DNA of 64,000 nt from Ruficoccus amylovorans (GTDB taxonomy: Bacteria > Verrucomicrobiota > Verrucomicrobiia > Opitutales > Cerasicoccaceae): assembly GCF_014230085.1 (NCBI RefSeq), contig NZ_JACHVB010000020.1:310001-374000 (forward strand). The letters are read 5' to 3'. Position 1 is the stretch's first letter. Each line of letters opens with the position of its first letter. The translations under genes and the position numbers were made by a program. Below the pieces are notes generated by a model. That model saw only the letters and a list, made by a program, of their open reading frames with translations. It was not told where the DNA came from and searched no databases. Shown one piece after another: positions 1-64,000 of the stretch.

Positions 1-1077
1 GGTACGCAAGGGACCGGGATTCCGCAGACGATTGCCGCGCTCAAAATGGAGGCAGGCCCCAACCGGCGTTACCTGCTATCGCTGCGGATCGCAGTGGGGA
101 AATTCTTCCTGACCGCGCTCGGGCTCTTTTGCGGAGCGTCTATCGGGCGCGAAGGGCCGACGGTCCAGATCGGCGCGAGTATTCTGTCCACCCTCAACCG
201 CTACGCGAAATTCCCGCGTCATCTGGTGGAGCGGGGGTTAATCCTCGGCGGGGGCGCGGCGGGGATTGCCGCTTCCTTTAATGCCCCGGTCGCCGGGACG
301 GTGTTTGCCTTCGAGGAGATCGGACGCTCGTTCGACAAGCACAACGCCAGCACGATTGTGCTGACGGTGGCCATTGCCTGTCAGGTGGTCTTGTCCTGCC
401 TGGGGGGCTTTTATCTCTTTTACGGCGAGGTCAACACCGCGCTCGTGACGGTAACCGGCTGGGCGGCTCTGCTGGTGATCGCGGTGGTGCTGGGAGCGCT
501 CGGAGGGGCTTTTGCCAAGTGTTTGCTGTTGCTGACGGACCGGCTGGTCAAATACTGGACCACGCATCCGTACTGGATGGCAGGCGGAGTGGGACTGGTG
601 CTCGCGCTGATCGGTCTGGCTTCCGGGGGGCTGAGCTATGGCAGCGGCTACGAGCACGCCAAGCAGATCCTGATCGAGGGGGAGCAGTTGCCGTGGTTCT
701 ACGCCTTTAGCCGTATGCTGGCGACTTTTGCCACGCTCCTGAGCGGGATTCCCGGCGGTCTTTTTGACCCGACCTTGTCGGCGGGTGCCGGGTTTGGGCA
801 GCTCTTCAGCGAGCTTTTTCCGTCGGTGCCACCGCAGGCGATTATCCTGCTGGCCATGGTCTCGTTTTTCTCCGGCGTGGTGCAGAGCCCGATCACATCG
901 GCGACGATTCTGGTCGAGATGACCAGTGCCTACGAAATGATTTTACCGCTATTGATCGCCGCTATTATCGCTTACGAGTTTTCGCATATGATTTGTCGCA
1001 ATTCGCTCTATGAGGAAATCTCCGAGACCTTCCTGAGGGTCTTCCGTGAACGTCACGGAAAGGAGATGCAGTCATAA
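1..1077 (+). CDS. ClC-family chloride transporter, 5'-truncated by window edge
   Basis: This gene is open from the first base, so its N-terminus lies outside the window; 358 codons are visible. The protein is a multi-pass inner-membrane ClC protein. The selectivity-filter motif GTGIP is at visible residues 4-8, GREGP with the gating glutamate at about 49-53, and the GGLFDPT filter motif lies further on. The pair Glu-Glu in VFAFEE (about 105-106) matches the proton glutamate of ClC exchangers, which suggests a Cl-/H+ antiporter rather than a channel. No CBS domain follows the last membrane segment. The stop at 1075-1077 lies very close to a second ClC gene, so the two are probably co-transcribed. 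Confidence 0.93.
   Translation, partial: GTQGTGIPQTIAALKMEAGPNRRYLLSLRIAVGKFFLTALGLFCGASIGREGPTVQIGASILSTLNRYAKFPRHLVERGLILGGGAAGIAASFNAPVAGTVFAFEEIGRSFDKHNASTIVLTVAIACQVVLSCLGGFYLFYGEVNTALVTVTGWAALLVIAVVLGALGGAFAKCLLLLTDRLVKYWTTHPYWMAGGVGLVLALIGLASGGLSYGSGYEHAKQILIEGEQLPWFYAFSRMLATFATLLSGIPGGLFDPTLSAGAGFGQLFSELFPSVPPQAIILLAMVSFFSGVVQSPITSATILVEMTSAYEMILPLLIAAIIAYEFSHMICRNSLYEEISETFLRVFRERHGKEMQS
1059..1076 (+). promoter_or_regulatory. Strong Shine-Dalgarno before a possible ATA start
   Basis: AAAGGAG at 1059-1065 is followed by 8 bases and then ATA at 1074-1076, in frame with the CBS-containing ClC gene. No ATG, GTG or TTG occurs in that frame at the right distance. The site could instead serve the TTG at 1113, but a 47-base spacing is far too long. 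Confidence 0.5.
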
Positions 1078-1112
1078 AGACTTTTTTCGGGCTTCAAAGG
1101 TTTCCGGACTGG

Positions 1113-2891
1113 TTGCGCCGACGTTTCTCGGACAATCAGCGTTTCCTGATCCTGTGTACCGTGGCCGGTGTCCTGTGCGGGCTGGCGGCGGTCGGTTTTC
1201 ATCTGGCGATTGAGTACACCTTTCACCTGGTCTGGCATCTGTCGCAGATGACGGGACCGGTGTGGTTCTGGGTCGTGATGCCGCTGATGCCCGCCGCCGG
1301 CGGGTTGATCGTGGGCCTGTTCCTGTGGAAGATCGCGCCGAGCGCCTCGGGCAGCGGCATCCCGCAGACCAAGGCCGCCTATTACAACGATTTTGGCCGA
1401 ATCACGCTCAAGGACGGATTCTTCCGCTTTCTGCTGGGAACGATTTTTATCGGGATGGGCAACGCCCTCGGGCGGGAAGGCCCGACGGTGCACATGTGCG
1501 CGGCCATCGCTTCGACGCTGGGACGCTGGGCCGGACTGGCCAAGGCTCGGGTCCAGGCCATGGTGCCGGTCGGCATGGGGGCGGGCATTGCCGCTGCCTT
1601 CAACGCGCCGCTGTCGGCCATCTTTTTTGTTTTCGAGGAACTGCTCTCGGACTTCAGCACAAAGGCGCTGGGCGGGATCGTGATCGCCGTAGTCGTGGCG
1701 GCGGCGGTTTCGCGGAGCATCCTCGGTGAAGACCCGGTCCTGCAGGTCGGATTATCCGAGGATAATGTGCGCACGGCCTGGTGGATGCTGGTCTCGCTCC
1801 CACTGGGGGTGGCGTCGGGCTTTGTCGGGTCGTTTTTCGTCACTACCCTGCTGAAGGCCCGGAGCATTCAGCGTCAGTGGAAGGGGCTCCCCGTCTGGAT
1901 GAAGCCGGCGCTGGGCGGGCTCACTGTCGGTATTGTCGGGGTGAGCGCCTTCGCCTTCACGGGCTACTTTGGCGACCCGCAGACGGGGGTGTTCAGTATC
2001 GGTTATATCAGCCTCGATGCGGCCTTCGAGGGGCGGCTGATCTTTATCGTGTTGCTGGCGCTGTTTGTTTTCAAATTTATCGCGGTCGTCATCAGCTACG
2101 CAACTGGCGGTAGTGGTGGTCTGTTTTCGCCGACGCTGTTTCTGGGCGGGATGCTCGGTGGTATCTTCGGGGTGGCACTGCTGTACCTGCACCGCGAGTT
2201 CGGGTGGTTCGGCGGCCTGCCCAGAGACGAGGATGTGGTCGGGGCCTGCGTGCTGCTGGGGATGGGCGCGATGTTCGCCTCTATCGTGCGTTGTCCGATT
2301 ACCTCGCTGGTCATCATCTTCGAAATGACCCGCAACTACTCCTTTATCCTGCCGCTGATCGCGGGCAACATGATCGCTTACTTCATCTCGGCGCGTAAGC
2401 GGGCGGTGCCGCTCTACGACGCGCTGCTGATCCAGGACGGGGTCACACTGCGTAAGATGCCCAGCTACCAGGGGATGCGCGACTACCAAAACCTGCCCGT
2501 GAGCGCGATCATGACCCATGACAGCGTGACGGTGGACGGCAGCCTGAACAGCGCCGAAAACCTGAAACTGCTCGACGGACGCAAGCACCACGGCTACCCG
2601 GTGATTAATGCCGAGGGCGCACTGTGCGGAATGATTACGCACCACGAACTGCTGGAAAATGTCGAACACGAGCTGAACGAGCCGCTGGCCAAGCTTGTCC
2701 TCGACCAACGCTTGGTGACGGTCTTGCCGGACACGTCGATCCGTGCCGTGGCGGCACAGTTGATCAAGGAGGACGTCTTGCAAGTCCCCGTGGTCAGCCA
2801 GAAGGACGCGACCAAGCTGCTGGGGATCGTCACCCTGCACGACATCGCCCGCCAGCAAAACGCCGTGACCGAGCAGTTCGGGCGCGACTAG
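1113..2891 (+). CDS. ClC-family chloride transporter with C-terminal CBS pair
   Basis: Second ClC exchanger-type protein, about 592 residues from TTG at 1113. It shows GSGIP (about 80-84), GREGP (about 120-124), a Phe-Glu-Glu proton-glutamate motif and GGLFSPT. Unlike its upstream neighbour it ends in two CBS domains (about residues 445-590), which usually bind adenine nucleotides and regulate transport. Its start is uncertain. The reading frame is open upstream of 1113, and an ATA codon at 1074 sits 8 bases after a strong AAAGGAG (1059-1065) and overlaps the previous gene's stop as ATAA. Translation from 1074 would add 13 residues (MKTFFGLQRFPDW-like). TTG 1113 has only a weak ribosome site. 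Confidence 0.93.
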   Translation: MRRRFSDNQRFLILCTVAGVLCGLAAVGFHLAIEYTFHLVWHLSQMTGPVWFWVVMPLMPAAGGLIVGLFLWKIAPSASGSGIPQTKAAYYNDFGRITLKDGFFRFLLGTIFIGMGNALGREGPTVHMCAAIASTLGRWAGLAKARVQAMVPVGMGAGIAAAFNAPLSAIFFVFEELLSDFSTKALGGIVIAVVVAAAVSRSILGEDPVLQVGLSEDNVRTAWWMLVSLPLGVASGFVGSFFVTTLLKARSIQRQWKGLPVWMKPALGGLTVGIVGVSAFAFTGYFGDPQTGVFSIGYISLDAAFEGRLIFIVLLALFVFKFIAVVISYATGGSGGLFSPTLFLGGMLGGIFGVALLYLHREFGWFGGLPRDEDVVGACVLLGMGAMFASIVRCPITSLVIIFEMTRNYSFILPLIAGNMIAYFISARKRAVPLYDALLIQDGVTLRKMPSYQGMRDYQNLPVSAIMTHDSVTVDGSLNSAENLKLLDGRKHHGYPVINAEGALCGMITHHELLENVEHELNEPLAKLVLDQRLVTVLPDTSIRAVAAQLIKEDVLQVPVVSQKDATKLLGIVTLHDIARQQNAVTEQFGRD

Positions 2892-2958
2892 GGCACTTCA
2901 CCTAAAAGCCGTCCCAGTATCCGTCCTCTTCGTCCTTGCAGACGTTTTTTCTGATCAA

Positions 2959-3074
2959 CCGCAGAGACGCCAAGACGCAGAGTTACTCCTCTGAGCTCTC
3001 ACTGGTCTTGATGCCTTAGGAGATTTAAAAGGAAGGCCGGAAGGGAGGAGATACCTCTGCATGCCTTGGCGTGC
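2959..3074. repeat. Palindromic element with quasi-periodic arms (CGCAGAG/GCCAAG)
   Basis: The left arm at 2959-2982 consists of successive near-8-base units (CGCAGAGA, CGCCAAGA, CGCAGAG). The right arm at 3055-3074 contains CTCTGC and CCTTGGCG, which is an imperfect inverted copy of part of the left arm. About 70 bases lie between them. The element fills the gap between the ClC operon and the convergent thioredoxin-fold gene. No coding sequence is seen here. Confidence 0.5.
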
Positions 3075-3129
3075 TTTCCGCTCTTCCTGTTAAAAATCCC
3101 TGCCCCTCGGGGCCGATCCGACGCGGCAA

Positions 3130-3720
3130 TTATGACTTGTTGCGGAAATACTCCGGTTCGCTGCCGGGTTTCCACTTGATGTTGCAGCCGATGGAGGGCT
3201 TTTGCACGTCGTCGGGGATTTCCTCATTATCGAGGACGGCGTCGAGGGCGGCGCGGAGGTCGGAGCCGGTCACGTTGATGCCGTTGCCGGGGCGGGCGTC
3301 GTCGAACTGCCCACGGTAAACCAGCAGCCGGTCCCTGCCGAAAACATAAAAATCCGGTGTGCACGAGGCGCGGAAGGCCTTGGCCACTTTTTGGGATTCG
3401 TCCAGACAGTAGGGAAAGCTGTACCCCTGCTCGGCGACTTCGCGCACCATGTTTTCCATGCTGTCGTCAGGGTAGTTCTCGATGTCGTTGCTGTTGATCG
3501 CGACAAAGGCTACGCCCTTGTCCTGATACTCGCCCGCCAGGTGCGCGATCTCGCGCCGGAGCATGCGCACATAGGGGCAGTGGTTGCAGATGAACATGAC
3601 CACGTAGGCTTTCGCCCCGTCAAACGCTTCCAGCGACACCGTGTTGCCCTGCGTGTCGGGCAGGTGAAAGGCCGGAGCGGGAGTCCCCAGGGGGAGCATG
3701 GTGGAATTTACAGCAACCAT
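3130..3720 (-). CDS. Thioredoxin-fold (AhpC/TSA-like) protein
   Basis: A 196-residue cytoplasmic protein with a thioredoxin/peroxiredoxin fold. A CxxC-type motif CNHC lies at residues 45-48 in the context FICNHCPYV, followed by the RREI helix. The C-terminal half keeps the cis-proline region (SCTPDFYVF) and the GQFDDARPGN segment typical of this thioredoxin-family subgroup. It may act as a thiol-disulfide reductase or peroxidase; its substrate is unknown. I chose ATG 3720 (MVAVNST) because homologues begin just before the LGTPAPAF strand; an ATG at 3741 in the same frame would add seven residues. No operon partner is close on this strand. Confidence 0.85.
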   Translation of the reverse strand: MVAVNSTMLPLGTPAPAFHLPDTQGNTVSLEAFDGAKAYVVMFICNHCPYVRMLRREIAHLAGEYQDKGVAFVAINSNDIENYPDDSMENMVREVAEQGYSFPYCLDESQKVAKAFRASCTPDFYVFGRDRLLVYRGQFDDARPGNGINVTGSDLRAALDAVLDNEEIPDDVQKPSIGCNIKWKPGSEPEYFRNKS

Positions 3721-3901
3721 AGGGCCAGAGTAATAGCGCATGAATATCCCGCGTCAAGCCGTGCTTGCGCGTGAGAAAATGCCTGTGGGGCCTTTTCGCG
3801 TGCGTGTCGCCGAAAATCCCCGCCAACAAATCCGCGCCCGGCTGTCGAAAGGTTTGCCAGCGGCTTTTCCGGTGTTCTAGGCTGTGTCTTTTGTTTTTGC
3901 C

Positions 3902-5182
<1,281 letters not shown>

Positions 5183-5197
5183 AGATGAGAGGGGGAA

Positions 5198-5216
5198 CGC
5201 GGGGCTCGTCCCCGCG
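5198..5216 (+). terminator. Hairpin downstream of serS
   Basis: CGCGGGG (5198-5204) pairs perfectly with CCCCGCG (5210-5216) around a 5-base loop, 16 bases after the serS stop. No U-run follows, so this is a stable 3' hairpin rather than a textbook intrinsic terminator. Confidence 0.45.
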
Positions 5217-5324
5217 CCCGCGCCGGAGGCATGAGATTTCTCCTGCTCCGCACAATCCATATGCCAGACCGCGTGGCCAAGCGCCACTACCAGATAAAAG
5301 CTTGAGAAATAAGGACTAGAACCC

Positions 5325-5978
5325 ATGCTAATCGCCATGTCTTCTGGTTCTAGCTACAAAGATCGTATCGCTGCACGTAAATCGCGCCTTCTGGCGCCCT
5401 CCGCTGTCGCCGCCACCGTGGCGCTTGGGAGCATCGCCAGCAGCGCCCAAGCGGCGATTTCCTATCATTTGACCCCCGGGGTCAGCGGGGGTTTTCTATC
5501 TCTCAATCCCTTAACGGGAGATACCAGCATCAGCTTCGGCGTCAGTGACACCTATCCGATAAGTGCGGGCGCATGCACAACGAACCTGGTTCTTTTAAAT
5601 GAAGGGAACCTTGGCAGCGGTCTGCACACCGTTATGCTTTCGTCCGGTGATATTGTTGACGAGAATCTCAGCTATGGCACAAGCGATCTCACCGGCCGTG
5701 GCACTCTCCCCTTCGGAGATGATTTTTATATCGGCTTCCGTTTCACCGGACAGGGTACAAACAACGACGAGACCTACTACGGGTACATGCAGTTGTTTTC
5801 CGACACTCCCAACAACATCGAGCTGATCGGCTACGCTATCGGTGGCAACAACGAAGCCGTGCCGATCTCGCCGGTCCCCGAACCCGCGACCTATGCGCTC
5901 GGCTTTGGTGTGCTGGCCCTAATGGGCTGCCTGCTGGCAAAAAGACTTGGAAAGCGCCTCTCGGCGGCCTCAAAGTAG
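5325..5978 (+). CDS. PEP-CTERM exported protein
   Basis: A 217-residue exported protein of unknown function. The N-terminus carries an atypically long charged region (to about residue 22) followed by a hydrophobic stretch ending in SSAQA, a plausible signal-peptidase site. The C-terminus has the PEP-CTERM signature: VPEPATYA, a hydrophobic helix, then a basic tail (KRLGKR). This signal is recognised by an exosortase in families where it has been studied. ATG 5325 is preceded by AAGGA at good spacing, which fixes the start. The mature part is Gly/Ser/Thr/Asn-rich with no recognised domain. A GT41-like glycosyltransferase gene begins six bases after its stop. Confidence 0.85.
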   Translation: MLIAMSSGSSYKDRIAARKSRLLAPSAVAATVALGSIASSAQAAISYHLTPGVSGGFLSLNPLTGDTSISFGVSDTYPISAGACTTNLVLLNEGNLGSGLHTVMLSSGDIVDENLSYGTSDLTGRGTLPFGDDFYIGFRFTGQGTNNDETYYGYMQLFSDTPNNIELIGYAIGGNNEAVPISPVPEPATYALGFGVLALMGCLLAKRLGKRLSAASK

Positions 5979-5984
5979 GCCCCG

Positions 5985-7595
5985 GTGAAAGCCCCGGCGA
6001 CCACAGTTGAACAAATCCTCCTCGATGCTCAGGCAACCCTGAAGGCCAGGGACTGGGATCGGCTGACCCGGTTGGCGCGTATGCTCCAGCGTAACCGCCA
6101 ATGGGAAGCTGCCGAGCACTGCCTGCAACAAGTCCTGGCGCAAGTGCCCGGTCACCATGAGGCGCAACTGGCGCTCGCCGACCACTTTATGATCGGGGGG
6201 CGGGCCGACGAGGCTCGTCAACTGATCGAGGCCGCGCTGGCCGCCCGCCCCGGCGACCCGCTCCTGCTCATGGCCTTCGCTCGGGCCTGCTCGTCGATGG
6301 GCGAGATCGAGGACGCCCTCGCTGCGCTCGACCTGGCCGAGTCCAAACCCGGCCCCTGGCAGGCACGGGCGGGACGGCTTTTCGCGCTCAACCTGGCCTA
6401 CCTCCCAGATGTCAGCGCCGAGGACTTGCGCGACTGCGGAACCGAGTGGGAAAAACGTTACGCGCCGGTTGCCTCCCCTCGCCCGGTATTGCCGGCGCGG
6501 CGGCCCGGACGCTGGCGCATCGGCTATTATTCGCCGGACTTCTGCCGACATTCGGTCGCGCATTTCCTGCCAGGGATATTCGAGCGGCATGACCGTGACG
6601 CCTTTGAAATCCACCTCTACAGCGACACCCCGCTGCGCGACGAGATCACCGCTCGCTACCGCCAATTGGCCGAGCACTGGCACGAGTTGACCGACCTGCC
6701 CGACGCCGAGGCGGTCGCCACTTTGCGGGCTGGGGAGCTTGACCTGCTGGTCGATTGCAGCGGATTTTTCGGGGCCTGCCGCCCGCAGTTGTTCTCGCAA
6801 CGCCCGGCCCGCGTGCAGGCCCACTTTCTCGGGTACAACGGCACCACCGGCCTGCGCTCGCTTGATTATCGCTTCACCGACGCCATCTGCGAGCCACCCG
6901 GGACGGAAGCCGCCAGTTCGGAAAAACTCGTCCGGCTGGAGCCGGGCTTCCACTGCTACCGTCCGCTGACAGACGCGCCCGAGCCCGGCCCCCTCCCCTC
7001 CGCCACCAACGGCTACGTCACCTTCGGGAGCTTCAACAACCTCCCAAAAGTCAACGACGAGGTCGTCGCCCTCTGCGTCGATGTGCTTCAGTCCCTCCCC
7101 GACAGCCGCCTGCTGATCAAAGCTATTTCTCTAACCAATCCGGCCAGTCGCCAGCTTCTGGTGAAGCGCTTCGAGGCGCTGGGGATTGACCCCGGGCGCA
7201 TTGATGCGCTCCCGCCTTCCCCCGGCCAGCAGGAGCATCTGGAGACCTACGACCGGGTGGATATCACGCTCGACACCTTTCCGTGTAATGGCACCACCAC
7301 TACACTTGAATCGCTCTGGATGGGCGTACCCGTCCTCACCCTGCCAGGGCAGCGGCACAGCGCACGGGTCAGCGCCAGCCTACTCTCACAGGTCGGCCTG
7401 CAAGCCTGCGTGGTCAACGACCCGACCGGATTTGTGGAAACGGCCAAACGACTCGCCCGCGACGAGCAACTGCGCGCCGACTGGCGCAACTCCCTCCGCC
7501 AACGCATCCGCAACGCTCCGCTGGGCGACCCCGGCCAGTTCGTTCCCAGGCTGGAAGCAGCCTACCGCCAAATCATCCGTGCCAGCGAAAGTTAA
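5985..7595 (+). CDS. TPR plus GT41 (SPINDLY/OGT-like) glycosyltransferase
   Basis: A 536-residue protein with an N-terminal TPR-like helical region (about residues 1-140) and a C-terminal GT41 domain. Recognisable segments are GYYSPDFCRHSVAHF, the DLLVDCSGF block, VTFGSFNNLPKVND and DRVDITLDTFPCNGTTTT, which form the nucleotide-sugar pocket of the O-GlcNAc-transferase/SPINDLY family. Bacterial members glycosylate proteins on Ser/Thr or Asn, or are uncharacterised. The start is GTG 5985, without a strong ribosome site; the gene follows the PEP-CTERM gene by only six bases, so the two are probably one transcript. The target could be that exported protein, but this is inference. Confidence 0.88.
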   Translation: MKAPATTVEQILLDAQATLKARDWDRLTRLARMLQRNRQWEAAEHCLQQVLAQVPGHHEAQLALADHFMIGGRADEARQLIEAALAARPGDPLLLMAFARACSSMGEIEDALAALDLAESKPGPWQARAGRLFALNLAYLPDVSAEDLRDCGTEWEKRYAPVASPRPVLPARRPGRWRIGYYSPDFCRHSVAHFLPGIFERHDRDAFEIHLYSDTPLRDEITARYRQLAEHWHELTDLPDAEAVATLRAGELDLLVDCSGFFGACRPQLFSQRPARVQAHFLGYNGTTGLRSLDYRFTDAICEPPGTEAASSEKLVRLEPGFHCYRPLTDAPEPGPLPSATNGYVTFGSFNNLPKVNDEVVALCVDVLQSLPDSRLLIKAISLTNPASRQLLVKRFEALGIDPGRIDALPPSPGQQEHLETYDRVDITLDTFPCNGTTTTLESLWMGVPVLTLPGQRHSARVSASLLSQVGLQACVVNDPTGFVETAKRLARDEQLRADWRNSLRQRIRNAPLGDPGQFVPRLEAAYRQIIRASES

Positions 7596-7596
7596 A

Positions 7597-7630
7597 GGGC
7601 GGCTGGTTTATTAAACGCCGCCCTCCTTTC
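7597..7630 (+). terminator. Intrinsic-like terminator after the GT41 gene
   Basis: GGGCGGC (7597-7603) pairs with GCCGCCC (7617-7623), and an inner GTTT/AAAC pairing extends the stem. A pyrimidine-rich TCCTTTC follows. It begins right after the stop codon of the glycosyltransferase gene. Confidence 0.65.
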
Positions 7631-7697
7631 ACCCGACGAAGCCCGACCTTGCTAATTGGCGCGAAATACGTTCCTTTGCTGCTGTTTTAGGGATTTT

Positions 7698-10298
7698 ATG
7701 GGAAAACTTTTACCGAAACGCCTGGGAACGGCGGGAACCGGCGACGCGCAACTCCTGCGCAAGCCCGAGCTACTCGCGCCCGCCGGTGACTGGGAATGCG
7801 CCCGCGCCGCCATCGAGAACGGCGCTGACGCCATTTACTTCGGTCTGGAGTGCTTTAACGCCCGGCTGCGCGCCCATAACTTCGCGACGACGGAGCTGCC
7901 CGAGATCATGGCCCGGCTCCATGAGCGCGGGGTGCGTGGCTACGTCACATTCAACACCCTGGTCTTCGCCGACGAACTGGCCCAGGCGGAGGATTTTTTG
8001 CGTAAAATCATCGCCGCCGGGACCGACGCCGCCATCGTGCAGGACGTGGGCATCTGCCGCCTCATCCGGCGGCTTTCGCCCGATTTCCCCATTCACGCCT
8101 CCACCCAGATGAGCATCACCAGCGAGGCGGGCGTGCGCTTCGCGGCGGAGCTGGGCTGTTCGGTCGCTGTGCTCGCCCGCGAATGCTCGCTGCAGGAAGT
8201 CGCCGCCATCCGCGAAAAATGCGAGGCCGACTGGGTTTCCCTGCCACTGGAGATTTTTGTCCACGGCGCGCTCTGCGTGGCCTATTCCGGCCAGTGCCTG
8301 ACCAGCGAAGCCCTCGGCGGCCGTTCGGCCAACCGGGGCGAGTGCGCCCAAGCCTGCCGCCTGCCCTACGAACTGATCAGCGACGGCAAGAACGTGCCGC
8401 TCGGGGACCGGCGCTACCTGCTCAGCCCGCAGGATCTGGCCGGTCTTGACGCGCTGCCGGGGATCGTCCGCGCCGGGGTGTCCTCGCTCAAGATCGAGGG
8501 CCGTCTCAAGAGCCCCGAATACGTCGCCGCCGTGACCGGCGTCTATCGCCGCGCCCTCGACAAGGCCTGGGCCGAACTCGGCCCGCAGGCGGAGGCTTTG
8601 GCTTCGTCTACCGCTGTCTCAGGCAAGCCTGCCGCCAGCGGAGAAACGCCCTCGGCGCAGGAGGAGCGCTACCAGTTGGACATGACTTTTTCGCGCGGCT
8701 TCCACACCGGCTGGCTGGAAGGGATCGACAACCAGCAACTCGTCCATGCCCGCTTCGGTAAAAAGCGCGGCGTGCGGCTGGGCACGGTCAAATCCACCAC
8801 CCCGCACGGGCTGCTCATTGTGCCGGAGGGGCCGGTCAAGCCTGGGGACGGCGTGGTCGTGGACCAGGGGCGACCGGACCTGCCCGAGGCCGGGGGTAAC
8901 GTCAACGCGGTCGAGCCACAGGGCAAACTGCTCTTCTTACGCCTGCACGGGGACGCGCTCCAGCGCGTCCGGATCGAGCCGGGGTCCATCGTCTGGAAAA
9001 CCGCCGACCCCGCCCTGGAGCGCACCTTGCGCCAGAGCTTCGAGGTCGAGCAGCCCCGCTACAAGCGCCCGCTGGAGGCGCGTACCGAGGGGGCGGACGG
9101 CCAGCCGCTTCGCCTGACGGTCTGGGACGAGGAAGGGCTGGAGGCCGTGGCAGAGTCCGCGCAGCCGCTCGAAACCGCCCAGCGCCAGCCGCTGGCCGAA
9201 GCCATTTTACGCAAACAGCTCGGGCGGCTGGGCGACACACCATTTTTCCTCGCCGCGCTGGATAACCGCCTGCCCGGCGGGCTCATGCTCCCGCTCTCCC
9301 TGCTCAACGCCTGCCGCCGCGAAGCAGTTGAGCGCCTGCTGGAAAAGCGCCGCACGGGCCAGCGCTGGACCTTGCTCTCGCCCTCGGACAACGAAGCCGA
9401 CGACGAAACTAAAATGACAGCCGGGCCGGAAGCGATTCCCCCCCCGTCCGCCAAGGCGAACCCGGCGCTGATTCCGCTGGTGCGCTCGCTGGAGCAGTTG
9501 GACGCCGCGCTGGAACATCCGGCGGGGGATATTTACGTCGAACTGGAGAACCCTCGCCGCTACCCCGAAGCCGTCGAGCGCGTCCGCGCCGCCGGAGCCG
9601 GGCACACGGTCTGGGTGGCCCCGCCACGGATTTTCAAGACGGGCGAGGACTGGATCATCAAGCAGTTGCTGGGCTGCGGGGCGGACGGCTTTCTGGCCCG
9701 CAACCACGAGCACCTGCGCGCCCTCGCCGGGCAGCGGCTGCGGGGGGATTTTTCGCTCAACGTGGCCAACCCGCTGACCGCCCGCTGGCTGATCGAACGC
9801 TGGGGCCTGGAGCGGCTGACCTGCTCTTACGACCTGAACGCCTCGCAGTTGGCGGCACTGCTGGAGTCGGCCCCGCCCGCGTGGTTCGAGGTCACGCTGC
9901 ACCAGCACATGCCGATGTTTCACATGGAGCACTGCGTGTTTTGCGCCTTTCTCTCCAGCGGAAAGGACTTCCGCGACTGCGGGCGGCCCTGCGAGACGCA
10001 AAGCGTCAGCCTGCGCGACCGCGTGGGCGCGGAGCACCCGCTCAAGGCCGACGCCGGTTGTCGCAACACGCTTTTCAACGCCCGGGCGCAGACCGGGGCT
10101 GAGTTCGCGCAGGACTTGCTCGGGCTCGGTGTGCGGCACTTCCGGATCGAGTTCCTCAACGAGAGCCCGCAGGAGGTCCGCGAAACGCTCCACCGCTACG
10201 CCGCCCTGCTGCGTGGCGAAATCAACGGCACGCAACTCTGGCACGAACTGAGACTTGTCAACCAGCTCGGCGTGACCCGGGGCACCCTGCGGGATTAG
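7698..10298 (+). CDS. Peptidase U32-family protein with long C-terminal extension (RlhA-like)
   Basis: An 866-residue cytoplasmic protein. The N-terminal third is the U32 TIM-barrel-like domain (starts PELLAPAGDWE) with the family signature around EIFVHGALCVAYSGQC and the cysteine-rich stretch NRGECAQACRLPYE. U32 members studied in E. coli are RNA-hydroxylation enzymes (RlhA for 23S rRNA, TrhP for tRNA) rather than simple proteases. The length and the trailing DUF3656-like middle region point to the RlhA branch. The last 130 residues carry a further Cys/His cluster (HMEHCVFCAFL, DCGRPCET), possibly metal or Fe-S binding. ATG 7698 has AGGGA upstream; an upstream TTG at 7656 in frame is less likely. 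Confidence 0.85.
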   Translation: MGKLLPKRLGTAGTGDAQLLRKPELLAPAGDWECARAAIENGADAIYFGLECFNARLRAHNFATTELPEIMARLHERGVRGYVTFNTLVFADELAQAEDFLRKIIAAGTDAAIVQDVGICRLIRRLSPDFPIHASTQMSITSEAGVRFAAELGCSVAVLARECSLQEVAAIREKCEADWVSLPLEIFVHGALCVAYSGQCLTSEALGGRSANRGECAQACRLPYELISDGKNVPLGDRRYLLSPQDLAGLDALPGIVRAGVSSLKIEGRLKSPEYVAAVTGVYRRALDKAWAELGPQAEALASSTAVSGKPAASGETPSAQEERYQLDMTFSRGFHTGWLEGIDNQQLVHARFGKKRGVRLGTVKSTTPHGLLIVPEGPVKPGDGVVVDQGRPDLPEAGGNVNAVEPQGKLLFLRLHGDALQRVRIEPGSIVWKTADPALERTLRQSFEVEQPRYKRPLEARTEGADGQPLRLTVWDEEGLEAVAESAQPLETAQRQPLAEAILRKQLGRLGDTPFFLAALDNRLPGGLMLPLSLLNACRREAVERLLEKRRTGQRWTLLSPSDNEADDETKMTAGPEAIPPPSAKANPALIPLVRSLEQLDAALEHPAGDIYVELENPRRYPEAVERVRAAGAGHTVWVAPPRIFKTGEDWIIKQLLGCGADGFLARNHEHLRALAGQRLRGDFSLNVANPLTARWLIERWGLERLTCSYDLNASQLAALLESAPPAWFEVTLHQHMPMFHMEHCVFCAFLSSGKDFRDCGRPCETQSVSLRDRVGAEHPLKADAGCRNTLFNARAQTGAEFAQDLLGLGVRHFRIEFLNESPQEVRETLHRYAALLRGEINGTQLWHELRLVNQLGVTRGTLRD

Positions 10299-10309
10299 AG
10301 CCAGGCAGC

Positions 10310-10564
10310 CTAGAGCATGTCCGGGTAAACACGGTTGGCGCACTCGCCGGTGCGTTCGATTTCGTGCAGGTTGTCCAGCGTGGTCCGGGCGATCTGACGC
10401 AGGGCGTTATCCGTGAAAAAGGCCTGGTGGCCGGTGATGAGCACGTTGGGGAACGTGAGCAGTCGGGCTTCCTGAAAAACCATTTCATGACGGCGATCCC
10501 CCTTGCCCGCTTCTTTGAAATAACGCTCATCGTAGGGCTTGCTGCTGAAAAAGGTAACGATCAT
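10310..10564 (-). pseudogene. ldhA: Internally deleted D-lactate dehydrogenase remnant
   Basis: The frame from ATG 10564 encodes about 84 residues. Its first 18 or so ([15 protein letters not shown]) match the start of LdhA-type D-2-hydroxyacid dehydrogenases. The remainder ([15 protein letters not shown], then IARTTLDNL and CANRV) matches the last 50-60 residues of the same family, whose members are about 330 residues long. Roughly 240 residues in between, including the NAD-binding domain and catalytic Arg/Glu, are missing while the frame stays open. The remnant cannot be catalytically active. It lies convergent with the U32 gene and divergent from a DMT transporter. Confidence 0.8.
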
Positions 10565-10713
10565 AAACGCACCATGACACAAGCCAGGTGCATCTCAAGA
10601 CGGATCGGGCAACGCCACGCCCACCCGCTTCGGACGAGCGTACTCATGCTCTGGTCAAGCGCTCTTGCACTCCGCCCCTGCGCCCGGACAAAGGCCCGCT
10701 CCTCCCTCGCCCA

Positions 10714-11571
10714 ATGACGCTGCTGTGGATCATCACCGCGTTGTGGGCGGTTTCTTTTTCACTTATCGGGGTTTATATCTCCGGGCAGGTGGACGACACC
10801 ATCGCCGTCACCACGCGGATGTTTCTGGCGCTGCTTATCTTCCTGCCCTTCTGGCGGCCCGCTCCCTGGCGCAAATCCCTGCGCATGATGGCAACCGGCG
10901 CGGTTGAGATCGGCCTGACTTACCTCTTCTTGTACCAGAGTTACCACTACCTAAGCGTGCCGGAGTTGCTGCTGTTTACGATTTTCACGCCCTTGTACGT
11001 CAGCCTGTTCTCCGACCTGCTGGCCCGGCGCTGGCCGCGCCAGTTCTGGGCTCCGGCCCTGCTCGCGGTCGCCGGGGCAGCGGTGATCCGCTGGACCGAC
11101 CTCAGCGGCGACTACTGGATCGGGTTCGCCTTTATCCAGGCCGCCAACGCCTGCTTCGCCTTCGGGCAGGTCTGGTACCGACAGCAGAGCATGGGCAATC
11201 CCCTGCCCCACCGCGCCCGCTTCGCGTGGTTCTTTCTCGGCGCGTTCATCATCGCGGGGAGCGCCATGCTGCTGACCGCGGATTGGAGCAAACTGCCCGC
11301 AACGCCCGTCCAACAAGGGGTGCTGCTCTGGCTGGGGGTCGTCACCTCCGGACTCGGCTATCTGGGCTGGAGCTACGGCTCGACCAAGGTCAGCGCCCAG
11401 CAACTGGCGGTCATGAACAACATGCTCATCCCTGCGGGCATCCTCGTCAACGTGCTCTTCTGGGGCGGACATATCGAGCAGTGGCCACGGCTCCTGCTCG
11501 GGTGCGCCTGCCTCGCCGCCGCCCTCTGGCTGTGCCGCAAACGCACGCCAGCCCCAAGCAGGAGTACATAA
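10714..11571 (+). CDS. DMT-superfamily (EamA-type) transporter
   Basis: A 285-residue inner-membrane protein with about ten predicted membrane helices arranged as two EamA-like halves. It belongs to the drug/metabolite transporter superfamily, which exports amino acids, nucleobases and other metabolites; its substrate is unknown. ATG 10714 (MTLLWIITALW) puts the first helix at the N-terminus; an in-frame upstream extension from 10588 is proline- and arginine-rich and looks non-coding. The coding region stays open and ends in a short basic tail (CRKRT). Confidence 0.85.
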   Translation: MTLLWIITALWAVSFSLIGVYISGQVDDTIAVTTRMFLALLIFLPFWRPAPWRKSLRMMATGAVEIGLTYLFLYQSYHYLSVPELLLFTIFTPLYVSLFSDLLARRWPRQFWAPALLAVAGAAVIRWTDLSGDYWIGFAFIQAANACFAFGQVWYRQQSMGNPLPHRARFAWFFLGAFIIAGSAMLLTADWSKLPATPVQQGVLLWLGVVTSGLGYLGWSYGSTKVSAQQLAVMNNMLIPAGILVNVLFWGGHIEQWPRLLLGCACLAAALWLCRKRTPAPSRST

Positions 11572-11858
11572 CCGGCACCAATGCCGCTCTTAGGGTTGTC
11601 CTTGCTGGAGGGTGTCGTCTTCAACGCTGGCGTTTTCCGTGTCTGGAGAATCAGCTTTTGATCGCAAGATTATTTGAATGCTTCGGCCAATTATAGCCAC
11701 CATTCGCGGTCGTGCCAGTCGCTGGCATTAGCACGGGGCACAACCGCTATAGCCAGCCTTTATAGCCCGGCCTTTCTCATTTTGTGTGTTGACGGCCAAG
11801 AGCAATGAGAGGTACTGCTCACTGTATTGGCATATTGATGCCAATAACTTACCAAGAG
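11572..11858. other. Non-coding interval with short hairpin
   Basis: No gene is supported here. TGCCAG (11713-11718) and CTGGCA (11722-11727) form a short hairpin that an outer GTGC/GCAC pair could extend. The second half is more AT-rich and probably holds the promoter of the following PEP-CTERM gene. Confidence 0.4.
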
Positions 11859-12923
11859 ATGAAATCTACCATTCGCAGTAAAACACGCTATTCAACCACG
11901 CTGACACTCGGCGCTTTCGCGGCCGCCGCCCTGTGCGCCGGGACCGCGCACGCGGAGTACATTACCAGTTCCATATCTGTCATGGCCGACGGGCAGTTCA
12001 CCGTCAGCGGAGGCAATATTCACTACTGGTCCGCGTCCTCCGGCTACTCCACCTATAACCTCTCCACCGGGGCCACCACCACCATAGGCAAGCCCCCCGC
12101 CGGCACATCCAGCAACGGCTTTGGCGACCCCTTCGGCGTGTACGACAGCTCCAGCGGGACTTTTTATACGGCAAGCTTTCGGAGTGGCGGTTCCAGTTAT
12201 ATTTACCGCCATGACAGTGCCAGCGGCTCCTGGTTGCAAAATTCAGGCAGCACCTACGGCACGGAGCTCGTCAACGCCTATGGCGGGGCCACCCGCAACG
12301 GCCAACTCTACGTCTCCGGCTTGGTTGAGCCCTGGAATGGCGGCTACGGTCAGTCCACCTTCATCTCGCTCTTTGACGCGGATGGCCGCCAGGACACGCT
12401 GATCGAAACGGCGAACAATTCGGCCTACCTGGCTGTCGACGGCGACGGCGGCGTGTATTATGGCATTTTCAACCTCGGCGGATCCTCCTCGCTCTACTAC
12501 TGGACGGCGGAGCAGGTAGCGTCTGTCACGAACGACCTCTACGCCGAGGGAGCCGTTGACACCTTCCTGACGCTGGCCGACGGACAAATCCTGCTCGACA
12601 TCGACGGGGGCTTCAACGGCCTGACGGTCGATGAAGCCGGAAATATTTTCTTCTCCGTCAACGGCGGAAGCGCCGGAAGTGTCGTGGGTATGGTGGATGA
12701 TTCCTCCGAAGGCTACGCCGTGATCTACGACGGACCGGGGATGTGGTACGGGGCTCTCTCCATCGACGGCGACTTCAATGACGGGGCCACACTCTACATG
12801 AACAATTACGGTGAAATCGTGGGCATTGCCGTACCGGAACCGGCCACCTACGCCGCGCTCTTCGGCCTGTTTGCACTGGCTTTCGCCGCCCGGCGGCAGG
12901 CCCTTTCTTCGAAAAAAGCCTAA
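11859..12923 (+). CDS. PEP-CTERM exported protein, beta-propeller-like
   Basis: A 354-residue exported protein. A signal peptide (TLGAFAAAALCAGTAHA) is followed by a Ser/Gly/Tyr-rich body and the C-terminal sorting signal VPEPATYA, a hydrophobic helix and RRQ. The body repeats blocks such as NGFGDPFGVYDSSSGTFY, NGQLYVSG and YLAVDGDGGVYYG, reminiscent of a beta-propeller, but no family is recognised. The start is chosen at ATG 11859 (MKSTIRSKTRYS) because it gives a compact signal peptide; in-frame ATGs at 11838 and 11805 are alternatives. It is probably surface-anchored through an exosortase encoded elsewhere. Confidence 0.8.
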   Translation: MKSTIRSKTRYSTTLTLGAFAAAALCAGTAHAEYITSSISVMADGQFTVSGGNIHYWSASSGYSTYNLSTGATTTIGKPPAGTSSNGFGDPFGVYDSSSGTFYTASFRSGGSSYIYRHDSASGSWLQNSGSTYGTELVNAYGGATRNGQLYVSGLVEPWNGGYGQSTFISLFDADGRQDTLIETANNSAYLAVDGDGGVYYGIFNLGGSSSLYYWTAEQVASVTNDLYAEGAVDTFLTLADGQILLDIDGGFNGLTVDEAGNIFFSVNGGSAGSVVGMVDDSSEGYAVIYDGPGMWYGALSIDGDFNDGATLYMNNYGEIVGIAVPEPATYAALFGLFALAFAARRQALSSKKA

Positions 12924-13063
12924 AACACTTTGCCACGAGGCACAGGACCGGGCCAGGTCCGAAAGAATGACTAACTGGCGGCTCTGGCCCGGAAAACCTG
13001 CCCGTACGGCATCGCCTTCATCGGCGGTGCCGTTGGCGTATGAAGCCAAACCGCCGATTCGAC

Positions 13064-14404
13064 ATGAAGCGCTCCCGCATCCTTTACACCGTGGCAGGCG
13101 CACTCCTTTTACCGGGAGTGGCGCCCTTGCTGGCACAGCCATACTCCGCCGGCCTGAGTGACAACCGCAATCCATACGACGCGCCGATCCCGGGCTTCGT
13201 CGGCCCCGGCGGCGAGGGGAAAGTCAACGACCTCGAAGGCTACGAAAACGAAAATGGCGCAACCTGGGTTAACCCGATTTTCCTCTCGTGGGCCGATACC
13301 GTGGTGGACTACAGCCCGGCCTTGGGCACGCACTCGGACGGAAGCTCGGTTGTCGATCCCTATTGGCAGTTCTCAGGCGAAACCCTCGGCCCGGTCACAG
13401 GAGATAATTTTGCCGTCGCCTCTCTCGGCGATCTGGATACAGCCGCCATCGAGGCAGGCATTGAGCCTGGCTCACTGACCATCAGTTTCTCCAAGCCGAT
13501 CCGCAATTTTTCTGGGGCGGACTTCGCCGTTTTCGAGAACGGCTTCGTCTCTAATTACAACACCGGCGGGACCGGAATCGGAGGCGTCTGGGCAGAGCTC
13601 GCCTATGTCGAAGTCTCCAGCAACGGACGGGACTTCGCCCGCTTTCCTTCCGTCTCGTTGATCCCGTCGCCGGTCGGGCCTTACGGCTCCGTCGATCCGG
13701 GAAACATCTATAATCTGGCAGGCAAGCACGTGAACGCCTACGGGGATAGTTGGGGGACGCCCTTTGACCTGCAGGACCTCGCCAATCACGAACTGGTCCT
13801 CAACGGCACGGTGGACCTTGACGACATCACCTGCGTCCGCCTCGTCGATGTGCCCGGCAGTGGCGACTTTCTCGACAGCCTGGGCAACCCCATCTACGAC
13901 GGCTGGGTAACCTGGGGCAGCGGTGGCGCGGACATCGAGGCCGTCGGCGCGCTCGGCCAAAGCCTCAGCTACGAGGAGTGGAACGGCGGGCGCGGCCTCA
14001 GCCGGGACGACGACTCCGACGGCGACGGCTGGACCAACTTCGCCGAATACGCCCTCCGTCTCGATCCGCTGGCACGCGACGGCTACGGCATCACGCGGCT
14101 GGAACGCGACAGCGACGGCAGCGTCCACTTCGTCTTCCCCCGCGACGAGCGCAACACCAGTGTGGCCTATATCATTGAAAGCCGCACGGACTTGTCACAG
14201 GCGGGCACTTGGGTAGAGGCGGCCCGCTTCGGCCCGTACCTGGCCACCTCAATTGATAGCGACGTATTTGCCGCCTACGCCACCGCAAGTGTGGCCCGGC
14301 AAGCCAGCATCGGCGTCTTACAGGAGGTCCGCGTCAAGCTGGCCAGCGCGTCCGTCCTGAGCACGCCCCGGTATTTCCGCCTGCGGCTGGAGGAGGTTTA
14401 TTAA
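13064..14404 (+). CDS. Exported cell-surface protein with Ca-binding-like repeat
   Basis: A 446-residue exported protein of unknown function. A signal peptide ends near GVAPLLA. The central region is beta-rich (PIRNFSGADFAVFENGF, YVEVSSNGRDF). Near residue 310 lies DDDSDGDGWTNFAEYAL, an Asp-rich loop like those of thrombospondin type 3 or dockerin calcium sites, followed by a segment (YIIESRTDLSQAGTWVEA) common in verrucomicrobial surface proteins. An in-frame ATG at 13040 would add eight residues. The last codon overlaps the ATG of the next gene (TAATG), so this protein and the following pseudopilin are translationally coupled. Confidence 0.8.
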   Translation: MKRSRILYTVAGALLLPGVAPLLAQPYSAGLSDNRNPYDAPIPGFVGPGGEGKVNDLEGYENENGATWVNPIFLSWADTVVDYSPALGTHSDGSSVVDPYWQFSGETLGPVTGDNFAVASLGDLDTAAIEAGIEPGSLTISFSKPIRNFSGADFAVFENGFVSNYNTGGTGIGGVWAELAYVEVSSNGRDFARFPSVSLIPSPVGPYGSVDPGNIYNLAGKHVNAYGDSWGTPFDLQDLANHELVLNGTVDLDDITCVRLVDVPGSGDFLDSLGNPIYDGWVTWGSGGADIEAVGALGQSLSYEEWNGGRGLSRDDDSDGDGWTNFAEYALRLDPLARDGYGITRLERDSDGSVHFVFPRDERNTSVAYIIESRTDLSQAGTWVEAARFGPYLATSIDSDVFAAYATASVARQASIGVLQEVRVKLASASVLSTPRYFRLRLEEVY

Positions 14405-15225
14405 TGATGAAACGAAAAGCATTCACGCTCATCGAACTGCTCAGCGTCATCGCCGTGCTGGCGATCCTGCTAAGCATCATCATGTCGGCTGTGGGGAATA
14501 TTCGCTTCCTCGCCGAGAAAAACCAGTCCGCCAGCAACATCCGTGAACTGGCCACCGCGAACCTCATTTACGCGCAGGACCACGGACATTTTTCCCCACC
14601 TTCGAATCTTACCGACACCATCTGGTGGCACGGCAAGCGCCAGGGCGGAGACTTCGACGGGACGGGCGGCTACCTCAGCGATTATCTCGAAGGCGGAGCC
14701 GTCCGCATCTGTCCCATATTCAAGAGGCTGCTGGCCGAAAACGAAGGCGTGCAGTTCGACCGGGGCACGGGTGGCTACGGCTATAACACTACCTACTACG
14801 CCCGCCCGGACATGATGCTCGAGCCCATCCCGTCCGGAGCCACTCGTGGCAGTTATCAACCCTGGTGGGCGCGCGGCAATCTGCCGGTAAACATCACCGC
14901 CCCTTCGCGCACGGTCATGTTTACCTCGACGGCGATTGTCCGCATGGGCGGCATCGTGGAAACGGGAAACTCCGTTCCCTACCGCCACCTCCAGAACGGC
15001 CAACTCGGAGAACGCTCGACCCCGACCTGCCACTTTCGCTTTCGCGGGGAGGCCGTCGTCGCCTGGGGCGACGGGCATGTCACCTTCGAAAAGCGCAACA
15101 CCCGCATCGACACCAGCCAGAATGTCTATGGCGACAACAACAGCCCGTATCAGGTCGGCTTTTTCGGTTCGGTGGAATGGAACGGCTTCTGGAATCCGCG
15201 CGCGCAGGAGCAGCTTCCGTACTGA
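14404..15225 (+). CDS. Pseudopilin-like protein (prepilin N-terminal methylation motif)
   Basis: A 273-residue protein starting with the type IV prepilin signal KAFTLIELLSVIAVLAIL, cleaved after Ala rather than the usual Gly. The rest is a globular exported domain with a C-terminal VVAWGDGHVTF motif, as in the DUF1559/H-x9-DG pseudopilin class abundant in Verrucomicrobiota and Planctomycetota. It is likely processed by a prepilin peptidase and associated with the inner membrane or a type II secretion-like apparatus. Its start overlaps the stop of the surface-protein gene; a second ATG at 14407 is an equally good start. Confidence 0.85.
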   Translation: MMKRKAFTLIELLSVIAVLAILLSIIMSAVGNIRFLAEKNQSASNIRELATANLIYAQDHGHFSPPSNLTDTIWWHGKRQGGDFDGTGGYLSDYLEGGAVRICPIFKRLLAENEGVQFDRGTGGYGYNTTYYARPDMMLEPIPSGATRGSYQPWWARGNLPVNITAPSRTVMFTSTAIVRMGGIVETGNSVPYRHLQNGQLGERSTPTCHFRFRGEAVVAWGDGHVTFEKRNTRIDTSQNVYGDNNSPYQVGFFGSVEWNGFWNPRAQEQLPY

Positions 15226-15267
15226 CCACCCCGGCTAGATGGGCACGTAACCAGGCAGCGCACGAGC

Positions 15268-17193
15268 TTACCGCTCGAAGCGGAACGGCTCGTCATTGAA
15301 ATCCACTACACGCTCCATGCCACCGGCCCGGAAGGCCACGATCCCGCTGTCCCAGGGGGATTGCAGGTAAGGGCTCCCGTAGGTCGGATAGTCGAGGTCA
15401 ACCGCTTGCCCGTTGACCATCCGGGTACCGTCCGGCCGGATCACGATGAGGCCGTTGCGCGCGGAGTCGTAGGAGAGTTCGAGTGTCTGCGGGTCGAACG
15501 TCACCTTGTTCTTCACGATCCGGGCGCAGAACTCATCGAAGGAACCGAAGTCGTTCAGGTGCCCGCACTCGAACACGGACGCTTTCTTCAAGCCCGGACT
15601 GGTCAACTCCATGTACGCATACGGCCCGGTCTTCGTCCATTCGTATCCACCGTGCAAATACACGGCAGCCAGCACGTCCCCTTTGCGGGCAAAGACCCAG
15701 CCCGCATCCTCACGAATTTCGTCGAACTCCTTCGCCGGCAGGTACGCGTGGATATACTTGTACCTGGAGCTACCGGGAATGTCCCAGGTGGCCAGAACGG
15801 CGTTCTTTTGCTGAAAGGTCTGTACCGTATTGCGGTAGTCCGAGCCGCGCCAGTAGGTGTGTAGCCCGCTGTTGCCAGGGTGATGGGTAAAAATGCGCGC
15901 CCCCGGCGAAGCCGTCACGGAAAAATCCCATTCGAGTTGCTGGTGCTTGGCGTAGCGCTCGCCGCCACCCGTCATGGCCGGGTATGGGTCCTGCCACTGG
16001 ATCGCGCCCAGCAGGTAGCCGTTCGCCAGGTAAGTGAGCTTGCGGATACTGCCCTCAAGCGGTTCCACCGGGAGCACGTCCTCCATGTTGTGCAGGTGCT
16101 TGCGCTCACGATTCTCGTAAGGTAAGTCCCGCTCAAGCGCAATGGCCAGCACGACATCCATCGGGCGAAAGCTGGAGAAGAGCGCTTCATTCATGGTCTC
16201 CCATGTACTGAGACGCTCCTGCCCGACCAGTCGCATCTTTCCCGAGCCAGGCTCATAGTCGCCGATCCCGAAGTACAGATATTGCAGTTCCTCAAGCGGC
16301 CCCTGCCCGTGCCGCAGCACGTCGCTCTCGGCGACGCGTCCGCGCGCCCCGCCGTAGAGGCCACTCTCGGTGTCCACCGCCATGTCGGCCAGAATCAGGT
16401 TGACCATCGCGCCCGAAAGCGCCGCCAACTCCGGGTCCGGCGCGAAATCATAAAGTGTCAGCAACCCCTTGATCACGAGCGCCTGGTACCCGGAGGAGTC
16501 GAACTCGCCCCACCCTGTGCGGGCACGGTAGCGGATGAACTCCTTCAAATAGGCCGCGTCATCGACCTGTAGTTCCGCCCCGCTCATCCCGTAAGCCGCA
16601 AAGGTCTCCTGCGGCAGTTCCGACGCCATCAGGTAACGCGCAGTCGTAAAGACCAGCTTGTGGTTTTCGGAGTGGTACATGCTGGCGTAATTCTGCGTCA
16701 GAAAAAACTGCCGGATTTTCTCCCGTGTGGATTCCTCCAAATTCGGGGAATCCTTCAGCGCCACATACAGGCGGGCCAGCTCCAGCGCCGTGAAGTCCAC
16801 CTCCCCTTGCAGGTCGCGTCCGCGCACATGGGGCCTCTCAAACCATTCCGCCACCTCGCGAATGACTGCGTTGGCCTCTTTCACATGCAGCCCAAGTCGC
16901 AGGAGCATGGCCGAGTAGCCGCCGTAAATATTGATCCGCTGCTCCCCGGTGCGCGGCGCCTCCACAGTGCTATCGCTTAGCTGTCCTGCGCTCGCCCCGA
17001 GGGTGATGGACAGCAGTTGATCCCGCCGTGTCGCGTAATCATCTCTGACCGCAACCGGGTCCAGCTTGCCTGGACTCACGTCGTTGGTTTCTCCTGTCCC
17101 GGCGGACAATACGTTGCAAAAGAGTGCAACCGATGCCATCATGGCAGCATGCCGGGCGTAATGTTTACCTGAACTGAAAAGACCCTGCCTCAT
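15268..17193 (-). CDS. Exported ~640-residue protein, paralogue of the lipoprotein at 18777
   Basis: A 641-residue exported protein with a signal peptide at the N-terminus (ASVALFCNVLSAG). It shares motifs in the same order with the 668-residue lipoprotein two genes upstream: SENHKLVF, RYRARTGWGEFDSSGY, ADMAVDT, YGGARGRV, FSSFRPMD, KHLHNM, LEGSIRK, QWQDPYPA, HHPGN and DLDYPTY. A helical N-terminal half followed by a beta-rich C-terminal half resembles alpha/alpha-toroid polysaccharide lyases, and SENH/GWGEFDS could hold catalytic residues. This is a structural guess; I cannot assign a family. It is the last gene of the minus-strand locus, 34 bases after its neighbour. Confidence 0.8.
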   Translation of the reverse strand: MRQGLFSSGKHYARHAAMMASVALFCNVLSAGTGETNDVSPGKLDPVAVRDDYATRRDQLLSITLGASAGQLSDSTVEAPRTGEQRINIYGGYSAMLLRLGLHVKEANAVIREVAEWFERPHVRGRDLQGEVDFTALELARLYVALKDSPNLEESTREKIRQFFLTQNYASMYHSENHKLVFTTARYLMASELPQETFAAYGMSGAELQVDDAAYLKEFIRYRARTGWGEFDSSGYQALVIKGLLTLYDFAPDPELAALSGAMVNLILADMAVDTESGLYGGARGRVAESDVLRHGQGPLEELQYLYFGIGDYEPGSGKMRLVGQERLSTWETMNEALFSSFRPMDVVLAIALERDLPYENRERKHLHNMEDVLPVEPLEGSIRKLTYLANGYLLGAIQWQDPYPAMTGGGERYAKHQQLEWDFSVTASPGARIFTHHPGNSGLHTYWRGSDYRNTVQTFQQKNAVLATWDIPGSSRYKYIHAYLPAKEFDEIREDAGWVFARKGDVLAAVYLHGGYEWTKTGPYAYMELTSPGLKKASVFECGHLNDFGSFDEFCARIVKNKVTFDPQTLELSYDSARNGLIVIRPDGTRMVNGQAVDLDYPTYGSPYLQSPWDSGIVAFRAGGMERVVDFNDEPFRFER

Positions 17194-17227
17194 AAAAAAA
17201 TGTTTCTTGTTGTTGATCGTTTAAAAT

Positions 17228-18787
17228 TCAATGCAAGGGCTTGATGACAACGTTGTCGAACCAGGTGGTACCCGCACCCTCCTGTTCAAGCACCAGAGCG
17301 GGCGCCTGCCCGGTGACTTTGAAATCCACACTCAACTCGGTCCACTCGTTGTCACCGCTCAGCCATTCGGAGCCGACCCATTCCACCCTCTCGTCGCGCT
17401 TGCCCGATGTGTGCACCCAGAAATCGGACTGACTCCCGGGCGCTACTGCCAAGCGTGCGCGCCCCGTCAGCCCCGCCGTGCGCACGCGGGCCGTCATCCG
17501 GAAGCGCTTGCCACCGATTTTATCCAGCGAGCGCGGATAGCCCCAGGTATTGGCCGCGTACCAGGCCTTTAGTCCCGGCGTCTCGGAACGGATGCGTACC
17601 GAGTAATGATCGTCATAGCCGACCTCGTCATCCCGGACGCAGTCCCAGCTATTGGCGAACCACGGCCACTGCGTATCGACAGAGCCGCTGATGAGTTCAT
17701 CAAAACGGTTGTCATTGGAAAAGACCGGCAACTGGTACTCGCCCTGTTCCCGCCAGGGTAATTCCTCCGCGGCGTCCAGCAGGCGGCTGGCCTCAGCCGG
17801 GCTTTGCGGGATAAAGCGAACCTTGTAGCGCAGTTCAAAGTCTTTGGCCGAGCCTCTCACCGGCACAGCATTGCGCATCAGGAAGTGCACATCCTGATAA
17901 AACCAGCACAGCATAAAACTCACACTCGATCCCGGCGTTTCCGGCATCTGCACGAGTTGCGTAAGCCAGCCGCCTTCGCCCGCGTCGAGAAAGCCAAAGT
18001 ACTCGCCCGGCTCGTCGATCTGATAATTACCCAGCGCGTTAAGCGCGATGTAGTTCTCGCCCCGCCGGGTGGTAAACGACACATGCAGCTTGGGCCATTT
18101 CTCCCAGGCTTTCCCATCGGGCGAACGGACAAAGGCCTCGTAGAGAATGTCGTCCGGCTCATAACCGTTCTGCAAAAGATCCGAGATCGAAATGCGGTTC
18201 ACATGGTAGTCAAACGCGTCCAGGCTGGCTCCGGGCCGCCCCGAGGTGTAGGCCCCCGACCGGGCGAACCATGACTCCTTCCACCACGCCTCCAGATCCG
18301 CCCGCATGGTGGAGCTCAGGGTGTATTCGAACATCCGCTTGTCACGGTTCCAGGCAGCCTCTATCAGCAGCTTGACCTTGCCGCTGACGGAGGGCTTGTC
18401 CGCCTCGACTGCGATGGTGAATCCCTGCTCCGTCACACGGCTGTCCGCTCGCGTGACAACGAAATCTTTCACATCCTGATAAGACCACGCCAGGTCCATC
18501 GGGCTGTCCTTGGTCGCGATCCACAGGTCGTTGTCCGGGCTCGCCCGGAAGCGCACGAACCGGTTGTTGCGCAGTTCCAGCAGCAGGGCTTCGCCTTGAT
18601 AAACCAGCGTCGTCGGCTGGACCTCGTCGAGACTCTGCACACCACCGCGCAAACGACGGTCCACCTCGTCCAGACTGACAACCTGTTCCGTTCGGATGGA
18701 AATATCCGGCACTGCACGGGCGGAGGAAACCGCTGCCAGGCAAGCGAGCAGAAAGACCGGCAAGGACCAAAGGCGGCTATTTTTCAT
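17228..18787 (-). CDS. Exported protein with C-terminal carbohydrate-binding-like domain
   Basis: A 519-residue exported protein; the signal peptide ends at SSARA after a hydrophobic stretch. The body is beta-rich with many Trp and Tyr residues. The last 120 residues or so (from FANSWDCVRDDEVGYDD to WFDNVVIKPL) resemble a CBM4/9-type galactose-binding-like jelly-roll. ATG 18787 is chosen because it gives the signal peptide; the frame is open further upstream but without one. The start overlaps the end of the lipoprotein gene by 11 bases and lacks a ribosome site, suggesting translational coupling. It probably binds or processes the same glycan as its neighbours. Confidence 0.78.
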   Translation of the reverse strand: MKNSRLWSLPVFLLACLAAVSSARAVPDISIRTEQVVSLDEVDRRLRGGVQSLDEVQPTTLVYQGEALLLELRNNRFVRFRASPDNDLWIATKDSPMDLAWSYQDVKDFVVTRADSRVTEQGFTIAVEADKPSVSGKVKLLIEAAWNRDKRMFEYTLSSTMRADLEAWWKESWFARSGAYTSGRPGASLDAFDYHVNRISISDLLQNGYEPDDILYEAFVRSPDGKAWEKWPKLHVSFTTRRGENYIALNALGNYQIDEPGEYFGFLDAGEGGWLTQLVQMPETPGSSVSFMLCWFYQDVHFLMRNAVPVRGSAKDFELRYKVRFIPQSPAEASRLLDAAEELPWREQGEYQLPVFSNDNRFDELISGSVDTQWPWFANSWDCVRDDEVGYDDHYSVRIRSETPGLKAWYAANTWGYPRSLDKIGGKRFRMTARVRTAGLTGRARLAVAPGSQSDFWVHTSGKRDERVEWVGSEWLSGDNEWTELSVDFKVTGQAPALVLEQEGAGTTWFDNVVIKPLH

Positions 18788-20783
18788 GACGTGGCAGTAC
18801 CGCGACTTCGGCGGGTTCAGTGATGATTTCAGCCTTGTTGAAGTCCATGCGCACGCGTCGGTCACCATGAATAAAATCAATCACGCCGCTATCCCAACGC
18901 GATTGTAGATAAGGGCAGTCATAGGTCGGGTAATCCAGATCGACCGGCTGACCATCCACCGTGCGAGCCCCGTTGCGGTGCAGCTCAATCAGCCCGGCGC
19001 TGGCCGAGTCGTAGCTCAGGGACATGGTTTCCGGGTCGAAGATCACTTCGTTACCGAGTACTTCCTGGCAGAAGGCCTCAAAGGAACCGTGCTCCCGCCT
19101 TGACCCGGCCTCCAGCACCGCCCCCTTACGGGAACCCGCGCTGGTCAGCTCCCGCCCGGCCCACTTCCCGCTCGTGGTCCATGTGTATCCATCGGTCAAA
19201 TACAAAGCCGCGTACACGTCCCCGCAACGGGCGAAGATCCAGCCATCCTTTTCCGTTACCTCGTCGAAGTTTTCACGGGGGAAATAGGCGTGGACCAATT
19301 GATACGGCTCGCGGTCGGGTATCTCGAAGAGGGAAAGCTGCGCGGCCTTGTGCTGGAAGGAGTCGCGGCACAGGCAGCCGAAATCGCCCTCCCAGTAGGT
19401 GTGGATGTCGCCGTTGCCGGGATGGTGGACGAAGATGTGCGTCGAGGTGCCATGCGGGATACTGAGTCCGCCGTCGTGTTGCTGATGTTTGGCATAGACG
19501 CCCGCCTTCAGGTCAGCCGGGTACGGGTCCTGCCACTGGAGGCTGCCCATGATGTACTGCGGCGTGTACCAGGTGTACTTGCGGATGCTCCCCTCCAGAG
19601 GCTGAAGCGGCACGACGTCCGCCATGTTGTGCAGATGCTTGCGCTCCTTGTTCACATAGGGTTCAGGGCGGTCAAGGGCGATTCTGACCACGATGTCCAG
19701 CGGACGAAAACTTGAGAAAAGCGACTCGTTGCTGCGCTGCCAGTAGTTCATCGGGGTAAAGGAGAGCAGACGCTCCTGCCCGGACTCCGGCTCGGGATCG
19801 ACGAGTCCGAAGTAGAGGTACTGCAACTCGTTAACGGTGTACATCGGCGGGCTGCCGCGCTCGCCATCGCGTCCCTGATCCAGCACCTGGCCTTTCACCC
19901 GTCCGCGTGCCCCGCCATAGACGCCGAACACGGTATCGACCGCCATATCGGCCAGCATGACATTGGCCATCATTCCGGCCAGGGTTTTCAGTTCCTCATC
20001 CTGCGAAAAGTCGTAGAGCGAAAGGATGGCATTGAACGACAGAAACATATAGCCGCCCGAGTCAAACTCGCCCCACCCCTGCCGGGCTCGGTAGCGGATG
20101 AAACGCTTCAGCCTCTCGCCATCCTCCCGGGCCAGTTCGGCCCCCGTCTTGCCTTTATAAGCGGAGAAAACCACGTCCGGCATGTGCTGGGCGATCAGGT
20201 AGCGGGCCGTCCAGAAAACCAGCAGGTGGTTCTCGCTCCCGTGCTTCGGACTGAAATCAAAACGGCAGAGCGCGTCCACGATGGCTTCTCGCGTGGCCGG
20301 CTCCAGCAGCGGCGAGCCGTTGAGCGCGTTATAAACGCGCACCAGTTCCATCATGGTAAAGCCGCTATCATCGACGACCGTCTTGTTACGCGAACGAGGC
20401 TCGCCCAGGCTCGCGCAGATTTCGCGCAGCGTCCGGTTAGCGGCCTCGGGCTGGAGCCCAAGACGCAGAGCAGTGGACGCGTAACTGCCAAACACATTAT
20501 ACGAGCCATCCGGCGCATCCGGCTGTCTACCCGCCAGATAATCTTCCGCCGTCATCCCAAACGTCGTGCTCCGCAAGCGGTCACGCCGGCTTTCGTAGGC
20601 TGCCGCCACTGACTGTACCGGGTCGTCCTCCGGGCGGGGCTTCACGGCGGAAGATTGCTTCTCCGCGCTCGATGCCGACGCATCCGAAAGGGGCCGCTCC
20701 GGCGGGGTTGCCTGCCTGCCGCAACCGGTTGCAATACCCGCCAGGCAAGCAAAGGAAAGCGCCGTCAGTTTCTTGAATTTCAT
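18777..20783 (-). CDS. Predicted lipoprotein, ~670-residue paralogue of the 15268 gene
   Basis: A 668-residue protein with a lipoprotein signal (LAGIATG before Cys 21), so probably membrane-anchored and exposed to the periplasm or surface. After a low-complexity linker (to about residue 55) it has the helical-then-beta architecture and the shared motifs SENHLLVF, RYRARQGWGEFDSGGY, ADMAVDT, YGGARGRV, KHLHNM and HHPGN of the gene at 15268. The pair arose by duplication. Candidate role: polysaccharide lyase-like degradation of an acidic glycan (inference). Its 3' end overlaps the following gene. Confidence 0.8.
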   Translation of the reverse strand: MKFKKLTALSFACLAGIATGCGRQATPPERPLSDASASSAEKQSSAVKPRPEDDPVQSVAAAYESRRDRLRSTTFGMTAEDYLAGRQPDAPDGSYNVFGSYASTALRLGLQPEAANRTLREICASLGEPRSRNKTVVDDSGFTMMELVRVYNALNGSPLLEPATREAIVDALCRFDFSPKHGSENHLLVFWTARYLIAQHMPDVVFSAYKGKTGAELAREDGERLKRFIRYRARQGWGEFDSGGYMFLSFNAILSLYDFSQDEELKTLAGMMANVMLADMAVDTVFGVYGGARGRVKGQVLDQGRDGERGSPPMYTVNELQYLYFGLVDPEPESGQERLLSFTPMNYWQRSNESLFSSFRPLDIVVRIALDRPEPYVNKERKHLHNMADVVPLQPLEGSIRKYTWYTPQYIMGSLQWQDPYPADLKAGVYAKHQQHDGGLSIPHGTSTHIFVHHPGNGDIHTYWEGDFGCLCRDSFQHKAAQLSLFEIPDREPYQLVHAYFPRENFDEVTEKDGWIFARCGDVYAALYLTDGYTWTTSGKWAGRELTSAGSRKGAVLEAGSRREHGSFEAFCQEVLGNEVIFDPETMSLSYDSASAGLIELHRNGARTVDGQPVDLDYPTYDCPYLQSRWDSGVIDFIHGDRRVRMDFNKAEIITEPAEVAVLPRHEK

Positions 20784-20840
20784 AACAGATCAACTTCTAT
20801 TGAAAACAGTTTAACCAGCTATCGCCGACAGCATAGGCAG

Positions 20841-21986
20841 TTAGCTTCCGCTCACGCAGACCTTGGCAGATGCCCGCTTGATCGCTTCCAGGTAGCCGAA
20901 GCCGAGGCTCACCTCGGGCTCCAGAAAACTGCCCTCCGTCCACTCGTTCCAGGCGTTGATGGTCAACATTTGAAAGCCCTCTCCCTCTGCAGCCAAGGCA
21001 AGGGCACGCTCCAGCGCGGCCTCGAAACGGGCGGGCGTGTTGCCGGACAAAGTACCATGAAAGGGATAGTCACCGACCTTCCAGGGCTTGTCCTGCCGCG
21101 TCCTGGCGGAGGGGTCCCAGCCCATGGTTACGTTCGGATAAACCGGCACGGCGGCCTCGGCCCGCAAGCGGGCAAACGACTCGAAATACTGCGCCGCAAC
21201 GGCGTCGTAGTCGTTTTTCTCATGGCGCGTCATATCGGTGTAGTGGACCCAGATGTAGGCGTTGATGGAGTCCGCACCCAGCTCCGGGGCGAGCGCCGCC
21301 GGACGTTTCGCCCCACCCTCGCCAAAGAGGATGGCCACGTCCCAGTCCACCAGGTTGATGTGCAGCCCCGGAAAGCCGAATGCCACGGCCTTCCTCCGCC
21401 AGCGGTCGAGCGCCTCGCGGGCCGCCTTGACCGAGCCGAAGGAGCGAACGAAGTGCGGGGCGTCGTAGATCGAAAAGAACGGGGCGCCGTCCACCTTGAG
21501 ATAAGACGGGTGCGAGAAATACTGCTCCAGCATCCGCGTGCTGACGGCCTCGAAGACATCCGGGTTCAACAGCCCGCTGTAGCGGGTCTGCGGTGTCACA
21601 TCCGGGTCCGCCGGATGGATGTCATGCCAATCGTGGTTGGCCCACATCAGCGCGAACTGCAGTCGGTCATTGTTCGGAGCGCCGAGAAAGCCCTCGTCCA
21701 GCGCGCGCTCCAGGTAGGGGCCGTCGTTGTAGTAGTACCAGTCAAAAAGGAAGGTATCCACGCCGTGGTCGGCGGCGGCGTCGATTTTCATCGCCATGAC
21801 CTGCGGGTCCGACTCGTCGCACTTCCCCCAGAGCGGACGGTACGGCAGCGGATGCCCCTCGAAGCGCGGGCGGGCGGCCTCGACCAGTTCCCATTCGCTC
21901 CAGCCCTTGCGCCCGGTAAAGGCTTCGTTGCGGCGGTCAGGGTGGTAGTTCGGAAAATAATAAGCGGCGATTTCAGGCTTGGGCAT
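20841..21986 (-). CDS. WbsX/GH99-like protein
   Basis: A 381-residue protein of the WbsX family, related to GH99 endo-mannosidases. Landmarks are YYFPNYHPD at the start, WSEWELV, FDWYYYND, LQFALMWANHDW and INAWNEWTEGSFLEPE near the end, spread over a TIM-barrel. No signal peptide is visible, so it is probably cytoplasmic. Members occur in O-antigen clusters and in polysaccharide-utilisation loci; in this context hydrolysis of an imported oligosaccharide fits best. ATG 21986 is clear. Confidence 0.88.
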   Translation of the reverse strand: MPKPEIAAYYFPNYHPDRRNEAFTGRKGWSEWELVEAARPRFEGHPLPYRPLWGKCDESDPQVMAMKIDAAADHGVDTFLFDWYYYNDGPYLERALDEGFLGAPNNDRLQFALMWANHDWHDIHPADPDVTPQTRYSGLLNPDVFEAVSTRMLEQYFSHPSYLKVDGAPFFSIYDAPHFVRSFGSVKAAREALDRWRRKAVAFGFPGLHINLVDWDVAILFGEGGAKRPAALAPELGADSINAYIWVHYTDMTRHEKNDYDAVAAQYFESFARLRAEAAVPVYPNVTMGWDPSARTRQDKPWKVGDYPFHGTLSGNTPARFEAALERALALAAEGEGFQMLTINAWNEWTEGSFLEPEVSLGFGYLEAIKRASAKVCVSGS

Positions 21987-22012
21987 GGGATGGATGTTTT
22001 TTTGGAAAAAAC

Positions 22013-22768
22013 TCAGTTAATCTCGTTGAGAAATAGATCCTCGCGCTCCTGGCGGGAAAGTTCGGCGGCCACAATCTGCGCACAGCTCCCGTCACCCATG
22101 AGCACGTTGCACTTGCCGGCGTTGCGGTCGTAGGGACGCGCGCCATAGGCACCGGTCGAACCGCGCTCGGCGAAAAGCCTCCCGTGCAGCAACCATGAAC
22201 CGTCCGTGCTTCCCGTCGGTTCGTTGTTGCCGTCGAGCCCGGCCACCGAAGCGATCAGGACTTTCTTTTCGAGATTGGGCGTATTGTACACCGAAACGAT
22301 TCTGTCGGGATCGGTGTAGTCCCTGTACATGATGAACTCGTAATTGGCTCCATAGTCGCCCCACGGGTGACTGCGTTCGGCGTTCGGGCAGTAGAAAATA
22401 ATCGGAAGCTTGTAGTCACTACGACTATAGGCCGCGGCGACCGAATCGGGTACCTGACCGGGAAGGTTCACGTACTCCCTCACCTGAGCCATCCACGAGT
22501 TGGCCATATTGGGGCCGCCGGAGGGGTCGTCGTTCTGCCGGTTCAGCGTGGGGAGGCGCCCGTTGTTCTCGCCCACGTAGAGCTTCAGAGCCGTTCCCAG
22601 TGCGCGTAGATTTCCAAGACTCTTGGTCGCGGCGGCGTGCTCGCGGATATTACCCGCCACAGAGATCACGATCGATCCCAGCAGCGCGATGACCGCGATC
22701 ACGACCAACAACTCCAGGAGGGAAAAACCTTTTGCGGGGGCAACTTGTGCGTAAAGCCTTCGTTCCAT
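22013..22768 (-). CDS. Pseudopilin-like protein in carbohydrate locus
   Basis: A 251-residue protein with the prepilin signal AKGFSLLELLVVIAVIALL (cleavage after Gly) and a C-terminal CNVLMGDGS motif typical of the DUF1559-like pseudopilin class. ATG 22768 (MERRLYAQVAPAKGF) gives a short leader; the frame is open upstream to 22894 but that part looks non-coding and includes a perfect hairpin. It is 26 bases upstream of the WbsX-like gene and belongs to the same operon. Its role may be in surface display or secretion of the neighbouring enzymes. Confidence 0.82.
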   Translation of the reverse strand: MERRLYAQVAPAKGFSLLELLVVIAVIALLGSIVISVAGNIREHAAATKSLGNLRALGTALKLYVGENNGRLPTLNRQNDDPSGGPNMANSWMAQVREYVNLPGQVPDSVAAAYSRSDYKLPIIFYCPNAERSHPWGDYGANYEFIMYRDYTDPDRIVSVYNTPNLEKKVLIASVAGLDGNNEPTGSTDGSWLLHGRLFAERGSTGAYGARPYDRNAGKCNVLMGDGSCAQIVAAELSRQEREDLFLNEIN

Positions 22769-22806
22769 GCTTCGAGTGGGGTAAGGGATATTTTTCGGAG
22801 GTGGCT

Positions 22807-22834
22807 CCTTCTGGCGGAATCTTCCGCCAGAAGG
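22807..22834 (-). terminator. Perfect 13-bp hairpin between PEP-CTERM and pseudopilin genes
   Basis: CCTTCTGGCGGAA (22807-22819) and TTCCGCCAGAAGG (22822-22834) are perfect inverted copies separated by two bases. The hairpin lies 64 bases after the stop of the PEP-CTERM gene and 39 bases before the start of the pseudopilin gene. No U-run follows on either strand, so it may be a processing or stabilising structure that sets different expression levels within the operon. Confidence 0.6.
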
Positions 22835-22897
22835 AAAGGCCTGCGCCGTGATCGACGCTCCGTCCGATGAGAAACAAGTCTGAACGCCAGGCAAAGC

Positions 22898-23794
22898 CTA
22901 GCGGCGACAGAAGGCACGCTTGTAGAAGAAAGCGACCAGCGCCCCTCCGAACAGGAAGATCAAGGCGCTCTCACGCGGTTCGGGGATGGCGGAGGCCCGG
23001 ATGTTTTCCAACTGCGCCTGACTCAACACGCCGGATGCGTTCGTGGTGGAAAGATGCAACTGAAAATCGTCAATGTAGCCTTCAAACGCATTGCTGAGGG
23101 TCCCGATGTAGTTACCGATCCTCAGCGTCGAGGAAATGTTCATGTTACTCGCACCGACGGAGCTGGTCGCCACGAGAGAAACGGCGTCTTCGGTCGAACC
23201 GGCGTAGAACTTGACGTTGCTGGAGGGCTGAGTCAGGTCCACCGTGACCGCAATATAGAGCCACTCGCCGACAGCCGCGTACGGCGTGGAGACGCCGCTG
23301 CCCGTATTAGGAGTCTCTTCTCCCAATGTCGTGGCCACCCGTCCGTCGCTGATGTAGTTGCGAATATCTACAGGGTTGGCGGTACCGGTGATCGCCATCA
23401 GGCGGGCTGAATTCGACAGCGCGACATCCGTCGAATAGTACCACATGCTGATCGTGTAGCTCTCGACGAGTGTGGTGCCGTAAGCGTTGCTGAGCGCGTC
23501 CCGGAGGTTGGAAGCCGTGACCGCTCCCCCTGCGCCCGACATGGTGGCGGCAGAATTATTAAACGCGTAGTCGCCGGCCTTTCCGCTCACGCCGGTCACG
23601 TTTTGCAGCGCGGTGGGAGTACCGGCACTGTTGACAAACACACCGTTCAGCGCCGCGCCGGAGGAACCACTGTTGGTTGCGGTCGTGGTCGAGGTATTGG
23701 CATCATTGAAGGTGTAATGGATAAACGGTGTGGTCTGGGCGTTCAGGCCCAGAGCGGTGCCGAGAACAAGCAGGATAGAGGGCAGACTTTTCAT
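22898..23794 (-). CDS. PEP-CTERM protein with LamG/concanavalin-like domain
   Basis: A 298-residue exported protein. The signal peptide (MKSLPSILLVLGTALGLNAQ) is followed by a jelly-roll domain whose blocks (FIHYTFND, SYTISMWYYS, GEWLYIAVTVD, VKFYAGS, FEGYIDDFQLH) match LamG/concanavalin-A-like carbohydrate-binding folds. The C-terminus reads IPEPRESA, a hydrophobic helix and a basic KRAFCRR tail, an exosortase-type signal. ATG 23794 starts the signal peptide; the frame is open upstream without supporting features. It is the first gene of the minus-strand run ending at 15268 and may capture the polysaccharide at the surface. Confidence 0.85.
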   Translation of the reverse strand: MKSLPSILLVLGTALGLNAQTTPFIHYTFNDANTSTTTATNSGSSGAALNGVFVNSAGTPTALQNVTGVSGKAGDYAFNNSAATMSGAGGAVTASNLRDALSNAYGTTLVESYTISMWYYSTDVALSNSARLMAITGTANPVDIRNYISDGRVATTLGEETPNTGSGVSTPYAAVGEWLYIAVTVDLTQPSSNVKFYAGSTEDAVSLVATSSVGASNMNISSTLRIGNYIGTLSNAFEGYIDDFQLHLSTTNASGVLSQAQLENIRASAIPEPRESALIFLFGGALVAFFYKRAFCRR

Positions 23795-24124
23795 GATGTA
23801 TATGGGTGTATGGAGGGGAAGAAGGTTGGAGTTGTCATGGGGCGCATTTGCCTCATGAACTGCGGATAAATTGCGAATAATCGTTGCAGAACGCAATCGG
23901 GAGCGACACCCCTTTTATATACAAAATCGCCCATTTTTATGGCCTATAGCAATATCACTCGCTTTTAAAATTTTCATAAACGACTTATAGAAAATGAATT
24001 AAAAGTCGACACCAGAACAAACACTTCGCCCTCCTCCTCGTATTTCGCTTTTCACATTTTCCCCGCTCAATCCCTGAAATCGCGGACGGAGAGTCTCACG
24101 ACACAAACTCCGGTCGAAATTGAA
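23795..24124 (-). promoter_or_regulatory. AT-rich promoter region of the carbohydrate operon
   Basis: About 330 bases without a gene. Positions 23890-24060 are distinctly AT-rich (runs of A/T near 23925-24000) against the GC-rich surroundings. The region precedes the first gene of the run and follows the second AraC gene, so it is the natural place for the operon promoter and AraC-type binding sites. I cannot name exact boxes. Confidence 0.45.
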
Positions 24125-24913
24125 TCACTTGACGCGCAACCGCCACACGTTGGGTGACGTCTTCTGCACACGGGCAAAGACGCGACAGAAATCCGACGTA
24201 CTGACGAACCCGCATTGGGAAGCGATCTCATCAAGCGTGGCCGAATCGGTCGAAAGAATATCACAGGCGCGCTGGATGCGCTGTCGGGTAAATATCTCCT
24301 GCGGAGCCTTGCCCATAACCTGATGAAACAGACGGCGCATGTGGCTGGGCGAGATGTTGCAGGCATCACAAATCGTCGTAATTTTCGGGGCCTCGTGCAT
24401 GTGCTCAACGTACCATGCGATGATGCGCTCCACCCGCTCGCCCGCCAATTCGTCCAGCCGCCATTGGGACTTGAGCGGGACTTCGCTCAAGGCAATCAGC
24501 GCGAGTTCAATGAGGATTTTCTCAAAGGCAAGGCTGCTGAGCTGGTTGGGCGAGTCGTAGCTCGGGCGGGCCTCGACGGCGAGCTCACGCACCCGGTCGA
24601 GGCGTTTTTCTTCGAGCTTGAGCGCGAGCACACCGCTGCGGGTCACCTCCTCCTTGAGCAGCAGCGGCACCTGCGGAAACGAGAAAAGCGTCCGGTCGCA
24701 GACAGCATCCGCTTCCCGCGGTTTCCAATTGTAGGAGAACTGCGGGGGAATGACCCAAAAGTTCGCCTTGGCCGAGAGTTTGAGCCTGCGGTCCGACTGC
24801 ACAAAGGATAGCCGCCCCGAATGCAGCGCGAAAAACTCCCAGTTCAAACGCTTGGCGGTATGGTCGGGGTAGTCCCGAAAATCTCGAAGGCCATAGGTGA
24901 GGTAGCGCAACAT
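24125..24913 (-). CDS. AraC-family transcriptional regulator
   Basis: A 262-residue regulator. The N-terminal half is a cupin-like sensor domain (LNWEFFALHSGRLSF). The C-terminal 100 residues hold the two helix-turn-helix motifs of AraC proteins: ITTICDACNISPSHMRRLFHQVMG and LDEIASQCGFVSTSDFCRVFAR. It probably activates the neighbouring carbohydrate genes on binding a sugar ligand. It shares its opening pattern (MLRYxxxGxRxFxxxPD) with the next AraC gene, 24 bases upstream, so the pair arose by duplication. Confidence 0.92.
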   Translation of the reverse strand: MLRYLTYGLRDFRDYPDHTAKRLNWEFFALHSGRLSFVQSDRRLKLSAKANFWVIPPQFSYNWKPREADAVCDRTLFSFPQVPLLLKEEVTRSGVLALKLEEKRLDRVRELAVEARPSYDSPNQLSSLAFEKILIELALIALSEVPLKSQWRLDELAGERVERIIAWYVEHMHEAPKITTICDACNISPSHMRRLFHQVMGKAPQEIFTRQRIQRACDILSTDSATLDEIASQCGFVSTSDFCRVFARVQKTSPNVWRLRVK

Positions 24914-24937
24914 GGGGGCAGTATTACATCGTTGGGA

Positions 24938-25834
24938 TTATTGTTTCTTGCGCGTGGGAGTGGAGCTTTTTCTTTTCGGGCTGACAGGCCCTGTGGTGGC
25001 GACGGAAAAAGCCAGAGCGGTGCCTTCCGCCTCCGTCGGGAAGGAAATATTTTTGCGCCACTGATGCGGGGTGAGGTTGTACTCGTCCTTGAAGGAGCGG
25101 TGCAGATCTACCTTGCTGGCAAAGCCTGACTCGGGATAAATCCGGTCGATGGTCCAGTCCGTATTCGCCAGCAAGCGGGCGGCTTCGTAAAGCCGCAAGC
25201 GGCGAAAAACCACATGCGGCACCAGCCCATACACGGCGAGAAAATCCCGCCTCAACTGGCTGGGAGACATCCCGTTCTCGATAGCGACACGGTCGATGGT
25301 CGGCCGGCTTTTCATGTGCAGTTGATACCACTCCTCGGCCCGACGGCAGCGCTCCGATACCCGACGCTGCACGGAGGCGAGCTGACGGTGCTCGTAGTCC
25401 TCAAGGAATAGGATCGAAAGCTGCACTACAACCTTCTGGGCATACAACTCGAAAAGTTCGGTCGGATTCACGTAGTAGGGCGCGAGCATGTCCGCCAGTT
25501 GCGTAACCATCGCGCAGTCCTCGTCGCTCAGGTCGTGACGCAGGTAGTTCAGGCCCTGCATCCGCCGGTAGAGCAACTCCGGGATGACGCTGAAATGCAG
25601 CGATATTCGCTGGACCGTGTTGGACGAACTTTCCCAGTGATAGGTCAGCCCCGGGCGCAGGAGCCACAGCGAAGGCCGTTCGGGCTCGGCCACTTGCTCG
25701 CCCGCGATGACGGGCGCGGCCCGTCCCTTCAGGATGACGTAAAATTCCCAGCTCGTGCGCCTTGCCGAGGGGTCCGGCCATTCGTTGAAGTTACGCGTTC
25801 CCTGGGAGAAATAACGCAGCATGCGTTCACTCAC
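24938..25834 (-). CDS. AraC-family transcriptional regulator
   Basis: A 298-residue AraC-type regulator with an N-terminal cupin-like sensor (RRTSWEFYVILKGRA, with LWLLRPGLTYHWES) and two C-terminal helix-turn-helix motifs (VAIENGMSPSQLRRDFLAVYG and DRIYPESGFASKVDLHRSFK). A Ser/Lys/Thr-rich basic tail follows. The start is GTG 25834, which overlaps the symporter stop as GTGA, so it is co-translated with the transporter. It probably controls this locus in response to the imported sugar. Confidence 0.9.
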   Translation of the reverse strand: MSERMLRYFSQGTRNFNEWPDPSARRTSWEFYVILKGRAAPVIAGEQVAEPERPSLWLLRPGLTYHWESSSNTVQRISLHFSVIPELLYRRMQGLNYLRHDLSDEDCAMVTQLADMLAPYYVNPTELFELYAQKVVVQLSILFLEDYEHRQLASVQRRVSERCRRAEEWYQLHMKSRPTIDRVAIENGMSPSQLRRDFLAVYGLVPHVVFRRLRLYEAARLLANTDWTIDRIYPESGFASKVDLHRSFKDEYNLTPHQWRKNISFPTEAEGTALAFSVATTGPVSPKRKSSTPTRKKQ

Positions 25835-27543
25835 CTAGCCGACTTCGCCCGAAAATGAAAGGCAATTCCCAAGCCGCCAATGACCAGGCTCACCGCCAGA
25901 ATCGACACGCGCCCGCCGAGCGGATTAGGGATAAACAACAACAGCGCCACCAGCAATCCGATAACCAACGCGAACCGGCTCATAATCATCAACTGCAAAC
26001 TGTCATTGGCCTGCCCCACTTCTTTCTCGAAATCGACCGGCTTATGCATGAGCGCGAAAAAATCGTCCACCCGCTGGCGATAAAACGCCGTTTGCGGGAA
26101 AAACATACTCAGGAAAAACGCCCCCGCCCCGGCCACAAACACGCTGAGCGTACGCTCGCCGAAGCTCATCAGTCCGGGGTTGGCGTAGTAGATGAGCGAG
26201 GGGACGACACCCATTGCGACAGAGAACAAACAGGCCCAGGAAGGTGCACGCCGGATAAACAGGCATAGTGTCATCGGGATCGACATTGGCATGCCGATCG
26301 TCGCAGCCAGTCCGATGGCGAAACGGAAGATCCCGGCCTCATTTCCCATCGCCAGATAGCAGGCGATCCCGATAATCAGAAAACCGAAGACGACCGTCAT
26401 CACCCGGCTCCAGCGCAGCAGGACATCCTCCGGCGGTAGCGGACGCTTCAGTAGCCCGAAGATGAAGGGAACGATGTTGCGGATCAGGATGGCGACATTG
26501 CCGTTGAGCCCGCTGTCCACCGAGCTCATCGTCGCCGCGAACATGGCCACGACCATCATGCCAATTAACCCCGTGGGCAGCATTTTCAGCGCAATGACCG
26601 CGAAGGCTGCCTCCTCGGGCTTGGGCATGCCCGAGGCCATCACCTCTTCCGGGAAAAGCATTCGCGCCGACATCGGCGGAATAAACCAGAGCATCGTCCC
26701 AATGACCGTCAGCACGCCGGTCAGGATGGCCGCCTTGGTGGCCGAGCGCCCCTCCTTGACCGAGAAGTACCGCGTGCTCTGCATCATCGAAGTCATCCCG
26801 ATAAACTGGATGAAGAAAATCGAGACCAGCCACTCCAAGGTGTAGTCGTTGTTCAGGTCGGAGCCATCGGGCTTGATAAAGGCGAAGGCGTCGCTCAGCC
26901 CCTGCGCTTTTATCTCGGAGAAAAATCCGCCAATGCCACCGAAATGAATCAGGCACAATACGGTCAGCAGAATCGTCATGGTAAACATGACCAGCCCCTG
27001 AATAAAGTCGGCGGACAGTACCGCCCAGCGCCCGCCCAGTGTGGAGTAGAACAGCACGGTCAGCCCGAGCGCGGGGATGGTCAGCATGAGGGGAACGGAG
27101 AAACATGTCGCCGCGAAGATCGACAGCCCGAGTAGCCAAAGCCCGGCTGTCAGCACGGAGAGAAAGACGCCTATCACGGCGAAGACCTGCTCGGTCACCG
27201 GACCGAAACGGCTTCGCAGCGCCTCCGGAAATGTCGTCACCCGTAGTTGGCGGAACATCCTCCCGAGGAAGAAAACATGGAAGACATACGCCGCGATGCT
27301 GCCGAAGTAAATCGCCAGGACGCTCCACCCGGCCATGTAGGCGGCGCCTCCATTACCAGTAAACGTCAGCGCGCTGATGCCACTCATGAAGGAGCTCATC
27401 CCCACGATCCACCAGGTTCCCCGCGAGCCGCTTCGGAAGAAGTCGCTCGTGTCGGTATTGAGCTTCTTGCAGGCCGGACCGACGGCAAGAATCACCAACA
27501 GATAAACACCAATAACAATATACTCTACGACCTGGTTTTGCAT
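25831..27543 (-). CDS. Sodium/solute symporter (SSS family)
   Basis: A 570-residue inner-membrane protein with about 13-14 hydrophobic helices, of the SSS family that includes sugar, proline and pantothenate symporters. The N-terminal part shows the family pattern SDFFRSGSRGTWWIVGMSSFMSG, ALTFTGNGGAAY and FPEALRSRFG. Transport of a mono- or oligosaccharide with Na+ fits the neighbouring sugar genes. ATG 27543 (MQNQVVEYIVIGVYLL) is preferred to an in-frame TTG at 27552. Its end overlaps the AraC gene by four bases. Confidence 0.93.
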   Translation of the reverse strand: MQNQVVEYIVIGVYLLVILAVGPACKKLNTDTSDFFRSGSRGTWWIVGMSSFMSGISALTFTGNGGAAYMAGWSVLAIYFGSIAAYVFHVFFLGRMFRQLRVTTFPEALRSRFGPVTEQVFAVIGVFLSVLTAGLWLLGLSIFAATCFSVPLMLTIPALGLTVLFYSTLGGRWAVLSADFIQGLVMFTMTILLTVLCLIHFGGIGGFFSEIKAQGLSDAFAFIKPDGSDLNNDYTLEWLVSIFFIQFIGMTSMMQSTRYFSVKEGRSATKAAILTGVLTVIGTMLWFIPPMSARMLFPEEVMASGMPKPEEAAFAVIALKMLPTGLIGMMVVAMFAATMSSVDSGLNGNVAILIRNIVPFIFGLLKRPLPPEDVLLRWSRVMTVVFGFLIIGIACYLAMGNEAGIFRFAIGLAATIGMPMSIPMTLCLFIRRAPSWACLFSVAMGVVPSLIYYANPGLMSFGERTLSVFVAGAGAFFLSMFFPQTAFYRQRVDDFFALMHKPVDFEKEVGQANDSLQLMIMSRFALVIGLLVALLLFIPNPLGGRVSILAVSLVIGGLGIAFHFRAKSAR

Positions 27544-27552
27544 GGAAGGCAA

Positions 27553-27725
27553 CGAAACAAAGGGTTCGCACTGATTCTGAAGCCGCGCCCCTCAAAGACA
27601 AGTCAAGCAACCTCTCACGATAGTAACCTCAACGACCAAGCTGTCACCCCTAATAAGGCCCCACGCGCACGTTATTGTTACCTTTCTGGTGGGCAGATGG
27701 CATCGCGGCTTCGTCCCGGCGCGGT
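27553..27725. promoter_or_regulatory. Divergent promoter region between symporter and oxidoreductase
   Basis: A 170-base interval between divergently transcribed genes of the same locus. It must contain both promoters and is a likely target of the two AraC proteins. I could not identify convincing boxes by eye. Confidence 0.4.
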
Positions 27726-28964
27726 ATGCTGGTCACAGTGAATACTCCCCATCAGCCCCCGATACGTGTCGGTATAATTGGTGTATCCGGCTATGCCGGA
27801 TTGCTCGCTGACTGTGTTCAGCGGCATGTCGATGCCGGTCACGCGCACTGGATAGCCGCCGCCGGATTAAAGACCCCGGCAGACATCGCCCGTTGCGAAA
27901 TCCTCGCCCGTCAGGGAGCGCATATTCACACCGACTGGCGGGAATTGATCGACCAACACGCCGGGCAGCTCGACCTGCTCATGATTCCGACCGCGATCCA
28001 TGTTCACCGGGAGATGACGGAATACGCCTTGGCCCGGGGTCTGCGGGTTTTTATGGAAAAGCCGCTCGCGGCGACCTATGCCGACGCGCGCGCCATCTGC
28101 GAAGCCAACCGCCTCAGCCAGGGTGAGCTTGTTATCGGCTACCAGAATCTTTATTGTGAGAGCACCCACCAGATAAAGAGGTATATCCTCGAAGGACGGC
28201 TCGGGAAAATCCAGTCCATGCGCGCACTTGCACTGTGGCCCCGCCCCGCCTCCTACTACAGTCGCAATGGCTGGGCCGGACGCCTGAGCACCGGAGGCAA
28301 GCCGGTTAACGATTCGCCCGTCAACAACGCTCTCGCCCACCACATCAACCTGCTGCTTTTCTGGGCCGGAAGCCGTCCGCTGGAAACCGCCCATGTGGAA
28401 GCCATTGAGGGTTCACTCTACCGCGCTCGCGACATCGAGAGCTTCGACACGGCGAGCCTGCGCATTTCCACCGGTCAGGATTACCCGCTGGAGTTTCACG
28501 GCTCGCATAGCACCCGCGAGATATTTAACCCCGAACTGCATATCCTCGGCAGCCGTGGCAACGTCCGGTGGAAAACCGACCAGAGCATCCATATCGAAAC
28601 GCCGACAGGTCGCGAAGTCCTGTCGCTGCCTCCAGCCCCCGAGCTACGAGATTACACAGTTTCGCAATTGATGCGTTGGGCGGCTGGAGAAAAAATCCTT
28701 TGCTGCACCCCCGGGCAGGCGCTTGAGCAAACCCACGTCGTCGATCTGATTCACCGGCACCTGCCGATTCGGCGCATTCCGGACCGCTTTATCGATATGG
28801 ACGAGGGCCAGCCAGTTGTCGAAGGGCTACCGCAAGCGTTTCAACGCCGTTACCTCGAAGGCGGTTGCCTCCGGGCTGGTGACACCCCCTGGGCTGAATC
28901 GCCCGCCCTCGCGCTTCCGGCGGAAAAAAAATCTGCTTCCCTCGCTGATGTCGCACAGGGTTAA
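27726..28964 (+). CDS. Gfo/Idh/MocA-family oxidoreductase
   Basis: A 412-residue cytoplasmic NAD(P)-dependent dehydrogenase. The Rossmann nucleotide motif is at the start (RVGIIGVSGYAGLLA), and the EKPLA motif characteristic of the family follows near residue 105. Family members oxidise or reduce sugars, inositols and their derivatives. The gene is divergent from the symporter, suggesting that it acts on the imported sugar. ATG 27726 and GTG 27738 are both possible starts. The C-terminal 60 residues have no recognised domain. Confidence 0.9.
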   Translation: MLVTVNTPHQPPIRVGIIGVSGYAGLLADCVQRHVDAGHAHWIAAAGLKTPADIARCEILARQGAHIHTDWRELIDQHAGQLDLLMIPTAIHVHREMTEYALARGLRVFMEKPLAATYADARAICEANRLSQGELVIGYQNLYCESTHQIKRYILEGRLGKIQSMRALALWPRPASYYSRNGWAGRLSTGGKPVNDSPVNNALAHHINLLLFWAGSRPLETAHVEAIEGSLYRARDIESFDTASLRISTGQDYPLEFHGSHSTREIFNPELHILGSRGNVRWKTDQSIHIETPTGREVLSLPPAPELRDYTVSQLMRWAAGEKILCCTPGQALEQTHVVDLIHRHLPIRRIPDRFIDMDEGQPVVEGLPQAFQRRYLEGGCLRAGDTPWAESPALALPAEKKSASLADVAQG

Positions 28965-29025
28965 CCGGCGACCGGGCCGCACATCGGCCACTACATCCAA
29001 GATTCCGCTTGCCCACTAGGGTTGG

Positions 29026-29043
29026 CGGCGTTGCGCCGTTTTT
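29026..29043 (+). terminator. Short intrinsic terminator
   Basis: CGGCG (29026-29030), loop TTG, CGCCG (29034-29038), followed by TTTTT. It lies about 60 bases after the oxidoreductase stop. Confidence 0.5.
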
Positions 29044-29150
29044 AGCGAAGCACTCGCAAGGACATTGCGTGTCAATAAATCACGTGACAAGAAAGGCCAA
29101 TCCGTCTCGATTCCAGTGCTGGAGCCGACTGACGGCGGTGAAAGATTATC

Positions 29151-30602
29151 TTGCCAAGCCGATTTAGCGGTCCTCAAGTAAGCACTGTGACCCCAACCAC
29201 CCCACATACCCCAACGGCGGTTCCGCAGGGAGTTCCCGCCAGCGAATTCGAACGCGAACCGGTCCCGGCCAACAAGCTCAAGGGAGCGAACAAGTTCTGG
29301 GGCATGTACGCCGGTGAGCACGCCGCGGGGACCGAGTTCATGATCGGACCGTTGTTCCTGCTCAACGGCGTGAGCCTTCAGAACATTTTCCTCGGGCTGC
29401 TCGTGGGTAACTTTCTGGCCGTGCTTTCGTGGCGCTACGTCTGCGCTCCCATTGCCGCGCGGGCGCGGTTGACGCTCTATTACCAACTGGAGAAAATCGC
29501 CGGAGGCTCGCTGACCAAGGTTTACAACCTCGCCAATGGTGTGCTGTTCTGCTTCCTGGCCGGAGCGATGGTCACGGTCTCGGCCACCGCGGTCGGGATG
29601 CCGCTGAACATCCCCATGCCCGCGGCCACCGACATGTTCCCGACGAGCCTCTCGTTTGTGGTCATCGTGCTCGTGGTCGGGCTCGTCATCGCGGTCGTCG
29701 CCAGCTACGGGTACGAGACAGTGGCGCGCTTCGCCAACGTCGCCTCGCCGTGGATGATCCTCGTCTTTTTCGCCTGCGGCGTCATCGCCCTCAAAGAGCT
29801 GGGCGTGACCAACTGGTCCACCCTCGAACAAGTCTGGACCGAATCCACCATCTTCGCCCAGAACGGCAGCGACCAGACCCGGATGGGCTTCTGGAGCGTG
29901 ACGTTCTTCGCCTGGTTCTGCAACTCGGCCATGAACGTCGGCATGGCGGACCTGTCCGTCTTCCGCTTTGCCAAAAAGCCCAGCTACGGCTGGGCCAGCT
30001 CGGCGGGTGTATACGTCGGGCACTACATGGCGTGGATCGCCGCCGCTCTCATGCTGGCCGCGCAGATCAAGCTCAATCAGGACGCCACGCCCATCCCCGG
30101 CCGGATGGCCAGCAACGTGGCCGGACTGGCCGGGATCGTCTGCGTCATCGTAGCCGGCTGGACCACCGCCAACCCAACCATTTACCGCGCCGGACTCGCC
30201 TTCCAGGCTATGGTCCCCAAAGCCTCGCGCTTCAAGGTCACGCTGGCCGCGGGCATGGTGGCCACGCTGGCCGGAGTCTTCCCCGCGCTTGCCTGGAAAC
30301 TGCTCGGCTTCGTGGGGCTTTACGGCACTATTCTCGCGCCGGTCGGGGCCGTCATCTTCGTGGACTGGTACTTCGTCCGCCGCCAGAACCCCGAGGCCCT
30401 CTACAACGCCGAACCTGCCAGCAGCTTCAGCCTGAGCGTGCTTGCGGCCTGGGTTATCCCTGTTGGAATTGCGCTCTATTTCATGCACTTCCAGGGCATA
30501 TCCTCCTGGTTCCTGCCCTTGCCGACATGGATTGCCTGCGCGGTGATCTATTACCTGCTTTCGGCCAAAAACCGCGCTTCACGCGCCCTCCCCGTCGCCT
30601 GA
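29151..30602 (+). CDS. NCS1-family (cytosine/purine permease-like) transporter
   Basis: A 483-residue inner-membrane protein with about 12 helices and a 40-residue Pro/Thr-rich cytoplasmic N-terminus. The pattern FWGMYAGEHAAGTEFMIGP in the first helix, and the overall hydropathy, match the NCS1 nucleobase/allantoin/hydantoin permease family. The substrate cannot be told. The start is taken as TTG 29151, which has GGTGA nine bases upstream; GTG 29187 in frame is an alternative. A 64-residue membrane protein follows 20 bases after its stop. Confidence 0.88.
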   Translation: MPSRFSGPQVSTVTPTTPHTPTAVPQGVPASEFEREPVPANKLKGANKFWGMYAGEHAAGTEFMIGPLFLLNGVSLQNIFLGLLVGNFLAVLSWRYVCAPIAARARLTLYYQLEKIAGGSLTKVYNLANGVLFCFLAGAMVTVSATAVGMPLNIPMPAATDMFPTSLSFVVIVLVVGLVIAVVASYGYETVARFANVASPWMILVFFACGVIALKELGVTNWSTLEQVWTESTIFAQNGSDQTRMGFWSVTFFAWFCNSAMNVGMADLSVFRFAKKPSYGWASSAGVYVGHYMAWIAAALMLAAQIKLNQDATPIPGRMASNVAGLAGIVCVIVAGWTTANPTIYRAGLAFQAMVPKASRFKVTLAAGMVATLAGVFPALAWKLLGFVGLYGTILAPVGAVIFVDWYFVRRQNPEALYNAEPASSFSLSVLAAWVIPVGIALYFMHFQGISSWFLPLPTWIACAVIYYLLSAKNRASRALPVA

Positions 30603-30622
30603 CCCCCAGCCCCCTCAGCCAT

Positions 30623-30817
30623 ATGTACAGCTTTGCCAAAATCGCCGCCCGCCTGGGGCTCCTGCTCACGCTCACCCCTTGCCTGCTCTACCTTTTCGAC
30701 CTGATCGACCTGGGCACCGTCAAGCTCCTGATGATCGTCGGCATGGTCCTGTGGTTCGCCTGCTCGCCCGTCGTCCAGCACATCAACGAAAAACGCTCCG
30801 GCGGGGACGGCCTCTAG
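30623..30817 (+). CDS. Small two-helix membrane protein paired with NCS1 permease
   Basis: A 64-residue protein (MYSFAKIAARLG start) with two hydrophobic segments (GLLLTLTPCLLYLFDLI and VKLLMIVGMVLWFACSPVV) and a charged C-terminus (INEKRSGGDGL). It begins 20 bases after the NCS1 gene in the same orientation, so it is likely co-transcribed and may be an accessory subunit. It is shorter than the usual length cut-off for gene calling. No family is recognised. Confidence 0.72.
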   Translation: MYSFAKIAARLGLLLTLTPCLLYLFDLIDLGTVKLLMIVGMVLWFACSPVVQHINEKRSGGDGL

Positions 30818-30976
30818 CGCGGTGCCATGCTCAGAGGGGGCATAAAAGCCCTTGTCTGTGCCGTCGGAAAACATCAGCGGTCCGCGTTTTTTTGTAAATA
30901 CTCGCTAAATACCCGGAAAGACCGACCAAGTTACATTGACGGCAGAGAGCTTTTAATAATCTTTTAAAGGGATCGC

Positions 30977-31861
30977 ATGATTAAGGTCCCTCCACCCCAG
31001 TTTTCCTCAGAGACCCTGCGACTTTCCGTCTGCCTGGCCTACTGCCTGAGCTGGGAGATTGCCGGAAAGATGCTGCGCGAAAACTGGTCGAGGTTGCGAG
31101 CCGTCTGGCAATCGCTCGACGCTCTCAAGCCCGAAGACCGCCGCCTGATCGAACTCTACGAGGAGTTCGCCCCGACCGTCAGCGAGGAGCGCTACCTCAC
31201 CCATCGCATCGAGAAACTCGTCCCCACCAGCAAATCCCGTCAGACCCTGGCCCTCTGGATGCTCAGTTGCCTGCCCGACGAACTGGAAAAAGCCGCCGCC
31301 CGCCACCCGCTCATCCGCGACTGGCTCTCTCCGACCGAGCGCAGCCTGCCCTTCCGCCTGCTGCGTCGCCCCAAAGCAGCGTCCGGCCAAAGTGCGGAAG
31401 AACTCTTCCCGGCCGAATCCGAACGCGAGGAGGACTTCGCGCAATTTCTGGCCATGCCGGGTTTTGAAAAAATCTTCGAACACTACTGGCACCAACCCCC
31501 GAAAAACCGCACAAACCGGCTCACCCGCGCACTCGTCACCGTCGCCGCCATCCTCTCGCACTTTTTCACTCCCCAGCAGTTTAAACGAGGCTCGGCCCTG
31601 CGCGCCCACCTCAAAGGTGTCTGCCACTTTTCCGACGCCACGGTGGACGAGCTGTGCGACATCGCCCGCAAGCTCGAATCCCACTGGTACCAGACCGCCG
31701 ACCTCGCCTACCGGCTGCTCGTGGACACCCGTCCGCGCGACCGCCTCAACATCGCCGAGATGATCCGCACCCTCGACCTCGACGAACGCACCACCGACGA
31801 GGACCGCAAGACCTTCCACGAAGTCCTCGACCTCGCCAGCGGCCAGGGCGACCAGGCATGA
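30977..31861 (+). CDS. Conserved-looking protein of unknown function
   Basis: A 294-residue, highly charged, predicted all-helical soluble protein. No family is recognised. The start ATG 30977 is supported by AAAGGGA with suitable spacing. A central segment (about residues 115-160) is Arg/Ser/Glu-rich and may be a linker. Codon use is like that of the neighbours. It stands alone between the permease operon and cimA. Confidence 0.7.
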   Translation: MIKVPPPQFSSETLRLSVCLAYCLSWEIAGKMLRENWSRLRAVWQSLDALKPEDRRLIELYEEFAPTVSEERYLTHRIEKLVPTSKSRQTLALWMLSCLPDELEKAAARHPLIRDWLSPTERSLPFRLLRRPKAASGQSAEELFPAESEREEDFAQFLAMPGFEKIFEHYWHQPPKNRTNRLTRALVTVAAILSHFFTPQQFKRGSALRAHLKGVCHFSDATVDELCDIARKLESHWYQTADLAYRLLVDTRPRDRLNIAEMIRTLDLDERTTDEDRKTFHEVLDLASGQGDQA

Positions 31862-31953
31862 GAAGAGGACAGCCCCTGCCCTCTAAATAAAGTCGCGGCC
31901 ATCTCCCCCCGATTATTCTATGCATTTACGCCTCCGGGGCTTCTTTTTTTTAA

Positions 31954-31979
31954 CCACAGAGGGCACAGGGAACACAGAG
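31954..31979 (+). repeat. Quasi-periodic CACAGAG element
   Basis: Three successive variants of a CACAGAG-type unit (CCACAGAG, GGCACAGG, GAACACAGAG) in non-coding DNA between the unknown gene and cimA. It resembles the CGCAGAG element at 2959 and the CGCAAAG element at 60275. Confidence 0.5.
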
Positions 31980-32067
31980 TTTTCCCCAACCCATGTCGGG
32001 AATATTTTTCAAGCAGAGATCAGGGAGGGCGGACTGCGCCCGGCGGGACGAAGCACCGCCCCGGCTT

Positions 32068-33663
32068 TTACCGAGCGATGCCGTCACCGTTGTCGAGCAG
32101 GAGCTTGTACTCGTAGGAGTCGAGCAGGGCTTCCCAGGAGGCTTCGATGATGTCGTCGGAAGCGCCCACCGTGCCCCAGATTTCGCTGCCGTCGGTGGAC
32201 TCGATCTGCACGCGGATGATGGAGTCGGCCCCCTGTTTGCCGTCGAGGATGCGGACCTTGAAGTCGGTCAGGCGCACGCTGTTTATCTGCGGGTAAACCT
32301 GCTCCAGCGCCTTGCGGATGGCCAGGTCGAGCGCGCCGACCGGGCCGGTAGCCTCGGCCACGGTGTGGTACACCTCGCCGTTGATGCGCAGTTTGACCGA
32401 GGCTTCGGAGGTCAGTTCGTCCTTCCACTCGCCGTGAACGTCGATCACGCGGTAGTGGATGACTTCGAAATGGTCGGGCTTGTTTTTAAGGAAACGCGCC
32501 AGCATGAGCCGGAACGAGGCATCGGCCGCCTCGTACTCGTAGCCCCGGTATTCGAGAGCCTTGAGCTCGTCGAGAAACTCCTTCATGCGCGGCGACTTCG
32601 GATCGACATCGAAGCCCATTTCGTTCGCCTTCATCATGACCGAAGAGCGCCCGGACATGTCCGAGACAAGCACGCGGGTGCGGTTGCCGACGGCCTCGGG
32701 GCGGATATGCTCGTAGGAGTGCTTGACCTTGTTCACCGCGTCGGCGTGGACCCCGCCCTTGTGGACAAAGGAGGCCGCCCCGACGAAGGGCGCGCGGATG
32801 TCGGGCCGCAGGTTGGCCATCTCATCGACGAAAAGCGAAATGTCGCGCAGCTTGTTCAGCTTCGGGGCGCAGTTGACCTCGTAGCCGAGCTTGAGGGAAA
32901 GGTTGGCGATGATGCTGGTCAGGTTGGCGTTGCCGTTGCGCTCGCCAAAGCCGTTCATCGTCCCCTGCACGATGCACGCGCCCTCGCGCACCCCGGCCAG
33001 GCTCAGAGCCACACCCAGTCCGCAGTCGTTGTGGCAGTGCATGCCGACCTTCGCGTCCGGAAAGCGTGTGACCACGGTTTTTACCACCTCGGCGACCTCG
33101 TGGACCATCATGCCGCCGTTGGTGTCGCAGAGCGTAAGGAAGTCCGCCCCGCCCCGCTTCGCCGCTTCCAGCGTGCTCAGCGCGTAGTCGGGGTTGTCCT
33201 TGTACCCGTCGAAAAAGTGCTCGGCGTCGTAGTGGACTTCGCGCCCGGCGGCCTTGAGGTGGCGGACGGTGTCCTCGATCATCGCGAGGTTTTCCTCCGC
33301 CGTGGTGCGGATGACCTCCGTCACATGCAGCAGCCAGGTTTTTCCAAAAATCGTCACCACCGGCGTCTCCGCCTGAAGCAGCAGGGCCACCTGAGGGTCT
33401 TCCTCGACGGAGACATTGGCGCGGCGGGTGGAGCCGAAGGCCGCGATCTTCGCATGGGTCAGCTCCAGCGCCTTGGCCTGCTGGAAAAAGTCCACGTCAC
33501 GCGGGTTCGAGCCGGGCCAGCCGCCCTCGATGTAGTCCACGCCGAACTGGTCAAGCTTTTCGGCCACCCGCAGCTTGGCCGAGACAGAGAAGGAAACGCC
33601 TTCGCCCTGCGTGCCGTCGCGCAGGGTCGTGTCATAGATAAAAACGTTGGATTTCGGGTTCAT
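32068..33663 (-). CDS. cimA: (R)-citramalate synthase
   Basis: A 531-residue cytoplasmic enzyme that condenses pyruvate and acetyl-CoA to citramalate, giving a threonine-independent route to 2-oxobutyrate and isoleucine. The HMGL-like TIM barrel starts with YDTTLRDGTQGEGVSFS and includes GMHCHNDCGLGVA and the metal site HKGGVHADAV. The C-terminal 130 residues form the LeuA-type allosteric domain, usually sensing isoleucine. Length and the YDTTLRDG..EGVSFS opening fit CimA rather than 2-isopropylmalate synthase. ATG 33663 gives this opening. It is in the same orientation as thrC, 380 bases away. Confidence 0.92.
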   Translation of the reverse strand: MNPKSNVFIYDTTLRDGTQGEGVSFSVSAKLRVAEKLDQFGVDYIEGGWPGSNPRDVDFFQQAKALELTHAKIAAFGSTRRANVSVEEDPQVALLLQAETPVVTIFGKTWLLHVTEVIRTTAEENLAMIEDTVRHLKAAGREVHYDAEHFFDGYKDNPDYALSTLEAAKRGGADFLTLCDTNGGMMVHEVAEVVKTVVTRFPDAKVGMHCHNDCGLGVALSLAGVREGACIVQGTMNGFGERNGNANLTSIIANLSLKLGYEVNCAPKLNKLRDISLFVDEMANLRPDIRAPFVGAASFVHKGGVHADAVNKVKHSYEHIRPEAVGNRTRVLVSDMSGRSSVMMKANEMGFDVDPKSPRMKEFLDELKALEYRGYEYEAADASFRLMLARFLKNKPDHFEVIHYRVIDVHGEWKDELTSEASVKLRINGEVYHTVAEATGPVGALDLAIRKALEQVYPQINSVRLTDFKVRILDGKQGADSIIRVQIESTDGSEIWGTVGASDDIIEASWEALLDSYEYKLLLDNGDGIAR

Positions 33664-33941
33664 TGAAAGAAGCAAAAATAAAGGGTAATGAAAAAACGCG
33701 TTCAATGGGCAGCCAACGCCGCCCGCCGTGAGCTTTTTGCCCTGCCCGGAAATCCCTTCCGTAAAGTCACATGCCAACCTTGGCCCGGAAAGGATCCCGG
33801 GCTACCGAATTCGCGCAATGGCGAGGGTTGTGACGATAAACTGCATGCGAAAACCAATAAATGAAAACGCCTTTCCCCCGCCGCGCAACGTTTTATTTCG
33901 GGCCTGCCCGGCGTCAGTGAAGCGCCAAAGCCGGTCCGGCT
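33664..33941. other. cimA upstream region
   Basis: Non-coding. The minus-strand promoter of cimA must lie here. I see no riboswitch, T-box or leader peptide rich in Ile. Confidence 0.35.
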
Positions 33942-34034
33942 GGACCAGCAATCAGGGGTAGCGGCCTTTCTGGACGCGTAGGGCGAAGCCCCTCAGTGTC
34001 CTGTGCGGTCACGCACTTGGGGGCGGCGGAGCCC
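33942..34034. repeat. Hairpin-rich repeat, copy 1
   Basis: About 90 bases highly similar to 35694-35797: both start GGAC(C/T)AGC(A/G)ATCAGGGG, continue with TAGCGGCCTTT, TGGACGCGTAGG and GCGAAGCCCCTCAG, then a GTGCGG/CACGCAC hairpin. This copy lies just after the thrC stop codon, between thrC and cimA. Confidence 0.75.
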
Positions 34035-34042
34035 TCAAAGAG

Positions 34043-35404
34043 CTAAAGCTGCGCGTGCTCTTCGATGAAGGCGCGGATGTCGTCGATTTCGGCCGGGAGT
34101 TCGTGGCGGACGATGGTTTTCGCCTTGAGTTCCTCCAACGCGGGCGCGGTCGGCTCGATACCGATCGCCTCAGTGATCGTTTCGGGGAACTTGGCCGGGT
34201 GCGCGGTGGCGAGGACGACAGCGGTCTTGGCCGGGTCGCGCTCGACGAAGCCGCAGGCCGTGTGCGGATCGACCACGTAGCCGTACTTTTTATAAACTTC
34301 GGCGATGATCTCGCGGATGCCCGCATCGGTCGTGTGCGAGGCGGTGAAAACGTCCGCGTCGAAGCTCTCGAACTGGTAGCGCCCGTTGTCGCGGAACTCG
34401 CCCATCACGCTGCGGACCTTCTGCGGGTCGCACCCGACCAGGTAGTACAGGAAGCGCTCGAAGTTGGAGGCCACCTGGATGTCCATCGACGGGGCCAGGC
34501 TCGGCACCACGTCGCCCACCTCGTACTGGCCGCTCGTGAAAAGCTTGTAGAGGATGTCGTTCTGGTTCGTGGCCACGCGGAACGAGGCGGCGGGCAGGCC
34601 CATGCGCTTCGCCAGCCACCCGGCCAGGATGTTCCCAAAGTTGCCCGTCGGCACGATGAACTCGACCGCCCCGCGCCGCTCCTTCGGGAGCTGGAAGTAG
34701 GCGTAAAAGTAGTACACGCACTGAGCGAGGATACGGGCCAGGTTGATCGAGTTGATGGCCGAGAGCCGGTACTGGCGCTTGAGGTCGAGGTCGCCGAAAA
34801 GCTCCTTCACGATGTGCTGGGCATCGTCGAAGCTGCCCTTGACCGCGAGCGGAAAGACGTTGGCCGCGCCGGTGGTCGTCATCTGCCGCTCCTGCAAGGG
34901 GGAGATACGCCCGTCCGGGTAGAGGATGAAAATGTTCACCCCGTCCTTGCCCAGCAGGCCGTGGATGGCGGCCGAACCGGTGTCGCCGGAGGTAGCCCCG
35001 AGGACGTTGATGTGCTCGGAGCTGTTGCGGATCTGCTCCTCGTAGAGGTTGCCCACCAGTTGCAGGGCAAAGTCCTTGAAGGCCAGCGTCGGCCCGTGGA
35101 AAAGCTCCAGCACGTAGAGGTCGTCGCTCAGCCCGACCAGCGGTGCGATTTTCTCATCGGTAAAGCGCTTGTAGGACTCCTCGACCAGTCGGCGCAGGAC
35201 CGCCTCGTCCATGTCGGTGGCAAACTCCTTCAGAAACTCGAAGCACAACTCGGCATAGCCCAGGTCCTCCCACGCGTCGAGCTTGCCCGAGAGGTCCGGC
35301 AGCTCCCGCGGCAGGTACAGCCCGCCATCCGGGGCCAGGCCGGCGGCAACCGCCTGGGTAAAGGTGACCGATCCGCCATTTCCGCGCGTGCTGACATATT
35401 CCAT
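34043..35404 (-). CDS. thrC: Threonine synthase
   Basis: A 453-residue pyridoxal-phosphate enzyme that converts O-phosphohomoserine to threonine. The N-terminal region (MEYVSTRGNGGSVTFTQAVAAGLAPDGGLYLP) and the PLP lysine in HGPTLAFKDFALQ are classical, as is the GATSGDTGSAAIHG phosphate-binding loop. The length matches the longer (E. coli-like) branch. ATG 35404 is clear. The gene is flanked on both sides by copies of the same hairpin-rich repeat. Confidence 0.96.
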   Translation of the reverse strand: MEYVSTRGNGGSVTFTQAVAAGLAPDGGLYLPRELPDLSGKLDAWEDLGYAELCFEFLKEFATDMDEAVLRRLVEESYKRFTDEKIAPLVGLSDDLYVLELFHGPTLAFKDFALQLVGNLYEEQIRNSSEHINVLGATSGDTGSAAIHGLLGKDGVNIFILYPDGRISPLQERQMTTTGAANVFPLAVKGSFDDAQHIVKELFGDLDLKRQYRLSAINSINLARILAQCVYYFYAYFQLPKERRGAVEFIVPTGNFGNILAGWLAKRMGLPAASFRVATNQNDILYKLFTSGQYEVGDVVPSLAPSMDIQVASNFERFLYYLVGCDPQKVRSVMGEFRDNGRYQFESFDADVFTASHTTDAGIREIIAEVYKKYGYVVDPHTACGFVERDPAKTAVVLATAHPAKFPETITEAIGIEPTAPALEELKAKTIVRHELPAEIDDIRAFIEEHAQL

Positions 35405-35463
35405 AGGCCCTCCAAGAAACCCACCCCCTCCCCCGCCTTCAACACTATTTTAGCAGGCAGGAC

Positions 35464-35528
35464 GCAGGACACAGTCCTGCACCTGTGGTGCTACGCACCA
35501 CGGATGCCCCCGCCAACGCGGCGGCATG
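35464..35528. repeat. Cluster of three hairpins upstream of thrC
   Basis: GCAGGAC/GTCCTGC (35464-35480, loop ACA) and GTGGTGC/GCACCAC (35485-35501, loop TAC) are perfect hairpins; a third, imperfect ATGCC/GGCAT hairpin follows. The second shares its CACCACGG edge with the large repeat at 35694, so these may belong to one family. No coding sequence is present between 35405 and 35828. Confidence 0.6.
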
Positions 35529-35693
35529 GGCAACGGCGGTTGACGCCGAGCCAAACGGACTCCGACTGAACAACCGTCGAGAGGGCGAACCGTGTCTGCG
35601 GATTTCGCTATAAAAGGGAACAGGCCCTAGCTCGAGTCAGTCAGGCTACTGGCATCGGTTTGGATGCGCAGTATAGAAAGTGCAAGACCGTTT

Positions 35694-35797
35694 GGACTAG
35701 CGATCAGGGGTAATCAGGGGTAGCGGCCTTTATGGACGCGTAGGGGCGAAGCCCCTCAGGGTCCGGTGCGGCCACGCACCACGGGGCGTGCAGCCCC
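35694..35797. repeat. Hairpin-rich repeat, copy 2
   Basis: Second copy of the repeat at 33942. It carries a tandem duplication of ATCAGGGGTA that copy 1 lacks. It contains three perfect hairpins: AGGGGC/GCCCCT (35742-35756, loop GAA), GGTGCG/CGCACC (35765-35780) and GGGGC/GCCCC (35783-35797). Confidence 0.75.
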
Positions 35798-35828
35798 GGG
35801 AATTTGCGCAATAGGAGCACTGGAGCGT

Positions 35829-36113
35829 TCAACCCTCCTGCCGCGCGCGCAGTTCGATAGCGTGGCCGTTGACGAGGGCGCGGGCGACCTTGCCCCGGGC
35901 ACTCTCAACGATGCGGCCAAAAGTCGCCCGCGAGACGCCCATCCGCTCCCCGGCCTGCGCGTGATGGAGCCGCTCCACGTCGGCCAGCCTGAGCGCTTCC
36001 AGTTCGTCCGCCTCCAGCACAACGACCTCCAGCTCACAGGTCGGGATGCCGCGCGGTTTGAAGACCGTTTCTCTCAGTTCGCAGCGGATGCAACGGTGTT
36101 TTTTCGGACGCAT
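35829..36113 (-). CDS. DUF134 (UPF0251) helix-turn-helix protein
   Basis: A 94-residue DNA-binding protein of the DUF134 family. The Cys-containing N-terminus (CIRCELRETVFKPRGIPTCEL) precedes an acidic block (LEADELEALRLADVE) and a helix-turn-helix (GERMGVSRATFGRIVESARGKVA). It is divergent from the NifX-like gene, 130 bases away, with a 14-bp palindrome in between. It is likely the local regulator and may sense metal or redox state through its cysteines (inference). Confidence 0.88.
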   Translation of the reverse strand: MRPKKHRCIRCELRETVFKPRGIPTCELEVVVLEADELEALRLADVERLHHAQAGERMGVSRATFGRIVESARGKVARALVNGHAIELRARQEG

Positions 36114-36184
36114 GAGACGGCTTTCGTATCGGCAGTCAATTAGTGTTCATTATCCAATAAATCCCTGGCATCAGGAAATGTTGC

Positions 36185-36213
36185 TTGACCTTTATCAAGC
36201 CGCCTTTTATGAG
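36185..36213 (+). promoter_or_regulatory. Predicted promoter of the NifX/MBL/DUF89 operon
   Basis: TTGACC (36185-36190) and TATGAG (36208-36213) are separated by 17 bases, 30 bases upstream of the NifX-like start. The palindrome at 36210 overlaps the -10 box. Confidence 0.5.
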
Positions 36214-36223
36214 CATATGCTCA
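36210..36223. promoter_or_regulatory. Perfect 14-bp palindromic operator candidate
   Basis: TGAGCATATGCTCA is its own reverse complement. It overlaps the predicted -10 box of the NifX-like operon and lies between that gene and the divergent DUF134 gene, so DUF134 binding here would repress or tune the operon. Confidence 0.65.
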
Positions 36224-36242
36224 ATTCTTTCAAGTCAAAACC

Positions 36243-36653
36243 ATGAACATCTGCCTGCCGGTTCTCGAAAATAACGGCCTCCTGAGCGCGGTTTCGCCGC
36301 ACTTTGGCCAAGCCCCCGCTCATCTGGTCATCTCCCCTGAGGGAGAAATCGTCCACTACGCGGAGAAAACCGCCTGCGGCCACGCGGGCTGTACCCCGGT
36401 CGATATTCTCGCCGCGCACGCCGTCAAGGCCATCGTCTGCCAGGGACTCGGACGCGGGGCCTTTTTCCGACTGCGAGAGCTTGGGATCGACGTTTTCCAG
36501 ACCGACTGCGAGACAGTCGATGAGGCACTGGTCGCCTATCGCCGTCACACACTCGCCCCCATGAGCGAAGACGGCCTTTGCCAGGGACACGAGCACAGTG
36601 ACCACGACCACGACGGCCATCCCCACGAGCACGGACACAATCACTGCCACTGA
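36243..36653 (+). CDS. NifX/NifB-like (Fe-Mo cofactor binding family) protein with His-rich tail
   Basis: A 136-residue protein of the dinitrogenase iron-molybdenum cofactor-binding family (MNICLPVLENN..SPHFGQAPAHLV, then a Cys/His pair in ACGHAGCTPVDIL). The last 25 residues are almost all His, Asp, Gly and Glu, an obvious metal-binding tail. No nitrogenase genes occur nearby, so a role in metal-cluster handling rather than nitrogen fixation is likely. It is the first gene of an operon with an MBL-fold protein and a DUF89 protein. Confidence 0.88.
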   Translation: MNICLPVLENNGLLSAVSPHFGQAPAHLVISPEGEIVHYAEKTACGHAGCTPVDILAAHAVKAIVCQGLGRGAFFRLRELGIDVFQTDCETVDEALVAYRRHTLAPMSEDGLCQGHEHSDHDHDGHPHEHGHNHCH

Positions 36654-36690
36654 AAACCAGCCGTACCGCGCACAGCCGGAGACATCCATC

Positions 36691-37533
36691 ATGGCCGAAA
36701 TCCGCCTCACCCTGTTGACTGAAAACACCGCCAAGGGACGAAAAATCCTCGGCGAACACGGGCTGGCCTACTGGATCGAAACCCCGGCGGGAAACGTGCT
36801 CTTTGACACCGGGCAGGGGCAGACGCTTTTTCACAACGCGGCCCTCTGCGGGGCCGACCTCGCCCAAACGGCGGCGGTCGTGCTCAGCCACGGCCACTTC
36901 GACCATACGGGCGGTCTGGAGCAGGTTCTTGACGCCGCCCCGGCGGCCAGCGTCTATTTCCACCCCGACGCGATCCTGCCCCGCTATTCTGCTGCTCCCG
37001 CCGGCGGCACCCGCACCGTCGCCGTCCCTTTTATGCACAACGGGGGTGTTTTAAAAAAGGCCGCCACCGTGCGCTACACCCGTCAGCCCACCCCGATCCT
37101 GGGCGGGCTCGTCGCCACCGGCGAAGTCCCCCGCCACTACGCCGACGAGGACACGGGCGGAGACTTTTTCCTTGATGCCGACGGCCACCGGCGCGACCCC
37201 ATCAACGACGACCAGTCACTCTACTTTGAAAGCACCGAAGGGCTCGTGCTCATCCTCGGCTGCGCCCACGCCGGAGTTGTCAATACCCTGCACCACGTGG
37301 CCAGGCTGACCGGCACGCAGCGTATCCACGCCGTCATCGGCGGAATGCACCTGCTCTATGCTGATCCGGCCCGGTTGGAGCGCACCTATGCCGCGTTCCG
37401 CGACTACGACGTGCGCCTCATCGCGCCCTGCCACTGCACCGGTATCCGGGCCGTGGCCGGGTTCTGGAACCACTTCCCCGAGCGCTGCGCCGAGGCGCAC
37501 GCCGGTAAACGCTTCACCTTCCGCCTGCCATGA
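36691..37533 (+). CDS. MBL-fold metallohydrolase (dihydropterin synthase-like subgroup)
   Basis: A 280-residue metallo-beta-lactamase-fold protein. Metal ligands are in SHGHFDHTGG (about residues 67-76), GCAHAGVVN and the C-terminal His of CHCTG. The overall pattern (VLFDTGQG, IGGMHL) matches the subgroup containing methanopterin-biosynthesis dihydropterin phosphate synthases and many uncharacterised members. ATG 36691 is used; the frame extends upstream only through low-complexity Thr/Pro. It follows the NifX-like gene by 37 bases and overlaps the DUF89 gene by four (ATGA). Confidence 0.85.
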   Translation: MAEIRLTLLTENTAKGRKILGEHGLAYWIETPAGNVLFDTGQGQTLFHNAALCGADLAQTAAVVLSHGHFDHTGGLEQVLDAAPAASVYFHPDAILPRYSAAPAGGTRTVAVPFMHNGGVLKKAATVRYTRQPTPILGGLVATGEVPRHYADEDTGGDFFLDADGHRRDPINDDQSLYFESTEGLVLILGCAHAGVVNTLHHVARLTGTQRIHAVIGGMHLLYADPARLERTYAAFRDYDVRLIAPCHCTGIRAVAGFWNHFPERCAEAHAGKRFTFRLP

Positions 37534-38408
37534 AAACGAGCATCGACTGTTTCAGTTGCTTCATCCGCCAAGGGCTGCGGGCGGCCCGGCTGGCAGGCGC
37601 GTCCGAGAAGCAGCAAGACCTCGTGGTGCGCGCCATTATGGGGCACCTGCTCGGCGGCAACCCCGACGAGTCCCCCGTCGAGCTGGCCCGCTCTGTTCAG
37701 CAGATCGTGAGCGAGATAACCGGCCAGAGCGACCCTTACGGCGACCTCAAATCCCTCAGTAACGCCCAGGCTGCCGCATGGGTCGAAAACCTCAAAAACA
37801 CCCCGAGCACGCCTCAGACCGACCCGCTCGATCATGCCGTCCGGCTGGCGGTGGCCGGGAACGTCATCGACTACGGCCCGCAAACCCCCTTCAACCTGGA
37901 GAGCACGCTCGAACGCTGCCTGCGCGAGCCCTTTGCCATCGACCACCTGCCCTTGCTCCGGGAGCGCCTTCAAAGCGCCCGCACCCTCGCCTACCTGGCC
38001 GACAACGCGGGCGAAATCATCTTCGACCGCGTGCTGCTGGGCGAGTTGCTGGCCCGTTTCGGGCTGGAGAAAATCCTTTTCGTCGTGCGCGAGGAAGCAT
38101 TCCTCAACGACGCTCTGGCTGAAGATGCCGAAACCGCCGGCATCCTTGAGCTCGACCAGGTCGAACTCGTTCGTATGGGCCCCGGCATCCCCGCCCCCGG
38201 CACGCCGGGCCGGGCCGTCTGGGAACAGGTCCGGCGCTGCGATGTGCGCCTGGCCAAGGGGCAGGCCAACGCCGAATGCTTCGACACCGAACCCGATTTT
38301 TTCCTCCTTTTCATGGTCAAGTGCGAGATGGTCATGCGGGCGCTGGAGGAAAAGGGGCTGGGCACGACCCGGTTGGGAGACATTGTGTTGACCCACAGCG
38401 GATATTGA
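37530..38408 (+). CDS. DUF89/ARMT1-like damage-control phosphatase family protein
   Basis: A 292-residue protein of the DUF89 family. Features are the N-terminal CFSCFIRQ motif, LADNAGEIIFDRVLL (metal and phosphate site), and AKGQANAECFD near the C-terminus. Characterised members are metal-dependent phosphatases that remove damaged sugar or cofactor phosphates. Its ATG overlaps the MBL gene stop. It completes the NifX-MBL-DUF89 operon, suggesting a shared metabolite or metal task. Confidence 0.85.
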   Translation: MKTSIDCFSCFIRQGLRAARLAGASEKQQDLVVRAIMGHLLGGNPDESPVELARSVQQIVSEITGQSDPYGDLKSLSNAQAAAWVENLKNTPSTPQTDPLDHAVRLAVAGNVIDYGPQTPFNLESTLERCLREPFAIDHLPLLRERLQSARTLAYLADNAGEIIFDRVLLGELLARFGLEKILFVVREEAFLNDALAEDAETAGILELDQVELVRMGPGIPAPGTPGRAVWEQVRRCDVRLAKGQANAECFDTEPDFFLLFMVKCEMVMRALEEKGLGTTRLGDIVLTHSGY

Positions 38409-38433
38409 GCCACATTGGGCGCTTTGACACCGC

Positions 38434-38451
38434 TCCCGCGCCAACGCGGGA
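38434..38451 (+). terminator. Hairpin after DUF89 gene
   Basis: TCCCGCG (38434-38440) and CGCGGGA (38445-38451) pair perfectly around CCAA, 26 bases after the stop. A long T-run occurs 30 bases later but not immediately after the stem. Confidence 0.45.
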
Positions 38452-38543
38452 CACCGCTTTCCCACCCCGGTAGCGGATTTTTTTTACGAACCAATTGCGT
38501 TGTCGGGTTACCCCTTATACCTTGTTTAACTGCGAATTTGAGT

Positions 38544-40043
38544 ATGAGGCTACGCTTGATCATCCTGTCAGTTCTCTGCGGACTGACCTCCCTGCACGCG
38601 TTCGAACGCCGCGAAGTCAATCTGGACTACGTCACCGGACTGGCCCGCGAACTGGCCGCCCAGCCCTACGTCCCGGCCAAACCTGAGCTTCCGCCTGAAC
38701 TGGCTGCGCTGGATTTCGACGGCTACCGCAAGATCCGCTTCAACAAGGACAAGGCCCTCTGGAAAACCGCCAATCTGCCCTTCCAGGTCGATTTTTTCCA
38801 CAACGGGTACATTTTTCCGGAAACCGTTGAGATATTCGAATACAGTAACACGCACACCCAGCAGATTCCCTACGTCAAGGACTTCTTCAACTTCGACATC
38901 AACGGCATCAACCCCGACGAATGGGACCTACAGGGCTACGCCGGACTGCGCGTGCGCACCCCGCTGAACAAGCCCGATGTCTTCGACGATGTGCTCGTCT
39001 TTCAGGGAGCCTCGTATTTCCGCGCCCTCGGCCGGGACCAGTACTACGGCCTCTCCGCCCGCGGACTGGCCATCGGCACTGGCGGCCCCAATGAGGAATT
39101 TCCCCGCTTCAGCCGCTTCTGGCTGAAAAAACCCGCTTCCGATGCCCGCTCGCTGGAAATCCTTGCCCTGCTGGAGGGCCAGAGCGTGACCGGGGCCTAC
39201 CGCTTTGTTCTCACTCCCGGCGAAAATACCCAGGTCGAAGTCACGGCCCGCGTCTTCCGCCGCGAGGGAGCCCGCGGTGACATCTACTTCGCCCCGCTCA
39301 CGAGCATGTTCTGGTACGGCGAGGCCCGCGACAACCACATGGGCGACTGGCGACCCGAGATCCACGACTCTGACGGCCTGCTCATCCACAACGGTGACAC
39401 CTGGACCTGGCGCCCCCTCACCAACTACCCCGGCAACCACCTGACCGCCTTTCCCGTCGAGCAGCTCCACGGCTTCGGCCTGCTCCAGCGCGACCGCGAC
39501 TTTAACAACTATCAAGACCTCAGCGAGCACTACCACCGCCGTCCCTCGGCCTGGATACAGACCCGCGGACAATGGCCCACGGGCGAAGTCGTCCTCTTTG
39601 AATTCCATCAGGACACGGAAACCGTCGATAACATGGGCGCGTTCTTCCGCCCCGACACGGCCCCCGAAGCAGGCCAACCCTACGAAATCGCCTACACGGT
39701 CAATTTCCAGCTGGCCGATCCCGACAAGTCGCTTAACCGGGTCGAAGCCACCCGGATCGGCAGTTCCTGGCAGTACGAGGGAGCCACCCGGTTCATTATC
39801 GATTTTTCCGCGCCCGAGAACTTCAAACCCGTGGAAATCCGCGACCTGCAAGCCAACCTGAGCGTGGAAGGAGCCGAGATCATCCAACAGGCGCACATCA
39901 TTTACAATACCGTCACCTCCGGCCTGCGCGTGCACTTCGACTTGCGCGCCGATCCCGACACCGAACTGGCGAATCTTAAACTCCAACTGACAAAGGCCGA
40001 CAAGCCGCTCAGCGAGACCTGGGTCTATCAATGGCGACCGTGA
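38544..40043 (+). CDS. opgG: Periplasmic glucan biosynthesis protein OpgG/MdoG
   Basis: A 499-residue periplasmic protein needed to make osmoregulated periplasmic glucans. The signal peptide (MRLRLIILSVLCGLTSLHA) is followed by the MdoG domain (LDFDGYRKIRFNKDKALW, LPFQVDFFHNGYIFPE, YFRALGRDQYYGLSARGLAIGT, and the C-terminal immunoglobulin-like part). ATG 38544 is the natural start. It overlaps the next gene by 13 bases and is in one operon with opgH. Confidence 0.95.
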   Translation: MRLRLIILSVLCGLTSLHAFERREVNLDYVTGLARELAAQPYVPAKPELPPELAALDFDGYRKIRFNKDKALWKTANLPFQVDFFHNGYIFPETVEIFEYSNTHTQQIPYVKDFFNFDINGINPDEWDLQGYAGLRVRTPLNKPDVFDDVLVFQGASYFRALGRDQYYGLSARGLAIGTGGPNEEFPRFSRFWLKKPASDARSLEILALLEGQSVTGAYRFVLTPGENTQVEVTARVFRREGARGDIYFAPLTSMFWYGEARDNHMGDWRPEIHDSDGLLIHNGDTWTWRPLTNYPGNHLTAFPVEQLHGFGLLQRDRDFNNYQDLSEHYHRRPSAWIQTRGQWPTGEVVLFEFHQDTETVDNMGAFFRPDTAPEAGQPYEIAYTVNFQLADPDKSLNRVEATRIGSSWQYEGATRFIIDFSAPENFKPVEIRDLQANLSVEGAEIIQQAHIIYNTVTSGLRVHFDLRADPDTELANLKLQLTKADKPLSETWVYQWRP

Positions 40044-40594
40044 ACCAGCCCGAGCACGACCTCGAAGCCTGGGACCGCGCCTATCGTAAAGTCGCCTCCC
40101 TGCTTCGCGCCTATCAGGTCCGCAATGCCTACCTGCGTCACGAACTGGCGCGCGACATCGTACGTGAGTCGCTCCAGTTTTACCTGGAGGGGCAGGAACC
40201 GGAAGCCCTCGCGGTCGAGAACCTGCGCCACCGGCTCTCGCTCTGGCTCAAGCGGCTCAACGACGCCACCTCCGAGCCGGGCCGCAACGGCTACACCGAG
40301 GCCCGCATGCTGACCATTGTGCAGGCCTCCCGCATCATCCAGCGCTGGCCCCGACAGTTTCTCTACACCGGCGAGTTCGAGCCCGCGCTGCTGGAAGCCG
40401 TCAAGAAAGCCCGCATCATCGGCGTGCCCAACCTGCATCGAGCCTCCATCGGCGTGCCGCAGATCCAGTTCGAAACCGTCAGCGACATGGCCGAAGGCAC
40501 CCGTCGCCTGTTCAGCAACTCGATCCTGCGCATCTGCCTTTTCACCGCCGCCGTCCTCGCAGGGATACTCACCGTCATCAGCCTGGCCCGATGA
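40031..40594 (+). CDS. Unknown protein between opgG and opgH, C-terminal membrane anchor
   Basis: A 187-residue protein of unrecognised family. The first 150 residues are charged and helical; the last 20 or so (ILRICLFTAAVLAGILTVISLAR) form one membrane helix, so most of it probably faces the cytoplasm. It overlaps opgG by 13 bases and opgH by four (ATGA), so translation is coupled to both. It is not the missing N-terminus of OpgH, because the downstream protein keeps both of its first membrane helices. It may be a regulatory or assembly partner of the glucan synthase (inference). Confidence 0.75.
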   Translation: MATVNQPEHDLEAWDRAYRKVASLLRAYQVRNAYLRHELARDIVRESLQFYLEGQEPEALAVENLRHRLSLWLKRLNDATSEPGRNGYTEARMLTIVQASRIIQRWPRQFLYTGEFEPALLEAVKKARIIGVPNLHRASIGVPQIQFETVSDMAEGTRRLFSNSILRICLFTAAVLAGILTVISLAR

Positions 40595-42732
40595 GCAACG
40601 CCCCCCAACCATCCACCACTCCCGCCGGAGGCTGCACACGGCTCGTTTTTTTCGCACTGCACGGGCTGCTGACCATCGCCGCCGGGGCCATTTTCTGGGA
40701 TCTGCTCAACCGCACCGGTTTCACCGTGACCAGCTTTCTCCTGCTGGTGCTTTTCGTCATCCTTTTCGCGCACATCGCCTTCGGTTTTCTTCAGCCGCTC
40801 TTCGGGCTGTTTGTCGCACTGCGCCGGGACGATCCGCGCCGCATCACCCGCACGATCGATCTCGACCAGGACCCGGCCTCGATCAAGCTCGCCAGCCGCA
40901 CGGCTCTGATTTTCCCCATCTACAACGAAGACCCGGAGCGCTTTTTCGCCGGGGTGGAAACGGTCTATTCCCGCCTCAAACAACTCGGCCAGATTGAGCA
41001 TTACGATGTCTTTGTCCTGAGCGACTCGACCGACGCCGACAACTGGATCGCTGAGGAAATCGCCTGGAACGAAACCGCCCTGCGCCTCGGCGCGCACGGC
41101 AAGCTTTTCTACCGCCGCCGCCGCAACAACATCAACCAGAAGTCCGGCAACGTGGCCGACTTCTGCCGCCGCTGGGGCGGCTCCTACGACTACATGCTCT
41201 GCTTCGACGCAGACAGCCTGATGAGCGGCGAGTGCATCGTGCGCATGACCGAGATGATGGAGCGCAACCCGACCGTTGGCATCCTCCAGACCATGCCCGG
41301 CCTCTTCAACGGTCGAACCCTGCTGGCGCGGCTCCAGCAGTTCACCAACCGGGTGCACGGCTATCTCTCCGGCGCGGGTCTCAACGCCTGGCAGCAGGAC
41401 TACGGCAACTACTGGGGCCACAACGCCATCATTCGCCTGAAGCCGTTTCTGAAATACTGCACGCTGCCGGAACTTCCCGGCGTGGAGCCGCTGGGCGGAC
41501 GCGTGCTCAGCCATGACTTCGTCGAAGCCGTGCTCATGCACAAGGCCGGTTACGAGGTCTGGCTCGCCTACGACCTGGAGGGCAGTTACGAGGAGATGCC
41601 CCCCACCCTGATCGACCTGGCCAAGCGTGACCGCCGCTGGTGCCAGGGCAATCTCCAGCACGCCTGGCTGGTGCTCTTTGGAAACATTCCCAACCAGAGC
41701 CGTATCCACATGATCAATGGCATCATGGGCTACCTGTCCTCGCCGTTGTGGCTGCTTTTCATCGGGCTGACCACGCTGGGCACCTACCGCTGGGTCGGCA
41801 GCGACCTGACTCTTGTCGTGCGCGGCAGCAGCCTGCCGTGCATGCCCCAGTCGCTGGCCGATCAGGGGCTTCTTCTGCTGGGGCTGACCGCTGTCATGAT
41901 CTTCGGCCCCAAGCTCATGACCATTCTCTGGCTTGCCCTGCGCCCGCAGCGGGCAAAGGGCTTTGGCGGGTGGTTCCGAGCCACGGCCTCGATCCTGCTG
42001 GAGGTTTTCGTTTTCACACTCATCGCCCCAGCCATGATGCTTTTTCACAGCGGGTTCGTCGTCACCATTTTACTTGGACAAAAGGTCCGCTGGGCCACCC
42101 AGGTCCGCAACTCCGGCGACGGGACTTCGCCCGAACAGGCAATCTCCGCTCACGGCGGTCACCTGACGGTCGGCCTGCTCTGGGGCGTGCTGGCCTGGAC
42201 GATCAGCCCGGTACTATTCTGGTGGATGAGCCCGGTGCTGCTGGGCTGGGTACTCGCCATTCCGCTCTCCATCTACACCAGCCGTGAGAGCGTGGGTCGG
42301 TGGTTCCGGGCGCGGGGGCTGCTCCTGACACCGGAGGAAACCCGACCGCCGCGTGAGGTCCGCACCCTGCGCGCGCTTGCCCGCGACAGCGAAAAGCTTC
42401 CCGACTCGGTTGAAAGGTTTGAAGACATCGGACTGCTCGGCGTCGTGCTAGACCCGTACATTAACGCCCTCCACGGCCTGCTCCTGCGCGAGAAATCCCA
42501 ACCCGACCCGACGGTGCGCGAGGTCCTGCTGAAGCTCGAAGACAAGCTCCTGCAGGAAGGAGCCGAGTCCCTCAGTAACGCCGAAAAAATGCGTCTGCTC
42601 CTGGACTACGAATCCAGCGTCCGCCTGCACAAGCAGGTCTGGTCTCAGCCCGACAATAAACTCAGCCCCTGGTGGCGGCAGGCCAGTAGGAGCTTCAATT
42701 ACCGCAGCCTCTTTCACCACCGCAGCGAATAG
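40591..42732 (+). CDS. opgH: Glucan glucosyltransferase OpgH/MdoH
   Basis: A 713-residue inner-membrane GT2-type glucosyltransferase that polymerises and exports the glucan backbone. Two N-terminal helices precede the catalytic domain with LIFPIYNEDPERFFAGVE, DVFVLSDSTD, the FYRRRRNNINQKSGN block, FDADSLM (DxD-like), SHDFVEAVLM and RDRRWCQGN (the QxxRW-like acceptor motif region). Several further helices follow. The cytoplasmic N-terminal extension of E. coli OpgH is missing here. The start ATG overlaps the preceding gene. Confidence 0.95.
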   Translation: MSNAPQPSTTPAGGCTRLVFFALHGLLTIAAGAIFWDLLNRTGFTVTSFLLLVLFVILFAHIAFGFLQPLFGLFVALRRDDPRRITRTIDLDQDPASIKLASRTALIFPIYNEDPERFFAGVETVYSRLKQLGQIEHYDVFVLSDSTDADNWIAEEIAWNETALRLGAHGKLFYRRRRNNINQKSGNVADFCRRWGGSYDYMLCFDADSLMSGECIVRMTEMMERNPTVGILQTMPGLFNGRTLLARLQQFTNRVHGYLSGAGLNAWQQDYGNYWGHNAIIRLKPFLKYCTLPELPGVEPLGGRVLSHDFVEAVLMHKAGYEVWLAYDLEGSYEEMPPTLIDLAKRDRRWCQGNLQHAWLVLFGNIPNQSRIHMINGIMGYLSSPLWLLFIGLTTLGTYRWVGSDLTLVVRGSSLPCMPQSLADQGLLLLGLTAVMIFGPKLMTILWLALRPQRAKGFGGWFRATASILLEVFVFTLIAPAMMLFHSGFVVTILLGQKVRWATQVRNSGDGTSPEQAISAHGGHLTVGLLWGVLAWTISPVLFWWMSPVLLGWVLAIPLSIYTSRESVGRWFRARGLLLTPEETRPPREVRTLRALARDSEKLPDSVERFEDIGLLGVVLDPYINALHGLLLREKSQPDPTVREVLLKLEDKLLQEGAESLSNAEKMRLLLDYESSVRLHKQVWSQPDNKLSPWWRQASRSFNYRSLFHHRSE

Positions 42733-43179
42733 CCACCGCAGGACAACGGCGGCAATCAGGGCACGGAAGTCTCTCACGCAAGGGGAGCTGCGCGCGAGCC
42801 AACGTATCCACTTTCCGATACACAGGCTCAGACATTCCCGGCGCTGTCATGGTTTTCTCGGTCCATGCGGGCGCTTGTGTGTCTAAATTTTCACACACCC
42901 TTCAGTCAGCCGTCCTGCCCACCCCGGCTCCATCCGAAGCAGCAGGCCTTGCGAGCGTCTTTCTTATCGTATCCATAAGTCAATACACTGGTTACAGTCA
43001 GAAGGCATTCGTGGCGGAGCGTGCGGGAACGACGCGCCACTTTAACGCGAATTCCTTGCATTATTAACGCAAACTCCATCTGTGGGTAGCATCGTGCGTT
43101 TAGTATTAGCAGCGAGCCGGGGCGGGTAAGCTCCGGCGCTCCAACGCCTATCATTCCTTAACCCATATTAGCGAATACC
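42733..43179. other. 447-base non-coding interval
   Basis: No gene is supported on either strand. GTGTG and CACAC (near 42880-42900) could form a weak stem downstream of opgH. The last 120 bases probably hold the promoter of the PEP-CTERM gene at 43180; no clear boxes are seen. Confidence 0.4.
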
Positions 43180-43926
43180 ATGTACACCAAACAGCTGCTT
43201 CTGGGGCTACTCTGCTCGACCGCCGCGCTACAGGCGGAAGTCAGCCTCAACTGGATCGGGGGAGACAACACAGTTCACGCCGAGTTCAACTACTACTCGA
43301 CCTTCTCCTCTAACGGCACCGCCACGGGAGCCGATTCCTACGTCGTCAAGGACAACGACGGCAACGTCGTCTCCGGCGGCCTCGCCGGGCTTGACGGCCC
43401 CGACATCATGAGTCTCAACGGCAAGACCCAACGCTTTAGCGATGGGTCCGACCACTGGCTCGAAACCACCGCGAACTGGGACCTGAGCATCTGGATGCCC
43501 GGCATCTCCGGCTATGAGACGCAGGAGTTCTGCGTGCAGATCTCGTACTTCGCCTACTTCGATGGCTCCAGCTATGACTACGCCTGGCGGCAGAACTACG
43601 ACCTGGGTATCAGCACCTACAACCTCGACGCCGACACCGCCAGCTCGATCCTTGGCACCATCCACAGTGACAGCTTCGTCGATACCGATAACGGCATCGT
43701 AACCGAAGTCTTCACCTTCACCGTGGGCAACGCCGCCGATGGCGTTTTTATCGACATCGGCGCCACCCCCGGCCTGAGCGTGGACAACCCGTCCTACATC
43801 ACCTGGATCGAGATCGATTCGGTTTCCTACGACGCCGTCCCCGAGCCCTCCACCTACGGCATGCTCACCGGCCTGGCCGTGATCGCGCTGCTGGTTTTCC
43901 GCCGCCGTCGCCACGCCGCCGCCTGA
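43180..43926 (+). CDS. PEP-CTERM exported protein
   Basis: A 248-residue exported protein with signal peptide (QLLLGLLCSTAALQA) and a C-terminal VPEPSTYG, hydrophobic helix and Arg-rich tail (FRRRRHAAA). The mature part is Asp/Gly/Ser/Thr-rich and beta-like, with no recognised domain. It precedes an alkaline phosphatase gene by 71 bases and may share its transcript. Confidence 0.83.
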   Translation: MYTKQLLLGLLCSTAALQAEVSLNWIGGDNTVHAEFNYYSTFSSNGTATGADSYVVKDNDGNVVSGGLAGLDGPDIMSLNGKTQRFSDGSDHWLETTANWDLSIWMPGISGYETQEFCVQISYFAYFDGSSYDYAWRQNYDLGISTYNLDADTASSILGTIHSDSFVDTDNGIVTEVFTFTVGNAADGVFIDIGATPGLSVDNPSYITWIEIDSVSYDAVPEPSTYGMLTGLAVIALLVFRRRRHAAA

Positions 43927-43997
43927 GCCTTTTCCGCGCTTTTTAGTTCTGCTTGCAGAGCTATTCCAGAACACCATCCTAACTGTTAAGTCACGCT

Positions 43998-45587
43998 ATG
44001 AACAAGTTCTTCCAAACCTGCGCGATTGCCGGCCTGACCGCCGCTGCCGCGTTCACCGCCACGAGCCTTGAGGCTCGTCCCAGCCGTGCCACCACCGGCG
44101 CGAAGTACATCATCTTCCTCATCGGCGACGGCATGTCGTCTGTCCAGGTCCAGGCTACCGAAGCCTTCCTCGCCGCCAACAACGGGCTCGACCCGAATGT
44201 GGCCACCGAAATGGACAATGCGGAAAACCTCCTCAACATGAACCTGCTGCCCGTGCGCGGCATCAACACCACCTACGCCTCCAACCGCTTCATCACCGAC
44301 TCGGCGGCAGCGGGCACCGCGCTGGCCACGGGCTCGAAGACCAACTACGGCGTCATCGGCAAGGACACCAGCCTGACCCAGTCCTACATGAGCATCGCCG
44401 AGATGGCGCAGGAAAAGAACTACAAGGTCGGCATCGTCAGCAGCGTCTCGCTCGACCACGCCACACCCGGCGCCTTCTACGCCAACGTGGACTCGCGCAA
44501 CTCCTACGAACTGATCGCCGTGCAGGCTGCCCAGTCGGGCTTCAACTTCTTCGGCGGCGGCGGCTGGCGACGTGCCTCGAACAACGCCTACCCCGCCGCT
44601 TTCCCGGCCATGAGCGGTAATACGCTGACCGAGATGTTCACGCTCGCCGGCTACTCCATGCTCAACGACGAGACCTCGATCCGCGCCCTCAAGTCCGCCC
44701 CGCAGGACATGGTCGTGTGCACCGTCCCGGTCCTTCAAAGCAGCGACGCCATGCCCTACGAGATTGACCGCGCTCCGGGCGCCATCTCCCTGGCCGAAAT
44801 GACCGAGATTGCCATCGACTGCCTCTACGCCAACAACACCACGGGCTTCTTCCTCATGGTCGAAGGCGGCAAGATCGACTGGGCCTGCCACGCCAACGAC
44901 CCGATGGGCACCATCGGCGACATGGTTGACTTCGACAACGCCGTGGGCAAGGCCATCGAGTTCTACAACCAGCACCCGGACGAGACCCTGATCGTCGTCA
45001 CCGGCGACCACGAAACCGGCGGCCTCACCATCGGCTTCTCCGGCACCGGCTACGAAACCTCCTTCGCCAACCTGCTCAACCAGGCCAGCTCCTATGAAGC
45101 CTTCGGTGCCGTCCTTGCCGCCTACAAGACCAACCGCAGCTTCTCCGATCCCTACGACCCGGTCTCAGAAAACATCGACTCGGCGATGAAGACCCAGATC
45201 GTCGACTCCTTTGGCATCGACTACGACAGCCTCAGCGCCTACCGCCAGCAGCGCCTCGAAGACGCCTTCGACCGCAGCATGGGCGGAGTGCCGCTCACCG
45301 GCACCAGCGCCCCCTCCGGCTACGTCGGCGGCAGCACCACCATCGACTCGCTCAACTACGGCGGCTACGACGCGCTCACGATGGAGCTTTGCCACCAGTT
45401 CAGCCAGGACACCGGTCTGGGCTGGACCAGCTACGCCCACACCGCCGTGCCGATCCCTGTCATGGCGATGGGCTTTGACGACTACCGCTTCGCCGGTTTC
45501 TACGACAACACCGACATCGCCAAGAGCATTGCCGCCGCCATGCGTGTCTCGCACGACCTGCCGCACGTCGTCGCGGTCGAGGACTGA
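43998..45587 (+). CDS. Alkaline phosphatase (PhoA superfamily)
   Basis: A 529-residue exported metal-dependent phosphomonoesterase. A signal peptide leads (AIAGLTAAAAFTATSLEA). The metal-binding IFLIGDGMSS and the catalytic serine in TDSAAAGTALATG are clear. VSLDHATPGAF, MVEGGKIDWACHAND and VVTGDHETGG supply further Asp/His/Glu ligands. It scavenges phosphate from organic esters in the periplasm or outside the cell. ATG 43998 is the obvious start. An intrinsic terminator follows. Confidence 0.94.
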   Translation: MNKFFQTCAIAGLTAAAAFTATSLEARPSRATTGAKYIIFLIGDGMSSVQVQATEAFLAANNGLDPNVATEMDNAENLLNMNLLPVRGINTTYASNRFITDSAAAGTALATGSKTNYGVIGKDTSLTQSYMSIAEMAQEKNYKVGIVSSVSLDHATPGAFYANVDSRNSYELIAVQAAQSGFNFFGGGGWRRASNNAYPAAFPAMSGNTLTEMFTLAGYSMLNDETSIRALKSAPQDMVVCTVPVLQSSDAMPYEIDRAPGAISLAEMTEIAIDCLYANNTTGFFLMVEGGKIDWACHANDPMGTIGDMVDFDNAVGKAIEFYNQHPDETLIVVTGDHETGGLTIGFSGTGYETSFANLLNQASSYEAFGAVLAAYKTNRSFSDPYDPVSENIDSAMKTQIVDSFGIDYDSLSAYRQQRLEDAFDRSMGGVPLTGTSAPSGYVGGSTTIDSLNYGGYDALTMELCHQFSQDTGLGWTSYAHTAVPIPVMAMGFDDYRFAGFYDNTDIAKSIAAAMRVSHDLPHVVAVED

Positions 45588-45640
45588 TTCCCGCCACCTG
45601 TACTGCTGCATCAACCATCAAGGTTACCGCAAAAAAACAC

Positions 45641-45674
45641 GGCGTGGCGGGTTCATCCCCGCCACGCCCTTTTT
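45641..45674 (+). terminator. Rho-independent terminator of the alkaline phosphatase gene
   Basis: GGCGTGGCGGG (45641-45651) pairs perfectly with CCCGCCACGCC (45658-45668) around a six-base loop, followed by CTTTTTG. Confidence 0.9.
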
Positions 45675-45734
45675 GCATGAATGATTACGGGCTTACGTAG
45701 CCCGCCCCTGTCTTCAAAACCAAACACTCACCGC

Positions 45735-46925
45735 ATGCCCACGCCGCTCCATAAAAAACTGCTCAGCCGCGACGCGCTCTTCTGCGCCTTTTTCGCCGTG
45801 CTGTGCCTCGTGCTGTGTTTCGTCGATCTGAACCACTTCCGCGACGACGAGGCGCAAAGTAACCTGCGTCACCACCGCGCACGTGTCCTCGAGGCCGACG
45901 ATTCCGGCATGCGCGTCAACCTCATGCTGCGCTCCGGAGCGCAGCGGCTCCAGGTCGAGCTTTTGAACGGCCCGAACAAGGGCGAGATCATCACCGCCGA
46001 CAACATGCTCACCGGGCAGCTCGCGCTCGACGAGTACTTCCAGCCCGGCGACGACCTGCTTCTGCAATACACACTCGGCCCTGATGGCAAGGCTCGCGCC
46101 GGAGTCGCCCGCGGCCACTACCGCGTGCGCGGCGAACTGCTGATGTGCGCGCTCTTTGTCGCGTTGCTGCTGGCCGTGGCCGGGAGCACCGGGGCCAAGG
46201 CGCTGCTCTCGTTCGCCTTCTCCGCGCTCATGATCTGGAAGGTGATGATCCCGCTCTTTCTCGACGGCAAGAACCCGGTCCTCATCGGCATGGCCGTCGT
46301 CCTCGTCCTGACTGCGTGCATCTGCTTCCTCGTCGGCGGGCTCAGCCGCCGGGGCTTGGCCTCCTTTCTGGGGGCCGTGCTCGGGCTGGCCGTGACTTGT
46401 GTACTGGCGCTGTTTTTCACCGACGCCTTTCGTATCAGCGGCGCGGTTCGCCCGTTCAGCGAGACGCTTCTCTACTCGGGTTTTTACGACCTGAAGCTGA
46501 CTCCGATCTTCATCGCCTCCATCGTCATCGGCTGCTCCGGGGCGATGATGGACCTGTCGATGGACATCGCCAGCGCGATGCACGAGATCAAGGACAAGAG
46601 CCCTGCGCTGGGCCTGTGGGAGCACATCAAGTCCGGCCTCTCCGTCGGACGGGCCGTCACCGGCACGATGACAACGACCCTCCTGCTCGCCTACTCCAGC
46701 AGTTACATCACCATGCTGATGCTTTTCGCCTCGCAGGGGATGCCCCTGGCCCGCATCGCCAACATCAACTACGTCGCGGCGGAGTTTCTCAACATCATGG
46801 TCGGCAGTTTCGGCCTCGTGACTGTCGCTCCGTTCACCGCGCTAGTCAGCGGTCTTATCTGGCGAAACGGCCCCGCTTCTAACCCCAACACCACTCCTCC
46901 CGCCACCGGCCAGCAGCCCGCCTGA
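45735..46925 (+). CDS. YibE/F-like membrane protein
   Basis: A 396-residue inner-membrane protein of the YibE/F family. The N-terminus has one helix and a periplasmic beta-like domain (about residues 35-120), followed by seven or so helices. The block KLTPIFIASIVIGCSGAMMDLSMDIASAMHEI is typical of the family. The function is unknown. ATG 45735 is chosen since it places the first charged residues before the first helix; the frame extends 18 codons upstream into the terminator region. It stands between terminator and SulP promoter. Confidence 0.85.
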   Translation: MPTPLHKKLLSRDALFCAFFAVLCLVLCFVDLNHFRDDEAQSNLRHHRARVLEADDSGMRVNLMLRSGAQRLQVELLNGPNKGEIITADNMLTGQLALDEYFQPGDDLLLQYTLGPDGKARAGVARGHYRVRGELLMCALFVALLLAVAGSTGAKALLSFAFSALMIWKVMIPLFLDGKNPVLIGMAVVLVLTACICFLVGGLSRRGLASFLGAVLGLAVTCVLALFFTDAFRISGAVRPFSETLLYSGFYDLKLTPIFIASIVIGCSGAMMDLSMDIASAMHEIKDKSPALGLWEHIKSGLSVGRAVTGTMTTTLLLAYSSSYITMLMLFASQGMPLARIANINYVAAEFLNIMVGSFGLVTVAPFTALVSGLIWRNGPASNPNTTPPATGQQPA

Positions 46926-47020
46926 GCGGAATATCTCTCCGGCCTTTATGTGAAACGGGTTCGAAGAAGCGCTGCCGGCCTGATGTTAGATATATTTTGC
47001 ATACGCCCAAAAAGGACAGC

Positions 47021-47050
47021 TTGACCGATACGCACATTCGGGCGTAATTA
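47021..47050 (+). promoter_or_regulatory. Predicted promoter of the SulP gene
   Basis: TTGACC (47021-47026) and TAATTA (47045-47050) with an 18-base spacer, 23 bases upstream of the SulP start. A ribosome site (AGGGG) follows. Confidence 0.45.
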
Positions 47051-47073
47051 TAGGTGCTTTTCAGGGGTAAAGC

Positions 47074-48735
47074 ATGAGATTTCCAACCTTCCGGCCTCGA
47101 CTGGTCGAGTGCCTCCACGGGTACAACTTCGGACAATTCAGGACAGACCTGATCGCCGGCATCACAGTTGGCATTGTCGCCCTGCCGCTGGCCATGGCCT
47201 TCGCCATCGCTTCGGGCGTGCCCCCGCAGGCGGGTATTTTTACCGCCGTCATCGCGGGCTTCATCATCTCGGCCTTCGGCGGCTCACGGGTACAGATCGG
47301 CGGGCCGACCGGCGCGTTCATCGTCATCGTCTATGGCATCCTGACCGAGTACGGCGCGGCCAACCTCGCCCTGTGCACGATCATGGCGGGGGTCATCCTG
47401 CTCATCATGGGCTTTGCCGGACTGGGACAGGCCATTAAATTCATCCCCTATCCGGTCACGGTCGGGTTCACCTCCGGGATCGCGGTGCTGATCCTGAGCA
47501 CGCAGATCAAAGACTTCCTCGGGCTCGACCTGGCCAGCGTGCCCTCGGGCTTTCTCGATAAGTGCGCCGCCCTCGGCGGAGCCATCGGCACCACCCACCT
47601 GCCCACGGCAATACTGGCCACGGCCTCCCTGCTGCTGATCATTTTCTGGCCCAAGGCCTGGACCCGTATCGTGCCCGGTTCGGTCGTCGCCCTCGTGCTC
47701 GGGACGGTCGCGGTGGCGCTTTTCGAGCTCCCGGTCGAGACCATCGGCTCGCGCTTCGGCGGCATCCCCGAAGGGCTCCCGCCCTTGCAGGTGCCGGAGT
47801 TTTCCTTCTCCGGACTGACCGCCCTCATCCAGCCCGCCACGACCATTGCGCTGCTCGCCGCCATCGAGTCCCTGCTCTCCGCCGTCGTCGCCGACGGTAT
47901 GATCGACGACCGTCACGACTCCAACCAGGAGCTCAAGGCCCAGGGCCTGGCCAACATCATCTGCCCGCTTTTCGGCGGGATCGCCGCTACCGGCGCCATC
48001 GCCCGCACCGCCACCAACGTCCGCAGCGGCGGGCGCACACCGATTGCCGGGATGACGCACGCCGTCACCCTGCTGCTGATCCTTCTCGTGGCCGCCCCGC
48101 TGGCCAAGTCCGTGCCGCTGGCCACGCTGGGCGCGGTGCTCGTCATGGTGGCCTACAACATGGGCGAATGGCACCAGTTCAAGCGCCTGCTCAAGTGGCC
48201 CCGTAGCGATGCCGCCGTGTTTTTGACCACTTTCGCGCTGACGGTGCTCTTTGACCTCACGCTGGCGGTCGAGGTCGGGATGGTGCTCGCTGCCATGCTC
48301 TTTATCAAGCGCGTGGCCGACACTTCGCAGATCACCCCGGTCAGCCCGGAAACGGACACCGAAGGCGTGCAGCACAGCCTGCAAGGCAAAGACGTGCCCG
48401 ACGAGGTGCAGGTCTTCCGTATCCTCGGGCCGTTCTTCTTCGGCGTGGCCGACCGGCTGGAAACCGCGCTCAAGCGCGCCCAGCGCGAACCGCAGGTCGT
48501 CATCCTGCGCATGCGCAAAGTCACCGCGATGGACGCGACCGGTCTCAACGCGCTGGAAAATCTTTACGAGAAGCTGACCCAAAAACACCGGCATCTCGTC
48601 ATCAGCGCGCTCCAGCCCCAGCCCTACCGGGCGATCAAGAAAGGCGGTCTGCTCGACCGGCTCGGCCCGGAAAACGTCTGCCCGGACATCGACGCCGCTC
48701 TCGCCCGCGCCAAGGCCATTCTCAGCCAAAAGTAG
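47074..48735 (+). CDS. SulP-family anion transporter with STAS domain
   Basis: A 553-residue inner-membrane protein. The transport domain starts with FRTDLIAGITVGIVALPLAMAFAIASGVPPQAGIFTA and includes GGSRVQIGGPTGAFIV, the SulP signature region. Near residue 440 a cytoplasmic STAS domain begins (VQVFRILGPFFFGVADRLETAL, then VVILRMRKVTAMDATGLNAL). The family carries sulfate, bicarbonate or other anions; specificity cannot be told. ATG 47074 has a good AGGGG ribosome site. Confidence 0.93.
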   Translation: MRFPTFRPRLVECLHGYNFGQFRTDLIAGITVGIVALPLAMAFAIASGVPPQAGIFTAVIAGFIISAFGGSRVQIGGPTGAFIVIVYGILTEYGAANLALCTIMAGVILLIMGFAGLGQAIKFIPYPVTVGFTSGIAVLILSTQIKDFLGLDLASVPSGFLDKCAALGGAIGTTHLPTAILATASLLLIIFWPKAWTRIVPGSVVALVLGTVAVALFELPVETIGSRFGGIPEGLPPLQVPEFSFSGLTALIQPATTIALLAAIESLLSAVVADGMIDDRHDSNQELKAQGLANIICPLFGGIAATGAIARTATNVRSGGRTPIAGMTHAVTLLLILLVAAPLAKSVPLATLGAVLVMVAYNMGEWHQFKRLLKWPRSDAAVFLTTFALTVLFDLTLAVEVGMVLAAMLFIKRVADTSQITPVSPETDTEGVQHSLQGKDVPDEVQVFRILGPFFFGVADRLETALKRAQREPQVVILRMRKVTAMDATGLNALENLYEKLTQKHRHLVISALQPQPYRAIKKGGLLDRLGPENVCPDIDAALARAKAILSQK

Positions 48736-48970
48736 GCGGCTTTAGACCGGTTCCAGGTAGCTTTGAGGGTTATGTGAAAGGGTGTCTTCTTCAAAGACAC
48801 GCTCTCACCCACTCTCCAAAAAAATTTGAGACGGAACTTTGTTCCTTCGCAAGAGCGAGTGACCTTCGACTCCGGAAAGAATCGGTATTACCCGCCTGGC
48901 GGGAGACGCAAATCAGGATAAGAAATCCATCCCGATCAAGCCGCAGTCGTTGCGTGATTTGAACATCAAA

Positions 48971-48998
48971 AAGGCCGTCTCACAATGGAGACGGCCTT
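48971..48998 (-). terminator. Terminator of the gap-pgk-tpiA operon
   Basis: AAGGCCGTCTC (48971-48981) and GAGACGGCCTT (48988-48998) pair perfectly around six bases. Read on the minus strand it is followed directly by a T-run (AAAA at 48967-48970 on the plus strand), about 165 bases after the tpiA stop. It may also stop SulP transcription. Confidence 0.75.
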
Positions 48999-49115
48999 AA
49001 TGGTATGGGGTGTGGGCTTGAGAAAATGATAGAACTTTTATTCGCGTAGCATTCGCATCAAGTGCGAGAATTAAGGTCAGTGTACATCCCGGACTGGCCT
49101 TGCCAAGTGTTTTTT

Positions 49116-49148
49116 CCCGGTTTTTCAAATTTTTATCGAAAAACCGGG
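49116..49148. terminator. Stem-loop immediately after tpiA
   Basis: CCCGGTTTTTC (49116-49126) and GAAAAACCGGG (49138-49148) are perfect inverted copies with an 11-base AT-rich loop, 14 bases after the tpiA stop on the minus strand. A-residues follow on that strand, so it is not a standard terminator; it may protect the mRNA 3' end. Confidence 0.5.
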
Positions 49149-49161
49149 AACACACTTAAAT

Positions 49162-49950
49162 TCAGCCCTCGGACTTGGTCTGGGCCGCAGCGGCTTCGAC
49201 CAGCTTGGCGAAAGACTTGGCTTCGAGAGCCGCCCCGCCAATGAGGCCGCCATCGATATCCTTTTCGGCCAGCAGTTCCGCGGCGTTGGCGGGCTTCATG
49301 GAGCCGCCATAGAGCAGGCGGATCTTGTCGGCCGCTTCGGCGCCGAGTACGTCAGCCAGCATCTTGCGGATGGCGGCGTGGACTTCCTGCGCCATTTCCG
49401 GCGTGGCGGTCTTGCCCGTGCCGATGGCCCAAACAGGCTCGTAGGCCACGACGATGCTCTCGGCGTGCTTCTTGTCCACCCCGGCGAGGCCGCCCTTGAC
49501 CTGCTCCTCGATCACGGCGAGGGTCTGGCCAGCTTCGCGCTGCTCGATGGTTTCACCGACGCAGAGGATGGGCTTGAGGTTATTTTCCAGCGAGGCGAGG
49601 ACCTTCTGGTTGATGAAGGCGTCGGTTTCGCCAAAGTACTGGCGCCGCTCGCTGTGGCCAAGGATGACGTAGCTCACGTAGAAAGTCCGCAGCATGGAGG
49701 CGGAGATTTCGCCCGTGTAGGCACCGTCGGGTTCGGGGTGCATGTTCTGCGCGCCGAGCTGGATGTTGTTGGCTTCGGACAGGGCCTTGGCCGCGCTTTC
49801 GAGCGCGGTGAAGGGGGGGCAGATCGCCACTCCCACCTCGGTCTGTGTGCCGATTTCAGCGAGGATGCCTTTGATGAGTTCCACGCCGTCGGGCGCGGTC
49901 TTGTTCATCTTCCAGTTCCCCGCGATCAGATATTTACGCTTTGTAGCCAT
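49162..49950 (-). CDS. tpiA: Triosephosphate isomerase
   Basis: A 262-residue cytoplasmic glycolytic enzyme interconverting dihydroxyacetone phosphate and glyceraldehyde 3-phosphate. The opening LIAGNWKMNKT, the catalytic His in ILGHSERR, the catalytic Glu in VAYEPVWAIGTGKTA, and LLYGGSMKPANA are all present. It is the third gene of a gap-pgk-tpiA operon, 23 bases after pgk. Confidence 0.97.
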   Translation of the reverse strand: MATKRKYLIAGNWKMNKTAPDGVELIKGILAEIGTQTEVGVAICPPFTALESAAKALSEANNIQLGAQNMHPEPDGAYTGEISASMLRTFYVSYVILGHSERRQYFGETDAFINQKVLASLENNLKPILCVGETIEQREAGQTLAVIEEQVKGGLAGVDKKHAESIVVAYEPVWAIGTGKTATPEMAQEVHAAIRKMLADVLGAEAADKIRLLYGGSMKPANAAELLAEKDIDGGLIGGAALEAKSFAKLVEAAAAQTKSEG

Positions 49951-49973
49951 AATGTTTTGAATTGGGTAAAAAT

Positions 49974-51176
49974 TTAAGCCTGCTCAAGAGCGGCCACGCC
50001 CGGCAAGGTTTTTCCTTCCAGGAATTCGAGGCTGGCGCCGCCGCCGGTGCTGATGAAGGAGACCTTGTCCCCGTAACCGCTCTTCTTGATCGCCTTGACG
50101 GAGTCGCCCCCGCCGATGATCGAGATGGCGTCGGCTTCGGCCACGGCCTCGGCCACGGCGAAGGTGCCCTTGGCGCATTCCTTGATCTCGAAGACGCCCA
50201 TCGGGCCGTTCCAGAGGATGGTCTTGGCCTTGGCCACTTCGCTCTTGTAAAGCTCGATGGTCTTCGGGCCGATGTCCACACCCTGCCAGCCGTCGGGGAT
50301 GTCCCCCTCGACGATCTTGGTTTCGCCGACCTGGGCGTTGCCGAAGTCGAGTTTGTCGGTGACGAGCGTATCGACGGGCAGCAGGAAGTTCACGCCCTTG
50401 GCTTCGGCCTTGGCCAGGCAAGCCTTGGCGGTCTCGATCTTGTCGGGCTCGGACAGGCTGTCGCCGACCTTCTTGCCCTGCGCGAGCGCGAAGGTGTAGG
50501 CCATGGCACCGCCGATGAGCATGGTGTCGCACTTTTCGAGCAGCGCCTCGATGACGGTGATCTTGTCAGAGACTTTGGCCCCGCCGAGGATGACGGCGAA
50601 GGGGCGCTCGGGCTTGGCGGTCTTTTCGCCGAGGAAGTCCAGTTCCTTCTCGATGAGGAAGCCGGAGACCTTCGGGCCGGAAATGTACTTGGTGATCCCT
50701 TCGGTGGTGGCGTGGGCGCGGTGGGCCGTGCCGAAAGCGTCGTTGACGTAGGCGTCGGCCAGCTTGGCCAGGGCCTGGCAAAACTCGGGGTCGTTCTTTT
50801 CCTCGCCCTTGTAGAAGCGGGCGTTCTCCAGCAGGATGACACCGCCGTCGGCCAGCTCATTGGCGGCCTTTTCGGCTTCCGGTCCGATGCAGTCGGGGAC
50901 GAAGAGCACGGGCTGTCCGAGGCGCTCGGAAAGGGCCTTGGCTACGGGGGCCAGCGTGTACTTCAGATTCTTTTCACCCTTGGGGCGACCCAGGTGGCTG
51001 GCCAGGATGACCTTGGCGCCTTGATCGACCAGGTGCTTGATGGTCGGCAGCGCGCCCACGATGCGGGTGTCGTCGGAGATGTTGCCCTGCGCGTCGAAGG
51101 GAACATTGAAGTCCACGCGCACGAACACGCGCTTACCGGCGAGGTTGACGTCCTTGATGGTTTTGACGGAAGCCAT
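49974..51176 (-). CDS. pgk: Phosphoglycerate kinase
   Basis: A 400-residue glycolytic kinase making ATP from 1,3-bisphosphoglycerate. The N-terminal KRVFVRVDFNVPFD signature, ASHLGRPKG, the nucleotide region DIGPKTIELY and the C-terminal GGGDSVKAIKKSG motif are intact. ATG 51176 gives the correct N-terminus; the frame runs further upstream through a short tandem repeat in the gap-pgk gap, which is not coding. Confidence 0.97.
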   Translation of the reverse strand: MASVKTIKDVNLAGKRVFVRVDFNVPFDAQGNISDDTRIVGALPTIKHLVDQGAKVILASHLGRPKGEKNLKYTLAPVAKALSERLGQPVLFVPDCIGPEAEKAANELADGGVILLENARFYKGEEKNDPEFCQALAKLADAYVNDAFGTAHRAHATTEGITKYISGPKVSGFLIEKELDFLGEKTAKPERPFAVILGGAKVSDKITVIEALLEKCDTMLIGGAMAYTFALAQGKKVGDSLSEPDKIETAKACLAKAEAKGVNFLLPVDTLVTDKLDFGNAQVGETKIVEGDIPDGWQGVDIGPKTIELYKSEVAKAKTILWNGPMGVFEIKECAKGTFAVAEAVAEADAISIIGGGDSVKAIKKSGYGDKVSFISTGGGASLEFLEGKTLPGVAALEQA

Positions 51177-51188
51177 GATGAAAATCAG

Positions 51189-51220
51189 GTTTGAGAGTTT
51201 GAGCGTTTGAAAGTTTGAAA
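51189..51220. repeat. Tandem 8-bp repeat in the gap-pgk leader
   Basis: Four consecutive 8-base units (GTTTGAGA, GTTTGAGC, GTTTGAAA, GTTTGAAA) on the plus strand. On the mRNA they form a U/C/A-rich stretch 12 bases before the pgk start codon. Confidence 0.8.
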
Positions 51221-51302
51221 GTCTTTCCCAAAAGGCGATGCGCGGCCTGACAAATGCAGGCGTCCGGATGGACCGACAATCGTCCTGCTTCCGGGAAAGC
51301 GA

Positions 51303-51350
51303 GGCCGCCCACATATGTGGGCGGCCCGCCGGAAAATCCGTTAGCGGATT
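51303..51350 (-). promoter_or_regulatory. 24-bp perfect palindrome and second hairpin between gap and pgk
   Basis: GGCCGCCCACAT (51303-51314) and its inverted copy (51315-51326) form a perfect palindrome, able to make a 10-bp stem with a four-base loop in the mRNA. A smaller AATCCG/CGGATT hairpin (51335-51350) sits between it and the gap stop. No T-run follows, so mRNA processing or attenuation within the operon is more likely than termination. Confidence 0.65.
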
Positions 51351-51353
51351 GGC

Positions 51354-52669
<1,316 letters not shown>

Positions 52670-53278
52670 TCAAACAAAAATAAGACCGAAAGCACCGAAC
52701 ATTAGAAAAAGAAGTAATCCATATAGCCAGAAATGCATACTGTAGCGGAATCGAATCCAAAAACGACGGCCCTTTGACAACTTATACGCATCGGTCATCC
52801 ACACCATAGCCATTTCAAAATCAATCGTCATATGGTTTTCATGTGCGCCAAGGATCGAATCATAATCCTTAATCACCCTGAGATATGATTTACCGTGCGT
52901 GTCATTTGGTTGCGAATAATAATGTAAAACCCTATAACATAAACGATTGATATCGAGAGCACATCTATGCATACGCTCAGCCCTTCCACTATAGTCATTT
53001 GCACTCATTTGAAGTGAGACAATTAGTACAAACAAGGCCAATACAATCTGCACAAACTGCTGCTGCTCAAAGGTCATACTTGCGGTGATTCCAATAAGGG
53101 GCATTATCGACAAAGCAATTAGGCCCGCTGAGTAGATCGATAAGCTCCATGTTGAGAACCGGTGATGGTACATCAAGCGATTCGATGCATTAAACCGCGA
53201 TGTGGCAGTTTTCTTCATCTTTCGATGAAGAACCATTAATGGTGAAATACTAAAATCATCCCGCGACGCATCTTCCAT
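52670..53278 (-). CDS. SLATT-domain membrane protein (likely SLATT_5-type), AT-rich island
   Basis: A 202-residue protein matching the SLATT pattern: a basic, helical N-terminus (KKTATSRFNASNRLMYHH), two hydrophobic helices (SLSIYSAGLIALSIMPLIG and FVQIVLALFVLIVSLQ), then a long helical cytoplasmic region (AERMHRCALDINRLCYRVLHYY) and a final hydrophobic tail. SLATT proteins are predicted pore-forming effectors of antiviral conflict systems; the SLATT_5 group is linked to reverse transcriptases. No sensor or enzyme partner is encoded next to it. The gene is visibly AT-richer than all its neighbours, indicating acquisition. The start is ATG 53278. Confidence 0.72.
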   Translation of the reverse strand: MEDASRDDFSISPLMVLHRKMKKTATSRFNASNRLMYHHRFSTWSLSIYSAGLIALSIMPLIGITASMTFEQQQFVQIVLALFVLIVSLQMSANDYSGRAERMHRCALDINRLCYRVLHYYSQPNDTHGKSYLRVIKDYDSILGAHENHMTIDFEMAMVWMTDAYKLSKGRRFWIRFRYSMHFWLYGLLLFLMFGAFGLIFV

Positions 53279-53333
53279 CAAGGAATACTACAAAAGGCAC
53301 AAAAAAATCCAATAAAACAATTTCCGCCCCACC

Positions 53334-55763
53334 CTACTTTTTAATCCACAAGGCGCAACTGAGCGGCGGGAGATGCAGACAACCGTCTTCCCAGCGAACG
53401 AGGCCGCTGCGGAGGCCTTTTTCCTCGAAGCGTTCGTGGTCGGCGAGTTGGGAAAACTGCTTCGGGTCCAGGCCCGGCACCGGCAGCGGATGCCCGTCGA
53501 AGTGCGGGTTGGCCACGAAGAGGATTTGCTCCGAGCCATTGGTGTGGTCGGCGTTGTAGAGGACGCCGATGGCCGAGGTATCGCCGTCCTCGAAGAATTT
53601 TAAATAGCCCGCGCTCTGACGGCCGTTGAGCCGGAACAGCCGCCCGGCGTGCGAGCGGCGGAAGGCGATCCAGCGGCGGAAATAATCGGCGGTCGAGGGG
53701 TACTGGCGCTGGCGCGAGTAGTCGAGCGCGTTGAGGTCGCCGCGCTGGTAGGAGTTATTCACCCCCTGCTTCGAGCGCAGGAGGTCCTGCCCCTGCGCCA
53801 GCATGGGAATGCCCAGCGAGACCATCAACAGGGCGCACATCAGGTGCGTGCGGCGGCGGTCGTTAGCGGTAGGCCAGGTGCCGTTGTGGTCGGCGTTTTC
53901 GGTGATTTTGTCCAGCCAGCAAAGGTCGTCGTGCGAGGCGGCGTAGTTGACCGTCTGCGCCGGGAACATGGCAAAGTAGTGCGGCGAGCCGGACACGAAA
54001 TAGCGGAACTGGTCACGGTTGGCCTCGCCCCGCACGTAGCGCCCCACGAAATCGCGGTAGCCATCGTTCCAGGAGGAGTAACCGGTGTGGCGCAGGGCCT
54101 GCGCGATGTGCCCGCGAAAGCTCCACGGCTCGGCGATGAGGATGATGGAGGGCTTGACCGCCTTGAGCGCCTTTTCCACGTCGCGCAGGACATCGACCCC
54201 GATCAGCTCGGCCAGGTCGAAGCGGAAGCCGTCCACATCGTAGGTTTTCACGAAATGCACGAGGCTGTCGATAATCAGCCGGCGGCCCATCGGCGTGTGC
54301 GCGCTGAAGTCGTTGCCGCAGCCGCTCCAGTTCATGAGGTTGCCCTTGTGGTCGGTCTCGAAGTAATAGAGCTTGTCGATAAAGAGCAGGTGCGCGGGCT
54401 CGCCGACGTGGTTGTAAACCACGTCGAGGATGACGGCCATCCCCTGCTCGTGAAAGGCGTCCACCATGTCCTTAAACTCGTGGATCTGCGAAGCCTTCTC
54501 CGGCTCGGTCCCGTAGGAGCTTTCCGGGGAGAAGTAGTTGCAGGTCATGTAGCCCCAGTGGTACTGGTCGCGGCTGCGGGCGTCGTTCTCCTGCACGGGC
54601 TGGAGTTCAACCGCGTTGATGCCGGTCTCCTTCAGGTAGCACTGGCCGGAGCGCAGCCACTTGGTCAGCCCGGCGAAGCCCTCCCGCTCGGTCGGGGCCA
54701 GGTCGATCTCGGCCTTGGCCAACAGGTCGCGCACGTGCGTCTCCATGATGACCAGGTCATGCCAGGCCGGGGGCGTGAACCTCCGGTGCGGGCGCGGAAG
54801 CTTTTCCGGGTCGTAGATGATGCCCGGCCCCACGTGGCTGACCGCGGCCAGCGCGTAAGGGTCGAGTATCTTGAAGTCCGGGTCGAAATGGCTGAAATTG
54901 CTGTCGCGCTGCCCGTCCACGCTGTAGTGGTAATACCAGCCGTGCAGGTTGCCGGGGTGGACGCGCTCCCAAATGTTGTCGTTGACGCGGACGAGGTCGT
55001 GGCTCTGCGCGTCGGAGGCGTCGAGATTTTTATAAACGACCACCGTGACCCGTGTCGCCCGCGGCGCGAAAATGCGGAAAATGGTCTTCCCGGCGGCCAT
55101 GAGAACCCCGAGTTGCGCATCCGTCCCGAGGGCCAACAGGAGGTGGCCGTAGTCAACGGGGCACTCCTGACGGGTGTTTTTGTCCTTCCAGAGCAGCTTC
55201 TCGTGGCCGAGGATGTGGTGCTGCTGCGGAGGCTCGAAGTAGAAAACGTGCTGGCCGGTGCGCTTGGGATCGAGAAGAAAGGGGTGTGTACCGTCGCCAT
55301 TGACCTCACGGTTGGGGGCGTCGAGCGGGGTCATCTGCCACTCGTTGTCACCCGTCACGAACTTGAACCGCACGGCTTCGCCGGGGCAGACTTTGCTGAG
55401 GGGGACGCTCAGCGTGAAGCACAGGCGACCCTGATAACGGTCACGCTGCATCTGCCAGGTCTTTTTGCCGATGGCCTTCTCCCAACCGTTGAACTCGCCC
55501 GCGACGTAAAAGCTTTTCTCCTGCCAGTCGAGGTTCGGAAAATGCTCGGGCCAGAGAAAAAAGACGACTCTCTTGCCCTCGGTGTAATAGCCGGAAAGCT
55601 TGGCGTACTCCTGCGGCGCGGCCCGTTCGATTTTCTTGAGCGACTGCCTGCCGGGATTGAGAAACAGCGGCGGCATCTCCGTGCCGGTCCAGTCTTCATT
55701 TAAAAACACAATTCCGCGCTGATGGTTCTCCCACCGGGCTTCAAAAAATACGTCCGCGCACAT
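53334..55763 (-). CDS. GH13 pullulanase-like glycogen/starch debranching enzyme
   Basis: An 809-residue alpha-amylase-superfamily enzyme. The N-terminal 320 residues contain two beta-domains (a CBM20/48-like one around FYVAGEFNGWEKA and a second with FRIFAPRATRVTVVVY). The catalytic barrel shows region I DVVYNHVG, region II DGFRFDLAELIG (nucleophile Asp), region III ILIAEPW (acid Glu) and region IV YAASHDD. The YHWGYMTCNYFSPESSY motif is pullulanase-like, so alpha-1,6 debranching of intracellular glucan is most likely. No signal peptide is seen. Confidence 0.88.
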   Translation of the reverse strand: MCADVFFEARWENHQRGIVFLNEDWTGTEMPPLFLNPGRQSLKKIERAAPQEYAKLSGYYTEGKRVVFFLWPEHFPNLDWQEKSFYVAGEFNGWEKAIGKKTWQMQRDRYQGRLCFTLSVPLSKVCPGEAVRFKFVTGDNEWQMTPLDAPNREVNGDGTHPFLLDPKRTGQHVFYFEPPQQHHILGHEKLLWKDKNTRQECPVDYGHLLLALGTDAQLGVLMAAGKTIFRIFAPRATRVTVVVYKNLDASDAQSHDLVRVNDNIWERVHPGNLHGWYYHYSVDGQRDSNFSHFDPDFKILDPYALAAVSHVGPGIIYDPEKLPRPHRRFTPPAWHDLVIMETHVRDLLAKAEIDLAPTEREGFAGLTKWLRSGQCYLKETGINAVELQPVQENDARSRDQYHWGYMTCNYFSPESSYGTEPEKASQIHEFKDMVDAFHEQGMAVILDVVYNHVGEPAHLLFIDKLYYFETDHKGNLMNWSGCGNDFSAHTPMGRRLIIDSLVHFVKTYDVDGFRFDLAELIGVDVLRDVEKALKAVKPSIILIAEPWSFRGHIAQALRHTGYSSWNDGYRDFVGRYVRGEANRDQFRYFVSGSPHYFAMFPAQTVNYAASHDDLCWLDKITENADHNGTWPTANDRRRTHLMCALLMVSLGIPMLAQGQDLLRSKQGVNNSYQRGDLNALDYSRQRQYPSTADYFRRWIAFRRSHAGRLFRLNGRQSAGYLKFFEDGDTSAIGVLYNADHTNGSEQILFVANPHFDGHPLPVPGLDPKQFSQLADHERFEEKGLRSGLVRWEDGCLHLPPLSCALWIKK

Positions 55764-56073
55764 AAGATCGGCTCAAGCTAGCCATTAGGGGCCCCCTTGA
55801 CACGCAAAAACTGGGAAGAGAGTGGGAATAGTTGAGATGTGGAAGGGGTAAATGGTCAAATGGCTGAATGGCTAAATGGTTGATTGTTGAGACGAGATGC
55901 GTTCGCGGGAAGAAATCCGGGCGATAACGGCATTGGCTGGGAGGAAAGGGGGACGTTTGCGCAAAGGGCCGTCTGCCCACTCCATCAACTGAGCCTCAAC
56001 AATCAACCATTCAGCCATTTGACCATTTAACAATCCATTAGCCATTTCCAAAAAAATATGCCTGTATGCCCCG
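55764..56073. other. Divergent interval containing a long inverted repeat
   Basis: 310 bases between the minus-strand GH13 gene and plus-strand mnmA. Promoters for both must lie here; most of the space is taken by the inverted repeat at 55849-56029. No gene is supported. Confidence 0.5.
55849..56029. repeat. Inverted-repeat element with quasi-periodic arms
   Basis: The left arm (55849-55891, 43 bases) and the right arm (55995-56029, 35 bases) are perfect inverted copies except for one extra 8-base unit (GCTAAATG) in the left arm. The arms consist of near-8-base units (AAATGGTC, AAATGGCTG, AATGGCT, AAATGGTTG). The 103-base core is non-coding. The layout resembles a miniature inverted-repeat element. 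Confidence 0.75.
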
Positions 56074-57153
56074 ATGGCGAAAATCCTGGTAGCCCTTTCT
56101 GGCGGCGTTGACAGCGCGGTGGCCGCGCTCCTGCTCAAGCAGCAGGGGCACGACGTGTCTGCCGCCTACATGCGCACCTGGATGAACGAGGAAGGCAGCG
56201 CCATCCTGGCCGATTGCCCCTGGGAGGAGGACATCCGCCAGGCCAAGGCCGTCGCCGCGCACCTGGATATCCCCTTTGAGGTTATCAACCTGATCGAGGA
56301 CTACCGCCAGCACGTGGTCGATTATCTGATACGCGGCTACAGGAGCGGCGTCACCCCGAACCCCGACATGATGTGCAACCGCGAAATGAAGTTCGGTGTC
56401 TTCGCCCGCTACGCCCGCGAGCACGGTTTCGAGTCGGTGGCGACGGGGCACTACTGCCGCCTGCGCGAAGCCCCCGACGGCACCCGCCAGATCCTGCGCG
56501 GGCTGGACCGCAACAAGGACCAGTCGTACTTCCTCGCCCTCGTCCGTCAGGAACAGTTGAAAATGGCCCGCTTCCCCATCGGTGAGCTGGCCAAGCCCCG
56601 CGTGCGCGAACTCGCCCGCGAGCACAACCTGCCCAACGCCGCCCGCAAGGACAGCCAGGGCATCTGCTTTCTGGGCAAGGTGGACATCAACGCCTTTCTG
56701 GGCGCGTACATCCAGGACCGCCCCGGTCAAATCGTCCGCGCCATCGACGGCACCGTGCTGGGCGAACACGCCGGGCTGCACCACTTCACGCTCGGCCAGC
56801 GCAAGGGGCTGGGCATCCCCAGCAACACCGACTTCAAGAACTATGTCGTCGTGGGCAAGGACTTTGAAAAAAACCGCCTGCTGGTCGCCTTTGACGAGCC
56901 CGACGCCCCGGGCCTCTACGCGACGGATTTCACCCTGCGCGAACTAAGCTGGACCGGCCACCCCGTCAGTGCGGCGGGCCAGATCGACATCATGCCCCGC
57001 TACCGCGACCCCCTCATGCGGGCTGACTTCGAGCCCCTGCCCGACGGCACCGCGCACATCCGCTTCCACGAGCGCCAGCGCGCCCTGGCCCCCGGCCAGA
57101 TCGCCGCCCTCTACGACGACGAAGCCCTCCTCGGCGGCGGCTTCTACGCCTGA
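56074..57153 (+). CDS. mnmA: tRNA 2-thiouridylase MnmA
   Basis: A 359-residue cytoplasmic enzyme that installs the 2-thio group on uridine 34 of several tRNAs. The P-loop-like [18 protein letters not shown], the first catalytic Cys in [19 protein letters not shown], and the second Cys in DSQGICFLG are in place. ATG 56074 is the clear start. Confidence 0.96.
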
Positions 57154-57240
57154 GCGCCACTCTACCGCCCACCCCCGGTTCGCCTCTGGGGTGAAAAACC
57201 TGAAAAAACACTAGATTTTACAGCACGGGGCCTCTAGCCT

Positions 57241-57987
57241 ATGGCTCACTTCGGCACCGACGCCGATTCCGTTACCCCGACACTCCGAAGCATGACCCTG
57301 AACGAGTTACAGCGCTGGATTCTCAACAACAGCCAGGAAGACACCTGGTGGGTCGCCATCGACGGCGATGTGCTTGACAACCTGATGGCGCTCCCGGACG
57401 TGGGCAAGGTCAAGGACCAGAACCCGGACCGCGAAATCTCTGTCCTGCACGCCAGCAAGGCCGAGGACGAAGACGCCGAGTGGATCATTTTCGAGAAAGA
57501 GGTCGCGCAGAAGTTTCGGGTCATCTCAGAGAAGAAAATCGCCAGCGGCTTCCAGGTTTCTTCCAGCGCTCCCGTCAAGGAGGCCCCCGAGCCCGCCAAA
57601 GCCGAGCCGGAGCCCCAACCTGTCGAAGCCGAACCAGCCACCGCCTCCCCCACCCCGGCAGCCTCCGCGCGCCCCGACAGTGAGCAGTTCACCCTCTACA
57701 AGGCCGAACTGGACGCGCTCAAGCTCGCCGTGGCCAAGCTGAGCGAGGAGGTTGCCTCCCTGAAAAACCTGGCCAAAGAGGTCAAGGCCCCGCTGGCCGA
57801 GGCCAAGGCCATCCTCGAAGAGCGCGAGCAGTTTCTGGAAATGAGCGAAAACTCGCTCTTTGAAAAAGCCCAGACGCAGGAAGTGATGCAGAACGAGCTG
57901 GAGCAACTGCGCGAGGAGCTTCAGGACAAGGAGCGCAACCTCAAGGCCCGCGAACAGGCCCTGGCCGAAAAAGAAACCGCCTCCTGA
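57241..57987 (+). CDS. Hypothetical protein with coiled-coil C-terminus
   Basis: A 248-residue soluble protein. The first 100 residues (NELQRWILNNSQEDTWWVAIDG, DAEWIIFEKEVAQKFRV) form a small acidic domain of unrecognised family. Residues about 108-150 are a Pro/Ala/Glu linker. The last 100 residues are a coiled coil (YKAELDALKLAVAKLSEEVASL, ELEQLREELQDKERNLKAREQ). ATG 57241 or ATG 57292 (MTLNELQRW) could be the start. The function is unknown. Confidence 0.72.
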   Translation: MAHFGTDADSVTPTLRSMTLNELQRWILNNSQEDTWWVAIDGDVLDNLMALPDVGKVKDQNPDREISVLHASKAEDEDAEWIIFEKEVAQKFRVISEKKIASGFQVSSSAPVKEAPEPAKAEPEPQPVEAEPATASPTPAASARPDSEQFTLYKAELDALKLAVAKLSEEVASLKNLAKEVKAPLAEAKAILEEREQFLEMSENSLFEKAQTQEVMQNELEQLREELQDKERNLKAREQALAEKETAS

Positions 57988-58098
57988 GCGGGTTTCGCTT
58001 TTCTTCACTGGTGCGGCCATCATCCGCGACGCACATCCCCCTCCACACGATAGTTTTTACCCCTCATGTGATAATTCGTCATAGCCAGCCTCATCGCC

Positions 58099-58572
58099 AT
58101 GAAAAACAACCTCCTCCCGTTCATCCTTGCCCTGCTCTCCTTCTTCGTCGCTTCCCACCTCTCCGCCGCTGATGGCCTCAGCGTAACCGGTAAAAGCATC
58201 GGAACGGACGGCAACGGCACCCTGAATCCCGAACGCTGGACACTCGACGCCGACAAGGGAACGGTCACCGCTTTGCACGAACTCCCCTTTACCTGGAGCC
58301 CCGGCAACGGCGACGAGACAGAGCTGGTCGTGGGCCTCAGCGTTACCTACGAGAAACGCGACGGGCAGCTTTACCTCGAAGTCACCCACACGGAATTTCA
58401 AGGCTTCATCGAGATCGCGCCGAAAAAGTTCACCCCGCTCATTAATGCGGCTCAAGCCAAGCTCGTCCTGCCCACCCCCGACGGTGAACCAGTCACGGTC
58501 AAGCTCGACGGCCAGGAGGAAATTGTCTTCCGCTGGAGCGAAAACGCCGATCCGCGACGAGTCGATTGGTAA
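58099..58572 (+). CDS. Small exported protein of unknown function
   Basis: A 157-residue protein with a signal peptide (FILALLSFFVASHLSA) and a beta-rich mature part (LVVGLSVTYEKRDGQLYLEV, AKLVLPTPDGEPVTVKLDGQEEIVF). No domain is recognised. It ends convergently with the arsenite transporter gene, 36 bases away. Confidence 0.72.
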   Translation: MKNNLLPFILALLSFFVASHLSAADGLSVTGKSIGTDGNGTLNPERWTLDADKGTVTALHELPFTWSPGNGDETELVVGLSVTYEKRDGQLYLEVTHTEFQGFIEIAPKKFTPLINAAQAKLVLPTPDGEPVTVKLDGQEEIVFRWSENADPRRVDW

Positions 58573-58608
58573 GGCCGGGAGGCTTTAGCCAGTCAGTCGG
58601 AGCGATGC

Positions 58609-59679
58609 TCAAACACGGAAGTGGCGTCGGCGGAACCAGAACGCGAGGTTGACCAGCGCGATCATGACCGGGACTTCGACCAGCGGGCCGATGACAGCGG
58701 CGAAGGCCACCCCGGAGCCTATCCCGAAGACCGCGACCGCCACCGCGATGGCCAGTTCGAAGTTGTTGCTCGCGGCGGTAAAGCTCAGGGTGACGCTCTG
58801 CCGGTAATCCGCCCCCACCCACTTGCCCATGAGGAAGCTGACCACGAACATGACGCCAAAGTAAATGGTCAACGGCACGGCGATCAGGAGCACGTCAAAG
58901 GGCAACGCCAGAATTTGATCCCCCTTGAAGCTGAACATCAGGACGATGGTGAACAGCAAAGCAATCAGGGTGATCGGGCTGATCCGTGGGATAAAACGCT
59001 CCTCGTACCAGACGCGCCCCTTGAGCTTTACGCCGATGAAGCGCGTCAGCATGCCGCCGAAAAACGGAATCCCCAGGTAGATGAGCACGCTTTGGGCGAC
59101 TTCGCCCATGCTGATCGCCACCACGCTGCCCTCCAGCCCGAAAATACCTGGCAGCCAGGTGATGAAAACCCAGGCGTAGAGGCTGAAAAAGACGACCTGG
59201 AAAACGCTGTTGAAGGCGACCAGCCCGGCGGCGTATTCGCTGTCTCCCTCGGCCAGTTCGTTCCAGACGATGACCATGGCAATACACCGGGCCAGCCCGA
59301 TCAGGATCACGCCCGTCATGTACTCGGGGTGATTGGGCAGAAACACAATCGCCAGCACGAACATCAGCACCGGGCCGATGAGCCAGTTCTGCACCAGCGA
59401 AAGCGCCAGCACCTTGACGTTGCGGAACACCCGGTGCATTTCCTCGTAGCGGACCTTGGCCAGTGGCGGGTACATCATCAGGATCAGGCCCACCGCGATG
59501 GGGATGTTGGTCGTGCCGACCTGGAAGCGGTTCAGGAAATCGTCCGCCCCGCTCCAGAGTGCGCCGATGGCCACCCCGGCCGTCATGGCCAGGAAAATCC
59601 ACAGGGTCAGAAAACGGTCAAGGAAGCCCAGCTTTTTCTTGCAGGGCGGGCAGACGGGAAGCGTTTGAGTGTTGTCCAT
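58609..59679 (-). CDS. ACR3-type arsenite efflux transporter
   Basis: A 356-residue inner-membrane protein with about ten helices. The first helix region ([22 protein letters not shown]), the helix with the conserved Cys ([18 protein letters not shown]) and the C-terminal [20 protein letters not shown] identify the ACR3 family, which extrudes arsenite. An N-terminal cytoplasmic CPPC adds two cysteines. It is co-transcribed with the arsenate reductase 20 bases upstream. Confidence 0.95.
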
Positions 59680-59699
59680 GATAGCAAGTGTTGCGGGGA

Positions 59700-60143
59700 T
59701 CAGCGTGAAGTCGCCAGCGCCTGCCGGTAACCGCTGGCGTAGGCGGAAAAAACGTTGCGAATCTCGTCGCGGATACGGCGGAAGGCATCCAGTTCGCTCT
59801 CACCTGGGCGAACGGCCTTGGGCGGGTCTTCAAAGCCCCAGTGGTAGCGCGTGACCTGGCCGGGAAACAGAGGGCAGTCCTGGTCGGCGTTTGCGCATAC
59901 CGTGATAACGGTGTCGATCCCGGCTTCCATAAATAGCGCGAGGGGTTTGGAGGTGTGCGCGGAAATATCGATCCCGATCTCCCCGAGCGCCTCGATGGCA
60001 AGCGGATGGACGTACCCGGCAGGTTTCGAGCCCGCACTGAAGACCTCGAACAAGTCCCCGGCGATATGCCGGAGAATACCCTCGGCCATATGACTGCGGC
60101 AGGAATTACCCGTACACAGGATCAGAACTTTCGGCTTACTCAT
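59700..60143 (-). CDS. arsC: Arsenate reductase, low-molecular-weight phosphatase type
   Basis: A 147-residue enzyme that reduces arsenate to arsenite, the substrate of the ACR3 pump. The phosphatase loop CTGNSCRS (Cys nucleophile) is near the N-terminus, and the later cysteine in [10 protein letters not shown] fits the thioredoxin-coupled ArsC redox cascade. ATG 60143 ([12 protein letters not shown]) is preferred over in-frame ATGs at 60149 and 60176. No ArsR gene is present nearby. Confidence 0.92.
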
Positions 60144-60188
60144 GACCATGAACGCAAAGATGACGCCAACGAACATGCGAAATCAAGC

Positions 60189-60208
60189 ATATTCCATTAA
60201 AAGAATAT
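60189..60208 (-). promoter_or_regulatory. Inverted repeat upstream of arsC
   Basis: ATATTC (60189-60194) and GAATAT (60203-60208) are perfect inverted copies separated by eight bases, 45 bases before the arsC start in an AT-rich stretch. It could be an operator for an ArsR-type repressor encoded elsewhere. Confidence 0.4.
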
Positions 60209-60274
60209 AAAAATCAAAAACCATCACCCGCTACATCGGGTAAAGCTACCCCTCAAAACCAAAACCACGGAGAC

Positions 60275-60307
60275 TCTCTCCCTTTGCGTCTTTGCGCCTT
60301 TGCGGTT
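60275..60307 (-). repeat. Quasi-periodic CGCAAAG element
   Basis: Read on the minus strand, it comprises three near-identical units (CGCAAAGG, CGCAAAGA, CGCAAAGG) followed by GAGAG. It is non-coding and lies between arsC and the tonB-like gene. It resembles the elements at 2959 and 31954. Confidence 0.6.
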
Positions 60308-60411
60308 AATCAAATAAAATCCATCCCCTCGTCATCCAACGCCGACGACCGCTTAACCGTAACCATTGCCTCTCCAACCCCCAAAAGCCCGCGGCCAACC
60401 CTTCGCCGCGT

Positions 60412-61236
60412 TCAGCGGTCGATCATGCGGAAGGTGTACTTGATCGTCTCGGCCCGGCCCGTGGGAGAGCCGCCGATATTGCGGGCGTTTTTGACGGCGG
60501 CCAGGATCGAGTTGTCAAACGCCCGGTCGCCGCTGGGCGTGACCAGCACGACGGGTCGGAGGGTGCCATTGGGCTGCACCGTGACCTGCACCACGGCAAA
60601 GGTGTCCCTCCCCGTTGCAGCCTCGGGCTTGTTCCAGGCCAGTTCGATCTGGCGGCGCAGTTGGGCGATAAAATTCTGGAGGGCCTGTTGTTCGGCCGCG
60701 CTGGATTGCCGCGACGAGGTACTGGGGCCGGTAACAACCACGTCGGAGACGTTGATCTTCGGGGCCGGGGTCGGAGCCGTGTTGCGCTTGGGCGGCGTGG
60801 GCGTGGGCTGGCCGTGCTGCTTGCGAAAGTCATCAATCGACATCGGCTTGGCCTTCGGCTGCTCCTTGGGCTTGGGAGCCGGTTCCTGCTTCGGCGTCGG
60901 AGTCGGCGTCGGAGTCGGTGTCGGCGCGGGCGGAGGCGGCGCGGGCTCGGGTTCCGGCTCAGGGATGTTGATATCGGGAATTGTCACCGGCTCGGAGGGC
61001 GCGATCTGCGGCGCGTCGATGGAGGGGATTTCGGGCGCGGGGTCAGGCTCCGGGGTGGGCGGCGTTTCCTGCACCTGAGAGGGTTGCTCGGACGGCACCT
61101 CGACCAGTTCAAAGATGACCGGCTCAGGCTCGCGGTGCAGACGGTTCCAGGCGATCATGAGCAGCACCGCGCCGAAAAAGAGCACGTGAACCGTGACCGA
61201 TCCCCAGAAGCCGCGTGTGGTGTTGCCCTTTCTCAT
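60412..61236 (-). CDS. TolA/TonB-family energy transducer
   Basis: A 274-residue protein with one N-terminal membrane anchor (GSVTVHVLFFGAVLLMIAW), a long Pro/Glu/Thr/Lys-rich spacer (residues about 38-140, with PTPTPTPTP) and a C-terminal TonB/TolA-like domain (LQNFIAQLRRQIELAWNKPEAA). It transmits proton-motive energy from the ExbB/ExbD or TolQ/TolR motor to outer-membrane partners. Its ATG overlaps the exbD/tolR stop by four bases. Confidence 0.88.
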   Translation of the reverse strand: MRKGNTTRGFWGSVTVHVLFFGAVLLMIAWNRLHREPEPVIFELVEVPSEQPSQVQETPPTPEPDPAPEIPSIDAPQIAPSEPVTIPDINIPEPEPEPAPPPPAPTPTPTPTPTPKQEPAPKPKEQPKAKPMSIDDFRKQHGQPTPTPPKRNTAPTPAPKINVSDVVVTGPSTSSRQSSAAEQQALQNFIAQLRRQIELAWNKPEAATGRDTFAVVQVTVQPNGTLRPVVLVTPSGDRAFDNSILAAVKNARNIGGSPTGRAETIKYTFRMIDR

Positions 61237-61649
61237 TTCACCTGCGTGTCCAGATTGAGGCGGGAAAGTTTGTGCTCCTTGATCAGGTTGACCACGTCAA
61301 TCACCTTCTGGTAGCGGATGGTGCGGTCAGCGCGGAGGCTGATCACGGGCGGGTTCGGTTCGGCGGCAAGGCTGGCCAGCAAGTCGTTGAGCTTGGGCAT
61401 GCTGACCGGGTCCTGCCCCCAGAAGACCTGTCCGGCGCCGTCGATGGAAATCACCTGGAACTGCACGTCCTCGCGTGAAACCTGGGGCCGCTGCGACTCC
61501 ACCGGCAACTCCAGCGGGATGGTCTGCTCCAGCAGTGGCGTGGTTATCATGAAGATAATCAGCAACGAAAAGGCCAGGTCGATGAGCGGAGTCACGTTGA
61601 TCTCCGAGACCGCCGTCATGCTTTTCCTGCGCCTGAAAGTCCGTGCCAT
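61233..61649 (-). CDS. ExbD/TolR-family protein
   Basis: A 138-residue inner-membrane protein with a single helix (INVTPLIDLAFSLLIIFMITTPL, containing the proton-carrying Asp) and a periplasmic domain with the SLRADRTIRYQKVIDVVNLIKE segment. It forms the motor with the ExbB/TolQ gene upstream. Confidence 0.93.
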   Translation of the reverse strand: MARTFRRRKSMTAVSEINVTPLIDLAFSLLIIFMITTPLLEQTIPLELPVESQRPQVSREDVQFQVISIDGAGQVFWGQDPVSMPKLNDLLASLAAEPNPPVISLRADRTIRYQKVIDVVNLIKEHKLSRLNLDTQVK

Positions 61650-61710
61650 CTTGTCTGTTTCTGTGAAGCGTTACCGCGTTTAAATTATTCGTTGGTGTCC
61701 GCGCGGGGGC

Positions 61711-62484
61711 TTAGAATCCGCTGCCAGGCCGGGGCGACGAAGGCCGTTCGTCCTCGTCGGAGGCGGCGTCCTGTTCGAGAGCGACCTCGACCTCAAGTTC
61801 GATCCGGTCGGCCAGCGAACTGGCGAAGTTTTCCAGCTCCGTGATAAGGAGCTTGCACTGGGTGAGGAGGAAGTTGTACCCGAAGACCGAGGGGATGGCC
61901 ACGAGCAACCCGGCCACCGTGGTCAGCAGCGCGCCGGAGACACCGGGAGCGAGGTTTTGCAGGGTGGCGCTGGCTTGCAGGGCCATCGAGCCAAAGGCAT
62001 CCATCACGCCCCAGACCGTCCCGAGCAGCCCGAGAAACGGCGCCCCCGTCACAATCGACCCCAGCAGGATCATTTTCGATTCGTACTTGATCGTCTGCTG
62101 GGCGACGCCGCGCTGAAGCGCGTTCTCCACGTGGCCCATCCGCACGCGCAGGCTGCGCTCGCTGCCAGCCCCCTCGTAGCGGTGAAAGGCGTCCACCGCG
62201 CTCTCCACCAGCACGGCGTAGGGGCCGAGGGCTTCGGACTTGCGCCCGAGGTTGAGCTTGAGCAGGCCCTTGCTCTGCGCCAGCCGCGATTCGAAGCTCA
62301 GGTTGAGCGAGCGCAGGCGCGAAAGGTCGAGGTACTTGCCGATCATGACCGTCCACGCGATCAGGCTGAAGACCACCAACGCGATCACGATGGCCTTGCC
62401 CGCGACGTTGGACTCGCCGAAATAGGTAAAAATGGTGGGCTCCTCGACTTGCGCCAGCAGGAGCCATGCGGTGGGTAAATTCAT
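61711..62484 (-). CDS. ExbB/TolQ-family proton channel protein
   Basis: A 257-residue inner-membrane protein with three helices. The conserved LLGSIVTGAPFLGLLGTVWGVMDAF and ALLTTVAGLLVAIPSVFGYNFL segments identify the MotA/TolQ/ExbB family. It is the first gene of the motor operon with ExbD/TolR and the TolA/TonB protein. The C-terminal tail is acidic (about 25 residues) and variable. Confidence 0.94.
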   Translation of the reverse strand: MNLPTAWLLLAQVEEPTIFTYFGESNVAGKAIVIALVVFSLIAWTVMIGKYLDLSRLRSLNLSFESRLAQSKGLLKLNLGRKSEALGPYAVLVESAVDAFHRYEGAGSERSLRVRMGHVENALQRGVAQQTIKYESKMILLGSIVTGAPFLGLLGTVWGVMDAFGSMALQASATLQNLAPGVSGALLTTVAGLLVAIPSVFGYNFLLTQCKLLITELENFASSLADRIELEVEVALEQDAASDEDERPSSPRPGSGF

Positions 62485-62786
62485 GGCTGGAGAGAATCAG
62501 GGGCCGCCGATCGACCCGCTCACATAAGGGAAAAGCGAAAATGCCGAAGGTTTCAAGCAATCCCTCGTTTACGGCAAATTAATCTCCCCCATCCCCACCA
62601 AAATCCCTAACAGGGATATAATCGCTTACGTATTGCGTGAAGGTTCCGCCACTTTCTATAAATCCAAGGCTCGGACCCCGTCCGCCTCCGGTCATGCCCT
62701 GCCCGACCGTGCTAAAGATTTAGCCGGGCCGGTGCGAAGTGCTTGCTTTTGCCGGGCCGGTGTCGCAATTTGCCTGCGCACAGACT
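62485..62786. other. Divergent non-coding interval with candidate -10 box
   Basis: About 300 bases between the divergent motor operon and PfkB gene. ATCCCT/AGGGAT form a small hairpin (62603-62617) directly followed by TATAAT (62617-62622), a candidate -10 for the plus strand, but no good -35 is seen. Confidence 0.35.
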
Positions 62787-63908
62787 ATGGATTACCTCGA
62801 AAAAACCTTGAAAGAACTGGCCGACAAGGCCGCTTCCGCTTCCTCACGCCATGCCGTTGTCGGCTTCGACGGTTTCGTGGACAAGATCGTCCACCCGGTG
62901 GACCAGCGCTTCGGCCCCGGTGACGATTACCAGGCCATCGAGACCATCGCCGAATTCGGCAGCCGCATCTCGGCCGCCGCCGGCAAGAGCGCCAACATCG
63001 AGATGTACCAGGAAATGGAAAAGCTCGGCGGCAACGGCCCGATCATGGCCAACGCCGTGCTCAGCGCCGGATTCCAGACCCGCTACATCGGCGCGCTGGG
63101 CAAGCTGGCCATTCACCCGGTTTTCGAGGAGTTCGCGAAAAAGACCGAAGCGGTCTCAATCACTGATCCGGGCATCACTACCGCCGCCGAGTTCAAGGAC
63201 GGCAAGATCATGCTCGGCAACATGGCCGCGCTCGACGAAGTCACCTACCCGAACATGGTCGCCGCCATGGGCGAAGGCCCGCTGTTGGACATGTTCTCCC
63301 GCGCCGACCTCATCGCCATGGTCAACTGGACCATGCTGCCCTACCTGACCAACGCCTTTAACGACCTGCTCGAAAAGGTCTTCCCGAACCTCGGGCCGCA
63401 CGAGAACCGCCGCTTCTTCTTCGACCTGGCCGACCCGGCCAAGCGCTCCGAAGGCGACATTCGCACCGTCATCAAGATCATCAGCCGCTATCAGGCCCAC
63501 GGGGCTGTCACCCTCGGACTCAATCTGAGCGAGGCGCAGCAGATTTTCAAGGTCCTCAGCCACTCCAAGGTCGGCACCGACGAGCGCGACCTCAAGCTCA
63601 TGGCCCAGACCATCCGCCAGGAGCTGGACATTTCCTGCGTCGTCGTCCACCCGACCCGCTGCGCGGCCTGCGCCACCCGCGACGGCCTCTACTTCGTCGA
63701 AGGCCCGTACTGCGAGCACCCGAAGATCACCACCGGCGCGGGCGACCACTTCAACGCCGGGTTCTGCGTCAGCCAGGTGCTCGGCCTCTCGCCCGAAGCC
63801 TGCCTGACCGTCGCGGTCAGCTTCTCGGGCTCCTATGTGCGCACCGCCAAGAGCCCCAGCCTGAGCGACGTTGCCAACTTCATCCACGGCTGGGCCAGTC
63901 ACGAATAA
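62787..63908 (+). CDS. PfkB-family carbohydrate kinase
   Basis: A 373-residue sugar kinase of the PfkB/ribokinase family. GGNGPIMANAVLSAGFQTRYIGALG covers the substrate-binding region, and TTGAGDHFNAGFC carries the catalytic Asp and anion hole. The protein is longer than typical ribokinases, with an N-terminal helical extension (about 40 residues). The substrate is unknown. ATG 62787 (MDYLEKTLKEL) is used; the frame extends 16 codons upstream. Two bases separate its stop from the tmk start. Confidence 0.88.
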   Translation: MDYLEKTLKELADKAASASSRHAVVGFDGFVDKIVHPVDQRFGPGDDYQAIETIAEFGSRISAAAGKSANIEMYQEMEKLGGNGPIMANAVLSAGFQTRYIGALGKLAIHPVFEEFAKKTEAVSITDPGITTAAEFKDGKIMLGNMAALDEVTYPNMVAAMGEGPLLDMFSRADLIAMVNWTMLPYLTNAFNDLLEKVFPNLGPHENRRFFFDLADPAKRSEGDIRTVIKIISRYQAHGAVTLGLNLSEAQQIFKVLSHSKVGTDERDLKLMAQTIRQELDISCVVVHPTRCAACATRDGLYFVEGPYCEHPKITTGAGDHFNAGFCVSQVLGLSPEACLTVAVSFSGSYVRTAKSPSLSDVANFIHGWASHE

Positions 63909-63910
63909 TC

Positions 63911-64000
63911 GTGAGCGGACGCTTCATCACCTTCGAGGGCACGGAGGGCTGCGGTAAATCCACCCAGCTCTCCCTGCTCGCGGGGCGGCTCCGTGCCGGG
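63911..64000 (+). CDS. tmk: Thymidylate kinase, 3'-truncated by window edge
   Basis: The first 30 codons of a gene starting at GTG 63911. The sequence SGRFITFEGTEGCGKSTQ contains the Walker A loop in the arrangement specific to thymidylate kinases. The gene continues beyond the window. It follows the PfkB gene by two bases, so they are probably co-transcribed. Confidence 0.85.
   Translation, partial: MSGRFITFEGTEGCGKSTQLSLLAGRLRAG

Follow-up and report, generated by a model that had tools for sequence, protein, structure and literature searches.

DUF134 proteins as candidate autoregulators of a small metal-sulfur regulon, each with a private palindromic operator

A gene for a DUF134 protein lies back to back with an operon for a NifX-like protein, a metallo-beta-lactamase-fold (MBL) hydrolase and a DUF89 phosphatase, and a palindrome lies between them. 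This arrangement raises the question of whether the DUF134 protein is a regulator that acts on the palindrome and, if so, which process it would control. The initial annotation of the 64,000-nucleotide stretch of DNA analyzed here (the window) proposed such a role, within a metal- or redox-responsive metabolite-repair system. The searchable literature gives little guidance, as DUF134 is almost absent from it and it yielded neither binding nor expression data; a literature text search using GCATATGC, the COG numbers and PF02001 returned nothing relevant. Most text matches to “DUF134” stem from longer names that begin with it, among them DUF1343 and DUF1345.

The locus and its control region

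The four genes were located as claimed, with Pfam profile matches that all exceed the cut-offs, and the palindrome is an exact TGAGCATATGCTCA.

35829-36113, minus strand: DUF134 protein, 94 aa (PF02001, E = 1e-20), a predicted homodimeric HTH regulator
36185-36213, plus strand: putative NifX-operon promoter, assigned by eye, with a -35-like TTGACC and a -10-like TATGAG
36210-36223, no strand: predicted operator TGAGCATATGCTCA, unique in the genome and conserved across phyla
36243-36653, plus strand: NifX-like protein, 136 aa (PF02579, E = 3e-16), with the tail GHEHSDHDHDGHPHEHGHNHCH
36691-37533, plus strand: MBL-fold hydrolase (PF00753) with an HxHxDH metal motif
37530-38408, plus strand: DUF89/ARMT1-like metal-dependent phosphatase (PF01937, E = 1e-46), with DNAGE at residues 158-162

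The DUF134 gene is transcribed divergently from the other three, and the MBL stop and DUF89 start overlap by 4 nt. The palindrome ends 20 nt 5' of the NifX-like start codon and is the only perfect palindrome of 14 bp or more in this region, and no other site within one mismatch of it was found in the 4.5 Mb genome. By eye, TTGACC (36185-36190) and TATGAG (36208-36213) are separated by a 17 bp spacer, such that the palindrome would cover the -10-like box and the start region of the NifX operon. An automatic consensus promoter scan at a strict threshold called no promoter at the locus, and the promoter is therefore given here as an assignment by eye. Comparison with two same-genus relatives that have the locus revealed TTGAC and TTATGAGCATAT as conserved blocks. 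A second inverted repeat, GCTTGACCTTTATCAAGC (36183-36200), was discarded because it is missing from same-genus relatives.

Conservation of the palindrome and its association with DUF134

Perfect palindromes of 14 bp are not very rare in 64 kb, with three of at least this length present in the window, and the site could in principle have arisen by chance. DUF134 loci were compared at three levels: the host order, the host class, and across bacteria (80 named loci). In the combined set of 104 loci, from which recognized duplicates were removed, a site with at most two mismatches from TGRGCATATGCYCA is found upstream of DUF134 in 67 loci belonging to at least 11 phyla. Sites with at most one mismatch are concentrated in the same position: the sequence upstream of DUF134, 29.6 kb in total, contains 61 of them, and the remaining 1,284 kb contain 15. 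Across bacteria, where the 80 named loci are those that match a single query best and not a random sample, 52 of 79 cross-phylum loci have, in the 250 bp preceding DUF134, a best site that differs from TGRGCATATGCYCA at no more than two positions, compared to 0.3 expected from dinucleotide shuffles. According to record titles, the phyla with the site include Verrucomicrobiota, Nitrospirota, Bacteroidota, Deltaproteobacteria, Acidobacteria, Calditrichaeota, Omnitrophota, Planctomycetes, WOR-3 and BRC1, and sites with variant arms occur in Spirochaetes and Elusimicrobia. The palindrome is thus recovered in relatives that have the gene set, and the initial annotation survives on this point.

Within the order and class, the motif is present at nearly every DUF134/NifX junction inspected. 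In the 286 genomes of the class, exact copies of the motif occur in 10 of 22 with DUF134 and in 4 of 264 without (p = 6e-10); the latter sites (L160, L161, L164 and L168) adjoin no regulon family, as checked, and are regarded as chance matches. The searched genomes contain one to a few sites, usually a single one located at DUF134. The 22-bp operator consensus is RTTATGRGCATATGCYCATAAY. In many genomes, about 40 bp separate its center from the downstream DUF134 start codon, and its position relative to the promoter varies among genomes. A recognizable site just upstream of DUF134 is missing in 35 of the 104 loci, about 8 of which have a site at another unit of the regulon. Conservation across phyla and co-occurrence with DUF134, together with the regulon placement and residue-base covariation described below, refute the idea of a chance palindrome, to which we assign a negligible probability.

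The DUF134 protein and its recognition helix

The DUF134 protein matches PF02001 over residues 2-87 (74.5 bits, cut-off 27) and has the KPxGIP, DELEALRLAD and SRxTFxRI motifs seen in alignment A1 and in the 104-locus alignment, the last being the recognition helix, which reads GVSRATFGRIV in the window protein. An AF2 model (pLDDT 86.9) has an HTH fold, with sigma region 4 (SigR, SigE) and DeoR HTH domains as the top Foldseek matches (probability 1.0, E about 0.02-0.2). As these E-values are weak, the resemblance to sigma region 4 is a likeness at the level of the fold; searching PDB sequences with the DUF134 profile yielded weak HTH matches only. The protein would act as a homodimer. In having a predicted HTH and a private palindrome at its own or a divergent promoter, DUF134 resembles local autoregulating HTH repressors, but in contrast to the known ones, the searchable literature describes no operator, signal or regulon for it.

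The recognition helix and the operator covary. Among 55 loci with strong sites, 51 have Arg at one recognition-helix position and 4 have Asn or Leu, with SRQTFGN or SRQTFGL replacing the usual SRQTFGR or SRQTFDR. A change from G/C to T/A on both operator arms (TTRGCATATGCYAA) is found in all four non-Arg loci and in none of the 51 Arg loci. Two further non-Arg loci with weaker sites, from two further phyla, agree (L125, TTGGCATATGCTAT; L111, TTAGCATTCGCCAA), and the six loci taken together belong to Omnitrophota, Verrucomicrobiota, Elusimicrobia and one betaproteobacterium. In another four non-Arg loci, no site lies close to DUF134. If this helix residue reads the base, an Arg to Asn substitution would switch the preference toward TTRGCATATGCYAA / TTAGCATATGCTAA. 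In several genomes, DUF134 and NifX domains are fused, and this subfamily has the helix SRSTAGR or SHSTAGR and its own palindrome of the GGGAATATTCCC type, which reads TTATGGGATTATTCCCATAA in one member. The predicted HTH fold, the private operator and the covariation support the proposal that DUF134 is a DNA-binding regulator, and several independent lines of sequence comparison strongly support the palindrome as the operator that it probably recognizes.

The cysteines of DUF134, described earlier as conserved, are so within the genus but not family-wide, as Cys is present at C8, C11 and C26 in 12, 17 and 11 of the 104 loci, respectively. The 104-locus alignment contains no conserved Cys/His set in DUF134 that would point to metal sensing, and sensing through these cysteines was rejected because they are not conserved.

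A small set of genes behind the distant sites

All 15 sites that are distant from the DUF134 upstream region in the 104 loci precede genes of one small set.

Before a 4HBT thioesterase: L031, L069, L091, L097
Before a CobW-type metallochaperone: L070, L071, L076, L077, L078
Before an MBL gene: L079, L142
Before a pyridine-nucleotide oxidoreductase with a rhodanese domain (persulfide-reductase-like): L117
Before a NifX-like gene: L132, L155
Before a DUF134-containing operon: L067

The CobW gene is followed by DUF89 in L070, L071 and L078, and is divergent from Mrp in L076 and from MBL in L077. In G335, an exact site is found at a DUF89 gene on a contig other than that of DUF134, and a DUF89 gene has its own operator in trans (L162). 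The placement of these sites strongly supports a small regulon that the operator would control.

Among the neighbors of DUF134 in the 104 loci, a NifX-like partner is near-constant, MBL is found in 26 and DUF89 in 15. The 132 genomes of the host order show the same association: PF02579 is present in 17 of 18 genomes with DUF134 and 5 of 114 without, MBL in 8 of 18 and 4 of 114 (p = 9e-6), and DUF89 in 8 of 18 and 0 of 114. In the same-genus genome G020, an in-frame deletion leaves about 33 residues of MBL, and the NifX-like and DUF89 genes on either side are intact. MBL and DUF89 are true but optional members, and MBL is dispensable. Neighborhood and co-occurrence data thus agree in supporting the four families as a linked unit, and their linkage is seen in other genomes. 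The regulatory half of the earlier claim is far stronger than first stated.

The NifX-like, MBL and DUF89 proteins

In the NifX-like protein (60.1 bits against PF02579, cut-off 26.3), the CTP cysteine is conserved, and the Cys/His tail, rich in His, Asp and Cys, is common to Verrucomicrobial relatives. Its matches to hepatocyte growth factor receptor were treated as spurious. The genome contains two PF02579 matches, NifB and the window gene, of which the latter is the only stand-alone one.

PF02579 proteins with known cargo handle metal-sulfur species. IssA of Pyrococcus furiosus (PF02579/IPR003731) stores thioferrate and, like the window protein, is small, consists of a stand-alone PF02579 domain and ends in a low-complexity tail (PMC5524996). 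The IssA tail is cationic and aromatic/Gly-rich, whereas that of the window protein is Cys/His-rich, and the passages on IssA consulted here mention neither DUF134 nor an operator (PMC5524996). The PF02579-type domain of MrpORP binds a [3Fe-4S] cluster and Orp8 binds a Mo-Cu cluster (PMC6345978). The ORP and MrpORP proteins of Desulfovibrio thus share with the window protein a domain that binds metal-sulfur clusters, and their genes lie beside those of Mrp/MinD-type ATPases, but the orp operons are controlled by sigma54 with a cognate regulator (PMC6345978), in contrast to DUF134 and the palindrome here, and the window module has no adjoining Mrp or MinD. Mrp and MinD also adjoin DUF134 in several loci. 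Against NF041136 (MrpORP, a two-domain Mrp + Di-Nase protein), the single-domain NifX-like protein scored 21.4 bits, with a threshold of 450.

In the MBL protein, SHGHxDH is invariant in alignment A2, and its best PDB relatives are 2p4z, 3h3e/TM1679 and 7dck. The DUF89 protein matches PF01937 over its full length (159.8 bits) and resembles the DUF89/ARMT1-like damage-control phosphatases (PDB 2g8l, 2ffj) in this match and in its DNAGE motif.

What does the regulon serve?

The initial annotation noted that nitrogenase and Fe-Mo genes are absent. This is correct for the window, but not for the genome, in which nifH (G000:C12:128397) lies beside nifB, nifE, nifN/nifK-type and nifV-like genes on another contig; by gene content, the source genome is that of a diazotroph. 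The NifX-like protein might then be a stand-alone NifB-co/FeMo-co carrier that DUF134 tunes to demand. Consistent with this notion, it has the same Pfam domain as NifX/NafY of nitrogenase, the genome has nifH and nifBENK and no other stand-alone PF02579 protein, and nifH co-occurs with DUF134 both in the order (13 of 18 genomes with DUF134, 4 of 114 without, p = 5e-11) and in the class (10 of 22 and 22 of 264, p = 2e-5). The same-genus genome G039 has neither DUF134 nor nifH. This association could, however, reflect a shared anaerobic lifestyle, and four order genomes (G013, G049, G105, G130) have DUF134 without nifH. The gene itself lies outside the nif cluster (contig C20, with nif on C12), the only operator in the genome is at the NifX operon and not in the nif cluster, the Cys/His tail and predicted DUF134 control set the protein apart from NifX/NafY, and no nif role is known for MBL, DUF89 or CobW. 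Among DUF134 genomes from the named loci, which are mostly from other phyla, 40 of 50 have no nifH, and the module is therefore not nitrogenase-specific. It may serve nitrogenase in this organism, but a dedicated accessory function is unlikely.

Somewhat less probable still is metabolite repair, in which DUF89 and MBL would remove damaged phosphoesters or cofactors, with the NifX-like protein supplying the metal. DUF89 proteins are metal-dependent damage-control phosphatases (PMC8669784), and the confinement of DUF89 in the order to DUF134-positive genomes and its operator in trans in L162 also speak for this reading. Against it, DUF89 and MBL occur optionally while the NifX-like partner is near-constant, and the window DUF89 scores 122.6 bits, far below the 440-bit NCBIfam equivalog cut-off. 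The direction of control also allows two readings. Sigma region 4 contacts RNA polymerase, and given the predicted fold of DUF134 and an operator centered some 40 bp upstream of its start codon in many genomes, at varying positions relative to the promoter, DUF134 could be an activator on the same operator, or a switch that its ligand turns from repressor into activator. The window site over the -10/start region is, however, a classical repressor position, and local repressors typically regulate themselves through an operator of their own. Activation is accordingly viewed as improbable, about on a par with the nitrogenase accessory function.

A model of DUF134 as a local repressor

The most economical reading is that DUF134 acts as a local repressor on a regulon that buffers metal-sulfur species. 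We put at roughly 60% the probability that DUF134 proteins form a previously undescribed family of sigma-4-like dimeric autoregulators, each in charge of a small metal-sulfur regulon, and that the one in the window represses the NifX-like/MBL/DUF89 operon. DUF134 proteins would be small homodimeric HTH regulators with a sigma region 4-like DNA-binding domain, each binding a private palindromic operator of the RTTATGRGCATATGCYCATAAY type. In the window, a dimer on 36210-36223, over the -10/start region, would repress the operon, and in most relatives, where the site is also in front of DUF134 itself, the protein would be autoregulated. A metal or redox response, as the initial annotation suggested, is plausible from the company that DUF134 keeps (CobW, Mrp, NifX-like proteins and persulfide reductase), and the signal would most likely be the state of a metal-sulfur pool, such as iron-sulfide, thiometallate or the metal itself. 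The pool may be read by DUF134 directly, or possibly through the NifX-like protein or its cargo, since NifX-like proteins accompany DUF134 almost constantly and, in several genomes, form a fusion with it. An imbalance in the pool would lift repression, and the Cys/His-tailed NifX-like scaffold or carrier would be made, together with the metal-dependent enzymes MBL and DUF89, which may use, route or clean up after metal-sulfur chemistry. Elsewhere, a CobW-type metallochaperone, Mrp, a thioesterase and a persulfide reductase would be co-induced. Homodimer formation, repression and not activation, the signal, and the substrates and biochemical output of the enzymes are what we infer from this arrangement.

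Implications for the DUF134 family

In a broader form, which we hold at about even odds, DUF134 proteins would be bacteria-wide metal-sulfur-responsive transcription factors with a CATATG-centered palindrome and a decodable helix, controlling a conserved regulon of NifX-like scaffold, CobW chaperone, Mrp, MBL, DUF89, thioesterase and persulfide reductase, and the NifX domain would be the sensor in the fused subfamily. DUF134, so far a domain of unknown function, thus becomes open to testing as a regulator, and the operator, combined with the rule linking helix residue and base, would make DUF134 targets predictable in any genome. NifX/IssA/ORP-like proteins, CobW metallochaperones, an MBL hydrolase and DUF89 phosphatases would be placed under one regulator, which may provide a handle on how anaerobes and diazotrophs sense and buffer their metal-sulfur pools.

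Partners and fusions of the DUF134-NifX pair

The DUF134 and PF02579 (NifX-like) domains are fused at loci L036-L039 (genomes G049, G033, G094 and G104), which carry their own palindrome of the GGGAATATTCCC type, and at L040 (G090), where a palindrome was looked for and none was found. The commonest extra partner of DUF134-NifX, present at 30 of the 104 DUF134 loci, is a 4HBT hot-dog thioesterase with CxxCG at its N-terminus. In the same-genus relative G020, an in-frame internal deletion shrinks the MBL gene to a remnant, MPDIRAIMGFW...FELA.

L091:8330-8785, 4HBT thioesterase (example)
L031:9157-9669, 4HBT thioesterase (example)
L026 (G020), reverse complement 8290-8421, MBL remnant, flanked by NifX-like and DUF89 genes

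Directly 3' of the module in the window (38544-42732) lie genes for an MdoG periplasmic glucan protein and then a glycosyltransferase in an MdoH-like position.

Nitrogenase genes elsewhere in the genome

Another contig of the window's genome (G000) carries a cluster of nifH, nifK, nifE, nifN-like, nifB, nifV-like and flavodoxin genes, in which the nifB product bears a NifX domain. A ferritin gene separates nifK and nifE.

G000:C12:108000-127900 (L206), plus G000:C12:128397-129215, nif cluster
L206:7570-8613, minus strand, DraG-like ADP-ribosyl hydrolase gene
L206:8555-9367, minus strand, 270-aa ORF, DraT-like by eye, adjoining the DraG-like gene

The 270-aa ORF had no NCBIfam match at E 1e-20. 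The DraG-like gene beside this DraT-like ORF suggests that the nitrogenase of this organism is under ADP-ribosylation control.
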